A DNA stretch of 41,358 nucleotides from a virus, in IMG/VR virus record IMGVR_UViG_3300023179_000217, positions 1 to 41,358 of that record; one strand, 5' to 3'. The translations under genes were made by a program, and so were the position numbers. How positions within the stretch are numbered: the stretch's first letter is position 1; the number at the start of each line of letters is the position of its first letter. The notes beneath the pieces were generated by a model. It had not been told where the DNA came from and ran no database searches. It was given only the letters and a program-made list of their open reading frames with translations. Below, in pieces: positions 1 to 41,358 of this stretch.

Positions 1-126
1 CCCGAGCGGAACAACGTACGCAGCGTCGGCAGGCGCAGAGGGTAGCGGCGTAAATGGCACGGGTGTCCTGGCCCTTCGACAAGCTCTGTGATCTCGCCGG
101 GGTGCCGGTGCCGGTGGCGGAGTATC
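1..126. repeat. Terminal direct repeat, left copy (circular-genome overlap)
   Basis: Positions 1-126 are identical to 41218-41343. The repeat begins inside the end of the small zinc-ribbon gene and runs into the start of the nuclease gene, so the ORFs continue across the join. This indicates a circular assembly of 41217 unique bases. Its size is typical of a graph-assembler k-mer overlap rather than a biological terminal redundancy, although the latter cannot be excluded from sequence. Confidence 0.9.
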
Positions 127-374
127 GGTTTCATCCTCTCCGGCGCTGGCGGTTCGATTGGGCATGGCCAGAGCAGAAGATCGCGCTGGAAGTGGAAGGC
201 GGGATCTGGATTCAGGGTCGGCATTCTCGCGGGGCTGGCATGGTCAAGGACATGGACAAATACAACACAGCGGCGACGTTGGGCTGGCGCGTGTTGCGCG
301 TCACGCCGAAGCAGATCGAGAACGGCGAGGCGCTGACGTGGGCGGCGGTGGCTCTGAAAGGCGAGGCGGCATGA
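54..374 (+). CDS. Small PD-(D/E)XK-like nuclease (DUF559/Vsr-like fold)
   Basis: 106 residues. The central FDWAW...KIALEVEGG stretch (about residues 34-50) gives the D...ExE pattern of small PD-(D/E)XK nucleases. The later segment with GW and RVLRVTP (about 77-86) resembles the closing strand of DUF559/Vsr-like folds. The gene lies between a zinc-ribbon gene and three methyltransferase genes, overlaps the Dam-type gene by 4 bases, and is duplicated in part at the right end of the window because of the circular overlap. It could be a junction or repair nuclease or a restriction partner of a methyltransferase; the sequence does not decide. The fold is a motif-level call. Confidence 0.6.
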   Translation: MARVSWPFDKLCDLAGVPVPVAEYRFHPLRRWRFDWAWPEQKIALEVEGGIWIQGRHSRGAGMVKDMDKYNTAATLGWRVLRVTPKQIENGEALTWAAVALKGEAA

Positions 375-964
375 GCGCACGTTTAACAATGGATACCGCC
401 GACTGGTATACGCCAGCGGTCTTTGTGGAGTCGGCGCGGCTGGTCATGGGGGCCATTGATCTTGATCCAGCCAGCCATCCAGAGGCCAATGAGCGCATCA
501 AGGCGGCGGCATTCTACACCGCCGAACAAGACGGCATTGGGCATGAATGGCGCGGTCGCGTGTTCCTAAATCCTCCGGGTGGCAAGCACCCGAGTGGCGG
601 AAGCCTCGTCAACGCCTTCTGGCGACACTTACTGCGTGAATACCTGGCGAGTCGCGTATCGCAAGCGGTTTGGATCGGCTATTCATTGGAGCAGCTCCAG
701 ACGCTACAGAATGCCGGAGCCGATTACACGCCGCTGTCGTTTCCTCTGTGCGTCACGCGCAACCGGATCGCGTTCATTGAAAACGCGGCGAAGCGCGAGG
801 CCCGGATCGCCAAGAAGCAGGCGGCGGGTAAGAGCACCAAAGACAGCGGCCCCACGCACAGCAATTACATCTGCTACCTCGGGCCAAACGTGCTGACGTT
901 CGCGCAGGAGTTTGGCAAGCACGGCGCAATCGTGTTGCCGGTTGGTTCGGTGGTGGCCGCATGA
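371..964 (+). CDS. dam: Phage DNA N6-adenine methyltransferase, Dam family
   Basis: 197 residues, starting at ATG 371, which overlaps the upstream stop; a longer upstream frame would only overlap the nuclease gene. The DWYTP segment near the N terminus, the IDLDPAS segment, and FLNPPGG around residue 67 (the NPPG/DPPY-type catalytic motif) are the signature of the phage Dam family (PF05869). It transfers a methyl group from SAM to adenine N6 in phage DNA, which can hide GATC-like sites from host restriction. It overlaps the next gene through ATGA, so the small genes here form a translationally coupled string. Confidence 0.85.
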   Translation: MSARLTMDTADWYTPAVFVESARLVMGAIDLDPASHPEANERIKAAAFYTAEQDGIGHEWRGRVFLNPPGGKHPSGGSLVNAFWRHLLREYLASRVSQAVWIGYSLEQLQTLQNAGADYTPLSFPLCVTRNRIAFIENAAKREARIAKKQAAGKSTKDSGPTHSNYICYLGPNVLTFAQEFGKHGAIVLPVGSVVAA

Positions 965-1218
965 CCTACACCTTCCGAAAGGCCGAGAAGGTCAACCAGT
1001 CCGCGTTAGTGATGGCCTATCTGAAGGCGCATCCGGGCGAGTGGTTCACAGCGCAGCAGATTGCCGAGGCGACTGAGGTTCGCAACCTTAAGATCGTCTA
1101 TTCCACGCTCTACACGTATGGGTGTGTGGGCGTGATCGGCAAAGAGTTGCCGGGGAAGCAGCACGGCGCATTTCGTCAACGCTATTGCTATCAGACACGG
1201 GCAGGGAGGGCGGCGTAA
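961..1218 (+). CDS. Small winged-helix-like protein, unknown role
   Basis: 85 residues. The middle (about residues 15-60: ALVMAYLKAHPGEWFTAQQI, then ATEV and STLYTYGCVG) reads like the helix-turn-helix plus wing found in small phage DNA-binding proteins: a helix, a 'W-F-T-A-x-x-I-A' turn, and a recognition-like helix. The start overlaps the Dam stop and the stop overlaps the C5 methyltransferase start (TAATG). It could regulate or target the flanking methyltransferases, but this is only inferred from position. Confidence 0.6.
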   Translation: MTYTFRKAEKVNQSALVMAYLKAHPGEWFTAQQIAEATEVRNLKIVYSTLYTYGCVGVIGKELPGKQHGAFRQRYCYQTRAGRAA

Positions 1219-2399
1219 TGCGTTACCTCTCGGTCTGCTCAGGGATAGAGGCGGCGTCTGTCGCATGGCATCCGCTCGGCTGGTCGCCGGTTGCGTTTGC
1301 CGAGATCGAGAAGTTTCCGAGTGCGGTGCTCAAGCACCATTATCCGGACGTCCCGAACTGGGACGACATGACTAAATTCAAGGACTGGCCCGATGCAGCT
1401 TTCGATGTTCTCGTCGGCGGAACTCCCTGCCAATCATTCTCAGTCGCAGGACTCCGAAAAGGCATGGATGATCCGCGTGGCAACCTCGCCCTTACGTATC
1501 TCGCAATTCTGGATCGATACCGCCCCACCTGGTGCTGCTGGGAGAACGTGCCCGGCGTGCTGTCATCGGGAGGCGGACGGGACTTTGGTGCCTTCCTCGG
1601 AGGGCTGGGCGAGTTCGGGTATGGGTGGGCCTATCGAATCCTGGACGCTCAGTACTTCGGACTGGCACAACGACGCAAGCGTGTGTTCGTTGTCGCAAAT
1701 CTTAGAGGATGGCAACGTGCCGCGGCGGTTCTATTTGACTCCGCGAGCTTGCGCGGGGATTCTGCGCCGCGCCCAGAAACGGGGCAAGGAGCTACCCCGA
1801 TCCTTGAGGCTGGCGCTCGAACAGGTAAGTCCCATGGCGCGTTCATTCCCGAAGTCGTCGGCACGTTAAGCGACGGCGCACACATGGGGGGGGGGCTTAA
1901 CGGACAAGACGCCTACACCGGGCGCATCTTTGCCGTACCTTTGCCGTACCTAGCGAATCCGTTGACGGCACGCATGGGCAAGGGGATCAACACGACGTGC
2001 GACGAAGGGCAGACGCTGATCCCTTGCGGAGATTCCTTTGACGCGCCAATGGCGATCCGCACGGCCAACACAAACGCGAATGGTCACGGTGTCTCTGAAG
2101 GCGTAGCGCATACGTTAGATCGAGCGCAAGGGCAAGCGATAGCGTTCAGAACTAATCAGACCGGCGCGCTCGACACGGACGGTCACACCACCATGCAAGT
2201 CAGACGACTTACGCCCAGAGAATGCGAAAAACTTCAAGGATTTTCGCCTGACTACACGCTAATCCCCTATCGCGGCAAGCCTGCCGCCGATGGGCCGCGT
2301 TATAAGGCGCTCGGGAATTCGATGGCTGTGCCGGTTATGGCCTGGATTGGCCGGCGTATTCAGATGGTCACGGAACTGGTGAAGGAGGCAGCCGCATGA
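1218..2399 (+). CDS. dcm: C5-cytosine DNA methyltransferase, Dcm type
   Basis: 393 residues from ATG 1218 (TAATG overlap with the preceding stop). Motif I is the SVCSGIEAASVAW segment at the N terminus. The catalytic PCQSFS has its cysteine near residue 71, motif VI ENV is near 109, and motif VIII QRRKRV is near 151-156. A variable target-recognition region of about 170 residues follows, then motifs IX-X (RRLTPRECEKLQGF, ALGNSMAVPVMAWI). The enzyme methylates cytosine C5 in phage DNA. Two oddities lie inside it: a run of ten G at 1886-1895, whose length sets the frame, and a second conserved reading frame at 1393-1869. Confidence 0.92.
   Translation: MRYLSVCSGIEAASVAWHPLGWSPVAFAEIEKFPSAVLKHHYPDVPNWDDMTKFKDWPDAAFDVLVGGTPCQSFSVAGLRKGMDDPRGNLALTYLAILDRYRPTWCCWENVPGVLSSGGGRDFGAFLGGLGEFGYGWAYRILDAQYFGLAQRRKRVFVVANLRGWQRAAAVLFDSASLRGDSAPRPETGQGATPILEAGARTGKSHGAFIPEVVGTLSDGAHMGGGLNGQDAYTGRIFAVPLPYLANPLTARMGKGINTTCDEGQTLIPCGDSFDAPMAIRTANTNANGHGVSEGVAHTLDRAQGQAIAFRTNQTGALDTDGHTTMQVRRLTPRECEKLQGFSPDYTLIPYRGKPAADGPRYKALGNSMAVPVMAWIGRRIQMVTELVKEAAA
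1393..1869 (+). CDS. Overprinted ORF inside the C5 methyltransferase gene
   Basis: 158 codons in the +1 frame of the methyltransferase gene. The product has the pattern that I recall from a stand-alone phage protein family: a GRTCPACC-like segment, then E-x-W-T-L-S-T-S-x-W, then CSLSQILEDGNVPRRFYL, then ACAGILRRAQKRGKELP. The same DNA gives the methyltransferase motif VIII and the following linker in the other frame. No strong ribosome binding site is visible. It may be a real second product, or a relic showing that the stand-alone family arose from this gene. Family similarity is from memory, not from a search. Confidence 0.45.
   Translation: MQLSMFSSAELPANHSQSQDSEKAWMIRVATSPLRISQFWIDTAPPGAAGRTCPACCHREADGTLVPSSEGWASSGMGGPIESWTLSTSDWHNDASVCSLSQILEDGNVPRRFYLTPRACAGILRRAQKRGKELPRSLRLALEQVSPMARSFPKSSAR
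1886..1895 (+). repeat. Homopolymer run of ten G in the dcm gene
   Basis: Ten consecutive G encode the end of Met and three Gly codons in the target-recognition region. With ten G the frame is open; with nine or eleven the C-terminal motifs IX-X would be lost. Such tracts are classical slippage sites for on/off switching of methyltransferases, but they are also prone to sequencing error. Confidence 0.85.
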
Positions 2400-2524
2400 T
2401 CTGGATTCTGCTCGCCCTGGTGTGTCTCTCGGTGCTGGTCTACCTGAGATTGCTCAATCACGAATCCGCGAAGGATCAATCCGTGCGCTATGCCCGGATT
2501 CAACAGGCGTGTTCCGAGTCGGTG

Positions 2525-2532
2525 GAATGGCC
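2525..2532. repeat. Target-site duplication, left (GAATGGCC)
   Basis: GAATGGCC directly abuts the left inverted repeat and recurs at 5184-5191 next to the right one. An 8-bp duplication fits IS1-family transposition. Confidence 0.85.
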
Positions 2533-2551
2533 GGTAGTGGGTCAGTTTGAA
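2533..2551 (+). repeat. Left terminal inverted repeat of the cassette
   Basis: GGTAGTGGGTCAGTTTGAA; exact reverse complement of 5165-5183. It starts with GGT, as IS1-family ends commonly do. Confidence 0.9.
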
Positions 2552-2596
2552 ATTGTCCTCTCGGTATTCAGTCATGGTGCTATGCGATGATGGGGC

Positions 2597-2893
2597 ATGC
2601 CTAGCCGCTCAAGCAAGCCCAAGCGCGAAGGAAAGGCCCATGACTTCACAACGATTGCCCGACGAGTGGTCGAGCAGGCCATTGGGGAGAAGCTAGACGG
2701 TTCTCCCCTGGACGATCCGAATCAGGGGAAGAACCCAGCCGCAGTTGCGCTAGGCAAGCTGGGCGGGGCTAAGGGTGGCGCGGCTAGAGCGAAGGTGCTA
2801 ACCGCTAGCCGAAGAAAGGAGATCGCCGCGAGAGCGGCGGAAGCTCGATGGTCTAAGCGTCCGCCAGTTCGAGTTCGGCGAGATCAAGAGTAA
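2597..2893 (+). CDS. Small basic Gly/Ala-rich protein of the cassette
   Basis: 98 residues, strongly basic. After an N-terminal part with a predicted helix (about 17-35), the core (about 47-90) has KNPAAVALGKLGGAKGGAAR, then LTASRRKEIAARAAEARW. This 'KGG-x-AR ... RR-EIA-x-AA-ARW' pattern recurs in small proteins of many bacterial chromosomes; I know of no assigned function. It starts 45 bases inside the left cassette end and its 3' end overlaps the convergent gene at 2853-3308 by 41 bases. The pairing with that gene suggests a functional unit, possibly DNA- or RNA-binding. Confidence 0.6.
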   Translation: MPSRSSKPKREGKAHDFTTIARRVVEQAIGEKLDGSPLDDPNQGKNPAAVALGKLGGAKGGAARAKVLTASRRKEIAARAAEARWSKRPPVRVRRDQE

Positions 2894-3308
2894 AGTCGAA
2901 GATCATCTGAATCGGCTTGCCGCTGTTCTGATTCTGGTTGTAACTATCGACGTCGATTTTTAGCTGGCGACAATCGGCGACAACCTGTTGCCTTCTTTGC
3001 TGGAAGGCTGCAGCCATGTGCTCTCTGGTAGCCAGTTTGATGTCAGCCCAGAGAGAGCCCTGCTCGCCCTCCTGCCTGATCGCGTGCTTGGATCGAACAC
3101 GCCGTCCTTGCGGGTCCGTTATGTACTGTTCCCGCAGCGCACGCGAGAGGTCTTCGGCAAATTGCCTCAGAATGCCTTCACGGTGTGGCTCCCACAAACC
3201 AGAGTCTAGCGCCCACGCTCCGACCTCTTTGGTTGTGTATTCAGTTCGCCCGGTTGCAGCCTGATACCTGTCGGCCAAGGCTGCCATCTGTTCGTTGTAC
3301 TTCGCCAT
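2853..3308 (-). CDS. Third gene of the higBA operon, unknown function
   Basis: 151 residues, mostly charged and helical, without membrane segments. It contains a TEYTTKEVGAWALDSGLW segment (about 22-39), a basic segment with RRVRSKHAIRQEGEQGSLWA (about 68-88) and a DVDSYNQNQNSGKPIQM segment near the C terminus. A strong Shine-Dalgarno (GGAGG) precedes its ATG, and it starts only 12 bases after higA on the same strand, so it is cotranscribed with the toxin-antitoxin pair. I do not recognise a catalytic motif. Possible roles include an accessory antitoxin, a regulator or an independent defence factor. Confidence 0.65.
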   Translation of the reverse strand: MAKYNEQMAALADRYQAATGRTEYTTKEVGAWALDSGLWEPHREGILRQFAEDLSRALREQYITDPQGRRVRSKHAIRQEGEQGSLWADIKLATREHMAAAFQQRRQQVVADCRQLKIDVDSYNQNQNSGKPIQMIFDFTLDLAELELADA

Positions 3309-3320
3309 TGAACCTCCTAC

Positions 3321-4484
3321 CTACACTGCCAGTGGCTCGTAGCCCCAACCGTCCGTAATAGCGTTAGCCGTAATAGTTGACCTGAGTTTGTCGCGCAGCA
3401 CGTCTCGACTATGCGACCACTCGATCTCCTTTCGGTGTTGCAATTGGCCAACAACGAAAGCCGGGTGAACGTCCAGCCGTTTTGCGAACAGACGAATGCG
3501 TTCTCTTGAATACAGCGGTCGCACCCTGTTGATAAAATTCTCTAGTTCGGCGCTGCCGACTAAGAAATCGACGGAGAAAAGGTCGGCCGCCCTTTCTGCC
3601 TCGGACTTATCCTCTTTGGCGGTTGCGTCCTGCCCTACTAACGCGATGTCCACAACTCCATCCCCGCCCTGGCCATCGCGATTTTTTACGTGACCCATTT
3701 CGTGCATCAGGGTGAACCAAAACCAATCCAATCGTTCGAACCGCATCGACATCGCGATCACTGGCGATGCCTTGTCAAGCCAGATACAACCGCCGTCCAG
3801 CCGCGTCTGCGGCAAGTGCTCGATTACAAGAAACCTTATCCCGTGGTCAGCCAGCACGCGAGGCACATGCCTAGACTCCTCGGGATCATTTAGCAGTAAC
3901 CGCAAACGCGCCAGGCAGTCGTTGAATGCCGCGTCGGAAAATACTCGACTAACCGTCACAGCCCGAGCAAGATTCTTAGCCCTGGCCATCCACGCCTTGT
4001 GTGATGTCGTTGGCGCTTTATAGTCAGCGGACATCCGCGCTGCAAACGGAAGTTGAAGTTCTCGCAGGGACTCGACATTAGGCACACCGAAAAAATCCGT
4101 CACTTGTTTTTCCAGAACGCCGATGTCGTCTGCCGCTCGAATCCATCCGCGCCGAAGCATTTCTCTTACTGGCGCGAGTTCGTAAAGCTGACCGCGTCGT
4201 GAAACTGTTTCTCGTGTGGCGCGGCTAGTAAGCCAAGCGCGATACGAAGTCTCAAGGTTCATCCAGTATTCCGGCCCAGTTCCAAAGGCGTCACCGAGAA
4301 GAGTTGCCATCTCGGGCTTCAGAGCGACTTTGCCGTTAACCAGTGCGTGAATGTCACGCGGAGACTTCCCAACGATCTGGGCCAAATCAGCTTGGCTCCA
4401 TCCGCGTGCTTCCATTTCTTCCTTGAGGAAGTCGGTCACCGGGAATGCCTCTGCTGGAATCATCTGGGTCATCGTCATCACCAT
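3321..4484 (-). CDS. higA: HigA-type antitoxin fused to ImmA/IrrE metallopeptidase domain
   Basis: 387 residues. The N-terminal Xre/HigA helix-turn-helix (about 29-52, WSQADLAQIVGKSPRDIHAL) is followed by the HigA helical region (MATLLGDAFGTGPEYWMNLE). The C-terminal half is an ImmA/IrrE-like zinc peptidase with LMHEMGHV (HExxH near 260-264). In this family the HTH part neutralises the HigB toxin and represses the operon; the peptidase part may make the antitoxin responsive to stress or to other factors. It follows higB by 11 bases. The toxin-first order is characteristic of higBA. Confidence 0.88.
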   Translation of the reverse strand: MVMTMTQMIPAEAFPVTDFLKEEMEARGWSQADLAQIVGKSPRDIHALVNGKVALKPEMATLLGDAFGTGPEYWMNLETSYRAWLTSRATRETVSRRGQLYELAPVREMLRRGWIRAADDIGVLEKQVTDFFGVPNVESLRELQLPFAARMSADYKAPTTSHKAWMARAKNLARAVTVSRVFSDAAFNDCLARLRLLLNDPEESRHVPRVLADHGIRFLVIEHLPQTRLDGGCIWLDKASPVIAMSMRFERLDWFWFTLMHEMGHVKNRDGQGGDGVVDIALVGQDATAKEDKSEAERAADLFSVDFLVGSAELENFINRVRPLYSRERIRLFAKRLDVHPAFVVGQLQHRKEIEWSHSRDVLRDKLRSTITANAITDGWGYEPLAV

Positions 4485-4495
4485 ATCCGGGAGGG

Positions 4496-4801
4496 TTAGT
4501 GGTAATCCTCAATACCTACGACCACCACCGTCTTCTTTCCGCCTAGATCGTCTGCCTCCGATAGCTCGACAATTAAGCGCCACTGATCGTTAATTCGCAT
4601 TGATCGTTGATGAGAGCGATCTCCCTGTAACTTCTCAAAATGCAAAGACTTGACGGCATAGAACGTGCGTTCATCTAGGGCCGCCCTGATCTGCTGCATC
4701 CGGCGTCGAAATCCGGAAACGATCTCCCTTGATAGGCCGCCATTGAAGTCGGCGTCAGCTTCCATCCGCTCCAGTTGGGCGTCTTTGTGGATGACGCGCA
4801 T
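4496..4801 (-). CDS. higB: HigB toxin, RelE/ParE superfamily mRNA interferase
   Basis: 101 residues. The C-terminal pattern SLHFEKLQGDR, then SMRINDQWRLIVEL and finally IEDYH is the hallmark of HigB-like RelE-family toxins, which cleave mRNA on the ribosome. The family length (about 92-105) is intact, and the basic patch (R-S-x-R-I-N-x-Q-W-R) expected to contact RNA is present. First gene of the minus-strand operon; an AT-rich palindromic region lies just upstream. The toxin probably stabilises the cassette and, through it, the phage or lysogen. Confidence 0.9.
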   Translation of the reverse strand: MRVIHKDAQLERMEADADFNGGLSREIVSGFRRRMQQIRAALDERTFYAVKSLHFEKLQGDRSHQRSMRINDQWRLIVELSEADDLGGKKTVVVVGIEDYH

Positions 4802-4846
4802 GCAGTTTTGTGAGTTTACGGCCTTGGCCGCGTTGTGTCAATATCG

Positions 4847-4867
4847 AATTTCGAAATTTGAAATTTC
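4847..4867. promoter_or_regulatory. Probable HigA operator, overlapping palindromes upstream of higB
   Basis: AATTTCGAAATT (4847-4858) is a perfect palindrome. It overlaps a second one, GAAATTT-G-AAATTTC (4853-4867). They lie 46-66 bases upstream of the higB start in a very AT-rich stretch, the expected place for autoregulation by the HTH antitoxin. The same stretch is upstream of the transposase remnant on the other strand. Confidence 0.6.
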
Positions 4868-4905
4868 ATATTTACTTTCTTGTCCGTTTAAGTATTATGG
4901 TCAAT

Positions 4906-5183
4906 ATGAACCGCCTATCGAACCAGCAGCGTAAAGCCGTGGTCGCCTCCCTCGTCGAGGGCAACAGCATCCGCGCCACTGTGCGAATGACTGGGGTGGC
5001 GAAGAACACCGTGTCAAAGCTGCTGGTCGATCTCGGGGCGGCGTGTTCGGAATACCAGAACAAAACCCTCCGCAACCTCACGTGCAAGCGCGTTCAGTGT
5101 GACGAGATTTGGGCGTTCTGCTCGATGGCGTTCTCGGAATTGAGCCTATTAATTAGGGTCTGTATTCAAACTGACCCACTACC
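4906..5183 (+). pseudogene. IS1-family transposase, truncated (N-terminal part only)
   Basis: From ATG 4906 (an in-frame ATG at 4897 is also possible) the frame gives MNRLSNQQRKAVVASLVEGN, then SIRATVRMTGVAKNTVSKLL and CDEIWAFC. This is the helix-turn-helix and start of the catalytic region of IS1-like transposases (usual length well over 200 residues). After CDEIWAFC the similarity stops: the rest of the DDE domain is missing, and the sequence passes within about 70 bases to the right inverted repeat. The ORF formally runs on to 5292 in flanking phage DNA. An internal deletion is the simplest explanation; the element cannot move by itself. Confidence 0.85.
5165..5183 (-). repeat. Right terminal inverted repeat of the cassette
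   Basis: TTCAAACTGACCCACTACC, the exact reverse complement of 2533-2551. It marks the outer boundary of the element. Confidence 0.9.
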
Positions 5184-5191
5184 GAATGGCC
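5184..5191. repeat. Target-site duplication, right (GAATGGCC)
   Basis: Second copy of the 8-bp GAATGGCC found at 2525-2532. The phage gene frame resumes at 5192. Confidence 0.85.
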
Positions 5192-5245
5192 GATGCCTCC
5201 CGGCCCGAAGGGTGGGGCGTGGCGGCAGCGTCGGAAGGAGATCGC

Positions 5246-5500
5246 GTGAATCGAGTAGCGCATTTACTCAAGCACGGCTCGTTAACCTGTGAAACGACGT
5301 TCGCCCGAGACGACCAGGGCCGGTTAGTGCATCGCTGTGTGCTGTGCGGGTCTGATGTGCCCGTGTTGGGCTCTGCGGTCGTGCGTGGGCCGAAAGTGGT
5401 GGCTGATCCGGTGTTAGGCCAGCCGCGCACAAAAGTCATGCGGTACGAGCTGGAAACGCCTGAGAACGTCACGCGGTTTGAACGGAAGGGAGCGCGATAG
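5246..5500 (+). CDS. Small cysteine-containing phage protein
   Basis: 84 residues. The GTG start at 5246 is preferred: GGAAGGAG lies 5 bases upstream, and the start overlaps the stop of the gene reconstructed by removing the cassette. The longer frame from 5186 begins at the cassette boundary and is not ancestral. A TCETTFARDDQGRLVHRCVL segment and the following CGSD give Cys/His spacing (C...H-R-C-x-x-C) that could bind zinc. Function unknown. Confidence 0.6.
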   Translation: MNRVAHLLKHGSLTCETTFARDDQGRLVHRCVLCGSDVPVLGSAVVRGPKVVADPVLGQPRTKVMRYELETPENVTRFERKGAR

Positions 5501-5620
5501 ATGGACGCAAGAGCCGCGCCGACGTGGTTGCCAATTGAGACCGCGCCGAAGGGTTGGATTTGGGGTGTTGGCGCTGAGGGGCAATACGCCCTGCGTTGGT
5601 TGGCTGCGGAGTGGAAATAG
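5501..5620 (+). CDS. Tiny phage protein (39 aa), 'WLPIETAPK' type
   Basis: 39 codons directly abutting the preceding stop and followed directly by the next ATG. It carries WLPIETAPKGW near the N terminus and WLAAEW at the C terminus, like the short Trp-rich proteins common in phage early or packaging regions. No function known. The contiguous stop-start arrangement on both sides supports it as a real gene. Confidence 0.5.
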   Translation: MDARAAPTWLPIETAPKGWIWGVGAEGQYALRWLAAEWK

Positions 5621-5848
5621 ATGGACACGCTCGGCATCTTCACGGCAGTGGCCGTGCTCGGCTTTGGCTGGTTCGTTCGCTGGGTCGGCTACCGAGAAGG
5701 CAAGCGAGACGAGCGTCGGCGCATCTGCGAATTGATCCAGCGGTTGGCCGATGAGCAACCCCGCGTCTTGGTCGGCACGAAAACGGAACGATCCCCGATC
5801 ACGATGGAGCTGGTGAAGCTGCTCAATTGGATTTGGCACCGCCAGTAG
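5621..5848 (+). CDS. Small membrane-anchored protein, unknown
   Basis: 75 residues. One predicted membrane helix at the N terminus (about 4-22, LGIFTAVAVLGFGWFVRWVG) is followed by a charged cytoplasmic tail rich in Arg and Glu. The start abuts the preceding stop. It sits just before the terminase genes, where small accessory proteins are usual. Function unknown. Confidence 0.55.
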   Translation: MDTLGIFTAVAVLGFGWFVRWVGYREGKRDERRRICELIQRLADEQPRVLVGTKTERSPITMELVKLLNWIWHRQ

Positions 5849-5877
5849 TTCAGCACTTTACAGGAATCTAGAGACCT

Positions 5878-6213
5878 ATGCAGACACCCAAGCTCCCCCC
5901 GAATGCCGGCAAGGGCCGGAAGAAAGGATCGAAGAACAAGGCGACGATGGCCGCGAAAGAGTTCGCCCAAGCCATGCTGAATCGCCCGGAATACGAGGCC
6001 AGCCTGCAAGATCGCCTCGACGCGGGCAAGGCACCACACATGGAGGTGCTCCTGCACCACTACATCCACGGCAAGCCGCGGGAGACCGTGCGTGTCGAAG
6101 AGAAGCCCGCACCCTTGCAGGTGATCGCATTGCGAACCAGGCAGGATGTCCAAGCCCTGATCGGAGCTCGAGACGCTGACGCCGGACCGGACGCGGATGA
6201 CGACGCCGAATAA
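5878..6213 (+). CDS. terS: Putative small terminase subunit
   Basis: 111 residues. The basic N terminus (KGRKKGSKNKATMAAKEF, about 12-29), the predicted helices, and VLLHHYIHGKPRETV (about 59-73) match the short proteins found before large terminases in many siphoviruses. It would recognise the packaging site and load TerL. It overlaps terL by 17 bases. The call rests on position and general pattern, since small terminases diverge strongly. Confidence 0.6.
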   Translation: MQTPKLPPNAGKGRKKGSKNKATMAAKEFAQAMLNRPEYEASLQDRLDAGKAPHMEVLLHHYIHGKPRETVRVEEKPAPLQVIALRTRQDVQALIGARDADAGPDADDDAE

Positions 6214-7486
6214 GGTTCTGGGTCTGCACGGGAACCAGTGGCCGGTTTATGACGACCCGGCCCGGTTCAAGGTGGTGGCCGCTGGTCGGCGCTTCGGAAA
6301 GACAGAGCTGGCGCTGGTGAAGCTGTTCACGGGCGGCAGGGACGGGCGCGGATGCCTAACGCATCCCGGCTTGTATCGCTACGTCGCACCCACGCAGAAG
6401 CTGGCGCGAAAGGTGCTCTGGCGTCGGAAGCTGAAACGGGCATTGGATGCGTCTTGGCTGGCCAAGCCCCCAAACGAAACCAATCTTGAGGTCACGTTCA
6501 AGAACGGGTCCATCTTGGAGGTGCTGGGAGCTGAAGAGGAGGGCGGGCTGCGCGGTGAGGGCGTGACGGGGTGCGTGCTAGACGAGTTCGCCCAAATGCG
6601 TCCTACGGCGTGGGACGAGGAAATCCGGCCATCGCTCGCGGACATGCTGGGGTGGGCGATGTTCATTGGCACGCCGCAGAGCTTCAATCACTTCTATGAA
6701 ATGTGGAAGCGCGGGCAGGACAGCCGACATCCGAAATGGAACGCCTGGCAGTTCAAGAGCGTCGACAACCCGCTGTTAGACCCAGAAGAGGTCGAAGAGG
6801 CGCGGCGCACGACAGACCCGCGCACGTTTCGCCAAGAGTGGGAAGCGAGTTTCGAGTCGATTGCCGGCCGTATCTACTGGGCGTTTTCCCATGCGCGGCA
6901 TGTGCGCCCGATTCAGCTCGATCACCATCTGCCCGTGCGGTTGTCGTTCGATTTCAATTACAACCCCGCGACAGCCGTGATCGGCCAGCGCAAGAATGAC
7001 GAAGCCCGCGTCGTGCATGAAGTGTTCCTGCCGTTTCGCGGCGGTGAGGCCACGATCGCCAGCGCCCGCGCCTGTAAAGACTGGCTCAGCGAGCAAGGAT
7101 TCAAGGGGCAGGTCTTCATCTACGGCGACTCGACCGGCAAGTCGATGAAGACCACGGGACCATCGGATCATCAGGTGCTACGCGACACGTTCCCGTATGC
7201 GACCTGGTGCATCCCGAAAGCGCAGCCGAATCCGCGAGATCGGCACGCCGCGGTCAATGGCCGGTGCCTGACCGCAGACGGCGAATCGCATCTGGTGATC
7301 GATCCCTCGTGCGAAAAGTTGATCGCAGACCTCGAGCGCGTGATCTACGCGCCGAACGGCGAAGAAGACCAGAAGACGGACCCGAGTCTGACCCATATTT
7401 CATCGGCCTTCGGGTATTGGGTCGTTGAGCAATGGCCCCCTGTCAAGAAGGGCGGGGCGGCAGAAGGGCATGCCCATTGGCTATGA
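6197..7486 (+). CDS. terL: Large terminase subunit (ATPase and nuclease)
   Basis: 429 residues. The N-terminal ATPase has GRRFGKT as the Walker A (residues 30-36) and CVLDEFAQ as the Walker B with catalytic Asp-Glu at about 129-130. The C-terminal RNase H-like nuclease shows LSFDFNYNP (about 250) and IYGDSTGKS (about 308), with expected metal-binding aspartates. The protein cuts concatemeric DNA and pumps it into the prohead through the portal. Size and domain order are normal. The stop overlaps the next ATG. Confidence 0.93.
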   Translation: MTTPNKVLGLHGNQWPVYDDPARFKVVAAGRRFGKTELALVKLFTGGRDGRGCLTHPGLYRYVAPTQKLARKVLWRRKLKRALDASWLAKPPNETNLEVTFKNGSILEVLGAEEEGGLRGEGVTGCVLDEFAQMRPTAWDEEIRPSLADMLGWAMFIGTPQSFNHFYEMWKRGQDSRHPKWNAWQFKSVDNPLLDPEEVEEARRTTDPRTFRQEWEASFESIAGRIYWAFSHARHVRPIQLDHHLPVRLSFDFNYNPATAVIGQRKNDEARVVHEVFLPFRGGEATIASARACKDWLSEQGFKGQVFIYGDSTGKSMKTTGPSDHQVLRDTFPYATWCIPKAQPNPRDRHAAVNGRCLTADGESHLVIDPSCEKLIADLERVIYAPNGEEDQKTDPSLTHISSAFGYWVVEQWPPVKKGGAAEGHAHWL

Positions 7487-7686
7487 AGATCACCCCGCTC
7501 GAGATGAAGTTCACCTACAACGACAAGCTGGACAAGCCGATGGTGCTGGCCTGCTTCATCCCGCAAGCCGGCTACACCGATGCGGACGTGGACGAGTGCA
7601 TCACCGAACTGGACAAGGTGTTCCCGAATCACACCATCCGGGTCTACGAATCACAGGCGCAGTGGAAGCTGAGGGCAGAGCGATGA
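7483..7686 (+). CDS. Small hypothetical protein
   Basis: 67 residues from ATG 7483, whose ATGA overlaps the terL stop; the longer frame upstream overlaps terL and is unlikely. The sequence has alternating strand-like segments (KITPLEMKFTYND, PMVLACFIP, HTIRVYE) but no recognised motif. Its stop overlaps the next start (ATGA). Confidence 0.6.
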   Translation: MKITPLEMKFTYNDKLDKPMVLACFIPQAGYTDADVDECITELDKVFPNHTIRVYESQAQWKLRAER

Positions 7687-7883
7687 CGAAGCTGAAGACA
7701 TCTGAGTGCGCCGAGTTGCTGGGCGTGTCGACCGACTTCATCCTGGACGAGATCAAGGATGGTCGCTTGCCCGCCCTCAAGACCGCACGCGGACAGCGAT
7801 CCATCTATCGAATCGAAGTTGACGACTTCCGCGAGTATTGCCGGCGGCACTGGCCGAACACGAAGGTCGACGCCGCTGCGTAG
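7683..7883 (+). CDS. Excisionase/MerR-like helix-turn-helix protein
   Basis: 66 residues. LKTSECAELLGVSTDFILD (about 3-21), then GRLPALKTARGQRSIYR, forms the winged helix typical of HTH_17 excisionase-like DNA-binding proteins, with the wing basic residues present. It lies between terL and portal rather than next to the integrase, so it may be a packaging or late regulator instead of the excisionase. A parS-like palindrome follows its stop directly. Confidence 0.75.
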   Translation: MTKLKTSECAELLGVSTDFILDEIKDGRLPALKTARGQRSIYRIEVDDFREYCRRHWPNTKVDAAA

Positions 7884-7899
7884 TGTTCCACGCGGAACA
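7884..7899. promoter_or_regulatory. parS-like palindrome TGTTCCACGCGGAACA
   Basis: The 16-mer matches the bacterial chromosome-partition consensus TGTTNCACGTGNAACA at 13 of 14 defined positions (the tenth base is C instead of T). It lies directly after the stop of the helix-turn-helix gene, in the 125-base gap before the portal gene. It could be a binding site for host ParB, a site for the neighbouring HTH protein, or a simple RNA hairpin. No ParB gene is visible in the phage. Confidence 0.45.
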
Positions 7900-8008
7900 T
7901 AGCCGCCTATGCCGCTGTAGCCGCTGGGCCGGATTTGTTCTCGCATCGTAGTAGTCGCAGGCGCATCGTTGGCATGTCAGCAGGTCCGGACTTGCTGGCG
8001 CATCCTTC

Positions 8009-9643
8009 ATGCCTGCGGCTTCAGCTCCGCTCGGAACGTCCGGGCCGGTTCTCGGTGTAGCGCACCCGCTCTACATCCAGTACCGCCCCAAATGGCAACA
8101 GTGCCTCGATGTCTACGAGGGCGCTGGCGGCTTCCTGTCGAACGACAAGCCCTACCTGATCGCGCACCCCCGCGAATACCTGGATCACTCCATCCCGGTC
8201 AAAGCCGAGGACGGGGTGACCGTCAAGACGTACGAGCCGAACCCGAGCCCGTCGCAGCCCTCGCCCAAGCTGTTGGAGCGTCGGAAGTTGGCGCGGTATG
8301 AGAACTACGCGGCCACGCTGATCGATCAACTCTCGGCGGCCCTGTTCCGTGTGAAGCGGAAGATTACCTTCGCGGAAGACTCGCCCGTGCCCGCTGGCGG
8401 CAAACGCCCCATTGAGCAGTTTTGGGATGACGCGGACGGCATGGGCACCTGCTGGGATGAGCTGCTGAAGCAGTACTGGAAGGTCGCCGGGGTCTTCGGG
8501 CATGTCGTGCTTTATTTCGACTTGCCGGCCGAGGATTCTGACCGCATCGCGCCGGTCGTGCGGGCCTATACCCCGCTGGATGTCCCCGACTGGCTGGTGG
8601 ACGAGCGCGGGAAGCTGATCCAGATCAAGTTGATGGAGGCCACGCCCCGCGAGTCGTTCAAGACGCCCGTGGGGTCGGCGGCTCGTCAGGTGCGCGTGCG
8701 CGTGCTGACGACAGAGGGCTGGTCGCTGCAGCGTCCGAATGGCACAGCCATCGACGTGGGCGATTGGGGCGGGGCGTACGAGGGTCTGCCGGTGGCAATC
8801 CTCTACGCGAAGCGCCGGGCCATTGTGCCGTACGTCGGGAAGTCCGTCTTGGGCGACCCGATGAACTTTATTGACCTCTACAACCTGATCTCGGAAGTGC
8901 GCGAACTGCTCCGCAAGGAGACGTTCTCGATTCTGAACGTGCCAATTGGCGAGAACGGCAGTGTCGACCAGGAGCGGGCGCTGATCGGGCGTCAGGGTGG
9001 CACAGGCAACATCCTGTTCACCACCGGCAACGCGAGCTACATCAGCGCCGACAGCAAGAACGTCGAGGTCTACCACCTGCACATCGATCGGTTGCTCCGG
9101 TCGATCTTCCGGCAGTCGATGCTTCCGTGGGAAGGCGATTCCAAGCAGACCGAATCCGCCGACTCGCGCCGGATGAAGCGCGAAGACCTGAATCAGTTGC
9201 TGTCCGATTTCGCGGACGAGCTGCAGAAGGTCGACATGACGGCGACCGATCTGGTCTACCAGGCCGTGTACGGCTCCGCGTGGAAGAAGTGGAAGACCGC
9301 GGACGGCGTGTCGATTGGCTGGCCGGATAGCTTTGAAACGACCCCACTCGAAGACCTGCTGAAGCAGTTTGCCGATGGCGTGCGCATGGAGCTGGGCGAG
9401 ACGGCAACGAAGGAAACCAAAAAGCGTGCCGCCCGCGTGTTGCTCCCGGACCTGTCGGCGGATCGACTGGCCGACATCGACGAAGAGATCAACGCAATGG
9501 AAGTGCTGACCGATGCCGAACGGCGTCAGCAGCAACTCGACGCGAGCATGGGCCGGTTGGCGGGTGCCATGCCGAAGTCTCAACCCGCGGACCCTGAAGC
9601 CGACCCCGGCGACATGAACCCGGAGGGCGCGGCCGATGCCTAG
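8009..9643 (+). CDS. Portal protein (DUF4055-like)
   Basis: 544 residues, the usual portal length. The N-terminal HPLYIQYRPKWQQCLDVYEG, then ARYENYAATLIDQLSAALFR and the later ESADSRRMKREDLNQLL, recall the DUF4055 family of portals in siphoviruses. The protein forms the dodecameric ring at one vertex through which TerL packages DNA. Gene order terL-portal-head morphogenesis supports this. The start at 8009 has no strong ribosome binding site. The 3' end overlaps the next gene by 8 bases. Confidence 0.82.
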   Translation: MPAASAPLGTSGPVLGVAHPLYIQYRPKWQQCLDVYEGAGGFLSNDKPYLIAHPREYLDHSIPVKAEDGVTVKTYEPNPSPSQPSPKLLERRKLARYENYAATLIDQLSAALFRVKRKITFAEDSPVPAGGKRPIEQFWDDADGMGTCWDELLKQYWKVAGVFGHVVLYFDLPAEDSDRIAPVVRAYTPLDVPDWLVDERGKLIQIKLMEATPRESFKTPVGSAARQVRVRVLTTEGWSLQRPNGTAIDVGDWGGAYEGLPVAILYAKRRAIVPYVGKSVLGDPMNFIDLYNLISEVRELLRKETFSILNVPIGENGSVDQERALIGRQGGTGNILFTTGNASYISADSKNVEVYHLHIDRLLRSIFRQSMLPWEGDSKQTESADSRRMKREDLNQLLSDFADELQKVDMTATDLVYQAVYGSAWKKWKTADGVSIGWPDSFETTPLEDLLKQFADGVRMELGETATKETKKRAARVLLPDLSADRLADIDEEINAMEVLTDAERRQQQLDASMGRLAGAMPKSQPADPEADPGDMNPEGAADA

Positions 9644-10454
9644 CCTGAAGGTGCGCGGGGAGCAGATCGCACAGGCGGCGGATCGCCTGTCGTCCTCGTT
9701 CTATCGGGAACTGGCGCGGGTGCTTCAAGACACGGAGCGGGCGTTGCAACCCATTCTCCGGCGGGCCTTGGACGGCGATCGCACGGCCACGGTCACGGGC
9801 GCTCGTGGCCTGGTATTGCGCCGGGAAGTGCGTCAGGCGCTCGAGCGGGCTGGATACGACGCGCTGGTCGATGCGGCGACATCGAACGCGGTGCAGCGCA
9901 TGGCGGATGTCGTGCTGGCCACGCGCATCGGGGCCAGTGCCGTGAAGCTGATCGCTCCGGATGCGCGGAAGCTGCAAGCGCTGGTCGACATTGGCCGCGT
10001 GAATCTCTTGCAGGTCGGGGATGACACAGCAGCGGCGATCTGGCGGTCGGTCGCCTCGTGGGTGTTCTCGGCGCGTCCCACTAATGACATTTTGGACGAC
10101 CTGTTCAATGCGCTCGATGAGGACACGGGCGTGATTCACACGCTGTTCGACACGCAGGTGTCGACGTTCGGGCGTCAGGTGGAAGCGTTGGCGGTGGCCG
10201 ATCTGCCCGCGGATCAACCGTTCCTGTATGTCGGGCCGAACGACCAGAAGAACCGGCCGTTCTGCCGTGAGCACGTGGGGCACGTGATGACCCGTGCGGC
10301 TATTGAGGGTTTAGACAACGGCCAGTTGCCGAATCCGTTCGTCACGGGCGGCGGCTACAACTGCCGGCATTCGTGGTTGGCGGTCGAGTCGCAAGAACTG
10401 CGGGACTTGGCCAATACCGGACGCAAAGCGCCGGAGTTTGCGGGGCGGGCATGA
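9636..10454 (+). CDS. Head morphogenesis / minor capsid protein (Mu gpF-like)
   Basis: 272 residues. The C-terminal part has RPFCREHVGHVMTRAAIEGL, then NGQLPNPFVTGGGYNCRHSW. This is the Cys/His-containing signature of the SPP1 gp7/Mu gpF group of minor head proteins, which associate with the portal and act in capsid assembly and DNA ejection. The N-terminal two thirds are helical. Its start overlaps the portal stop, and ATGA overlaps the next gene. Confidence 0.8.
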   Translation: MPSLKVRGEQIAQAADRLSSSFYRELARVLQDTERALQPILRRALDGDRTATVTGARGLVLRREVRQALERAGYDALVDAATSNAVQRMADVVLATRIGASAVKLIAPDARKLQALVDIGRVNLLQVGDDTAAAIWRSVASWVFSARPTNDILDDLFNALDEDTGVIHTLFDTQVSTFGRQVEALAVADLPADQPFLYVGPNDQKNRPFCREHVGHVMTRAAIEGLDNGQLPNPFVTGGGYNCRHSWLAVESQELRDLANTGRKAPEFAGRA

Positions 10455-10684
10455 CGGTGGCCCAGTTGCGCGAGTTCCATCGGCGTCGGTTCTGTCAGTG
10501 CGGAGCCCGTGCCACTCGCGTGGTGGAAGGGCAGGGCTACTGCACGCGGCATCTGGCCAGGGCCGAGGACGCCGCAGCGGATAACGCCTTGCGCATGGAT
10601 TCGATGAAGGCCGCGCACGAGTTTGCCTTTGACAAACGGCGAAGCGTGACGCGGGATTACCGCTACTCGGCGAGGGTCCGGTGA
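10451..10684 (+). CDS. Small putative zinc-binding protein
   Basis: 77 residues from ATG 10451 (ATGA overlap with the head gene). RFCQCGARATRVVEGQGYC and the following TRH give a C-x-C...C-x-x-H arrangement near the N terminus that could bind zinc. The rest is basic and helical. Its stop overlaps the GTG of the next gene. Function unknown. Confidence 0.6.
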   Translation: MTVAQLREFHRRRFCQCGARATRVVEGQGYCTRHLARAEDAAADNALRMDSMKAAHEFAFDKRRSVTRDYRYSARVR

Positions 10685-11334
10685 GCGAGACGAACATTCT
10701 CGGGCGCATGCCGACCGGCGATCTGCGGGAAACCTGGAAGTATCCCCACGGTGATCCATCCGTGTCGCTGTTCACGCAAGCCGTGGAGCGGTGGGGTATG
10801 GCGCTGCGTGGCGGGGCGCGGGTGCTTGAGCTCGGATGCTGCGAGACGGACTTTCACGAGTGGTTCCGTCGTGCCCGTCCGGACTGCGAGCTGGTCGGCG
10901 TCGACGTGAATCTGATGTCCGGCTATCAGGGCGCGTTTTTCCACCAGTCGGCAGAATCGTGCGTGTTTGAGCCGGGGTTCTTCGATGCGGTGATCGCGCT
11001 CGGATCGATTGAGCACTTCGGGTTGGGCTTCTACGGCGACCCGATCAATGACACGGCCGACATGGAAGTGGTCGCGCTTGCGGAGCGGTGGTTGCGTCCG
11101 GGTGGGTGGTTCTACTGCGATGTGCCCTTTACGCCTGGCACGCACTACGTCACCGAGAACCGGCACTTTCGGGTCTATGACGACGAGACATTGCAGTCGC
11201 GGCTTGTGGGCGGCATGACGAGGGAGCGCCTCGCCTACGCGACGGGCGATACGGACATCTGGCACGACCAGCGGCCGGCGGCACCGATGGTGCCGTTCTG
11301 GTACGCCATTCAGCTTGCGCGAAAGGGGGTATAG
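10681..11334 (+). CDS. Class I SAM-dependent methyltransferase in the head module
   Basis: 217 residues from GTG 10681. Motif I is VLELGCCETDF (about 48-58), motif II contains LVGVDVN, and a later IALGSIEHFGLGFYGDPIND resembles DUF268-like methyltransferases linked to sugar or surface modification. No DNA target-recognition domain is present, so the substrate is more likely a sugar, protein or small molecule than DNA. It lies between minor head genes, 2.8 kb before a glycosyltransferase-methyltransferase fusion, and may act with it on virion glycans. That partnership is inferred. Confidence 0.72.
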   Translation: MSETNILGRMPTGDLRETWKYPHGDPSVSLFTQAVERWGMALRGGARVLELGCCETDFHEWFRRARPDCELVGVDVNLMSGYQGAFFHQSAESCVFEPGFFDAVIALGSIEHFGLGFYGDPINDTADMEVVALAERWLRPGGWFYCDVPFTPGTHYVTENRHFRVYDDETLQSRLVGGMTRERLAYATGDTDIWHDQRPAAPMVPFWYAIQLARKGV

Positions 11335-11338
11335 GCAC

Positions 11339-11386
11339 ATGGCCAAGAAGATGGGCGGCACGAAGCGCGGCGGGAAGAAGTACTGA
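11339..11386 (+). CDS. Tiny Lys/Gly-rich peptide (15 aa)
   Basis: ATG 11339 starts a 15-codon frame, MAKKMGGTKRGGKKY, preceded by a G-rich stretch (AGGGGG about ten bases upstream). Five Lys, an Arg and five Gly make it extremely basic. Very small basic peptides of this sort occur in phage head regions; function unknown. Low confidence because of length. Confidence 0.35.
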   Translation: MAKKMGGTKRGGKKY

Positions 11387-11387
11387 G

Positions 11388-11639
11388 GTGAGCTTTACGC
11401 GGGCGTGCCGAGATAAGCAGCGGCACGCGACGAAGGGCGAAGCCGATGCCCATAAGCGGGCGTTGGCGCGTCGACGGCGCGGGGACGTGCAGACGTATAG
11501 GTGCCTCTACTGCGACGGCTGGCATGTAGGGCACGAGGGTAACGGACATGGGCGTGCAGGTGCGTCGGACATTCACGGTCAAGGCCATCGAGTTGACCAC
11601 GAAGGCCGACATGGAAGCGATCGGACGCCTCGCCCGTGA
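11388..11639 (+). CDS. Small zinc-ribbon-like protein
   Basis: 83 residues from GTG 11388. The N-terminal 50 residues (RACRDKQRHATKGEADAHKR, then YRCLYCDGWHVGH) match the short phage proteins with C-x-x-C and W-H-x-G-H, likely zinc-binding. The remaining tail overlaps the next gene by 92 bases and is probably junk extension of the frame. Function unknown. Confidence 0.55.
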   Translation: MSFTRACRDKQRHATKGEADAHKRALARRRRGDVQTYRCLYCDGWHVGHEGNGHGRAGASDIHGQGHRVDHEGRHGSDRTPRP

Positions 11640-11835
11640 GCGGATCATCCGCCGGACGGTGATGGGCAAGTTGCCGAATGACGTGCCGATGGCTCCCTAC
11701 TCACCGGGTTACGCCAAGGCGCGAGCGAAGGCGGGCTTATCGACCAGCCCGAACCTGCAAGTCAGCGGGGAGATGTTGCGGAACATCCAGGTCGTCGCGG
11801 AAGACAAGAAGGTGACGTTGACCTTCACGGCATGA
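11548..11835 (+). CDS. Virion morphogenesis / tail-completion-like protein, N-terminal part
   Basis: 95 residues. APYSPGYAKARAKAGLSTSP followed by NLQVSGEMLRNIQV resembles the middle of phage virion morphogenesis proteins (gpS/HK97 gp10-like), in which the 'SG-x-ML' turn precedes a beta segment. In those relatives the chain continues into a C-terminal part, here encoded by the next ORF in the -1 frame. The two ORFs overlap by ATGA. It may be a genuine two-protein version. Confidence 0.6.
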   Translation: MGVQVRRTFTVKAIELTTKADMEAIGRLARERIIRRTVMGKLPNDVPMAPYSPGYAKARAKAGLSTSPNLQVSGEMLRNIQVVAEDKKVTLTFTA

Positions 11836-12038
11836 GTAAGGGTAAGCGCGGCACGCTGATCCAGCAATCCCGGCGCGTGCCGCCGGCAGAAAAGGCGCTG
11901 TTCCACAACGTGACCGGCGCGGGCAAGTCGCAGGTGAAACGCGAGTTCTTCGATCTGGATGCCAGCGATCAAGCGGCATTGACCGACGAACTGAAGCGGC
12001 GAATGACGCGGAACTTACAGAAAGGGCTAGGGACGTAA
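11832..12038 (+). CDS. Virion morphogenesis-like protein, C-terminal part
   Basis: 68 residues. ALFHNVTGAGKSQVKREFFD, then LDASDQAALTDELKRRM, matches the usual C-terminal end ('H-x-x-G-A-G...K-R-E-F-F-x-L') of the same morphogenesis family as the upstream ORF. It starts at ATG 11832, inside the stop of that ORF. Translational coupling rather than frameshift is the simpler reading, since no clear slippery heptamer is visible. Confidence 0.6.
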   Translation: MSKGKRGTLIQQSRRVPPAEKALFHNVTGAGKSQVKREFFDLDASDQAALTDELKRRMTRNLQKGLGT

Positions 12039-12040
12039 GC

Positions 12041-12766
12041 ATGGGCGAGAAGTTTGAGATCGAAATTGACGACACCGGCAATCTCGGCGCACTGCCGGAC
12101 GCCTTGCAACGCGCATTCGATCAGAAGGTGACCAAGGCGGTCACGAAGGCGGAAGAGAACCTGAAGGCCAAGTTAACCGTGGACCCAGCCGAGAAAGAGC
12201 GGCTGAAGCTGCTGGAAGAGGAGAACAGCCGGTTCCGCGAAGAACAGGCCAAGGCCGCCAAGGACTACGAGGCCGCCGAAAAGATTCGGGAAGAGCGTCA
12301 TGCCGCCTCGCTGAAGGAACGCGAGGACAAGCTGACCGCCTCCCAACAGGAGATTGCGCGTCGGGACAGCCGACTGCGCAGCATGCTCGGGTCGGAAGTT
12401 CGGGCCGCCGCTGCCGCCGCAGGTGCGCGGGACGAATCCCTCCCAGAACTCGTGACGCTGATCGGGCACGCGCTCGATCTCGATCCCGAGACACTCGAAC
12501 CGTTCGTGAAAGGGGCGGAAGGCAAGCCACTTGAGAAGGACGGGAAGCGGGTCTCCATCGACGCGCACGTGCAGCAATACCTCGCGGACCATCCGCACCA
12601 CCTGAAGGGGCACCGGGGCAAGTCCGGCAACGCTCAGGGCGGGGCGACGTTGCGCGGGGCCGCAGTGGGCGACGGCGATGCCATTGCCGCCGCCGAAGAG
12701 ATGCCCAGCACGAAGAACGTAACCGCCGCGATTGGCGCGGTCCGGAAGCGGGCGAGTGCGGCTTAA
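12041..12766 (+). CDS. Putative scaffolding protein
   Basis: 241 residues. A long coiled-coil region (about 40-130: repeated ERLKLLEEENSRFREEQAKA and AEKIREERHAASLKEREDKL type heptads) is followed by a less ordered C-terminal part. Length, composition and position directly before the major capsid gene fit a capsid scaffold that guides prohead assembly and is then released. There is no protease motif. Identification rests on position and composition. Confidence 0.7.
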   Translation: MGEKFEIEIDDTGNLGALPDALQRAFDQKVTKAVTKAEENLKAKLTVDPAEKERLKLLEEENSRFREEQAKAAKDYEAAEKIREERHAASLKEREDKLTASQQEIARRDSRLRSMLGSEVRAAAAAAGARDESLPELVTLIGHALDLDPETLEPFVKGAEGKPLEKDGKRVSIDAHVQQYLADHPHHLKGHRGKSGNAQGGATLRGAAVGDGDAIAAAEEMPSTKNVTAAIGAVRKRASAA

Positions 12767-12779
12767 GAGGATTTAACCG

Positions 12780-13937
12780 ATGGCCTTTACGGGTCTTGCG
12801 TCCAACGAACGGTTCACGGCGAACCAGGTCCGCGAAGACATTTCGCGCATCATCGCCACCCTGTCCCCGAAGGAAGTGCCGCTGCTCAACTGGCTCGGCG
12901 ATCCCGACACGTTCGCCCTGTCCACGAAGCACGAGTTCTTCGAGGACAACATGCTGCCGAACTACGTCGTTTCGTCCGTGGCGATTGCCTCGGCGACGGC
13001 GAACACCGGCATTCAGGTGAACGGTCAGGGCCTGTCCCTGACGGTCGGCACCCTGCTTGAGAACGAAACCGACACCACGAACACCACCCGCGAACTGATG
13101 CAGGTGGCCTCGGTGGTCGGCGCGAACTCCATCCTGGTCAAGCGCGGCTACGGCGGCACGGCGGTCGGCTCGCTGGCGGCTGGCGGTCAGCTCTACGTGC
13201 GGGCGATGGCCGGCATCGAAGGGCAGGATCACGACGGCTCGTCTGTGCGTGCGCTCGGCACGCGCCGCGCCAACACGGTCGGCTACTTCTACATCCCGGT
13301 GGCGGCGTCGGGCACCGACCTGGCGATCAACCTGGCGGGAAATGACAGCTACGACAACGTCATCCGCAAGGGCCTGATCGACGCGCTGCACCAGCTCGAG
13401 AAGGAAGTCGTCCGCGGCGTCCGCAACTCGACCAACTCGCTGGGCACCACGTCGGAAACCCGCACCATGCAGGGCATCCGCGAGCAGTTGACCACGATCA
13501 ACTCGCAGGTGACGGCGAGCTCGTTCGCGGCGAATCCCCACAAGTACATCGGGGATGCGTTCGAGAACATCTTCGCGCAGGGCGGATCGCCGGATACCGA
13601 GAGCTGGGGCATCATCGCCGGCTCGACGTTCTTCCGCAACATTTCCGACCTGAACGACACGAAGGTGCAGGACAGCAACCAATCGGAGCTGTTCCAGCGC
13701 GTGATCCGTCGTTACGTCGGCCCGCTCGGTGCGGCCGACGTGATCCTGTCGCGGGTCATCCCGTCGACGGAGTGCCTCATCGTCCCGCGTGAACGGCTCA
13801 AGGTCGTGCCGTTGCAGGGCCGCTCGTTCACCTACGAAGACCTGGGCAAGACGGGCGACAACGTGAAGGGCCAGATCGTGGGCGAATACTCCCTCGAGCT
13901 GTTCCATCAGAAGGCGATGGCGCGCATCCGCACCTAA
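12780..13937 (+). CDS. Major capsid protein (DUF5309/SU10-like HK97 fold)
   Basis: 385 residues, a normal size for this group. The N-terminal part LSPKEVPLLNWLGDPDTFAL (about 30-49) followed by a HEFFEDNMLPN segment is typical of the DUF5309/SU10 major capsid family. The C terminus has the strand-rich ending with ECLIVPRERLKVVPLQGRSF. It forms the icosahedral shell. Scaffold upstream and neck genes downstream support the call. A GC-rich hairpin follows the stop, and a large sugar-enzyme fusion gene follows soon after. Confidence 0.85.
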   Translation: MAFTGLASNERFTANQVREDISRIIATLSPKEVPLLNWLGDPDTFALSTKHEFFEDNMLPNYVVSSVAIASATANTGIQVNGQGLSLTVGTLLENETDTTNTTRELMQVASVVGANSILVKRGYGGTAVGSLAAGGQLYVRAMAGIEGQDHDGSSVRALGTRRANTVGYFYIPVAASGTDLAINLAGNDSYDNVIRKGLIDALHQLEKEVVRGVRNSTNSLGTTSETRTMQGIREQLTTINSQVTASSFAANPHKYIGDAFENIFAQGGSPDTESWGIIAGSTFFRNISDLNDTKVQDSNQSELFQRVIRRYVGPLGAADVILSRVIPSTECLIVPRERLKVVPLQGRSFTYEDLGKTGDNVKGQIVGEYSLELFHQKAMARIRT

Positions 13938-13950
13938 GCGCATGGGTGAT

Positions 13951-13977
13951 CGGGGCGGCCCGTATGTGGTCGCCCCG
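13951..13977 (+). terminator. GC-rich hairpin after the capsid gene
   Basis: CGGGGCGgCC (13951-13960) pairs with GGtCGCCCCG (13968-13977) around a 7-base loop, 13 bases after the capsid stop. No clear U-run follows, so it is better read as an attenuator or mRNA-stabilising element that keeps capsid message abundant. Confidence 0.5.
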
Positions 13978-14004
13978 GCCACTTTCAGAAAGGACACGAG
14001 TTCG

Positions 14005-14175
14005 ATGGACGAGACGGTGCAGCAAATCGCGCACTACCTGCGGGGCGGGAAGTTGGCCACGCGATCGCAAGACACGCGGGCCTGGGCGGAATACCTCGAC
14101 ACGGTGATTCAGCCGCAGTTGGCAGAGTTGGCGAACCGCAAGACCACGAAGGAGAAAGGTAAGGCGACGGCATGA
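14005..14175 (+). CDS. Small hypothetical protein
   Basis: 56 residues from ATG 14005. This start lies beyond the capsid hairpin, with AAAGGA about 11 bases upstream; a longer frame from 13942 would run through the hairpin. Helical and charged (QQIAHYLRGGKLATRSQDTR, AWAEYLDTVI). It overlaps the next start through ATGA and might be coupled to the glycosyltransferase fusion. Function unknown. Confidence 0.5.
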   Translation: MDETVQQIAHYLRGGKLATRSQDTRAWAEYLDTVIQPQLAELANRKTTKEKGKATA

Positions 14176-17138
14176 AGCTGACGTGGGCGTTCTACATCGA
14201 CAGCGTGGAGTTCACGCCGGCCGTGATTGCGGGCACTGCCTCGCTCGGCGGGTCGGAGTCTGCCTGTCTGGGCCTGATGCGGGCGCTGGTGGCCCGTGGC
14301 CATCGTGTGATCGCATTTACGACCAAGCTGCACCCGGAGGCGCTGCCGATCGACCATGCGGGCGTCCAGTGGTTGAGCGCCCATGAGATTGACGGCATGT
14401 CCCGCGTCGTGGACTTCGACGTGTTCGTGTCGCTGCGCATGCCCCATGTCTTCGCGCTTCCCGTCCGGGCCAAGTACCGGATGCTGTGGAACCAAGACTT
14501 GATGATCGGCGAGGAGCCGAAGAATTTCACGATGGCCCTGTCGTGGGCCTACGACGAAGTTGCCTACGTCAGCGAGTACCACCGGAAGCAGTGGGAAGGC
14601 TGCCTGCCTGAACTGGCCCCGATCGGCTGGGCGACGAAGAACGGCTACGACCCGGCCTATGTGCCGGTGGATGCGGTCAAGAACCCCAACCGGATCATTC
14701 ACGTCACGCGCCCGGAGCGCGGCTTGCGCCCCATCCTGGCCATGTGGCCGGAGCTGAAGCGCCGGTATCCGTCCGCCGAACTGCACCTATGCCGCTACAA
14801 CTCGATGTATGACGCCAGCGGATGGGGCCGCGTGTGCGCCAGCTACGACGATGCGGTGCAGGCGGTCAATGCCAAGGTTGGCGGGATCACTTACCTCGGC
14901 GAGCTGGGGAAAGCCGATCTCTACAAGGCCATCGCCGAAAGCGCGGTCATGTGGTACCCCGGAGTCGCCGACTTCGCGGAAACGTCGTGCATCGCGGCCA
15001 TCGAAGCGCAAGCGTGCGGCACGCCGTTCGTCGGCTCGTGGAAGGGCGCTCTGCCGGAGACCGTGCCGAACGGCATTCTGATCCAAGGTGATGCCGACCG
15101 GGACGAGGCGTATCACGAGCAGTCCATCGAAGCCGTGATCGACATGCTCGAGGGCTGCAAGACGCAGTCGTTCGACTACCGCATGCGCCAGAACGGTGGG
15201 CGGTATCACGTGCAACACGGCTACACCTTCGCGCAGCTTGCGGAAGAGTGGGAAAGCCACGTGATCGGCAAGTTCGACGCACGGCTGGCGGCGAAGGGCG
15301 ACCAGGTGCTGGCCCAGTTGCTGCACGAAGACGACCACGTCGCCGCGCAAGTGCTGGCCACGCGCCTCGGTAAGACCGACGTGGCGGACTTCTGCCAATA
15401 CGTCATCGACGGCAAGGATCAGACCTCGGACGACTACCAGGAGCGGGCAATGAACCCGCTGGAAGAGATCGGCTCGAACGAGCGCATCCCGTTCATTGCG
15501 GAAGCATTCAAGGACACCAAGCACGTCCTCGATCTGGCGTGCGGCAATGGCGCGATTGCCATCGGCATCGCCCAAGCCAATCCGAACCTGCGCGTGACTG
15601 GTATTGATTACGCCAAGGGCAACATCGACGCGGCCACGGAAGCGGCCAAGATTCTCGGCGTGTCGGATCGGGTGCGTTTCATCTGTGCGCCGGTCTACGA
15701 CTTCCAGAAGCACGAAGCGCATCAAGACCTGCTAGACATCGTGCCGGAACTGGCCAAGGTCGACGGCGTGTTTCTCGGGGAGTTCCTCGAGCACATTGCC
15801 AACGTGACCGGCTTCCTCGATACGGTGCATGGGCTGGTTGGCGTCGGCGCGACAGTCGTCTGCACCATGCCCTCGGGTCCGTTCGTGGAGTTGCGCGATC
15901 GCCGGATGGTGCTGAAGCGGGGCCACGTGCACCACTTCCGCCCGGATGATCTCCGGGCGCTGTTCGGCGCACAGGACACACCGTCGACGAAGTATCTGGA
16001 AGCGGGCCTGACCACGCGCTGGAATCCGGTCGGGACGTGGATGGTGACGTACACGACCAACGGTCAGCCGATGGGCCAGCGGCCCATTGAAGACCGCATC
16101 CGCACCATTCGCCCCATGAATCGGATGTCGGTCGGCATCATTGCCGGCGAGACCACCGATCTGCGGCGGTGCTTGTCGTCTATCTGGGCGGTCGCCGACG
16201 AAATCGTGATCGGCGATACCGGCTGTGACGAGCGCGATCTGATGGCCGTGGTCGCCGAGTTCCCGAACACCCGCGTGATCGAGATCGGTCCGGTGCACGG
16301 GCTGAAGGGCGGGTTCTCGGAGGCGCGGAATCGCACCTTGGACGCGGCGACGGGCGACTGGTTCTTCTGGCTGGACACCGACGAGGTGATCGTCAAGGCG
16401 GAATGCCTGCGGCGGTATCTGGACGGGTCGACGTTCCACGGCTACGCCATCAAACAGAACCACTTGATGTTGGACTCGCCCAAGATGTTCGACACGCCTG
16501 TGCGGTTGTTCCGCCGGATGCCGTCCATCCGCTTCTACGGGTGCATCCACGAGCAGCCACAGATGCACGACTGCAATGGCGACATTGCGCCGGCGCTGCA
16601 ATTGGCCGACGTGGAGATCGCGCACGTGCTCGGCTACCTGACGGAGACCATCCGTCGCCAGAAGTGTTTGCAGCGGAACTTGCCCCTGTTGGCCCGCGAT
16701 CAGGAAGTGTTCCCGGATCGTCGTCTGGGTAAGGTGCTGGTGATCCGCGACTTCCTGAACTTGGCGCAATGGGAAGTGGATGAGGCGGGCGGACGCATGA
16801 CGGACCGCGCCCGCCAGCGCATGCACATGGCGGTGGCCATGTTCGAGAAGCACTTCCCGGACCCCACGGACAAGTACCACACGCTGGCACGCCCGTTTTA
16901 CGAAGCGGCCCTGAAGCACGTCGACGGCGCGTTTGAAGTGGAGTTCTCCTTCGTGGCCCAGATGAACGGGCTGAAGGGACGCCCCAAGCCAGAGCGCGTG
17001 TGGCTGCGCACGCAAGACGACCTGAAGGCGTTCATGGCTGCGCGGGTCGCAGCCTGGACGAAGCCGATGACCCCGACCCCTGTCGACGTGACCCCGATAG
17101 ATCAGGCTCAGCCGGACGCCACCGGCGTGCCGGTGTAG
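14172..17138 (+). CDS. Glycosyltransferase (GT4-like) - methyltransferase - glycosyltransferase (GT2-like) fusion
   Basis: 988 residues in three parts. Residues about 1-370 form a GT-B/GT4-like enzyme, with SLGGSES near the start and an E-x7-E motif (ETSCIAAIE, about 270-278) that binds the nucleotide sugar. Residues about 440-645 form a class I SAM methyltransferase, with VLDLACGNGAIA near 451-462 and a FLGEFLEHI segment. Residues about 650-900 form a GT2/GT-A enzyme of the SunS-like type, with IGDTGCDE, EARNRTLDAATGDWFFWLDTDE (DxD near 734) and a C-terminal helical extension. The gene lies directly downstream of the capsid gene in the structural operon. It most likely builds a methylated glycan, plausibly on virion proteins; the substrate is not shown by the sequence. 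Confidence 0.88.
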   Translation: MKLTWAFYIDSVEFTPAVIAGTASLGGSESACLGLMRALVARGHRVIAFTTKLHPEALPIDHAGVQWLSAHEIDGMSRVVDFDVFVSLRMPHVFALPVRAKYRMLWNQDLMIGEEPKNFTMALSWAYDEVAYVSEYHRKQWEGCLPELAPIGWATKNGYDPAYVPVDAVKNPNRIIHVTRPERGLRPILAMWPELKRRYPSAELHLCRYNSMYDASGWGRVCASYDDAVQAVNAKVGGITYLGELGKADLYKAIAESAVMWYPGVADFAETSCIAAIEAQACGTPFVGSWKGALPETVPNGILIQGDADRDEAYHEQSIEAVIDMLEGCKTQSFDYRMRQNGGRYHVQHGYTFAQLAEEWESHVIGKFDARLAAKGDQVLAQLLHEDDHVAAQVLATRLGKTDVADFCQYVIDGKDQTSDDYQERAMNPLEEIGSNERIPFIAEAFKDTKHVLDLACGNGAIAIGIAQANPNLRVTGIDYAKGNIDAATEAAKILGVSDRVRFICAPVYDFQKHEAHQDLLDIVPELAKVDGVFLGEFLEHIANVTGFLDTVHGLVGVGATVVCTMPSGPFVELRDRRMVLKRGHVHHFRPDDLRALFGAQDTPSTKYLEAGLTTRWNPVGTWMVTYTTNGQPMGQRPIEDRIRTIRPMNRMSVGIIAGETTDLRRCLSSIWAVADEIVIGDTGCDERDLMAVVAEFPNTRVIEIGPVHGLKGGFSEARNRTLDAATGDWFFWLDTDEVIVKAECLRRYLDGSTFHGYAIKQNHLMLDSPKMFDTPVRLFRRMPSIRFYGCIHEQPQMHDCNGDIAPALQLADVEIAHVLGYLTETIRRQKCLQRNLPLLARDQEVFPDRRLGKVLVIRDFLNLAQWEVDEAGGRMTDRARQRMHMAVAMFEKHFPDPTDKYHTLARPFYEAALKHVDGAFEVEFSFVAQMNGLKGRPKPERVWLRTQDDLKAFMAARVAAWTKPMTPTPVDVTPIDQAQPDATGVPV

Positions 17139-17153
17139 GAGAGAAAAACCGCC

Positions 17154-17657
17154 ATGAAGCGTATCTGGATCGTTTGTGTTCTCGGCCTGCTGGTGGCCGC
17201 GCCGGTCTCGGCGCAGACCGTGCGTGTCGCGGGTTCGGATTCGGCCGGGGCCATGCAGCCGGTCGGCGTGACGGGCGACAGCTTGCGCACCGTCAGCGAC
17301 AGCGCCCAGCGGTTCCATTGCGTCGTGGCCGTGTCGACGGCGACCACCGTGCAGGCGGTCGGCGGGTCGTGCGTGGCACCGGGCGCGGGCCTGTCGCTCT
17401 ACATCACGGACATTTCGTTCGGCACGTCGGCGGCGGCGGGAGTCGCGGCGGATTCATTCCCCACGCTGAAGAGCGGCACGGGCGGCACGTGTGGGTCTGG
17501 CACGGCGGTGATCTGGCAGGGCTTGACGACGGCCAATTCGACGTTGGTGGATAACCGGACGATTCCGATCAAGGTCACAGCGAATTCCGAAATCTGCTGG
17601 ATCATGACGACCGCCGGTTCCAAAACCCTTCAGGTCAGCGGGTTTATCGCACCCTAA
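17154..17657 (+). CDS. Predicted secreted protein in the structural module
   Basis: 167 residues. The first about 21 residues (MKRIWIVCVLGLLVAAPVSA) form a clear Sec signal peptide with an AxA-type cleavage site. The mature part is rich in Ser, Thr, Gly and Val, beta-like, with four cysteines (FHCVV, GSCVA, GTCGSG, EICWI) that could form disulphides outside the cytoplasm. A signal peptide is unexpected for a phage structural gene. It may alter the host surface, act in superinfection exclusion, or be a virion surface protein in which the N terminus is not used for export. Confidence 0.68.
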   Translation: MKRIWIVCVLGLLVAAPVSAQTVRVAGSDSAGAMQPVGVTGDSLRTVSDSAQRFHCVVAVSTATTVQAVGGSCVAPGAGLSLYITDISFGTSAAAGVAADSFPTLKSGTGGTCGSGTAVIWQGLTTANSTLVDNRTIPIKVTANSEICWIMTTAGSKTLQVSGFIAP

Positions 17658-17662
17658 CCGTC

Positions 17663-18526
17663 ATGAGTTGGAACCCGAACGATCTCGTCTCGGACACCGA
17701 TCTGGCCGCCTACGAGCGGACCATCCTGACGCAATTCGGGGCCACGGAGTGGCAGTCGAAGCGGCAGAAGGCGCTCGAGGACTGGCTGTTTCCGCTGCTG
17801 GCCAGTGCGGGCCTTGATCCGTATCGCCTGCGCACGCGGGTGCAGCCCGATCAGGTGTGGGGCGTGACGAGCGGGGCGTATACCGACCTGACCAGCAAGG
17901 CCAAGGATCGGACCGCCGACGCGATCAGCCTGCACACCACGTTGGCGGCGTCTGGCGATTCGCTGTCGGTCGGGTCACGGTTCCAGTTCCGCGGGCTGTC
18001 CATTCGCATGCTGGACACGGTGAATGCCAACGCCTCGGCGCTGACCGCAGAGGTCTGGTGTGACGCCTGGTCAAGCGTAACCGTGTCGGATGGCACGGCG
18101 GCGACGGCCGGCAAGCCCTTCTCGAAGGGCGGGGCGATCACGTGGACGGTGCCCGAGAACTGGGTCACGCGGCCCCTGAACAACTCGAACGACTTCTACT
18201 TCGCCCGGTTGCGCGTGGCGTCGGCGCTGACTACGTCGACCAAGTGCGGACAGATCAGCGTGATCAAGCGGTCGGCGCTCTGTGCCGCGGCCACGCTCCG
18301 CACCTTGGCCTACATCTTCCACGAAGCCCCCACGCAACAGGATGGGCCTTGGAAAGAGAAGGCCGACTGGTACGAGCAGGAAGCCCAGCATGCCTGGGAG
18401 CGGGTCTTGCCGATCATCGGGCGCGAATTTGATACGGACACGGTGGACGACGTGATCGACGCGACGGAAGCCACGCAGACGACGGACACGGCCAGCGGCG
18501 GCGGCTGGACATGGGACCGCTGCTGA
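17663..18526 (+). CDS. Putative neck / head-tail connector protein
   Basis: 287 residues. The helical N-terminal part DLAAYERTILTQFGATEWQS, then ALEDWLFPLL, and the C-terminal helical part (LCAAATLRTLAYIFHEAPTQ, WYEQEAQHAWERV) frame a central beta-rich insert (about 95-190). Helical ends of this type occur in head-tail adaptors of siphoviruses, and the gene lies between capsid and tail genes. The central insert resembles an Ig- or jelly-roll-like module that could be exposed on the neck. The assignment is mainly positional. Confidence 0.55.
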   Translation: MSWNPNDLVSDTDLAAYERTILTQFGATEWQSKRQKALEDWLFPLLASAGLDPYRLRTRVQPDQVWGVTSGAYTDLTSKAKDRTADAISLHTTLAASGDSLSVGSRFQFRGLSIRMLDTVNANASALTAEVWCDAWSSVTVSDGTAATAGKPFSKGGAITWTVPENWVTRPLNNSNDFYFARLRVASALTTSTKCGQISVIKRSALCAAATLRTLAYIFHEAPTQQDGPWKEKADWYEQEAQHAWERVLPIIGREFDTDTVDDVIDATEATQTTDTASGGGWTWDRC

Positions 18527-18527
18527 C

Positions 18528-18956
18528 ATGGCGACCACCATCGACGCGATTGTCGACCGGGTGCGAAGCCTCTGTTGTACCAGCCCGTTCGCATTCACAG
18601 AGGCGGTCAGCTCCGAAGACTTTACACGACAGGCCACGGGTCGCGGCGACCAGGTCTTTCGGGTGAAGGCACGAGGCGGGGCGGCTCGCGGGCAAGTGGC
18701 GTACACCGAAGAGCGCACGGACTCCATCGACGTGGAAGTGATCCGGGCGATTGGCGCGGACTACGACGCCACACGGCGGCGGTTGCTGAAAGATGCAACC
18801 AGTTTGACGGCGGCGATCATCCGAGACGGGCACGTGTCGAGCGGCGAATACACGGTTCCGGATGGGGGGCGTTCGTCGGACGTGATCGGAGCACAGGGGC
18901 AATCGTTTCTGACGATGCGCCTGACGGTCCCGGTCAATTACGAGGCATACGTATGA
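18528..18956 (+). CDS. Putative tail terminator / neck protein
   Basis: 142 residues. The N terminus (IDAIVDRVRSLCCTSPFAFT) has a helix typical of tail terminators, followed by strands with a FRVKARGGAARG segment and a C-terminal strand FLTMRLTVPVNYEAYV. Its position directly before the major tail tube gene is that of gpU-like tail terminators in siphoviruses. Similarity at sequence level is weak. Confidence 0.55.
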   Translation: MATTIDAIVDRVRSLCCTSPFAFTEAVSSEDFTRQATGRGDQVFRVKARGGAARGQVAYTEERTDSIDVEVIRAIGADYDATRRRLLKDATSLTAAIIRDGHVSSGEYTVPDGGRSSDVIGAQGQSFLTMRLTVPVNYEAYV

Positions 18957-18966
18957 GGGTCGAATC

Positions 18967-20031
18967 ATGAGCGGATTTACCGGACGCGAAGCGAAGATCG
19001 CGTTCGCCAAGTTCGCCGTAGGGAGCTGGAACGCAGCCGCGTCCGTTACGAAGGGCGCGTTCTTCCAGTCGGACGGCGGGCTGACCTTCCAGCCGAACCG
19101 CGTGAACGATGACGCCTTTGGTCAGGCGTTCATGGGGGACGGTGATCTCGGGGATGTCAACGCCCCCGATGTGACCTTCACGGGCCGCGATCGCTACGGT
19201 GATTACGGGTTCGTGTGGGAAGCCCTGGCGATGGGATCGCCGGCGGCGGTGACGCTGTCGAGTTCCGCATCGGGGCAGGTGACGAGCTGGAAGCACGTCA
19301 TTGATCTGGCCCCGTCGATTGACGGGCTGGGCCTGACGCTGGCCATCGACAAAGTGCTGTATGTCGATGAGCTGACCTCAGCCAAGGTCTACGGCTTCTC
19401 GCTGCAACCCGGCGACGGCGGCGTGATGGACAAGAGCTTCAAGGTGCTCGGGTCCAAGGCGACGAACATCTCGAGCATTAACACGCGCTCGACCGTGAAC
19501 GGGGCGGTCTATCCGGCGCTGTCGGATCGGGTGTTCCGCAAGCACGGCACGTTCCGCCTGAACAAGCAGAGCGCGGGCTCGCTGGGCTCGTCCGATGTGG
19601 TGGCGATTGAATCCTTCTCGCACGAGTTCGAGCGTCCGCAGGATGCCCCGCACGTGTTCGGGCAGGACTACGTCTACGAACCCGGGGACAACGGCTTCCC
19701 GACTGTCAAGGTGTCGGTGAGCTACCCCCGCATGTCCACGATCAGCGCGAACTCGCTGTATCAGGCGCTGCGCGACGATCCGCAGTGGAAGGCCGACATG
19801 ACCTTCGCGGGCGGCTACATCAATTCCACCGATCAACTGACGGAGAAATACGAGTATCCCGCGTTGGAACTCGATGAGTTCTCCGCCCCGTTGACTGGCG
19901 CGAACCAGGTCAAGCCGACCGCGACGTTCACGGCGAAGATGGCCGTGAGTTCGCCCAGCGGCATGGCCTTTGTCAACCCGTTCCGTCTCACGCGCATCAT
20001 GCCGCAGTCGCTGAGCGCGTTCGCGGTCTAG
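18967..20031 (+). CDS. Major tail tube protein
   Basis: 354 residues, larger than the simplest tail tube proteins. Strand-rich throughout, with GREAKIAFAKFAVGSWNAAA at the N terminus, a hinge-like KVYGFSLQPGDGGVMDKSFK segment in the middle and a C-terminal beta part. Position before the tail chaperone and tape measure genes identifies it as the tube subunit. A strong terminator-like hairpin follows, so its message can be made in excess. The length suggests an extra outward-facing domain. Confidence 0.75.
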   Translation: MSGFTGREAKIAFAKFAVGSWNAAASVTKGAFFQSDGGLTFQPNRVNDDAFGQAFMGDGDLGDVNAPDVTFTGRDRYGDYGFVWEALAMGSPAAVTLSSSASGQVTSWKHVIDLAPSIDGLGLTLAIDKVLYVDELTSAKVYGFSLQPGDGGVMDKSFKVLGSKATNISSINTRSTVNGAVYPALSDRVFRKHGTFRLNKQSAGSLGSSDVVAIESFSHEFERPQDAPHVFGQDYVYEPGDNGFPTVKVSVSYPRMSTISANSLYQALRDDPQWKADMTFAGGYINSTDQLTEKYEYPALELDEFSAPLTGANQVKPTATFTAKMAVSSPSGMAFVNPFRLTRIMPQSLSAFAV

Positions 20032-20042
20032 TTCCTCCGGTT

Positions 20043-20082
20043 GGTGGGCGGTGTGCCATGCGACACACCGTCCACCCCTTTT
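20043..20082 (+). terminator. Intrinsic terminator-like hairpin after the tail tube gene
   Basis: A 13-bp stem (20043-20055 with 20064-20076, one G-T pair) with an 8-base loop is followed by CCTTTT. This fits a rho-independent, probably partial terminator that separates the highly expressed tube gene from the tail assembly genes. Confidence 0.75.
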
Positions 20083-20098
20083 ACGAAAGGCAGCAGCG

Positions 20099-20500
20099 AT
20101 GCCCCGCAGTTTGCACGATGAGAGCTCGACGTTTGAAGTGAAAGAAACGGACATCCCGGACGTGACGCAGCCGGACGGCGACGTGTCCTACACGGTGCGC
20201 CCGTTGACGACGGCGAAGTTCCGGGAGTTGCAGAAGAAGAGCACCAAGTTGATCGTGAACAAGGCCACACGCAGCACGGTCGAAGAGATCGACGGCGAGA
20301 AGCTCGCGGACGACCTGATCGACTGGGTGGTCGCCGGGTGGTCTGGGATTCTCGACAAGGGCCAGCCCGCCGAGTGTTCGCGGGAGAACAAGTTGCGCCT
20401 GGACGGGCAGGTGAAGCAGGGCCTGATCGGCGTGGCGGGATTGAATCGCATCGAAGCGGCCCCGGCGGTCCGCGAAGACTCGTTTCGTCCGGCTTCGTAG
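20099..20500 (+). CDS. Tail assembly chaperone (gpG-like)
   Basis: 133 residues from ATG 20099 (an earlier frame start at 20051 lies inside the terminator hairpin). The product is helical and acidic, as are gpG-type chaperones that coat the tape measure during tail assembly. It sits between tube and tape measure genes and is followed by an overlapping ORF in the +1 frame, the arrangement of the G/GT pair. No sequence signature beyond this. Confidence 0.65.
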   Translation: MPRSLHDESSTFEVKETDIPDVTQPDGDVSYTVRPLTTAKFRELQKKSTKLIVNKATRSTVEEIDGEKLADDLIDWVVAGWSGILDKGQPAECSRENKLRLDGQVKQGLIGVAGLNRIEAAPAVREDSFRPAS

Positions 20501-20822
20501 CTTCTGCGAGTTTTGGGTCGACAGCCGGAACGATTACCCGTGCTGTCAGTTGGTGGACGACGAAACGGTGGCCACCGACCCGCAAGAGTTCAACTGCCGG
20601 ACGTGCGTCGTGATGGAGCAGTTGGGCAGTTTGGACGACCAGAACCGAGAGGCGTGGGGGCGGTATCGGCTCCTGTGCAATCGGTTCGTGAATGACCTAC
20701 AGGCCGGCAGCGTGTTGCTGGACCGGCTGACGGACGGCGAAGACGCGGAGACGTTCGCGGAAAGTTGCGAGCGGTTGCGCGTGATCTACGACGTGTTGCA
20801 ACCACCGAAGGTGCAGACCTAA
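20445..20822 (+). CDS. Second tail chaperone ORF, candidate frameshift extension
   Basis: The +1 frame is open from 20445 to the stop at 20820-20822 and overlaps the preceding ORF by 56 bases. It encodes FCEFWVDSRNDYPCCQLVDD, then FNCRTCVVMEQLGSLD, with two Cys pairs that could bind zinc. No good start codon with a ribosome binding site is near the beginning; TTG 20550, GTG 20553 and ATG 20613 are the possibilities. The arrangement suggests that ribosomes shift from the upstream ORF near its TAG stop (about 20490-20500) to make a longer GT-like chaperone. The tape measure start follows immediately. Confidence 0.55.
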   Translation: MASKRPRRSAKTRFVRLRSFCEFWVDSRNDYPCCQLVDDETVATDPQEFNCRTCVVMEQLGSLDDQNREAWGRYRLLCNRFVNDLQAGSVLLDRLTDGEDAETFAESCERLRVIYDVLQPPKVQT

Positions 20823-23467
20823 TGGCCCGAGACCTGTCCATCGTTGTCGAAGCGCAAACCGCCCAAGCCGAAGAAGCCCTCGGCCGGGTGGAACGTGCGC
20901 TGCAAGGCGTGGAGCAGGCCGCGGTCCCGGCGGACAAGAACCTGGACGCGCTGGGTCAGAATGCGCCGGAGGTTCGCTCGCAGCTTGACCAAATGCGGGC
21001 GTCTTTGGAGCGCACGGAAACGGCGCTCAAGAACGCGTCAGAGACAGCCGTTCGTAAGGCGTCCCCGGCAATGGACGTGCTGGCGTCTGCGGTGCGCACC
21101 TACGCGGCCCCGGCGGTGATCGGGCTGGCCATCAAACAGACGCTGGACTTCGCCGACCGTCTGGGCGACCTGTCGAAGCAAACCGGCATCGCTCCAGGCA
21201 AGCTGCAAGAGCTGGGATTCGCTGCCAAGCAGGTGGGCATCCAGATTGATCCGTTGGCCAAGGCCATCGGCATGATGAGCGATCGCATTGCCTCCGGCGA
21301 TAAGTCGGCGGTGGGCGCGATTGACCGGCTGGGCCTGTCGTTTACGACCTTGCGCGGCATGTCGCCGGATGCCGCGTTCCTAGAAATCGCTCGAGCCGTG
21401 GCGCAAGTCGAAGACCCGATGGAACGGGCGCGAGATGCGACGGACTTGTTTGGGCGCACGGGCTTGGAGCTGCTCCCGCTGCTGACAGAGGACATGGACG
21501 CGCTGATGAAGAAGGCGCGTGACTTGGGCCTCGTCATGGACGACAAGATGACGAAGGCGGCGGGCGATCTCAATGATTCGCTCGACCAGATGCTGGACGT
21601 GGGCAAACGGCTGCTGGTGGGCTTCTTTCTGCCGCTTGTGCCGATCTTGAATCCACTGGCTCAGGGTGTCACCTATCTTGCGGGCGAACTCAATAAGATG
21701 ATCACGGCGATCCTGTCGCCGATGGCGCAGTTGCGCGAATTGGCGGAGCTGCTGATCGTCATCAAGACGAATCTGCCGGCGGTGCCTAAGGGTCCTGGGA
21801 TGACGTTCAATCCGGGCAGCTTGCCGACGATGGGCGTGCCCAGCGAAGCCGATCTGAGTCTGATCTACGGTGGACAGGGTCGGACGCGCACGCCTCGCGC
21901 TCCGCGTGCGACGGCGGGCAACACCGAACGCAGCTATCTGAACTACCAGGATTACGCGCTCTACAACGCGGGGTTCTACAACACCGGCATGGGCGGCGGG
22001 TTCCCCGGCTGGGCCACGCCTGACGCGTTGCCGGGCACCTTCCGCGGTGGTCTGCCGATGGTGTCCTACGGTTCCATGACGGCCACGCCAAACCGTCCAC
22101 AGCGTCCGGGCATGTTCTCGGGTGCGGCGGGCCGGTTCCTGTCGGCGGGCCTTGGGGCGATGACTTCATTCATCCCCGGCCTGTCTGGGCAGGGCTCCAT
22201 GATCGGCAGTTCGTTCGGCTCCGCGCTCGGCAGTGTCAAGGGCATTGCGGGTGCGCTGGGCTCGTTCGCGCCGATGCTCGGACCGATTGCCGGCATCGCG
22301 GGCGGTCTGCTCGGCAAGCTGTTCGGCGGCGGGGAAGCGGGTAAGACCAAAGACGCCCGCAACTCGTTCATCGGCGATTTCGGCGGCATGGCCGAACTGC
22401 AAAAGGTCGCCGACAAGATTGGCTTCTCGCTGGACAAGATGCTGTCGACCAAGAAGGTCGCCGACTTCCAGAACGAAGTCCAGCGTTTGAAAGATGCGAT
22501 GGGCGCGTATGACGACAAGGTCAAGGCCGCGAACGACGAACTCGACGGGATGAAGTCGAAGCTGTCCGACACGCAGGGCGAGCTGGACGGCGTGCTGAAG
22601 AAGGCGTCGGACATGGGCTACAACTTCGACAAGTCCGGGAACCTGGTCAGTGTGAACTTCCGCAAGATGCAGGAAGTTGCCGACAAGTACAAGATTTCCA
22701 TTGACGCGCTCGGCCCCGCGTTCCAGCAACAGCGCCTGTCGGACATGGCGCAACAGATCATTGACGACTTCACGCTGCTGAACAAAGGCGGCACGGACAC
22801 CGGCACGATCCTGTCCGGCATGTCGCCGAAGATCAGCGACCTCGTGAATCAGTCGATTCGCTACGGCACTGAAATTCCCGCGAACATGAAGCCCTGGATC
22901 GAGAACCTTATCCAAGCGGGCCTGTTGACCGATGCCAACGGCAACAAGATCACCGACCTGACGAACATGAAGTTCGGCGCACCCGTGGCGACCGAATACG
23001 AAAAGATTCAGACCTCGATCAAAGACCTGATCGTGAAGATGGGCGATCTGATCGGCAAGATCGGCGAAATGACCGATCGCATCGACCAGATGACGCGGCC
23101 GCGCACGATTGACATCGGGTTCAACGTCGCGCCTGAGCCGGACCTGTCGGGCGTGCCTGGCTACACCGAAGACCGATCGATGGGCGGCATCATTCCCAAC
23201 CCGAAGTATCTGGCGTCGGGTGGCTTCGTGCCGCGTGGCACCGATACCGTCCCGGCCATGCTGACGCCTGGCGAGGGCGTGTTGCGTCGGGATGCGGTCT
23301 CGCGCCTGATGCGTGGTGACTGGCCGCAGGGCGGCGGGTCGATGTCCATCTCCATCGACAACATCACGGTCGGGTCGTTCGACAGCGATGCGGATGCGGA
23401 AACGAAGATGGGCCGGGCGCTGGTGCGCGGGCTGAAGCGGCGGGGGGTGCGGCTGCAAGCCGCGTAA
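20822..23467 (+). CDS. Tape measure protein
   Basis: 881 residues from ATG 20822, which overlaps the preceding stop. The early part has LGDLSKQTGIAPGKLQELGF followed by DRLGLSFTTLRGMSPDAAF and DLFGRTGLELLPLL, standard in tape measures. Glycine-rich membrane-like segments (about 455-510) and coiled coils (about 560-680) follow, and the C terminus carries the ASGGFVPRGTDTVPAMLTPG repeat-like motif. It sets tail length; at about 1.5 angstrom per residue it predicts a tail near 130 nm. The largest tail gene, in the expected place. Confidence 0.9.
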   Translation: MARDLSIVVEAQTAQAEEALGRVERALQGVEQAAVPADKNLDALGQNAPEVRSQLDQMRASLERTETALKNASETAVRKASPAMDVLASAVRTYAAPAVIGLAIKQTLDFADRLGDLSKQTGIAPGKLQELGFAAKQVGIQIDPLAKAIGMMSDRIASGDKSAVGAIDRLGLSFTTLRGMSPDAAFLEIARAVAQVEDPMERARDATDLFGRTGLELLPLLTEDMDALMKKARDLGLVMDDKMTKAAGDLNDSLDQMLDVGKRLLVGFFLPLVPILNPLAQGVTYLAGELNKMITAILSPMAQLRELAELLIVIKTNLPAVPKGPGMTFNPGSLPTMGVPSEADLSLIYGGQGRTRTPRAPRATAGNTERSYLNYQDYALYNAGFYNTGMGGGFPGWATPDALPGTFRGGLPMVSYGSMTATPNRPQRPGMFSGAAGRFLSAGLGAMTSFIPGLSGQGSMIGSSFGSALGSVKGIAGALGSFAPMLGPIAGIAGGLLGKLFGGGEAGKTKDARNSFIGDFGGMAELQKVADKIGFSLDKMLSTKKVADFQNEVQRLKDAMGAYDDKVKAANDELDGMKSKLSDTQGELDGVLKKASDMGYNFDKSGNLVSVNFRKMQEVADKYKISIDALGPAFQQQRLSDMAQQIIDDFTLLNKGGTDTGTILSGMSPKISDLVNQSIRYGTEIPANMKPWIENLIQAGLLTDANGNKITDLTNMKFGAPVATEYEKIQTSIKDLIVKMGDLIGKIGEMTDRIDQMTRPRTIDIGFNVAPEPDLSGVPGYTEDRSMGGIIPNPKYLASGGFVPRGTDTVPAMLTPGEGVLRRDAVSRLMRGDWPQGGGSMSISIDNITVGSFDSDADAETKMGRALVRGLKRRGVRLQAA

Positions 23468-23470
23468 CGC

Positions 23471-24811
23471 ATGGCGCTGTCAGGCTCCCAGAAGGCGTAT
23501 CAATACGCCATTGCCGCCGGGTGTCGCAGTGGCACCACGCGATCGGACTATTACCGCCCGTTCGGGAAGGTCACGATTAACGGGACGGTGCGCTCGCGCA
23601 TGGTCAATGACGATCTGCGCATTTCGGACGCGCTAAACGATCAGCCGAATCTCTGCAACTTCACCTGCCAAGGGTTCACGCCCGTGCGCGGGCAAGAGAT
23701 TGTCATTTCGTTGGGCACGTCCTCGAATCGCATCTTCGCCGGTCACATTCTGACCGTGTCGCCGTCCGCGCCGAACAAAGATCAGCGCGTTACGTGGACG
23801 GTGGATTGCGTCGATTACACGTGGTTATTGCAGGCCCGCCGCATCACCGGACGCCGCTACACCAACTCGACCCCGTCCACGATCATCGCGGACCTGATGA
23901 CGTTCGCCCCGTCCGGCTTTACGTCCAGCGTCGAAACGGGACTGGATAACGTCGCCGAGTTCACGACGAACCACGCCGAGACGCTGATGCAGGCGCTGGT
24001 CCGCCTGATGAAAATGGCGTCCAAGAGTTCGCGCAAGGGTGGCTACGTCTACGTCGACTACAACAAAGTCGTGACGGCGTATGTGACGCCGCCCAGCACG
24101 AACAACCCGGTGCCGCTCCGGTCGACCACGCAAACCGCGTGGGACATTCGGTATGCCGCCGACATTTCGCAGTCGCGGACGCGCACGTTTGTCCTGGGTG
24201 GCACGACGCAGACCAGCAGCCCCACGCCGAACACGTCGACCGCCATTCCGGTGCTGGATACGCGCAAATTCAACAGCGCCGGCGGTTATGCGCTGTCCTA
24301 CGGCAACCAACTGCGCTACACGGGCACGTCGCCGACCTCCGGCCCTGGCTGGATTACGGGCGTGACCTCGTTTGCCTACAGCATCCCGCAGGGCGAATCG
24401 GTGCGCGTGCTGACCGTGTCGGTCAATTCCAGTGCGGCCACGTCGATGGCGGCCATTCTTGGGTCGGGCGATGGGCTGATCGATCACGTGATTGAGGATG
24501 AACGCTACAGCGATACCGGCGCACAGAATCGCGGCGATGCCGACGTGTCGCAGTTCTGCGGACCGATTGAGGACGTGAGCTACAAGACCCGCGACAAGTT
24601 CACGATCAGCGGGCGCACGCTGGCGGTTTCGCTGACCGCGCCGACGACGGCCGCCGCCCAACTCATTGTGCAGTCGGTGGACATTATGAACATCGGACTC
24701 GGCACCAACCCGCGTTTCCCGTTGCGCAAAGTGACGGCGGGCACGCTCTACAAAGACGTGTTTGACATTCTCGACGCCGCCGACCAAGCGAGCGCCGAAG
24801 GAGCAGTGTAG
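23471..24811 (+). CDS. Tail tip hub / baseplate protein (Tal-like)
   Basis: 446 residues. The N-terminal half has DYYRPFGKVTINGTVRSRMV, then CDVDYTWLL-like and LMTFAPSGFTSS segments, as in gp27-type tail hub proteins with paired beta-barrel domains. It follows the tape measure directly and precedes a fibre-like gene, the position of the hub. It should form the trimeric ring that closes the tail tube and carries the adhesins. The exact family is uncertain. Confidence 0.62.
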   Translation: MALSGSQKAYQYAIAAGCRSGTTRSDYYRPFGKVTINGTVRSRMVNDDLRISDALNDQPNLCNFTCQGFTPVRGQEIVISLGTSSNRIFAGHILTVSPSAPNKDQRVTWTVDCVDYTWLLQARRITGRRYTNSTPSTIIADLMTFAPSGFTSSVETGLDNVAEFTTNHAETLMQALVRLMKMASKSSRKGGYVYVDYNKVVTAYVTPPSTNNPVPLRSTTQTAWDIRYAADISQSRTRTFVLGGTTQTSSPTPNTSTAIPVLDTRKFNSAGGYALSYGNQLRYTGTSPTSGPGWITGVTSFAYSIPQGESVRVLTVSVNSSAATSMAAILGSGDGLIDHVIEDERYSDTGAQNRGDADVSQFCGPIEDVSYKTRDKFTISGRTLAVSLTAPTTAAAQLIVQSVDIMNIGLGTNPRFPLRKVTAGTLYKDVFDILDAADQASAEGAV

Positions 24812-25198
24812 ATGTCCGCGAATGCCCTGACACGGGTCAGCGCCACCGATGATGACGGATCAGGCACGACCGGCACGGTCCTGAACGATGCGTTCTTCCA
24901 GTCAATTCAGGCGGCGGTCGATTCGGCCATCGGTCAGGTCGTGCAGACCAAGAGCACGACGTATACCGCGCTGGTCACGGACGACCTGATCATCTGCACG
25001 GCCAGCATGACCGTGAACCTGTACGCCGCCAGCGGCAATGCCGGGCGACGGATCACGATCAAGAGCACGACCACAAGCAGCGTCACGATCGACGGCAACG
25101 GCGCGGAGACCATCGACGGCGCACTGACGCAAGTGATCGACCAACAATACATGGCCCTGACGCTGCAATGCGACGGGTCGAACTGGCATCTGGTGTAA
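24812..25198 (+). CDS. Short tail fibre / adhesin-like protein
   Basis: 128 residues. TTYTALVTDDLIICTASMTV, then NAGRRITIKSTTTSSVTIDG and GAETIDGA, matches the repeated beta domain found at the ends of phage tail fibres. The gene starts directly after the hub gene. It is short for a complete fibre, so it may be a tip domain that attaches to the hub. It probably contacts the host receptor. Confidence 0.65.
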   Translation: MSANALTRVSATDDDGSGTTGTVLNDAFFQSIQAAVDSAIGQVVQTKSTTYTALVTDDLIICTASMTVNLYAASGNAGRRITIKSTTTSSVTIDGNGAETIDGALTQVIDQQYMALTLQCDGSNWHLV

Positions 25199-25203
25199 CC
25201 CCT

Positions 25204-25824
25204 ATGACAACGAAACGATTCTTCGTGCTGTCCGCGCTGTTGGCGCTGGTGATGGTGGCCCTCAGTGGTGGGTCGACGTCGGCCAGCTATGTGCCGTCGA
25301 TTCTGAAGGCCAGCCTGCAATACGGGACGACCAGCTTGGCGTCGGTCACGTCCAACACGTCCACGATTACGAGCGTCGACACGACCGCCAGTTACATCGT
25401 GAACGATGGCTGTAAGGCGTCGGAAAACGTGGTGTTCGGCAACGCCTATAGCTTCTGCCGTGTCGAGCTGACCAACGCTACGACGGTCACGGTGACGCGC
25501 AACGCGCAGGCGGGCGGCACGCTGACGGCGGCGTGGCACGTCGTGCCGATGACCAAGTTCTTCGTGCGGTCTATTCAGTCCGGCACGATCTCCATTGCCA
25601 CGTCAGCGTCATCCGGCACGGCCACATTGGGAACGGCCGTGACTACGACACGGGCGATCCTGTCGAACTTGGGATGCACGGGCAACTTTGACGGCTCCGC
25701 GTTGCCGGAAGACCACGGTATCAACATGCGCCTGACCAGCACCACGCAAGTCAAGGCCGAGCGCGTCAGCGCGAGCGCGGTGTATTCAGTCACCTGCGGT
25801 TATACGGTGGTCGACCTCCGATGA
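25204..25824 (+). CDS. Predicted secreted Ser/Thr-rich protein
   Basis: 206 residues from ATG 25204. A signal peptide (MTTKRFFVLSALLALVMVAL, cleavage near residue 28 after STSA) precedes a beta-rich mature part with several cysteines (NDGCKAS, FCRV, NLGCTGN, VTCGY). It lies between the fibre and the lysis genes. Like the 17154 gene, it looks made for export. Possible roles are host surface change or exclusion of other phages in lysogens, or a virion adhesin. No family recognised. Confidence 0.62.
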   Translation: MTTKRFFVLSALLALVMVALSGGSTSASYVPSILKASLQYGTTSLASVTSNTSTITSVDTTASYIVNDGCKASENVVFGNAYSFCRVELTNATTVTVTRNAQAGGTLTAAWHVVPMTKFFVRSIQSGTISIATSASSGTATLGTAVTTTRAILSNLGCTGNFDGSALPEDHGINMRLTSTTQVKAERVSASAVYSVTCGYTVVDLR

Positions 25825-26006
25825 GTAAATCCTGGTATCGCTCCAAAACGTTGTGGTTCAACGCGGCCGTGCTTGCGTTGGCCTATGTCATTGACCAATC
25901 AGACGCGTATGTCAATCCGCTCTGGTTTCTCTGGCTGAACGCCGCGGTCAACATCGGATTGCGGGCGGTGACACGCGCCGCGCTGTCAACGGGGGAACCC
26001 TCATGA
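25821..26006 (+). CDS. Small membrane protein, holin-like
   Basis: 61 residues. KSWYRSKTLWFNAAVLALAY (about 3-22) and PLWFLWLNAAVNIGLRAVTR (about 33-52) give two membrane helices with a short turn, typical of class II-like holins or related small phage membrane proteins. It overlaps the preceding and next genes through ATGA. It is the first gene of the lysis region. A second holin candidate lies at 28903-29106. Confidence 0.55.
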   Translation: MSKSWYRSKTLWFNAAVLALAYVIDQSDAYVNPLWFLWLNAAVNIGLRAVTRAALSTGEPS

Positions 26007-26440
26007 ACTGGATTGAATACGACAAGAGCACGGGCGCGGTCTGCGGCACCGGATCGGGTGAGCAGATGCCCGTCGACACGGATCGGCGCGGGTTTGTCGA
26101 CGTGAGCCAGCGCAGCGACGTAGACGCCGTATATGACGCGAAGACCAACACGTTCCGGTCTGCCACACCCAGGACGCGCACGCGGCTGTCCAAGGCGGAC
26201 GTGATCGGGTTGCTGACGCCGGCAGAGTGGGCACAGATGAACCGCTACGCACCCGGAGCCGTCGCGCCGTATGACGACGCGGAGGTCTTCTGGGCCGTGA
26301 GCTTGTTCAAGGAAGCCGAATACATCGATCTGGCCGATCCTCGCGTGTCAGCCATCCTGTCGTCCTTGGTGGCGAAAGGGCTGCTGACGACGCAGCGGTT
26401 GCAGACGTTGACTGCGGCGATGCAGGAGGCGGCGAAGTAG
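26003..26440 (+). CDS. Hypothetical protein of the lysis/tail border
   Basis: 145 residues. The N-terminal half is beta-like (NWIEYDKSTGAVCGTGSGEQ), the C-terminal half helical, with a LTPAEWAQMNRYAPGA segment and a terminal helix. This layout recalls small tail-fibre assembly-like proteins, but the similarity is too weak to name. It overlaps the upstream gene by ATGA and is followed by a 70-base gap with a hairpin. Confidence 0.5.
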   Translation: MNWIEYDKSTGAVCGTGSGEQMPVDTDRRGFVDVSQRSDVDAVYDAKTNTFRSATPRTRTRLSKADVIGLLTPAEWAQMNRYAPGAVAPYDDAEVFWAVSLFKEAEYIDLADPRVSAILSSLVAKGLLTTQRLQTLTAAMQEAAK

Positions 26441-26482
26441 GCAGGCGCACGACCATGCGGACCATTTAGGACGCAGGCCGTT

Positions 26483-26509
26483 CCGATCCTCCCCCTGTTT
26501 ATGGATCGG
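26483..26509 (+). terminator. Hairpin before the endolysin-associated genes
   Basis: CCGATCC (26483-26489) pairs with GGATCGG (26503-26509) across a 13-base loop that contains a C-run. No U-run follows. It lies in the only gap of this region and directly before a possible ATG at 26511. Confidence 0.4.
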
Positions 26510-26540
26510 CATGGCACTGGCCACACATGGAACGGGAACG

Positions 26541-26801
26541 ATGGACGAAATGACACTCGGTGAAGTGGGTCGTGTGCTGGAAAAGATGGAGAAGGCGCAC
26601 GGAGAGTTCGACCGAAAGCTCGACGCCATTCTGGTGCAAGCCACTAAAACCAATGGCCGCGTGGATGGGCACGAGGGTCGGATCGAACATGTCGAGGGTT
26701 CGGTGACGTGGGCGTGGCGGTTGCTGATTGGGCTGAACGTGACGGTCGTGGGTTCGGTAATCGCGGGCGTCATCGTATACGTGATGACTCGCAAGCCATG
26801 A
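26541..26801 (+). CDS. Small membrane protein with C-terminal anchor (holin/XhlA-like)
   Basis: 86 residues from ATG 26541; the frame also allows ATG 26511, but that start abuts the hairpin. An N-terminal helical, charged coiled-coil-like part (GEVGRVLEKMEKAHGEFDRK, ILVQATKTNGRVDGHE) is followed by one membrane helix (WRLLIGLNVTVVGSVIAGVI). This layout is like XhlA-type accessory lysis proteins. The endolysin gene overlaps its stop. Confidence 0.6.
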   Translation: MDEMTLGEVGRVLEKMEKAHGEFDRKLDAILVQATKTNGRVDGHEGRIEHVEGSVTWAWRLLIGLNVTVVGSVIAGVIVYVMTRKP

Positions 26802-27205
26802 GCACGCTCGGTCCGCTGGCGAAGGGGTTGCACCCTGACCTGATCGCCAAGCTCGAGGCCGAGTTCGCGGCGATGGCCGCGATTGGGCATCCGATGCGCC
26901 TGATGGAAGGCGTGCGCTCGAGCGAGCGGCAACAGCAGCTCTACGCGCAAGGGCGGACGATGCCGGGGCGGATCGTGACGAACTGCGACGGGATTCGCAA
27001 GCCGTCGAAACACCAGGTCAAGGCGGACGGCTACGGCCACGCCGCTGACTGCGCCTTCGTGGACGACCCGCGCACGCCGCGCAACGAGACATGGGACGAA
27101 TCGAAGCCGTGGCAGACGTATGGCGCGCTGGCTGAGGCGCAAGGGCTCGTCTGGGGCGGTCGGTTCACGACGCTGCACGACCTCCCGCATGTGGAGTTGC
27201 GGTGA
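26798..27205 (+). CDS. Endolysin, M15 L-alanyl-D-glutamate peptidase-like
   Basis: 135 residues from ATG 26798 (ATGA overlap). RLMEGVRSSERQQQLYAQGR is the typical early segment of M15C peptidases. KHQVKADGYGHAADCAF has His near 72 and Asp near 83 as zinc ligands, and the C-terminal LHDLPHVEL supplies the last His. The family cleaves the peptide stem of peptidoglycan, here to release progeny. The protein lacks a signal peptide, so it needs a holin for access. Confidence 0.85.
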   Translation: MSTLGPLAKGLHPDLIAKLEAEFAAMAAIGHPMRLMEGVRSSERQQQLYAQGRTMPGRIVTNCDGIRKPSKHQVKADGYGHAADCAFVDDPRTPRNETWDESKPWQTYGALAEAQGLVWGGRFTTLHDLPHVELR

Positions 27206-27420
27206 CGCCGATGGTGTCGCGCCAGCAGACCGTCGAAGACGGCGGACCCCGGCGAGCGCCAGACATCACGTTGCACCACGAGGGCACGACCACGGAGTTC
27301 ATTCGCGTGTCGATGCCGATCCGTCGCCCGTATTCGATGCTGGATTTTTCCGCGCAGTTGGTGATTGACGCCTCGCGTGTGACTGGACGTGTCACGGCGG
27401 CGTTGAAGCCGAAGGAGTAG
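27202..27420 (+). CDS. Small hypothetical protein
   Basis: 72 residues from GTG 27202, overlapping the endolysin stop (ATG 27211 is an alternative). DITLHHEGTTTEFIRVSMPI and the later FSAQLVIDASRVTGRVTAAL suggest a small beta sandwich. It precedes the TIM-barrel gene by three bases and may be a virion or accessory protein of that enzyme. Function unknown. Confidence 0.5.
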   Translation: MTPMVSRQQTVEDGGPRRAPDITLHHEGTTTEFIRVSMPIRRPYSMLDFSAQLVIDASRVTGRVTAALKPKE

Positions 27421-27423
27421 CGA

Positions 27424-28887
27424 GTGCCTGATTACCCGCCTGATGACCTCACGTTGCATGTGCGCCGCTGGCTGGCGGATGAAATCTACCCCGGCTTGCT
27501 GGGTGAGACGTTCGACGATCGCGCTGCGGCGGTCTGGATTGATGGCAGTGCTGGTTTCGTGTCGCTGTGGGTGAGCGGCTACGGGGCCGGCATGGCCCCA
27601 CTGGATCGCGTGGAGTTCTGTAAGCACGAACTGTATCGGCGCATTGAAAACGTCGCCAAGCCGAAACCACAACCGGATGCGTCCGTCTGTCGGCGTCCAC
27701 TGGTTGGGCGTCTGCGGGTCGAGAACAAGCTGTTCCGCGACGATACCGGCTACCGGCGCGTGTTCTTCTGCTCGTGGTTCCCGGCGCTGCGCATCTTGCG
27801 CGACAACCCGGCCGAGTTCACAAGACAGCTCGACGCCATTGTCGCGGCGGGCTATCAGGGCATTCGCGTGTTCCTGGCGGTCGGCGGCTGGTCGGACTTC
27901 TGGGACGGGCGAGAAGTGGCCCCGATTGCGTTTACGAAGTGGTTCTTCACCGGCGGTAATCATCTGCGGTCGGATCGGATGGGCGCACGCATTGAGGCAT
28001 GGCCTGATTACGACGATCTGTTGCGGACGTTGCTGCGAGCGGTGAAGGCTCGCGGGTTGCGGCTCCATGTGAGCACGGGCGACATGCAGATCATTGCCGG
28101 CGATCCGGGCGTGGAGTTGGCGCTGCACCGTCGATTGGCTCGCATCTGTGCGGAAGAAGGCGGCACGGACGTGATCGCCTTGGCCGGGGATACCAACGAA
28201 TACCCGATGAACCGGGCAGGTGGTGACAGTCCCGACTCGATCGCGCAGATGGGGCGCGTGCTGCAAGTGTGGCGCGATGCTATTCCCGGCGTGCTGACCG
28301 CACAGGGGGCCCCCCTGAGCGAAGAACCGGCCAAGCTCGCGGACGCCTCGACGCACGGGGAAGTCTGTATCTCGCACACCACCCGCGATCCGTTCGAGAT
28401 GTGCCTGAAACGAACCCTCGGTCTTGTGTATTGGGAGGGGAATTATCGCGGGTTCTCGAAACCGTTCTGGCAGGGCGAACCCGCTGGTCCCGGCGCGGAC
28501 TCCTATGCCCCGGTCAACGAACCGGCCAAGCTCGTGGCCCTTTACGCCATGCACGCGCTGACCGGGCAAGCGTCGGTCAGGTTCCAGGGCGCGGCGGTGC
28601 GGGCGCGTGTGCCGCTGGAGACCGAATGGGGCTTCACCGAACTGCCGGCGCTGTTCGATCAGCACTTGCCGGAAGACATCGCCACATGGGACCGGGAGAC
28701 GGCGGGCCGTGGAGCCGCGCTGTATTGGACGAAGGACAAGTCCTTCCGCACGTCGCTGCTGAGCGCGTGGGATAGCACGCCGCCGCGTCCGGTGGCGTCC
28801 TGGTCGCTCTATCAGGGTGACAACGAAATGCACGGGACAGGCAACCCGCCGAAGGCTACGGGCCTGCTGGTCGGCACATTCGCATAA
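27424..28887 (+). CDS. TIM-barrel glycoside hydrolase-like protein
   Basis: 487 residues from GTG 27424. After an N-terminal part of about 100 residues, the central part reads like a (beta/alpha)8 glycosidase: GYQGIRVFLAVGGWSDFWDG, GLRLHVSTGDMQIIAG, VIALAGDTNEYPMN (a candidate acid/base Glu near 259 after Asn, as in GH5-like enzymes), and a later VYWEGNYRGF. The C terminus is strand-rich. It could be a tail-associated depolymerase or a lysis aid that attacks host surface glycans. Its place between endolysin and holin genes is unusual for a tailspike. Confidence 0.6.
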   Translation: MPDYPPDDLTLHVRRWLADEIYPGLLGETFDDRAAAVWIDGSAGFVSLWVSGYGAGMAPLDRVEFCKHELYRRIENVAKPKPQPDASVCRRPLVGRLRVENKLFRDDTGYRRVFFCSWFPALRILRDNPAEFTRQLDAIVAAGYQGIRVFLAVGGWSDFWDGREVAPIAFTKWFFTGGNHLRSDRMGARIEAWPDYDDLLRTLLRAVKARGLRLHVSTGDMQIIAGDPGVELALHRRLARICAEEGGTDVIALAGDTNEYPMNRAGGDSPDSIAQMGRVLQVWRDAIPGVLTAQGAPLSEEPAKLADASTHGEVCISHTTRDPFEMCLKRTLGLVYWEGNYRGFSKPFWQGEPAGPGADSYAPVNEPAKLVALYAMHALTGQASVRFQGAAVRARVPLETEWGFTELPALFDQHLPEDIATWDRETAGRGAALYWTKDKSFRTSLLSAWDSTPPRPVASWSLYQGDNEMHGTGNPPKATGLLVGTFA

Positions 28888-28902
28888 AGGGAGACAGACG
28901 AC

Positions 28903-29106
28903 ATGGATGCATTGGTCAAAGCGTTGATGGGCGCGGGCGTGCGCTGGGTGATCACGATCCTCGCGGCCAAGGGGTTGATCGTGAGCGATGAGCAGTACGG
29001 GCAACTAGTCGATGCGGCCGTGCTCGTGGCGATGCTGGTGTGGTCGGCGTGGCAGAAGCATCAGGCGGATCAGCAGCTCGAACAGGCCAAGCGGGGGTTG
29101 CTCTAA
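28903..29106 (+). CDS. Putative holin (Pam3-gp28-like)
   Basis: 67 residues. The N terminus VRWVITILAAKGLIVSDEQY and the second hydrophobic part AAVLVAMLVWSAWQKHQADQ give two short membrane segments in the pattern 'R-x-x-x-T...A-K-G-L-I-x-x-x-x...W-S-x-W-Q-K' of the Pam3-gp28 family of putative holins. It would permeabilise the inner membrane at the end of infection. Its stop overlaps the next ATG. Confidence 0.68.
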   Translation: MDALVKALMGAGVRWVITILAAKGLIVSDEQYGQLVDAAVLVAMLVWSAWQKHQADQQLEQAKRGLL

Positions 29107-29273
29107 TGGGTTTCCTCTCCAAGCTGAAAGCGGCGTGGAACTTCACGAAGGAAGCCGCGCCCGTGTTGCCCATTCCTGACAAGGCCAAGCGGATCATTGC
29201 CAAGGGCGGCGAGGTCGAAGAGGACGTGAAGGCCATTGTCGACGAAGTGAAGCCGAAGAAACCGCAGTCGTAA
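29106..29273 (+). CDS. Small charged hypothetical protein
   Basis: 55 residues from ATG 29106 (TAATG overlap with the holin gene). An amphipathic N-terminal helix (MGFLSKLKAAWNFTKEA) precedes a proline turn and a Lys/Glu-rich helix. It may associate with the membrane or holin; no motif is recognised. Confidence 0.5.
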   Translation: MGFLSKLKAAWNFTKEAAPVLPIPDKAKRIIAKGGEVEEDVKAIVDEVKPKKPQS

Positions 29274-29276
29274 CGA

Positions 29277-29669
29277 ATGTCGTCGTGTACGCCCTCGTGT
29301 GTGTGTGGCGTGTGCAAGCGCTGTAAGGCGCGACTCACGCAGCGCAAATATGCCCGATCACCGAAGGGGAAACTGGCCAATCTCCGGTATCGACGGACAC
29401 CGAAGGGCAAGGCGTATGTGGCGAAGCTGAACGCCCGCCGCATCGTCATTGGATCGCGTATTCACGGCTACGTCAAGACGATGGAACTTGCGGCACGTAT
29501 CAACGCGCACATCAAGGAACGAGTACATGCCTTTATCGAGAGACAGCAGAGCAGAACGCAAGCTGAAGGCGATTCGACGGGCACAGTTCCGGCTCAAGCA
29601 GACGATGGAGCGGATCGACTGGGAGGAAGACACGCTACTTCCGGAGATCGAAGCCCTGAAGTCCGGTAA
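29277..29669 (+). CDS. Cys-rich basic protein, HNH-like N terminus
   Basis: 130 residues. CTPSCVCGVCKRCKARLTQR followed by two RSPKGK/RTPKGK-type repeats resembles the zinc-binding N terminus seen in some phage HNH-like proteins, but no HNH catalytic site follows. Only the first about 85 residues look protein-like; the tail overlaps the next gene by 143 bases and is probably out-of-frame extension. Function unknown, possibly DNA-binding. Confidence 0.45.
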   Translation: MSSCTPSCVCGVCKRCKARLTQRKYARSPKGKLANLRYRRTPKGKAYVAKLNARRIVIGSRIHGYVKTMELAARINAHIKERVHAFIERQQSRTQAEGDSTGTVPAQADDGADRLGGRHATSGDRSPEVR

Positions 29670-29757
29670 GTCGGTGCTCGGGTTGCCCGAAGGCGCGGCG
29701 TTCGACATTTGCATTGAGGACGATGCGGATCACGATCCGAACCAAGCCGCGCACTAG
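29527..29757 (+). CDS. Small helical protein, unknown
   Basis: 76 residues from ATG 29527, with AAGGAACGA about 5 bases upstream. A long amphipathic helix (RAERKLKAIRRAQFRLKQTM, RIDWEEDTLLPEIEALKSGK) is followed by an acidic C terminus. The stop overlaps the exonuclease gene's N-terminal frame. No family recognised. Confidence 0.5.
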   Translation: MPLSRDSRAERKLKAIRRAQFRLKQTMERIDWEEDTLLPEIEALKSGKSVLGLPEGAAFDICIEDDADHDPNQAAH

Positions 29758-30388
29758 GCCGAACGATCCGGGCGCGGTGTCGGTGGCTCCCTTGCGGGTG
29801 CGCGTGCCGCATCGGGCCATGCGCGTGTTGGACTTCGACATTGAAAACCGACCCCTGTCGTATCTCGGGTCGGATTTCACCACGGCGGAAGTGACCGCAA
29901 TCGCGTGGGCATGGACGGACACAGACAACGTGACCGTGCGCCTACTGGGGGAAACGCCCCTACTGGACATCTTGCGCGAGTTCGTCAACGCCTACAACGA
30001 CGCCGACATGGTGACGGGGCATTTCGTGCTCGGGCACGACCTGCCGATGCTCAACGGCGCGTTGATGGAATGCGGCCTCCCGCCATTAGCGGACAAGTTG
30101 GTGCAAGACACGAAAGTTCACCTGATGCGGGCGAAGGGGATTAGCAAGTCGCAGGAATCGCTTGGGGCCATGTTCAATCTGGACGCGCCCAAGGTGACGA
30201 TGAATCAGAGCAAGTGGCGGGCGGCGAACCGACTGACGCCGGAAGGGTTGAAGGAAGTCCGGGAGCGTGTCGTGGGTGACGTGAGGCAGCACATGGAGTT
30301 ACGGCGCGTGCTGATTCAACGCGGCATGTTAGCACCGCCAAAGATGTGGCGGTCGGGGGCCTCGGCGGTTGCGGAGTATACGCCATGA
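29714..30388 (+). CDS. RNase H-like 3'-5' exonuclease (DnaQ/PolB-exo-like)
   Basis: 224 residues in the open frame; the true start may be the ATG at residue 36 (RAMRVLDFDIEN), because the preceding part is Arg/Pro-rich and overlaps the upstream gene. VLDFDIENR gives the D-x-E of Exo I, TGHFVLGHDLPML the Exo II region with Asp, and a C-terminal VVGDVRQHMELRRVL resembles Exo III with Asp. This is the pattern of predicted 3'-5' exonucleases related to polymerase B proofreading domains. It could serve in repair or recombination. It overlaps the next gene by ATGA. Confidence 0.72.
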   Translation: MRTMRITIRTKPRTRPNDPGAVSVAPLRVRVPHRAMRVLDFDIENRPLSYLGSDFTTAEVTAIAWAWTDTDNVTVRLLGETPLLDILREFVNAYNDADMVTGHFVLGHDLPMLNGALMECGLPPLADKLVQDTKVHLMRAKGISKSQESLGAMFNLDAPKVTMNQSKWRAANRLTPEGLKEVRERVVGDVRQHMELRRVLIQRGMLAPPKMWRSGASAVAEYTP

Positions 30389-30477
30389 AACCGATCTTTG
30401 ATGCGGGCTTTGCGCTAATGGTGTTCGTTGTTCTCGCGGCCATCTTGGGCGCGGTGTTCGATGCGCGGAGGAAGTGA
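30385..30477 (+). CDS. Tiny membrane protein (30 aa)
   Basis: 30 residues, almost all in one membrane helix (FALMVFVVLAAILGAVF) with a short basic end. ATGA overlap with the preceding gene and direct contact with the next ATG support it. Function unknown. Confidence 0.5.
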   Translation: MKPIFDAGFALMVFVVLAAILGAVFDARRK

Positions 30478-30822
30478 ATGCCACGCACGCCCGCGCAACT
30501 GGTCGAAGAGCTGACGCACGAACTGGATCGGGGCTTCATCTACGAAGCCACACTGGTTACGGACGACGGGGCACATCTGCTCGGCATGTGCAACCACGAG
30601 AACCAGCACATCACCATTGATCCAAAGGTGGCGATTGTCTCGACGTTGCTGCACGAACTGATTCACCGTCGCTATCCGACATGGTCGGAACGGCGGGTCA
30701 GGCGGGAAGAAAGCAGAGCCCTGCAGCAACTGAGCCAGAAGGACGTGGAAACGTGGCACCGGCGCTATCGGCGAGCGGTGCGCAAACGGCGTCCCGTCGA
30801 TGCCGTGGAGTATCAGGGATGA
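30478..30822 (+). CDS. Small zinc metallopeptidase-like protein (SprT-like)
   Basis: 114 residues. LLHELIHRRYP contains HExxH (H near 59), the zinc and catalytic motif, preceded by the strand HITIDPKVAIVS. The size and arrangement recall minimal SprT/zincin-like domains found in phages. The substrate is unknown; SprT relatives act on DNA-protein crosslinks in other systems, but this is only suggestive here. Overlaps the next gene by ATGA. Confidence 0.68.
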   Translation: MPRTPAQLVEELTHELDRGFIYEATLVTDDGAHLLGMCNHENQHITIDPKVAIVSTLLHELIHRRYPTWSERRVRREESRALQQLSQKDVETWHRRYRRAVRKRRPVDAVEYQG

Positions 30823-30986
30823 AGCGCACGCTGGCGACGGTCGCATGGATACCGATGGCCTTGTGTGTGGCCGGTATCGCGCTGGTCGGGGCGTTCGTCG
30901 GCGCGGTTGGCTATGCCGTGGTGCAACTCGCGGCGGCGTTGATGCCAGCGGTCGAAGCGTTAGCGCAGATCGGGGATGGAGAATGA
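30819..30986 (+). CDS. Small membrane protein
   Basis: 55 residues from ATG 30819. Two hydrophobic stretches (ATVAWIPMALCVAGIALVGA and AVGYAVVQLAAALMPAV) suggest two membrane helices. ATGA overlaps at both ends place it firmly in the operon. No function recognised. Confidence 0.5.
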   Translation: MKRTLATVAWIPMALCVAGIALVGAFVGAVGYAVVQLAAALMPAVEALAQIGDGE

Positions 30987-31324
30987 AGACGTTTGAGAGC
31001 GGAGCCAAGAGCAGCGAAGCGAAACCACGCTATGACCTGTTGTATCCAGGCATCACGCGGGGCGCGATCAGAATGGCCGAAGGCGCACAGTCCCACGGCG
31101 AGCGGAACTACGAGAAGGGCGCACACGATCCAGCCTTCGTGAAAGACCGTGAGAACCATCTGGTCGAGCACGCCCTAGCCTATGCCGCTGGTGATCGCAG
31201 CACGGATCATCTGGGCGCGGTAATCGCCAATGCCTGCATGTTGATCCGCTTGGAGCAGTTGCGAGAAGTCAAGCCCGACGCACGGCTGGAAGACTATACC
31301 CCGTGGATCAGTTCTCCGGTATGA
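30983..31324 (+). CDS. dATP/dGTP diphosphohydrolase N-terminal-like (DUF5664) protein
   Basis: 113 residues from ATG 30983. KPRYDLLYPGITRGAIRMAE, GERNYEKGAHDP and ENHLVEHALAYAAGDRSTDH, then ANACMLIRLEQL, match the small all-helical family known as dATP/dGTP diphosphohydrolase N-terminal (PF18909), common in phages. It may hydrolyse or bind nucleotides during replication. Only this domain is present. Confidence 0.65.
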   Translation: MKTFESGAKSSEAKPRYDLLYPGITRGAIRMAEGAQSHGERNYEKGAHDPAFVKDRENHLVEHALAYAAGDRSTDHLGAVIANACMLIRLEQLREVKPDARLEDYTPWISSPV

Positions 31325-31563
31325 CGCGCTTCGCCCTGTTCGGGCGGTCGTTCGTGCAAGTCTCGCTCGTCGCGTTCAATGTCGCCATGATCGCCAAAGG
31401 GCACATGGCCTGGGCCTTCGTGCTGGCGTGCTCAATCAATTACCTGTGGTTTACCAACGTGCAACGGGCCGCAGGTGCTGAGATGCCCAACGCCGCAGTG
31501 TTTTATGCACTGGGCGCGGGCTGCGGGACAGTGGCGGCCATGCTGCTGTCCCGCTTCTTCTAG
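31321..31563 (+). CDS. Small phage membrane protein
   Basis: 80 residues from ATG 31321. Three hydrophobic segments (VQVSLVAFNVAMIA, WAFVLACSINYLWF, VFYALGAGCGTVAAMLLSRF) make it a polytopic membrane protein of the kind seen in many siphoviruses. Its stop and that of the convergent integrase share the CTAG at 31560-31563. It is the last rightward gene of the late block. Confidence 0.6.
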   Translation: MTRFALFGRSFVQVSLVAFNVAMIAKGHMAWAFVLACSINYLWFTNVQRAAGAEMPNAAVFYALGAGCGTVAAMLLSRFF

Positions 31564-32738
31564 TCGGTCGGTACGTCGAGCACGATCGGACACACCAACC
31601 AGGTCAGATGCCGGTCCCATGTCTGCCACGCTCGGCGCTTCTCTTGGTCGTACCCGTGCCGGTCGTAGACTGCTGTGATGCCGGTTTCCACGTGGTTCAG
31701 TACCTTGGAGATCACCAGCCGATTCACGCCGAGCATGGCCATGTTAGACGCCGCCGTTCGGCGCAAGTCGCGGGGCTGGAAGTTGGCCAACGGCACGCCG
31801 TCAAGCGCGTGTTTCCGTTGCCGGGTGCCACGAATCCCTTGGAACAGGTAGGCCGCATCCGGCGACAGGTCCGGGGCGATGCGCTCGAGCACGGCCAGCG
31901 CCAGCGACGTCAGGTAGACCCGGTGCGCCAATCCATTCTTGGCCACGTCCGCGGGGATTGTCCACCATGCGCCCTGTAGATCAGACCGGCGCATCTGGAT
32001 CAGCTCCGCGCCCCGTTGCCCGGTAATCAGCCTGAGCAGCAAGACCGCCCGTGACAGCCGCGTCCATCGGGCATGCTCGCCGGTCGGTTCGGTGTGCAGG
32101 AACGCCCACAGCTGGCGAATTTCGTCATCGCTCAGCACGCGGTCCCGCTTGTGTTCCTTGCCGGGAGCGGGGAGGCGTTGTGCGGGGTTCGCCTCAATCC
32201 ATTCCTGGTCGATGGCGAAGTTGAACATCGTCCGGATCAGGGCCAGCACGCGGTTGGCAAAGATCGGGGCGGGCCGTTCGGCAATGCCGTCGACCAGCTC
32301 GCGCACGTCCGCCCGCTTGATGCTGGCCACGGGGCGATGCTGCCAATGGGGGGCGAGCTCGCACCGGATGATCCGATCGTCCGATCGCCAACTGCGCTTC
32401 TTTTTCTTCGCGTGCTTGTCAAGGTAGCGACGGGCCAAGGCGTCGAAGGTCCGCGCTTTGGTGGCAATCTGTTCCTGGCCTGGGTCTCGGCCCTCGGAGA
32501 CCGCCGTCAGCGCGTCACGGGCCTTCTGGCGGGCTTTGGACAGCGTCAGGTCGGGATACTGGCCCAGCGTCATCCGGCGCTGCTTGCGGTTCTGGCGGTA
32601 GAACAGCACAAACGCCTTGACCCCGGACGGCCACACGCGCACACCGAACGCGGGGAAGGTGCGGTCGAAGTACTCCACCGGAGCCGCCGCCGGCGCGAGT
32701 CCGTTGATCTTGCGGTCGTTCAGGGTAACGGTTGGCAT
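31560..32738 (-). CDS. int: Tyrosine integrase, P4-like with N-terminal DUF4102
   Basis: 392 residues. The N-terminal DUF4102 arm-binding domain (about 1-85: YFDRTFPAFGVRVWPSGVKA, MTLGQYPDLTLSKAR) is followed by a core-binding domain and the catalytic domain. The catalytic part shows TGQRGAEL (Arg near 241), RDLRRT (near 325), VLNH (His near 347) and AVYDRHGY (Tyr near 356). The usual His of the HxLRR motif is Arg here (PRDLRRT), a variant seen in this subfamily. It recombines attP with a tRNA-Thr gene. attP lies just upstream of its start. Confidence 0.92.
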   Translation of the reverse strand: MPTVTLNDRKINGLAPAAAPVEYFDRTFPAFGVRVWPSGVKAFVLFYRQNRKQRRMTLGQYPDLTLSKARQKARDALTAVSEGRDPGQEQIATKARTFDALARRYLDKHAKKKKRSWRSDDRIIRCELAPHWQHRPVASIKRADVRELVDGIAERPAPIFANRVLALIRTMFNFAIDQEWIEANPAQRLPAPGKEHKRDRVLSDDEIRQLWAFLHTEPTGEHARWTRLSRAVLLLRLITGQRGAELIQMRRSDLQGAWWTIPADVAKNGLAHRVYLTSLALAVLERIAPDLSPDAAYLFQGIRGTRQRKHALDGVPLANFQPRDLRRTAASNMAMLGVNRLVISKVLNHVETGITAVYDRHGYDQEKRRAWQTWDRHLTWLVCPIVLDVPTD

Positions 32739-32967
32739 CCTGTTACCTATTCGTTACCTGCGATCCGCGCCCCGCGTCGGAATCGTCATTTTGTGGCCTG
32801 AATGTGGAGCCGGCAATCGGACTTGAACCGATGACCTGCTGATTACGAATCACGTCCGGCCCCTGCGGAGCGGTCGCGTCTGATCGCGTTGTCATAGAGA
32901 AACCGGCCCTAAGTTGTTTCAGCTTTTCTCGGGCAATGCCGGTTGCCTGTTACCTGTGGTGTTACCT
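32724..32967. other. attP: attP region: core plus flanking arm-type repeats
   Basis: The core at 32805-32852 is flanked on the integrase side by GTTACCT at 32742-32748 and 32753-32759 (11-base period), with GGTAAC in inverse orientation at 32724. On the other side GTTACCT recurs at 32949-32955 and 32961-32967 (12-base period), with the variant GTTGCCT at 32942. Paired heptamers about one helical turn apart on both sides of a core are what arm-type integrase sites look like. Confidence 0.7.
32805..32852 (-). other. att core: 3' part of tRNA-Thr(CGU)
   Basis: On the minus strand the 48 bases read as the anticodon loop UUCGUAA (anticodon CGU), the 3' strand of the anticodon stem, the variable loop, a perfect T stem-loop (ATCGG / CCGAT), the 3' acceptor strand TGCCGGC, T and CCA. 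The 5' half of the tRNA is missing, so it is not a tRNA gene but the identity segment that restores the host tRNA after integration. Confidence 0.88.
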
Positions 32968-33098
32968 GTAAACGGCACGACCTCGGCGGGCGCACGGTCG
33001 ACGGTCAGCTCGAGCCCGTGATCGGTGCGGTTGATCTGCACCTGGTCCGGCTTGGGCGGTTTAGGCTGTCGCGGCGGGCGCATCGGGTGGATGGTCAT
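32919..33098 (-). CDS. Small hypothetical protein, second gene of minus-strand operon
   Basis: 59 residues from ATG 33098, which overlaps the stop of the upstream membrane protein gene. Pro- and Lys-rich N terminus (RPPRQPKPPKPDQVQINR), then a short beta-like part. The C-terminal coding part contains the right arm repeats of attP. No function recognised. Confidence 0.5.
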   Translation of the reverse strand: MTIHPMRPPRQPKPPKPDQVQINRTDHGLELTVDRAPAEVVPFTGNTTGNRQPALPEKS

Positions 33099-33493
33099 TT
33101 GATCCGCACGTCGACGGTCTGGTTGTTCGACGCCAGACAACGCAGCGACAGGCCGCGCAGCACGCGGGGATACCACTCGTCTCGAGCCGTGCCGCCGCTG
33201 AACTGCGTCCGTTCCACGCGGGCGCGTTGATGCGCCGGCAGACTCCGGATCGGTGCGGTGAAGTCGCCGTCGATGGTCACGGTGCAATTGTCAAGATTGT
33301 CCGCGCCATCGTTGACAAAGATCACCCCGTCCAAGTCTTTCAGGGCGAGCACCACCCGGTCGGGGGAGGGCGTCGGTGCGCCTTGGAAGTGCTGCACGAT
33401 CAACCCGATGGCGTAGAGCACGGCGAGCACGAGCACCACCGTGGCGGCACGGCTGCGACGGGGTGTGTCAGAACGAGTCACTGGTAATTCCAT
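33095..33493 (-). CDS. Membrane-anchored protein between repressor and integrase
   Basis: 132 residues. One membrane helix (about 17-37, ATVVLVLAVLYAIGLIVQHF) is followed by an exported beta-rich domain with N-L-D-N-C-T-V-T-I-D-G and a second cysteine near the C terminus (LRCLAS). It is transcribed from the same strand as the repressor, so it may be expressed in the lysogen. Candidate roles include superinfection exclusion or other host-surface change. No named family. Confidence 0.6.
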   Translation of the reverse strand: MELPVTRSDTPRRSRAATVVLVLAVLYAIGLIVQHFQGAPTPSPDRVVLALKDLDGVIFVNDGADNLDNCTVTIDGDFTAPIRSLPAHQRARVERTQFSGGTARDEWYPRVLRGLSLRCLASNNQTVDVRIK

Positions 33494-33549
33494 CAGGTCT
33501 GACTCCGGTACACCGATCAGCTACGACGGACAACAGGCGGAAATTTTTC

Positions 33550-33578
33550 ACCACACGTTTAGTGACCCGAACTGTCAA
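33550..33578 (-). promoter_or_regulatory. Possible promoter of the 33493-32919 operon
   Basis: On the minus strand TTGACA (33578-33573), a 17-base spacer, then TGTGGT (33555-33550). The -35 is perfect and the -10 weak. The expected start lies about 50 bases before the membrane protein ATG. The rest of the gap 33494-33762 shows no convincing gene. Confidence 0.35.
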
Positions 33579-33762
33579 GGGCATGCACTTAGATCTTGTT
33601 TTGCGAGCGACAGCGGGCGTAAGGTTGCGCTGGCTTTCCTCTGCTGTTGTTCCGCCCCCTGTCGGAGTTGCTGTGTTATGTCGCATCGTCGTTCTGGCTC
33701 TGTGCGCGTGCGCATGTCGCGTCAGGATTTTCTGGTTTACTCGCTGTATCTGACCCTGCCCG

Positions 33763-34143
33763 CTACCCTCCGCGCTTGCTTGCGCGGCCTGGTGGTTTCC
33801 CTCCACCAGTCGAAGACAACCGCATCAGTTGCAGCATCTGCTCGCGCAGTGCGTCGGTGGGGAGCGCATTGAACACGGCGATCAACTCGCGGTGATCGTT
33901 GGCGTCGGTGGTCTCTTGGGCGAACAGGTCAAACAGTGTCCGCCCAAAGGCCCGCGCCCACGTGTCGAGCGTGTCGACATCGACGGATAGATCGCCCTTC
34001 TCCCACTTGCCGACCGTGGTCTGGTGCGTGCCGGTCGTCGCGCCGAGCTTGGCCTGTGACCACCCGTACTTTTTACGCCAGCGAACGATCCGTGTGCGTG
34101 CTAGCGCCTCAAGCGAACCCATATCTAGCACTGTTAATACCAT
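33763..34143 (-). CDS. CI-like repressor (Xre-family helix-turn-helix)
   Basis: 126 residues in the open frame; ATG 34143 or the ATG at residue 8 could be the start. The HTH is clear: WRKKYGWSQAKLGATTGTHQ, then TTVGKWEKGDLSVDVDTLDT (about 23-62). The C-terminal part is helical with no visible LexA-type peptidase, so induction is not by simple RecA-mediated self-cleavage. Divergent from the early operon across the operator region, the expected place for the lysogeny repressor. Confidence 0.82.
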   Translation of the reverse strand: MVLTVLDMGSLEALARTRIVRWRKKYGWSQAKLGATTGTHQTTVGKWEKGDLSVDVDTLDTWARAFGRTLFDLFAQETTDANDHRELIAVFNALPTDALREQMLQLMRLSSTGGGKPPGRASKRGG

Positions 34144-34163
34144 AGCAATCCATACATCTTAGG

Positions 34164-34192
34164 TATACAAGCTAAATCGCTTGACACGTCAA
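34164..34192 (-). promoter_or_regulatory. Repressor promoter (PRM-like)
   Basis: On the minus strand TTGACG (34192-34187), a 17-base spacer and TGTATA (34169-34164). The -35 lies in one arm of the operator palindrome. The start would be near 34157, giving a leader of about 14 bases to ATG 34143. Confidence 0.55.
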
Positions 34193-34194
34193 GC
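34179..34194. promoter_or_regulatory. Operator palindrome GCTTGACACGTCAAGC shared by two promoters
   Basis: Perfect 7-bp half-sites (GCTTGAC/GTCAAGC) separated by two bases. Each arm contains the -35 box of one of the two divergent promoters, so one bound dimer would block both, and two polymerases cannot bind together. A weaker dyad (CATAC...GTATAC) lies at 34151-34168, over the repressor -10. Confidence 0.7.
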
Positions 34195-34209
34195 AGTCTC
34201 GCTTAACCT
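34181..34209 (+). promoter_or_regulatory. Early rightward promoter (PR-like)
   Basis: TTGACA (34181-34186), a 17-base spacer and TAACCT (34204-34209). The predicted start at about 34216 coincides with the first ATG of the early operon, so this transcript would be leaderless. Confidence 0.6.
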
Positions 34210-34215
34210 TGTCCC

Positions 34216-34521
34216 ATGTTGTTCGGGACTGAGGCCAATCAGGGACGCGAGACGGCGCATGGAGCGCCGGTAGCGAGCCCGGTGCAGTCGGTAGAGCACA
34301 CGGTCCGCACGGACGGCGGCGAGCAGCTCCGAGAACTCTCGCCCATCGAAACCGCCGTCGCCTTCTTCCGGGAATTTGACCGCATCCTGGCGCGGATTCG
34401 TGAGAACGAGCAGGTCATCCAGTCGGCGCGATTGAGTCATGGTCCTGATGATGTCCTCCGGTTGCCGGCGGCGTCGACCAAATCCGACAGCGAAACATTA
34501 CGCGAAAGGAATGCACGATGA
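34216..34521 (+). CDS. First early gene, unknown, possibly leaderless
   Basis: 101 residues. No Shine-Dalgarno precedes ATG 34216, and the predicted transcription start falls on the same base, as for leaderless mRNAs. The middle (LRELSPIETAVAFFREFDRI and NEQVIQSARL) is helical; no Cro-like HTH is visible, although a regulator would be expected here. The stop overlaps the next gene by ATGA. Confidence 0.5.
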   Translation: MLFGTEANQGRETAHGAPVASPVQSVEHTVRTDGGEQLRELSPIETAVAFFREFDRILARIRENEQVIQSARLSHGPDDVLRLPAASTKSDSETLRERNAR

Positions 34522-34958
34522 CTCGTCCGTATTACGAGAGCGTCGGCGATTCCGCGATGGCCGTGGTCCGCTTTGACCCTTGCAAGACGCAGACCCAAAT
34601 CGCCAATGAGATGGGCTTGACGATTGAGCAACTCTCGCGGGCGACTGATCCAAACTCCAAGCCGCGCCTGCCAGCGGACTACATCGTCCCGATCACGCTG
34701 ATCACCGGCAACTTTGCCATCGTGCGCACGCTCTGCAAGTTGGTGGGCGGCGTGTTTTATCAGCCGACGCGCAGCACAACCGCGACGGGCTCAGCCGCGA
34801 AGACGCTCCAAGAGTTTTCCGAATACCTGGCCAAGCTGGTGGAGTGCGAAGGCGACGGATTCACCCGCGCCCATGTCGCGGACCTCGAGCACGAGATGCA
34901 CGACGTGTTCGGCGAAATGCTGGCCCATGTCGACCGATTGAAGAGAGACGCGAAATGA
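34518..34958 (+). CDS. CII-like phage regulatory protein
   Basis: 146 residues. CKTQTQIANEMGLTIEQLSR, then PRLPADYIVPITLITGNFAI and a LCKLVGGVF segment, follows the pattern of the phage CII/CP76-type regulators: an HTH with a following domain that mentions the genetic 'TGN' turn. It probably controls the switch between lysogenic and lytic transcription. Located directly after the first early gene with a 4-base overlap, as usual for such regulators. Confidence 0.72.
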   Translation: MTRPYYESVGDSAMAVVRFDPCKTQTQIANEMGLTIEQLSRATDPNSKPRLPADYIVPITLITGNFAIVRTLCKLVGGVFYQPTRSTTATGSAAKTLQEFSEYLAKLVECEGDGFTRAHVADLEHEMHDVFGEMLAHVDRLKRDAK

Positions 34959-35155
34959 CGAACGAGAGCCCGATGAACGATCACGTCTTGCGTGTGCCGG
35001 ACGTGGTGAAGAAGACCGGCCTGAGCCGGGGCACGATCTGGCGGATGGAGAAGCAGGGCAAGTTTCCCAGCCGCGTGAAGTTGACGGACTACGCGATCGG
35101 CTATCGCAACAGCGAAGTCGAGACGTGGCTGACGAACCGTCCGAAGGTGGCGTAA
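34955..35155 (+). CDS. AlpA-like helix-turn-helix regulator
   Basis: 66 residues from ATG 34955 (ATGA overlap). RVPDVVKKTGLSRGTIWRME followed by GKFPSRVKL and GYRNSEVETWL is the complete AlpA/MerR-like winged helix. AlpA-like proteins control integrase or excision genes in prophages, so this is a better candidate for directing excision than the HTH gene at 7683. A perfect 8-bp hairpin follows. Confidence 0.82.
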   Translation: MTNESPMNDHVLRVPDVVKKTGLSRGTIWRMEKQGKFPSRVKLTDYAIGYRNSEVETWLTNRPKVA

Positions 35156-35161
35156 ACACGA

Positions 35162-35189
35162 CGAGCCGCCCGTTGGCGCGAGCGGCTCG
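35162..35189 (+). terminator. Hairpin after the early regulator genes
   Basis: CGAGCCGC (35162-35169) pairs perfectly with GCGGCTCG (35182-35189) around a 12-base loop. No U-run follows, so it is probably an attenuator or antitermination point between regulators and recombination genes. Confidence 0.5.
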
Positions 35190-35208
35190 ATACAGAAAGG
35201 AACGAACT

Positions 35209-35883
35209 GTGAAGACGAGTGTAACCGCAATGCCAGCAAACGGTCAATCGGTACTCAGTGGGTGGACGGATGGCCCGCTGCCGATTCAGTGGCTTGAACA
35301 AGCGGCGTGCGAACTGTTCGCCGATGCGCACCCGATGGGCCTCTGGGGTGAGCCGAACTATTCCGCCGAACGTAATGCGTGCCGCCGGCAAGTCGTGCGG
35401 ATGTATGCGCGGTTCCTAACGGCGGAACGCTGGACCCTGAGCAACATGCACGACCGGCTCACGGCGGGGTTCTCGGGCGTGCTGTTTGGCGATCGTGCGC
35501 CGTCCGTGGCCGAACGTCGCCGCGTCGAAGACTTCGCCGAGAAGTGCCTAGCGGACTTGTTCCCGGCCTTCTCATCGTCCACGAATCCCATCGCTCTGCC
35601 GGTGGCGTGGTCGGTGCCGTCTGGACAGGGCATCAATGACGAGTGGCGCAACGCCTTTGCCGCGACGAAGTTCGCGGAAGTGCTGGCAGACCTGGCGGTG
35701 CCCGGCTTGCCCCTGCGCGAGTTCGATCCGAAGGACCGCGCGTGGATGCGCGAACAGGCCGAGACGCTGGTCGATGACACCGTGGCGCGATTCACGTCGC
35801 ATCCCGGCGACGTGGAATACCAGCCGCAAGAAGAGCCCGAATACGACTTCGATGGCCTGACGGCTGACGAGGCGGCCCGATGA
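35209..35883 (+). CDS. Hypothetical protein upstream of the annealing protein
   Basis: 224 residues from GTG 35209, chosen because AAAGGA sits 7 bases upstream; a longer frame begins inside the AlpA-like gene and crosses the hairpin. The sequence is helical with an acidic C terminus ([20 protein letters not shown]). It overlaps the annealing protein gene by ATGA. In many phages the gene here encodes the partner exonuclease, but no nuclease motif is visible in it. Function unknown. Confidence 0.55.
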
Positions 35884-36785
35884 CTGCCGTCGCCCTCATG
35901 ACGCGAGAAACGGCACACGTTGCCGTCTACAGCGACGAACAGGTCGCCCTCATCAAGCGCACGATCGCCAAGGGCGCAACCGACGACGAGCTGCAACTGT
36001 TCCTGCACCAGTGCAAGCGCACCGGCCTTGATCCGTTCGCCCGCCAGATTTACTTCATCAAGCGCGGCGGGCAGGGCTCGATCCAGGTGAGCATCGACGG
36101 GTTCCGCGTGATCGCGGAGCGCACGAACGAGCAGGACGGGCAGGAATGCCACTGGTGTGGCGAGGACGGCGAGTGGAAAGACGTGTGGCTGTCGAAGAAC
36201 GCACCCGCCGCCGCTCGCGTGCTGGTCTACCGCAAGGGCTGTGCCCATGCCTTCCCCGGCATCGCCAAGTATTCCGAGTATCAGGCCGGTGGCCCCATGT
36301 GGCAGAAGATGCCGGCCACGATGCTGGCCAAGTGCGCCGAGGCCCTGGCGCTCCGTAAGGCATTCCCGCATCAACTGTCCGGGCTCTACACCACCGACGA
36401 AATGGATCAGGCCACGCCGGAACCGGCTCTGGTGGTCGAGCCGATGGCCGCGCCGATCGACGTGAACGTGCAGACCGGCGAAGTGCTGCCAGAGCTGCCC
36501 GAAGGCACCTATCGGATCACCCGCTGCGAAGACTTGGGCGGCAAGGGCAAGAAGAAGGGCAACGTCACGTTCAGCGACGGCGTGACGGCGACGATCTGGA
36601 TGAGCACCGCGCACATGTTCGATCTGTGCATGGATGTCTGCCAGCGGTCCCGCCAGGTCAAGCGCACCCTGCAAACGAAGGAAGGCTACGACCCGACGCT
36701 GAAATCGATCACGGTGATCGACCAGGTGCCGAGCGATCCGCCCGCGCCTCCGGTGGCTGTGGACGAGAAGGACATCCCGTTCTAG
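35880..36785 (+). CDS. bet: Single-strand annealing protein (Bet/RecT-like) with SSB-like tail
   Basis: 301 residues. The Bet core (about 15-185) shows [20 protein letters not shown], then [35 protein letters not shown] and [16 protein letters not shown]. It pairs complementary single strands during recombination. A C-terminal extension (about 195-280, [20 protein letters not shown], then [12 protein letters not shown]) may be a small OB-like domain. The last residues DEKDIPF resemble the acidic tip of bacterial SSB that recruits repair proteins. The genome shows no separate SSB or recognisable lambda-type exonuclease, which may explain the fusion. Confidence 0.85.
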
Positions 36786-36787
36786 TC

Positions 36788-37012
36788 ATGGCTGAACCGA
36801 TCTATTGCGAACCGTGCCAAGTGGAAGAGGGCATCGACGTGCCCGCCACGCAGGAAGCACATGAGTGCTGGCCCCTGTGCGACAACCATCGCACAGCGGC
36901 GGCAGAGAAGGCCTGGGAGAACTTCTGCTCCGACTACTACGGCGGCGACGGGCCGGTGACGATGCAAGAGCACTACGACGCAGCGGCAAAGCTGGATCGG
37001 AGCCAGCGGTAG
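36788..37012 (+). CDS. Small Cys-rich protein
   Basis: 74 residues. YCEPCQVEEG, then AHECWPLCDNHR gives two C-x-x-C/H groups likely to bind zinc, followed by an acidic helix (AAAEKAWENFCSDY). It starts three bases after the annealing protein. Function unknown, perhaps DNA-related by context. Confidence 0.55.
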   Translation: MAEPIYCEPCQVEEGIDVPATQEAHECWPLCDNHRTAAAEKAWENFCSDYYGGDGPVTMQEHYDAAAKLDRSQR

Positions 37013-37015
37013 GTC

Positions 37016-37429
37016 ATGGCCCATCAGACGAACTTCAAGCCGCCTAAGGGCTCCGGCCGGCTTGAGCGCCACGAACGGCGCAAGGCCGACGAACAGGCAT
37101 TGCTCGACGCCTACGCCGAAGTTGATCTGCGGGATGGGTCGATCTGCTGGGTGACTGGGCGGTTCACGAAAGCGGGTGATCCCGATGCGCGTCGGCGTCG
37201 GGAGCATCACCACTTGAAAGGTCGCAACGTGCGCCCTGAGTGGGTCACGGTTCCGAAGCGGATCATCACCGTGTGCGCGGAAGCCCACGACCTGATCGAA
37301 GGCGGATTTATCCAGGTCGAAGGTGACGACGCGACGAAGCCTCTGTTTTTCCATTGGCATGAGTCCGCGATCCGAGGGCGGAAGAAGCCGTTCACGATCA
37401 TCGGCAAGCGCAATTGGAGCGCCGCGTGA
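37016..37429 (+). CDS. HNH-like endonuclease
   Basis: 137 residues. CWVTGRFTKAGDPDARRRRE, then HHHLKGRNVRPEWVTVPKRI and ITVCAEAHDLI, follows the His-rich beta-beta-alpha layout of small phage HNH-type proteins: HHH near 64, the central Asn and Arg, and C-terminal His. Such proteins nick or cut DNA in recombination or packaging. The metal site is not a textbook HNH, so activity is uncertain. Confidence 0.65.
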   Translation: MAHQTNFKPPKGSGRLERHERRKADEQALLDAYAEVDLRDGSICWVTGRFTKAGDPDARRRREHHHLKGRNVRPEWVTVPKRIITVCAEAHDLIEGGFIQVEGDDATKPLFFHWHESAIRGRKKPFTIIGKRNWSAA

Positions 37430-37866
37430 TGGTCGGCCACTTCATCGGGCTCGTGCGCGAGGACGGATCACGGCTGGATTTTGACTTTCCGTCGCAGTAC
37501 CGCGCTTTTATTCAGACGCTGGCGGGTCACGAAGTCGAAATAGAGATTCGACGCAAGCGCACGAAACGCACGGTGAAGCAGAACGCCTATCTCCATGCGG
37601 CCATCAAGCCGTATGCGGATCACCTTGGCTACACGGTCGAGGAATTAAAGCTGGCCCTGCTGGGCGAGTGCTTCGGGTATCACCAGGTCGCGGGCGTCAC
37701 GATGCCCGTGAAGTTGCACACGTCGGAGTTGTCGACGCAGGAGTTTGTCGAGATCACGGAACTCCTGATTCAGAAGGCGGCTGAGGACGGCGTGATGATC
37801 CTCTACCCCGAAGAGTTCAAGCGCGAACGGCGCAAGCAGGAACGGAAAGCGGCGAAAGCCGCGTAA
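37429..37866 (+). CDS. NinB-like recombination protein
   Basis: 145 residues from ATG 37429 (GTG 37426 is one codon upstream; both overlap the previous stop). TVKQNAYLHAAIKPYADHLG, then TVEELKLALLGECFGY, LHTSELSTQEFVEITELLIQ and AAEDGVMILYPEEF is the helical pattern of NinB-like single-strand-binding recombination mediators. It likely assists the annealing protein. Confidence 0.65.
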   Translation: MVGHFIGLVREDGSRLDFDFPSQYRAFIQTLAGHEVEIEIRRKRTKRTVKQNAYLHAAIKPYADHLGYTVEELKLALLGECFGYHQVAGVTMPVKLHTSELSTQEFVEITELLIQKAAEDGVMILYPEEFKRERRKQERKAAKAA

Positions 37867-38080
37867 GGGTTGGCCGATCTGTTGATCCGCGCCGGCAACG
37901 GGCGTGGATGGACACGGACTAGATAGCAGCGAGCAAGGCGAAGAAGACAGCGTTGAGGGGTGGTCACGCGCTCCCGAAGACGCGGTGGGTGCTGCTGATC
38001 GGGTCGTGGCTGGGAACACGTAAGCGGGTGTACCGCTTCGACGGGTCGCAGATCGGCCCACAACGCGAGATTAGGGACGC

Positions 38081-38890
38081 ATGGCACGTATCCGAACCAT
38101 TAAGCCGCAGTTCTTTACGTCCGAGGAAGTGACGGCCTTAGAACCGCTGGCGCGGCTGTTGTTCATCGGGTTGTTTACCGAATGCGACCGCGAGGGCCGC
38201 GTCGAGGACCGCCCGCGAACACTCAAGATGCGCCTACTGCCGGCAGACGACTGCGATGTCGACGTGCTGCTGTGGTCGCTGGTGGATGCGCGATTGATTC
38301 GACGCTACGAGGCGAACGGAGTGCAGGTGATCCAGGTCATCGGGTTCTCGAAGCATCAGCGTCCGCACCCCAAAGAACAGGTTTCTCTTTTACCAGCGGA
38401 CGGAATCGACCGCGTAAGGCCGTTCGACACGGCTTGCCGTGAAAAGGTTGTCATGCTTCCCGTCGACAACCCGTCAAGTCCCGTAGGAAGGGAAGGGAAG
38501 GAGTATGGAGTACAGGAAGGGAAGGGAAGGGAAGGGGAGGGAACGGCACAGCGCACGCCCACGCTGATTGCCCGCGGCGAGGGGGTGAACTGGTTCAAGC
38601 GTCACGGCAACCACGTCGAGGGGTTCTGTGATTGGGTCTGCTTCGACCAGGCGCAGATGGACGAGCTCGCGGCCAAGATTCCCGGCGACGACCTACATCA
38701 GAAGCGCATGCAGTTGCGCGTCTGGGCCTCGTCCGTGCGCAAGACCTGGGCGGATCGCATCATCCCGGACGGATCGAACTACGACTTCTGGCGGAACCGC
38801 TGGACGGAGCAGCACGGCGGTTCGCGCCCGGCGAATGCCACGCTTCGCGCTACTCGAGCGGCGGCCGATCTTGACGAGGCGTTTCGATGA
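38081..38890 (+). CDS. Replication initiation protein (phage O / replisome organiser-like)
   Basis: 269 residues. The N-terminal winged-helix region (IRTIKPQFFTSEEVTALEPL, then ARLLFIGLFTECDREGRVED and LKMRLLPADDCDVD) is typical of phage replisome organisers. A Gly/Glu/Lys-rich linker (about 135-150) comes from a G-rich repeat in the DNA. The C-terminal part carries a conserved W-rich helix (QLRVWASSVRKTWADRII). The protein would bind the origin and help load helicase. In several phages the origin lies inside this gene, which fits the repeat. The 214-base gap before it (37867-38080) holds no supported gene. Confidence 0.75.
   Translation: MARIRTIKPQFFTSEEVTALEPLARLLFIGLFTECDREGRVEDRPRTLKMRLLPADDCDVDVLLWSLVDARLIRRYEANGVQVIQVIGFSKHQRPHPKEQVSLLPADGIDRVRPFDTACREKVVMLPVDNPSSPVGREGKEYGVQEGKGREGEGTAQRTPTLIARGEGVNWFKRHGNHVEGFCDWVCFDQAQMDELAAKIPGDDLHQKRMQLRVWASSVRKTWADRIIPDGSNYDFWRNRWTEQHGGSRPANATLRATRAAADLDEAFR
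38486..38541 (+). repeat. G-rich GGAAGGGAAGGG repeats in the replication gene (possible origin/G-quadruplex)
   Basis: Two blocks: 38486-38501 and 38515-38541. The second has five runs of three or four G (at 519, 524, 529, 534, 539) with spacers of one or two bases, which satisfies the G-quadruplex pattern. They encode the linker between the domains of the initiator, the place where lambda-type origins sit. Confidence 0.6.
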
Positions 38891-39423
38891 TCGCCGTGGT
38901 CGATTCTCCGAGGCTTGCCGCGCTCAAGAAGGTCTTCGCGGCCTACCGCGCCGATACATCCAAACTCGTGGCCGAAGCCTACAAGGAAGGGCTGGCCGAC
39001 ATTCCTGATGACGTGCTGGTGCCGGCCATTGACGCCGCAATCCAGGGCGAAGCCTTCATGCCCAGCGTGGCGCGTCTGCGGACGTATGCCGACCGCGTGA
39101 AGCCGTCCGTGCCGGAACTTCCTCCGGCCACTGTCGTGGACCCGGCGAAGCTGCTGACGGGACAAGTGAAGCCGTTGGACGACAGCGACCCTCGCACGTG
39201 GGCCTATTGCAGCGCGTGCCGGGATACCGGATGGGTCGAATCCGTCCGCGAGTTCAAGCCGCCTTACACGATGCCGGTGGCCACCAATGCCGGCGTCGAA
39301 AACCGAGTCATTCACACCGAACGTCGCAGCTACTTTGCGCACTGCTCATGCCGTCCGACGAATCCCAAGATGGCCGCGGAACGGTTGCGCCGAACGAAGT
39401 ATTCACGGGAGTCCACCGAATGA
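38887..39423 (+). CDS. Putative helicase loader / replication protein P-like
   Basis: 178 residues, starting inside the preceding stop (ATGA). The N-terminal helical part AYRADTSKLVAEAYKEGLAD, then VLVPAIDAAIQGEAFMPSVA, resembles replication P-like and similar loader-associated proteins. The C-terminal half has CSACRDTGWVE, then a FAHCSCR segment, a likely zinc-binding site. No Walker motif is visible, so it is not a DnaC-type ATPase. The role is inferred from position after the initiator. Confidence 0.55.
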   Translation: MIAVVDSPRLAALKKVFAAYRADTSKLVAEAYKEGLADIPDDVLVPAIDAAIQGEAFMPSVARLRTYADRVKPSVPELPPATVVDPAKLLTGQVKPLDDSDPRTWAYCSACRDTGWVESVREFKPPYTMPVATNAGVENRVIHTERRSYFAHCSCRPTNPKMAAERLRRTKYSRESTE

Positions 39424-39770
39424 TGCAGCACGTCATCGTCTGGGATGGCCGCAGAAACGGCCCAGGAGGGGCGCTGTTGTTCGCAGAGCAGCATACCCAG
39501 ACCTACCCGGCCCCTTCGACCCCGATCGCGCCCTTGCGCCCCTATTGCGGGAATTTGGGCGACGTGATGGTTCGCTTCCGTGTCGCGGCGAAGTCGCTGA
39601 CGGACTGGTTTACTCGGCATCAGGTCGCGGAGTTGTCCGGGCTGGAGGTCCTTGCGGTCACGCGGTGCATTAGTGCGTGCTTGCGCCGAGGTGAGTTGAT
39701 CTCTGAACAACCGCGTCGAGGCGGACGCCGGAAGCATGGCGAGCTGCAGCGGTATCGGTGGGTGCGATGA
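39423..39770 (+). CDS. Small winged-helix-like protein
   Basis: 115 residues from ATG 39423. The C-terminal half (WFTRHQVAELSGLEVLAVTR, CISACLRRGELISEQPRRGG) looks like a helix-turn-helix plus wing, with a basic end. ATGA overlaps at both sides link it to the replication genes. It may be a late or replication regulator. Confidence 0.55.
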   Translation: MQHVIVWDGRRNGPGGALLFAEQHTQTYPAPSTPIAPLRPYCGNLGDVMVRFRVAAKSLTDWFTRHQVAELSGLEVLAVTRCISACLRRGELISEQPRRGGRRKHGELQRYRWVR

Positions 39771-40171
39771 CACAACCAGGTTTCGACTTTCACGCGCCAG
39801 TCGTGCCGTTGCCTCCGCTGATGCAGGCGGACGAATCCGAGCAGACGGTGAGCCGTCAGCGGGTCTTTGACTGCCTCGTTCGGGCTGGTGAGCGAGGGTT
39901 GTCCACGCCGGAACTCATCACGCAGAGCCGCACCTATGCGGCCCCGCGTCGAGTGTGGGAGCTGGCGAACTTCTACGGCTACGTGATCCTTGGCGAGAAG
40001 CGCGGGCGGAATGCGTGGCACTGGACGTTTGTGCGGTCGGAGCCGTGGGCGCGGCCGGCCGTGATGCCGTGGCGCATGGCGAAGAAGCAGGAAGCGGATC
40101 GCGTGTCCGCGAATCGTGATCGCTTGGGCCTCTCCGAGCAGGGGCGTCAGGTGTGGGAGCAGAGCCGATGA
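39767..40171 (+). CDS. Putative helix-turn-helix protein
   Basis: 134 residues from ATG 39767. VSRQRVFDCLVRAGERGLST, then PELITQSRTYAAPRRVWELA, suggests an HTH domain with a following WHWTFV strand, as in short phage proteins near replication genes. It overlaps the methyltransferase gene by ATGA. Function unknown. Confidence 0.55.
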   Translation: MTQPGFDFHAPVVPLPPLMQADESEQTVSRQRVFDCLVRAGERGLSTPELITQSRTYAAPRRVWELANFYGYVILGEKRGRNAWHWTFVRSEPWARPAVMPWRMAKKQEADRVSANRDRLGLSEQGRQVWEQSR

Positions 40172-41097
40172 GCCTTCAGGCTCCCTTTCCGTGGTTTGGC
40201 GGCAAACGCAAAGTCGCGGCGGAAGTGTGGCGGCGGTTCGGTGACGTGCGGAATTACGTCGAGCCGTTTTTTGGTTCCGGGGCCGTGCTGCTCGGTCGCC
40301 CGCAGCCGTTTGAGGGCAACGAGACGATCAACGACGCGGACGGCTTTGTAGCGAACTTCTGGCGGGCTGTGCAAGCCGATCCGGAGGCGACCGCGCACCA
40401 CGCCGACAACCCCGTCAACGAGAACGACCTGCACGCCCGCCATGCGTGGTTGGTGGGTCAGATTGAGGACTTGCGGGCGCGGTTAGAGGGCGATCCGGAT
40501 TACTTCGACGCCAAGATCGCGGGTTGGTGGGTGTGGGGCGTGTCGTGTTGGATTGGTAGCGGGTTCGGTTCTGGTCAAGGTCCGTGGCGCGTCGTGAGCC
40601 GGCAACTGGTGCACTTGGGCAGCAACGGCCAAGGCGTGAACCGGAAACGGGAACACGGAGACGCGCTTGCGGATTGGTTTGTATTGCTATCCGAACGACT
40701 GCGATCGGTGCGCGTGGCGTCCGGTGACTGGTCGCGTGTTTGCGGCCCTAGCGTGACACACAAGCACGGCGTGACGGCGGTGTTTCTCGATCCGCCCTAC
40801 GCGGATACAGCGCAGCGTAGTAAAGACCTGTATCGCGTGGATTGCCTCCAGGTCGCCCACGAAGTACGGGCGTGGGCGATTGAACAAGGCCGGCGTGACG
40901 ACATGCGGATCGCGCTATGCGGGTACGAAGGCGAGCACGACATGCCAGAGACATGGCAGGTGCTGCAGTGGTCAGCCGGGGAAGGGTTTGGCGGGCAGGC
41001 GGATGAGCGCACAGGCAACGGCAAGCGTGAGCGGATTTGGTTTTCGCCTGCGTGCCTGAACGAGCAGCCAGCCCTGCCGATGGGGTTTTCAAAATGA
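40168..41097 (+). CDS. D12-class DNA adenine N6 methyltransferase
   Basis: 309 residues from ATG 40168. FPWFGGKRKVAAEVWRRFGD (about 7-26) is the SAM-binding start of D12-type enzymes, VEPFFGSGAVLL follows, and FLDPPYADT (Asp near 208) is the catalytic DPPY. The insertion between them forms the target-recognition part. It methylates adenine in phage DNA. Together with the Dam- and C5-type genes across the circle junction it forms a cluster of three DNA methyltransferases. Confidence 0.9.
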   Translation: MSLQAPFPWFGGKRKVAAEVWRRFGDVRNYVEPFFGSGAVLLGRPQPFEGNETINDADGFVANFWRAVQADPEATAHHADNPVNENDLHARHAWLVGQIEDLRARLEGDPDYFDAKIAGWWVWGVSCWIGSGFGSGQGPWRVVSRQLVHLGSNGQGVNRKREHGDALADWFVLLSERLRSVRVASGDWSRVCGPSVTHKHGVTAVFLDPPYADTAQRSKDLYRVDCLQVAHEVRAWAIEQGRRDDMRIALCGYEGEHDMPETWQVLQWSAGEGFGGQADERTGNGKRERIWFSPACLNEQPALPMGFSK

Positions 41098-41270
41098 CCT
41101 GTGCCTGTGGTCGTCCTCGCAAGTTGAGTGGTCGCGTCTCCCTCTGTGTGGTGTGCCGTCGAGCGCAGCGACACGCCCGAGCGATCGAGACACGGATTGA
41201 GTTGGCCTATCGGAAGGCCCGAGCGGAACAACGTACGCAGCGTCGGCAGGCGCAGAGGGTAGCGGCGTAA
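41094..41270 (+). CDS. Small zinc-ribbon protein
   Basis: 58 residues from ATG 41094. CACGRPRKLSGRVSLCVVC gives a C-x-C...C-x-x-C zinc site, followed by a very basic helix (RRAQRHARAIETRIELAYRK). It ends one base before the second copy of the nuclease start. It may bind DNA. Confidence 0.6.
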   Translation: MTCACGRPRKLSGRVSLCVVCRRAQRHARAIETRIELAYRKARAEQRTQRRQAQRVAA

Positions 41271-41343
41271 ATGGCACGGGTGTCCTGGCCCTTCGACAAG
41301 CTCTGTGATCTCGCCGGGGTGCCGGTGCCGGTGGCGGAGTATC
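41218..41343. repeat. Terminal direct repeat, right copy
   Basis: Same 126 bases as 1-126. The nuclease ORF beginning at 41271 is therefore the 5' part of the gene at 54-374, cut off by the window end. Confidence 0.9.
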
Positions 41344-41358
41344 ACAGAGCTTGTCGAA
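41292..41358. repeat. Fold-back hairpin at the contig end
   Basis: TTCGACAAGCTCTGTGAT (41292-41309) is inverted exactly at 41341-41358, with 31 bases between. The last 15 bases do not match the left copy of the genome and are best explained as a strand-switch artefact of amplification or assembly. Confidence 0.8.

Follow-up and report, generated by a model that had tools for sequence, protein, structure and literature searches.

A 2651-bp insert lies at positions 2533-5183 of the window, by which we mean the whole 41,358-bp stretch of the IMG/VR phage record IMGVR_UViG_3300023179_000217. The insert runs from its left end through orf98 (+), orf151 (-), a gene for a helix-turn-helix (HTH) protein fused to an M78 peptidase (-), a HigB-like gene (-) and a transposase fragment (+) to its right end. 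Terminase large subunit and portal genes in the record confirm the claim of a first-pass annotation that the insertion is in a phage. The features are as follows.

2525..2532, no strand: left copy of the 8-bp target duplication, GAATGGCC
2533..2551, + strand: left terminal inverted repeat, GGTAGTGGGTCAGTTTGAA
2597..2893, + strand: orf98, a small basic protein with an N-terminal helix and a GxxKGGxARA...IAxKAAxARW motif, with homologues in related elements
2853..3308, - strand: orf151, third gene of the cargo operon, adjoining the HTH-M78 gene
3321..4484, - strand: HTH (HigA-like) domain fused to an M78/ImmA-IrrE metalloprotease, 387 aa (Pfam, PADLOC)
4496..4801, - strand: HigB-like (RelE superfamily) toxin-like protein, 101 aa, first gene of the cargo operon (PF05015, PHROG 3066)
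4853..4867, no strand: palindrome GAAATTTGAAATTTC between the divergent higB-like gene and transposase fragment (half-length reached in 2.6% of shuffles)
4906..5121, + strand: N-terminal 72 residues of an IS1-like transposase, with helix-turn-helix and DEIW, by homology (MNRLSNQ...CDEIWAFC)
5165..5183, - strand: right terminal inverted repeat, a perfect copy of the left
5184..5191, no strand: right copy of the 8-bp target duplication, GAATGGCC

The inverted ends pair at 19 of 19 positions and the 8-bp duplication is present on both sides, as had been described at first inspection; a repeat search gives 20 bp for the ends, to which chance pairing of the flanking C and G adds one. The number of 20-bp perfect inverted pairs within 3 kb with an 8-bp duplication that is expected anywhere in the window is about 1e-8, and this pair is the sole one in the phage record when up to 3 mismatches are allowed. 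The G+C content of the insert is 54.8%, versus 62.9% for the remaining phage. The perfect duplication is consistent with a fresh insertion of the window copy. An empty insertion site was sought in phage relatives and none was found, the nearest relative (L215, 58% terminase identity) being too diverged there; the rejoined 64-aa phage frame was set aside as weak support for an empty site, since the insert leaves its length of 64 aa unchanged. A portal search across 487 genomes for the phage host returned one weak match. The palindrome GAAATTTGAAATTTC is a possible operator. Part of the family (15 of 60 members with up to 3 mismatches allowed, against a mean of 3.2 in shuffles) has a further motif that resembles the ends inside the element, upstream of the transposase; the window copy lacks it.

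The transposase gene of the window retains its promoter, its start and its first 72 codons, corresponding to residues 1-72 of about 280. The first-pass annotation had the transposase stop after CDEIWAFC; the IS1-like homology does end there, but the reading frame stays open through the right end to position 5292. The match of the fragment to NF033558 (E 2.4e-05) is below that model's cut-off. Among full-length relatives, the transposase of element L070 matches PF03400 (DDE_Tnp_IS1) with 30.2 bits (cut-off 24.1), and those of plasmid relatives are labelled 'IS1 family transposase' by NCBI. Twenty-four aligned transposases of about 270-300 residues are each encoded by one uninterrupted frame, and the relatives do not show the insA-insB frameshift arrangement of classical IS1. 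Conserved acidic residues are present in 23 of the 24; the invariant residues include D66/E67, D138, and E204, of which the window copy retains only D66/E67, and a transposase without D138 and E204 should be catalytically dead. Fourteen of the 24 genes end with a stop codon that lies within the inverted repeat, 9 bp from the tip, so that transposase gene and right end overlap.

The same ends occur in more than 200 stretches of viral and bacterial DNA: an exact 19-mer scan of viral contigs gave 93 stretches, and a scan of bacterial genomes with two extra bases gave at least 119, with Pseudomonadota, Acidobacteriota, Nitrospirota, Bacteroidota, Verrucomicrobiota, and others among the bacterial matches listed. 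When each exact end was paired with an inverted mate, 80 elements, from 110 bp to 4.3 kb long, could be closed among the matches listed, and 51 of these have an exact duplication (8 bp in 48, 9 bp in 3). At 38 loci an exact left end is accompanied by a duplication and its real inverted mate; with shuffled mates there were none in 30 trials. Roughly one in 10 of the Acidobacteriota species sampled, and one in 13 of the Alphaproteobacteria, carry the family. Its ends probably resemble the IS1 consensus as well.

Full-size relatives measure 2.1-4.3 kb and combine an intact transposase with passengers, and a transposase-only IS with both ends was not found among the elements examined. The family backbone places orf98 next to the left end and the transposase next to the right end, with variable cargo between them. 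The search for the same ends around other cargo or a complete IS, proposed with the first-pass annotation, yields both: dozens of elements, with different cargo and full-length transposases. The accompanying reading as a mobile insertion cassette holds for the window copy, but its tie between passengers and transposase loss does not, because full-size relatives carry passengers alongside an intact transposase.

orf98 behaves like a core gene of the family, the second besides the transposase, and not like cargo. Of 55 elements with transposase sequence, 53 have an orf98 homologue by profile search, nearly always on the transposase strand and towards the opposite end; the orf98 start codon lies 64 nt from the left tip in the window copy and about 65 nt from the tip in many elements. 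The sample of 55 includes Acidobacteriota and Alphaproteobacteria loci drawn by transposase similarity alone, so the link between orf98 and transposase is not an artefact of end-based searching. Both exceptions have a P63C-domain gene with the same KGG-type motif at its N-terminus. The AlphaFold model of orf98 is mostly helical and of low confidence (pTM 0.33). In a plasmid record, one of the homologues bears the label 'histone H1'; searching plasmids with the orf98 protein gave no match, probably an effect of the low-complexity filter. Of the two unknown genes that had been counted as passengers, only orf151 then counts as cargo, as the third gene of the operon.

The cargo operon of the window had been described as higB-higA. 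A HigB-like gene followed by an HTH gene is indeed present, but the supposed higA encodes an HTH-M78 fusion, and a three-gene module resembling PD-Lambda-2 is the more fitting description of the operon. The HigB-like protein matches Pfam PF05015 (HigB-like_toxin; 1.4e-06, above cut-off) and PHROG 3066, 'toxin of TA system' (6.3e-09), but not PADLOC PD-Lambda-2_A. The fusion protein matches Pfam HTH_3 (8.3e-09) and Peptidase_M78 (1.2e-04), has an intact HExxH at residues 261-265, and matches PADLOC PD-Lambda-2_B at E 1.2e-40. orf151 has no Pfam, NCBIfam, or PADLOC family match; its structure is predicted with confidence (pLDDT 89), and the predicted fold has no match in the PDB or among predicted viral structures. 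The 374-position PADLOC model PD-Lambda-2_C has no match in the window or in the operons of its relatives. As orf151 does not match the C component and the HigB-like protein does not match the A model, PD-Lambda-2-like activity is an analogy: the window cargo probably works like PD-Lambda-2, yet is not filed here as a member. Achromobacter phage CF418P1 has the same three-gene layout with no transposase nearby, and so does a Paraburkholderia plasmid, in which a homologue of orf151 takes the third position; the IS therefore probably captured a pre-existing module.

Across the family, the HTH-M78 gene with orf151 directly adjoining is found in 10 end-paired elements among the matches listed, with further cases from the genome sample and from plasmids. 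The HigB-like gene occurs in a minority only (the window, L113, L159, L163, L051, L290, and L311); among the 16 full-transposase elements of this cargo class it was not found in 11, and orf151 stands beside the HTH-M78 gene in all 16. A second HTH-M78 type in other elements matches RosmerTA RmrA. Remaining cargo includes P63C proteins, proteasome-like hydrolases, PemK, an MT-A70 methylase with an AAA_21 ATPase, SocA, DUF6932, DUF433, BglII endonuclease (restriction), Gp49, HipA_2, NYN, and others; many passengers resemble toxin-antitoxin (TA) or anti-phage modules. In a related Acidiphilium plasmid element, a RES-Xre pair adjoins the transposase.

The backbone is inherited together and the cargo is exchanged between copies. 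Transposase and orf98 distances are correlated (Mantel r 0.33, with 0 of 2000 shuffles as high), as they are within PD-Lambda-2-like elements (r 0.54). On a tree of 55 transposases, five cargo classes require 27 changes, no fewer than the mean of 26.1 with shuffled labels, which is the scatter expected of a random distribution, and well-supported branches force at least 9 changes for the PD-Lambda-2-like class.

The window feature is very probably a non-autonomous copy of this widespread, passenger-carrying IS1-like family. A related full-length transposase would recognize the 19-bp ends and move, or have moved, the window copy in trans; alternatively, under the same explanation, the copy may have lost its transposase core after inserting. 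The HigB-like protein, the HTH-M78 fusion and the orf151 product would act as a TA-type abortive-infection module like that of Escherichia coli PD-Lambda-2, stabilizing the element and guarding the host of the phage against other phages. Elements with exact duplications and without a transposase are common (e.g., L034, L068, L152, L016, L008, and L061), and end-only copies of about 150 bp with duplications exist; such copies support the view that the ends may be used in trans. One Bacteroidota MAG holds about 43 ends and several elements of about 150 bp with no transposase detected, although the transposase may just be missing from this MAG. A second, near-identical copy of the window element was not found. 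Multiple copies in genome G009 were considered as proof of movement and discarded, as the 878-bp copies share identical flanks and hence belong to a larger repeat rather than to independent insertions.

An autonomous passenger-carrying element (a transporter IS, or tIS) might have inserted intact and had its core deleted later in the phage, which would make the window copy a decaying remnant and no unit mobilized in trans; we rate this sequence of events somewhat below an even chance. It accords with the intact transposases of the full-size relatives, with the retained promoter, start and 72 codons in the window, and with several other family copies that are internal-deletion derivatives of the transposase, but the abundance of transposase-less elements with exact duplications fits movement in trans, and the order of events is not readable from a single copy. 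That the ends and duplication are coincidental or belong to an unrelated repeat, and that the enclosed genes are native phage morons, would suit the occurrence of the operon layout in phage CF418P1 and on the Paraburkholderia plasmid with no transposase nearby. The chance expectation given above and the deviating G+C content of the insert nevertheless make it vanishingly improbable, and the recurrence of the same ends, gene order and orf98 in many unrelated genomes already refutes it.

The cargo, for its part, might be a plain HigBA addiction module trapped in an IS, stabilizing the element with no anti-phage role. TA modules are known transposon passengers (PMC7157771), and the HigB-like gene precedes an HTH antitoxin-like gene as in higBA, but that second gene encodes a protease fusion with a strong PD-Lambda-2_B match, most full-transposase members of its class showed no HigB-like gene while retaining orf151, and anti-phage-type genes occur among the other cargo; we regard a plain addiction module as unlikely. 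The reading of the window insert as a non-autonomous family copy with PD-Lambda-2-like cargo is preferred to each of these.

IS elements are usually regarded as transposase-only, and the family behind the window insert is more interesting than the single insert: its IS1-like members carry passengers as a rule, exchange them often, and in many cases carry anti-phage or TA-like ones. At about 3 kb, such an element offers small defence modules a concrete means of moving from one chromosome, plasmid or phage genome to another, and its cargo slot, between orf98 and transposase, is a place to look for defence genes that have yet to be described. A more far-reaching proposal, which we advance tentatively and consider rather doubtful as a whole, is that these compact elements form a transposon class of their own, with two core genes, where orf98 would be required for transposition or cargo exchange, that the family would serve as a general carrier shuffling anti-phage and TA modules among bacteria, plasmids and phages, and that orf151 would be a partner of the HTH-M78 protease in defence, of a kind not yet described. 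In the open literature, no paper was found on IS1-like elements carrying TA or defence cargo. ISfinder lists long IS1 elements, the ISMhu11 group. The passenger-carrying IS1-like family is widespread and apparently little-described, but may already be registered in the ISfinder IS1 set. Passenger-carrying IS are already known as such; what may be new is a family of small IS1-like elements with two core genes and a frequently exchanged slot.

Compared with the IS1 family, the elements share a DDE transposase matching DDE_Tnp_IS1 (in a full-length relative), duplications of 8-9 bp and matching terminal inverted repeats, but differ in their single frame of about 275-300 residues, their length of 2.1-4.3 kb, the near-universal orf98, the passengers and the lack of any transposase-only form among those seen; the window copy differs further in lacking a complete transposase. 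Like a mobile insertion cassette (MIC), the window copy consists of passengers between IS ends with a target duplication and no functional transposase, whereas a tIS, as defined in PMC7986276, has passengers between IS ends with a working transposase. In contrast to both, the family has a fixed second core gene, frequently exchanges a cargo in which TA and anti-phage-type genes abound, and extends over many phyla and phages.

In E. coli PD-Lambda-2, the fusion protein alone is toxic, the HigB-like protein relieves this toxicity, and the third gene is needed for defence (Vassallo et al., 2022; PMC9519451). The window module agrees with this system in gene order (HigB-like gene, HTH-peptidase fusion, third gene) and in the match of its B component; it departs from it in matching neither the A nor the C model, and most IS-borne versions lack the HigB-like gene. 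TA modules of Tn3-family transposons, HigA types included, likewise lie inside the transposon beside transposition genes (PMC7157771), but the window element has a transposase of another family, no resolvase, a protease-fused antitoxin, and a third gene. As in Tn7-like transposons (PMC8649781), the cargo varies independently of the transposition core and includes many defence genes; Tn7-like elements, however, reach median lengths of 14-29 kb, with several core genes (PMC8649781), whereas the family described here measures about 3 kb and has two.

The right-end core TCAAACTGACCC recurs as an internal copy upstream of the transposase in several of the passenger-carrying IS1-like elements (L007, L023, L045, L103, L113, L277, and L306, among others). 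The distance from this copy to the transposase start is often 52-55 nt, and the copy is possibly a site of self-regulation.

The small basic protein orf98, encoded near the left end, finishes in a KGG-type motif; the same motif is found at the start of P63C-domain proteins carried as cargo (elements L042, L111, L166, L178, L207, L282, and L315). PHROG 2384, which is matched by one P63C-domain cargo protein, also picks up orf98, and these cargo proteins may represent the origin or a partner of orf98.

Genome G011 (loci L104, L107, L142, and L170), a Bacteroidota MAG in which no transposase was detected, has ~43 copies of the family ends, several of them ~150-bp hairpin-like elements with exact duplications. 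Variant ends, GGTAGTGTCTCAGTTTGAA, flank a family transposase within a ~5.3-kb stretch of genome G009 (contig 17, 238223-243513). One 1128-bp element with family ends, L010, contains a tRNA-Pro (TGG) gene (L010:4993-5077).

Just upstream of the insertion, the window holds a phage gene:
1122-2399, encoding a cytosine-5 DNA methyltransferase

A full-length, unannotated relative of the transposase (33% identity) is located at 174791-175666 in the jumbo phage Brevundimonas phage vB_BpoS-Gurke (ON529850.1).

Follow-up and report, generated by a model that had tools for sequence, protein, structure and literature searches.

The open reading frame at positions 14172 to 17138 of the IMG/VR virus record IMGVR_UViG_3300023179_000217 (41,358 bases, analysed over its whole length and hereafter called the window) codes for a single polypeptide in which a GT4 glycosyltransferase, a methyltransferase and a GT2 glycosyltransferase are fused, and it behaves as a core head-module gene of an uncultured SU10-type phage lineage. 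Judged from sequence comparisons and structure models, the enzyme probably glycosylates virion proteins in this lineage, its acceptor being predicted. The most likely product would be a short glycan, O-methylated and carried by a virion protein, with the major capsid protein as the first candidate acceptor.

Domain architecture and fold of the enzyme

The following parts of the enzyme gene were distinguished.

14172..17138, plus strand: predicted GT4-methyltransferase-GT2 trifunctional enzyme, a single open frame from ATG to stop, 988 amino acids
14172..15281, plus strand: GT4 domain (approximately amino acids 1-370) with E270-x7-E278; Pfam Glyco_trans_1_4, fold matches to tll1591, MshA and AviGT4
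15477..16091, plus strand: SAM-methyltransferase domain (approximately amino acids 436-640) with an LDLACGNG motif; Pfam Methyltransf_31/23 and PDB profile matches
16116..16715, plus strand: GT2 domain (approximately amino acids 649-848) with DTDE and HEQ motifs; PDB profile search and Foldseek match to ThuS (4.9e-15)
16716..17135, plus strand: C-terminal helical region and conserved tail; secondary structure of the model, conserved W-x-R

All three domains were recognised by Pfam above the curated cut-offs, with Glyco_trans_1_4 at amino acids 182-308 (1.8e-7), Methyltransf_31/23 at approximately 438-600 (approximately 1e-10) and Glycos_transf_2 at 662-748 (1.9e-6). The first domain has the GT-B fold and the E-x7-E motif (E270/E278) of family GT4, and the last has the GT-A fold and the DXD motif of family GT2, here D735-T-D737 followed by E738. 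The middle domain combines the family profile of class I SAM methyltransferases with their glycine-rich motif I and the acidic residue after strand 2. An AlphaFold model built from an alignment of 31 sequences had a pLDDT of 90.7 and a pTM of 0.87, and was used instead of an earlier model from 8 sequences, which was poor in the GT2 part. The original prediction of one 988-residue chain holding a GT4-like enzyme with E-x7-E, a SAM methyltransferase and a GT2-like enzyme with DTD was thus borne out by Pfam, by motifs invariant among the relatives and by a confident model. No transmembrane segment was found in the enzyme (maximum KD19 1.45), which is predicted to be soluble. A viral structure library contained other multi-domain sugar-transfer proteins from uncultured phages and giant viruses, none of which gave a good superposition on the model from end to end.

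In a family-profile search of the PDB, the GT2 domain matched GmaR (1e-33), SunS (1e-22) and ThuS (7msk, 1e-21), with chondroitin synthase, a polysaccharide synthase, far behind (8e-11). ThuS and SunS were also among the best PDB fold matches to the GT2 part of the model, the fold alignments with relatives of the GmaR/SunS/ThuS type having approximately 20 % identity. By both sequence and fold the GT2 domain is thus closest, among the solved structures, to protein and peptide glycosyltransferases. The GT2 family cd02511 of CDD also includes LPS-core glucosyltransferases, which is a point against reading this affinity as proof of a protein acceptor. GmaR moves GlcNAc onto flagellin (PMC9638930). 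The partner domains of GmaR, SunS and ThuS differ from those of the fusion. The NCBIfam SunS model (TIGR04195) was matched by all 31 relatives, but with 30.7 bits against a cut-off of 350 the enzyme is not a SunS equivalog. Among the best PDB profile matches to the methyltransferase domain were 3bus, 3mgg and 6uv6, the last being a D-glucose O-methyltransferase (4e-12), and the GT4 part of the model matched the folds of the GT-B enzymes tll1591, MshA and AviGT4.

Relatives, conservation and selection

Relatives of the enzyme were found at 39 loci in two IMG/VR searches, to which one contig of a Xanthobacteraceae metagenome-assembled genome (MAG) was added (70 % identity). The three domains are kept in all full-length relatives, and E270, E278, D454, C457-G458-x-G460, D479, D735, D737, E738, H793 and E794 are invariant in the 31 that are full-length and non-redundant; in two loci (L009 and L010) the first aspartate motif of the GT2 domain is altered. 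Since the dN/dS between relatives was approximately 0.04-0.23 and the motif residues are invariant, the gene is real and under purifying selection. No relative spanning 80 % of the protein was found in annotated phage records. In a search of bacterial genomes the fusion was found only in the one MAG contig, which is syntenic with the window (1-41,358) and is therefore probably phage sequence, and among the matches listed from 298 bacterial genomes of the same order, all except this contig were single-domain proteins. The fusion was the sole GT2-family gene in 17 of the 18 virus records searched; the exception (L088, record G016) has three further GT2-family genes.

Linkage of the enzyme gene to the major capsid gene

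Upstream of the enzyme lie, in this order, the genes for terminase, portal, scaffold and the SU10-type major capsid protein, and downstream of it structural-region genes follow as far as a tape measure protein. The following are referred to here.

12780..13937, plus strand: major capsid protein, 385 amino acids, SU10-type, the proposed acceptor; PHROG 1328 major head protein (1.6e-31) and Pfam SU10_MCP (2.6e-44)
17663..18526, plus strand: conserved structural-region gene (287 amino acids) downstream of the enzyme, which it follows in nearly all loci that are long enough
18967..20031, plus strand: conserved structural-region gene (354 amino acids)

Because loci fetched with the enzyme are biased towards its presence, the survey of IMG/VR was restarted from the capsid protein. 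Wherever a capsid relative had 37 % identity or more and the sequence ran far enough downstream, the fusion was present, at 0.2-1.1 kb from the end of the capsid gene and flanked by portal, scaffold and later structural genes. On the strength of this survey, the idea of a passenger gene of sporadic occurrence was rejected. At approximately 28-33 % capsid identity the fusion was present in three loci (L094, L099 and L100) and missing in many, so it is not required for SU10 capsids as such; in the more distant relatives without it, domain profiles detected no replacement in those scanned, within the DNA retrieved around the capsid gene. In the cultured Sporosarcina phage Lietuvens, a distant capsid relative, the capsid gene is not followed by such a gene. 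Nor is adjacency absolute: in L034 and L038, two divergent loci that the search with the enzyme had brought up, the enzyme gene lies approximately 9.6 kb and 2 kb, respectively, away from the capsid match. Several large genes without Pfam matches precede the enzyme gene in L034, and no further sugar genes were found among the extra genes scanned in these two loci.

Pairwise distances of the enzyme and the capsid protein were correlated with r = 0.92 over 325 pairs (0.89 for a shared set of 18 loci). On the larger sets this is no lower than the correlations between the capsid and the further structural proteins examined, and physical linkage by itself could contribute to it. With this co-divergence and the near-fixed linkage, the enzyme gene behaves like a core gene of the head module of the lineage. 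Virion-glycosylation systems of phages have a phage-encoded glycosyltransferase, as is the case here, where it is in addition linked to structural genes; other late functions would, however, fit a place in a late operon as well. Two further genes were noted. The gene at 10681-11334, also of methyltransferase type (DUF268/Methyltransf_23) and inside the head-gene block, has relatives only in L039 and L040, where they lie at other places, and the gene at 17154-17657, right after the enzyme, codes for a protein of 167 amino acids with a signal-peptide-like N-terminus and no detected relative in the other loci.

Surface-modifying phage genes are usually sporadic in their occurrence, and surface glycans are commonly built by GT4 and GT2 enzymes. 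One such late function would be the alteration of a host surface glycan, LPS core or capsule, which would block superinfection or the readsorption of progeny to debris, and phage glycosyltransferases that change the host serotype are known (PMC12619734). We consider this unlikely, since the place of the enzyme within the head block is fixed, since it co-diverges with the capsid, and since the best relatives of its GT2 domain have proteins as substrates. Serotype-converting gtr systems, moreover, have a membrane-embedded glycosyltransferase with GtrA/GtrB partners, while the enzyme is without a membrane segment and no GtrA/B-like partner was found among the scanned genes of the window.

The region between the capsid and enzyme genes

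The 234 nt from the capsid stop (13937) to the start of the enzyme gene hold two elements.

13944..13984, plus strand: hairpin immediately behind the capsid stop, with a strong stem in most relatives
14005..14175, plus strand: small open reading frame, 56 amino acids, with helical motifs and a basic tail; homologue at the same place in most relatives

The hairpin had a mean z of -2.3 over 41 loci (mononucleotide shuffles) and was weak or absent in some of them, and its stems are alike across relatives though built from differing sequences. A scan for promoters and terminators gave nothing, the hairpin not being scored as a classical terminator; it is possibly an attenuator or an RNA-processing element between the two genes. 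The original prediction had placed the enzyme directly after the capsid gene, in the structural operon, and made with the capsid. The identity of the capsid gene, the close spacing, the position in the head-gene block and the near-fixed linkage uphold much of this, but a hairpin and a small gene intervene, and the hairpin may reduce the expression of the genes downstream.

The small ORF is mostly 54-65 amino acids long in the loci that have one, and has 63 % identity with its counterpart in L015 (dN 0.33, dS 1.28), which indicates purifying selection. Its TGA overlaps the ATG of the enzyme as ATGA in the window, coupling the two genes translationally, and in several relatives the C-terminus is a basic, AT-hook-like tail (GPGRPRK); the product may be an adaptor or may bind nucleic acid.

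SunS and ThuS, two of the nearest solved relatives of the GT2 domain, act on small peptides encoded next to them, and the conserved, translationally coupled small ORF could be read as a glycocin-like arrangement of this kind. That the acceptor is this 56-amino-acid protein, or else a different protein of the virion or one of the host, appears improbable. The small proteins have no conserved Cys of the type that SunS modifies in its nearby peptide, visual inspection showed no clearly conserved Ser/Thr site in them, and in L094 and L099 the enzyme starts 6 nt after the capsid gene with no small ORF between.

The basic tail of the coupled protein, AT-hook-like in some relatives, together with three DNA methyltransferase-type genes in the window (158-964, 1122-2399 and 40153-41097), would also fit an enzyme that glycosylates phage DNA against restriction, and phages with DNA glycosyltransferases are known (PMC12619734). 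Such a role is nevertheless highly unlikely, as the enzyme is linked to head genes and its GT2 affinity is to protein glycosyltransferases. No thymidylate-synthase-type hydroxymethylase, which would supply hydroxymethylated bases, was found in 19 records (18 virus records and the MAG), and this result, with the fusion as the only GT2 gene in nearly all records, weighs against DNA glycosylation.

Predicted role in virion glycosylation

For the favoured role, glycosylation of a virion protein, we infer the order of action, the type of linkage, the acceptor and the presence of a glycan on the virion as follows. A freshly synthesised structural protein, most probably the major capsid protein, would receive its first sugar on Ser/Thr from the GT2 domain. 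The GT4 domain would attach a second sugar, and the methyltransferase domain would O-methylate the short glycan, with donor sugar nucleotides and SAM supplied by the host. Such a decoration may serve protection, surface properties, particle stability or adhesion. No conserved Cys was found in the capsid protein; should this protein be the acceptor, an O-linkage is therefore likelier than an S-linkage, and the idea of an S-glycosylated capsid was dropped on the same ground. The two-sugar, methylated virion modification that was originally proposed is plausible in view of the affinity of the GT2 domain to protein glycosyltransferases, the capsid linkage and the co-divergence, with a predicted acceptor, putative sugars and a presumed location on the virion. 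The further proposal that the glycan shields virions from antibodies found no support, as nothing links these phages to an animal host and the sole host hint is the contig of a relative in the Xanthobacteraceae MAG.

Virion glycosylation in phages is so far known from a handful of cultured phages. If the predicted role is true, glycosylated capsids can be a trait of a lineage rather than an accessory, across a broad uncultured lineage, and the enzyme would provide a compact, testable system of capsid glycosylation, parallel to the capsid glycan enzymes of the chloroviruses.

Comparison with known systems

Virion glycosylation by phage-encoded enzymes has been described for the phages Che8, Corndog and Myrna, as summarised in PMC12363180 (citing Freeman 2023), where Che8 gp110 and Corndog gp38 are given as glycosylating capsid and tail-tube proteins; their likeness to the fusion is functional. 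In Maravista, a relative of Che8, glycosyltransferase genes are situated towards the 3' end of the genome (PMC11256854). These mycobacteriophage systems belong to different phages, and the descriptions of them in the relevant parts of PMC12363180 and PMC11256854 do not include a fused methyltransferase.

The locus of the uncultured podovirus ctKR88 (MW202524; L131, 1656-11978) resembles the window in carrying an SU10-type capsid gene, a small hypothetical gene, a GT2/GT4 fusion, another GT4 gene and methyltransferases, but its fusion has the order GT2-TPR-GT4 and its methyltransferases are separate genes. Given this different order and the low identity of the capsids (approximately 24 % over part of the length), it seems that more than one event of origin or reshuffling has placed sugar genes downstream of SU10 capsids.

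The enzyme would work most like A064R of the chlorovirus PBCV-1, the closest working analogue, the analogy being one of function only. A064R likewise unites two glycosyltransferases and a methyltransferase in one viral chain, and according to the account in PMC7826918 (citing Speciale 2020) these build the end of the capsid glycan, so that the glycan of the major capsid protein is extended and O-methylated. Unlike the fusion, A064R comes from a eukaryotic algal virus, has the order GT-GT-MT in 638 amino acids and elongates an existing N-glycan. It is conceivable, though doubtful, that the coupled small protein serves as an adaptor for the enzyme, which puts a complete O-methylated disaccharide on the capsid protein throughout the lineage, as an obligatory one-gene system in bacterial viruses that resembles the chlorovirus type.
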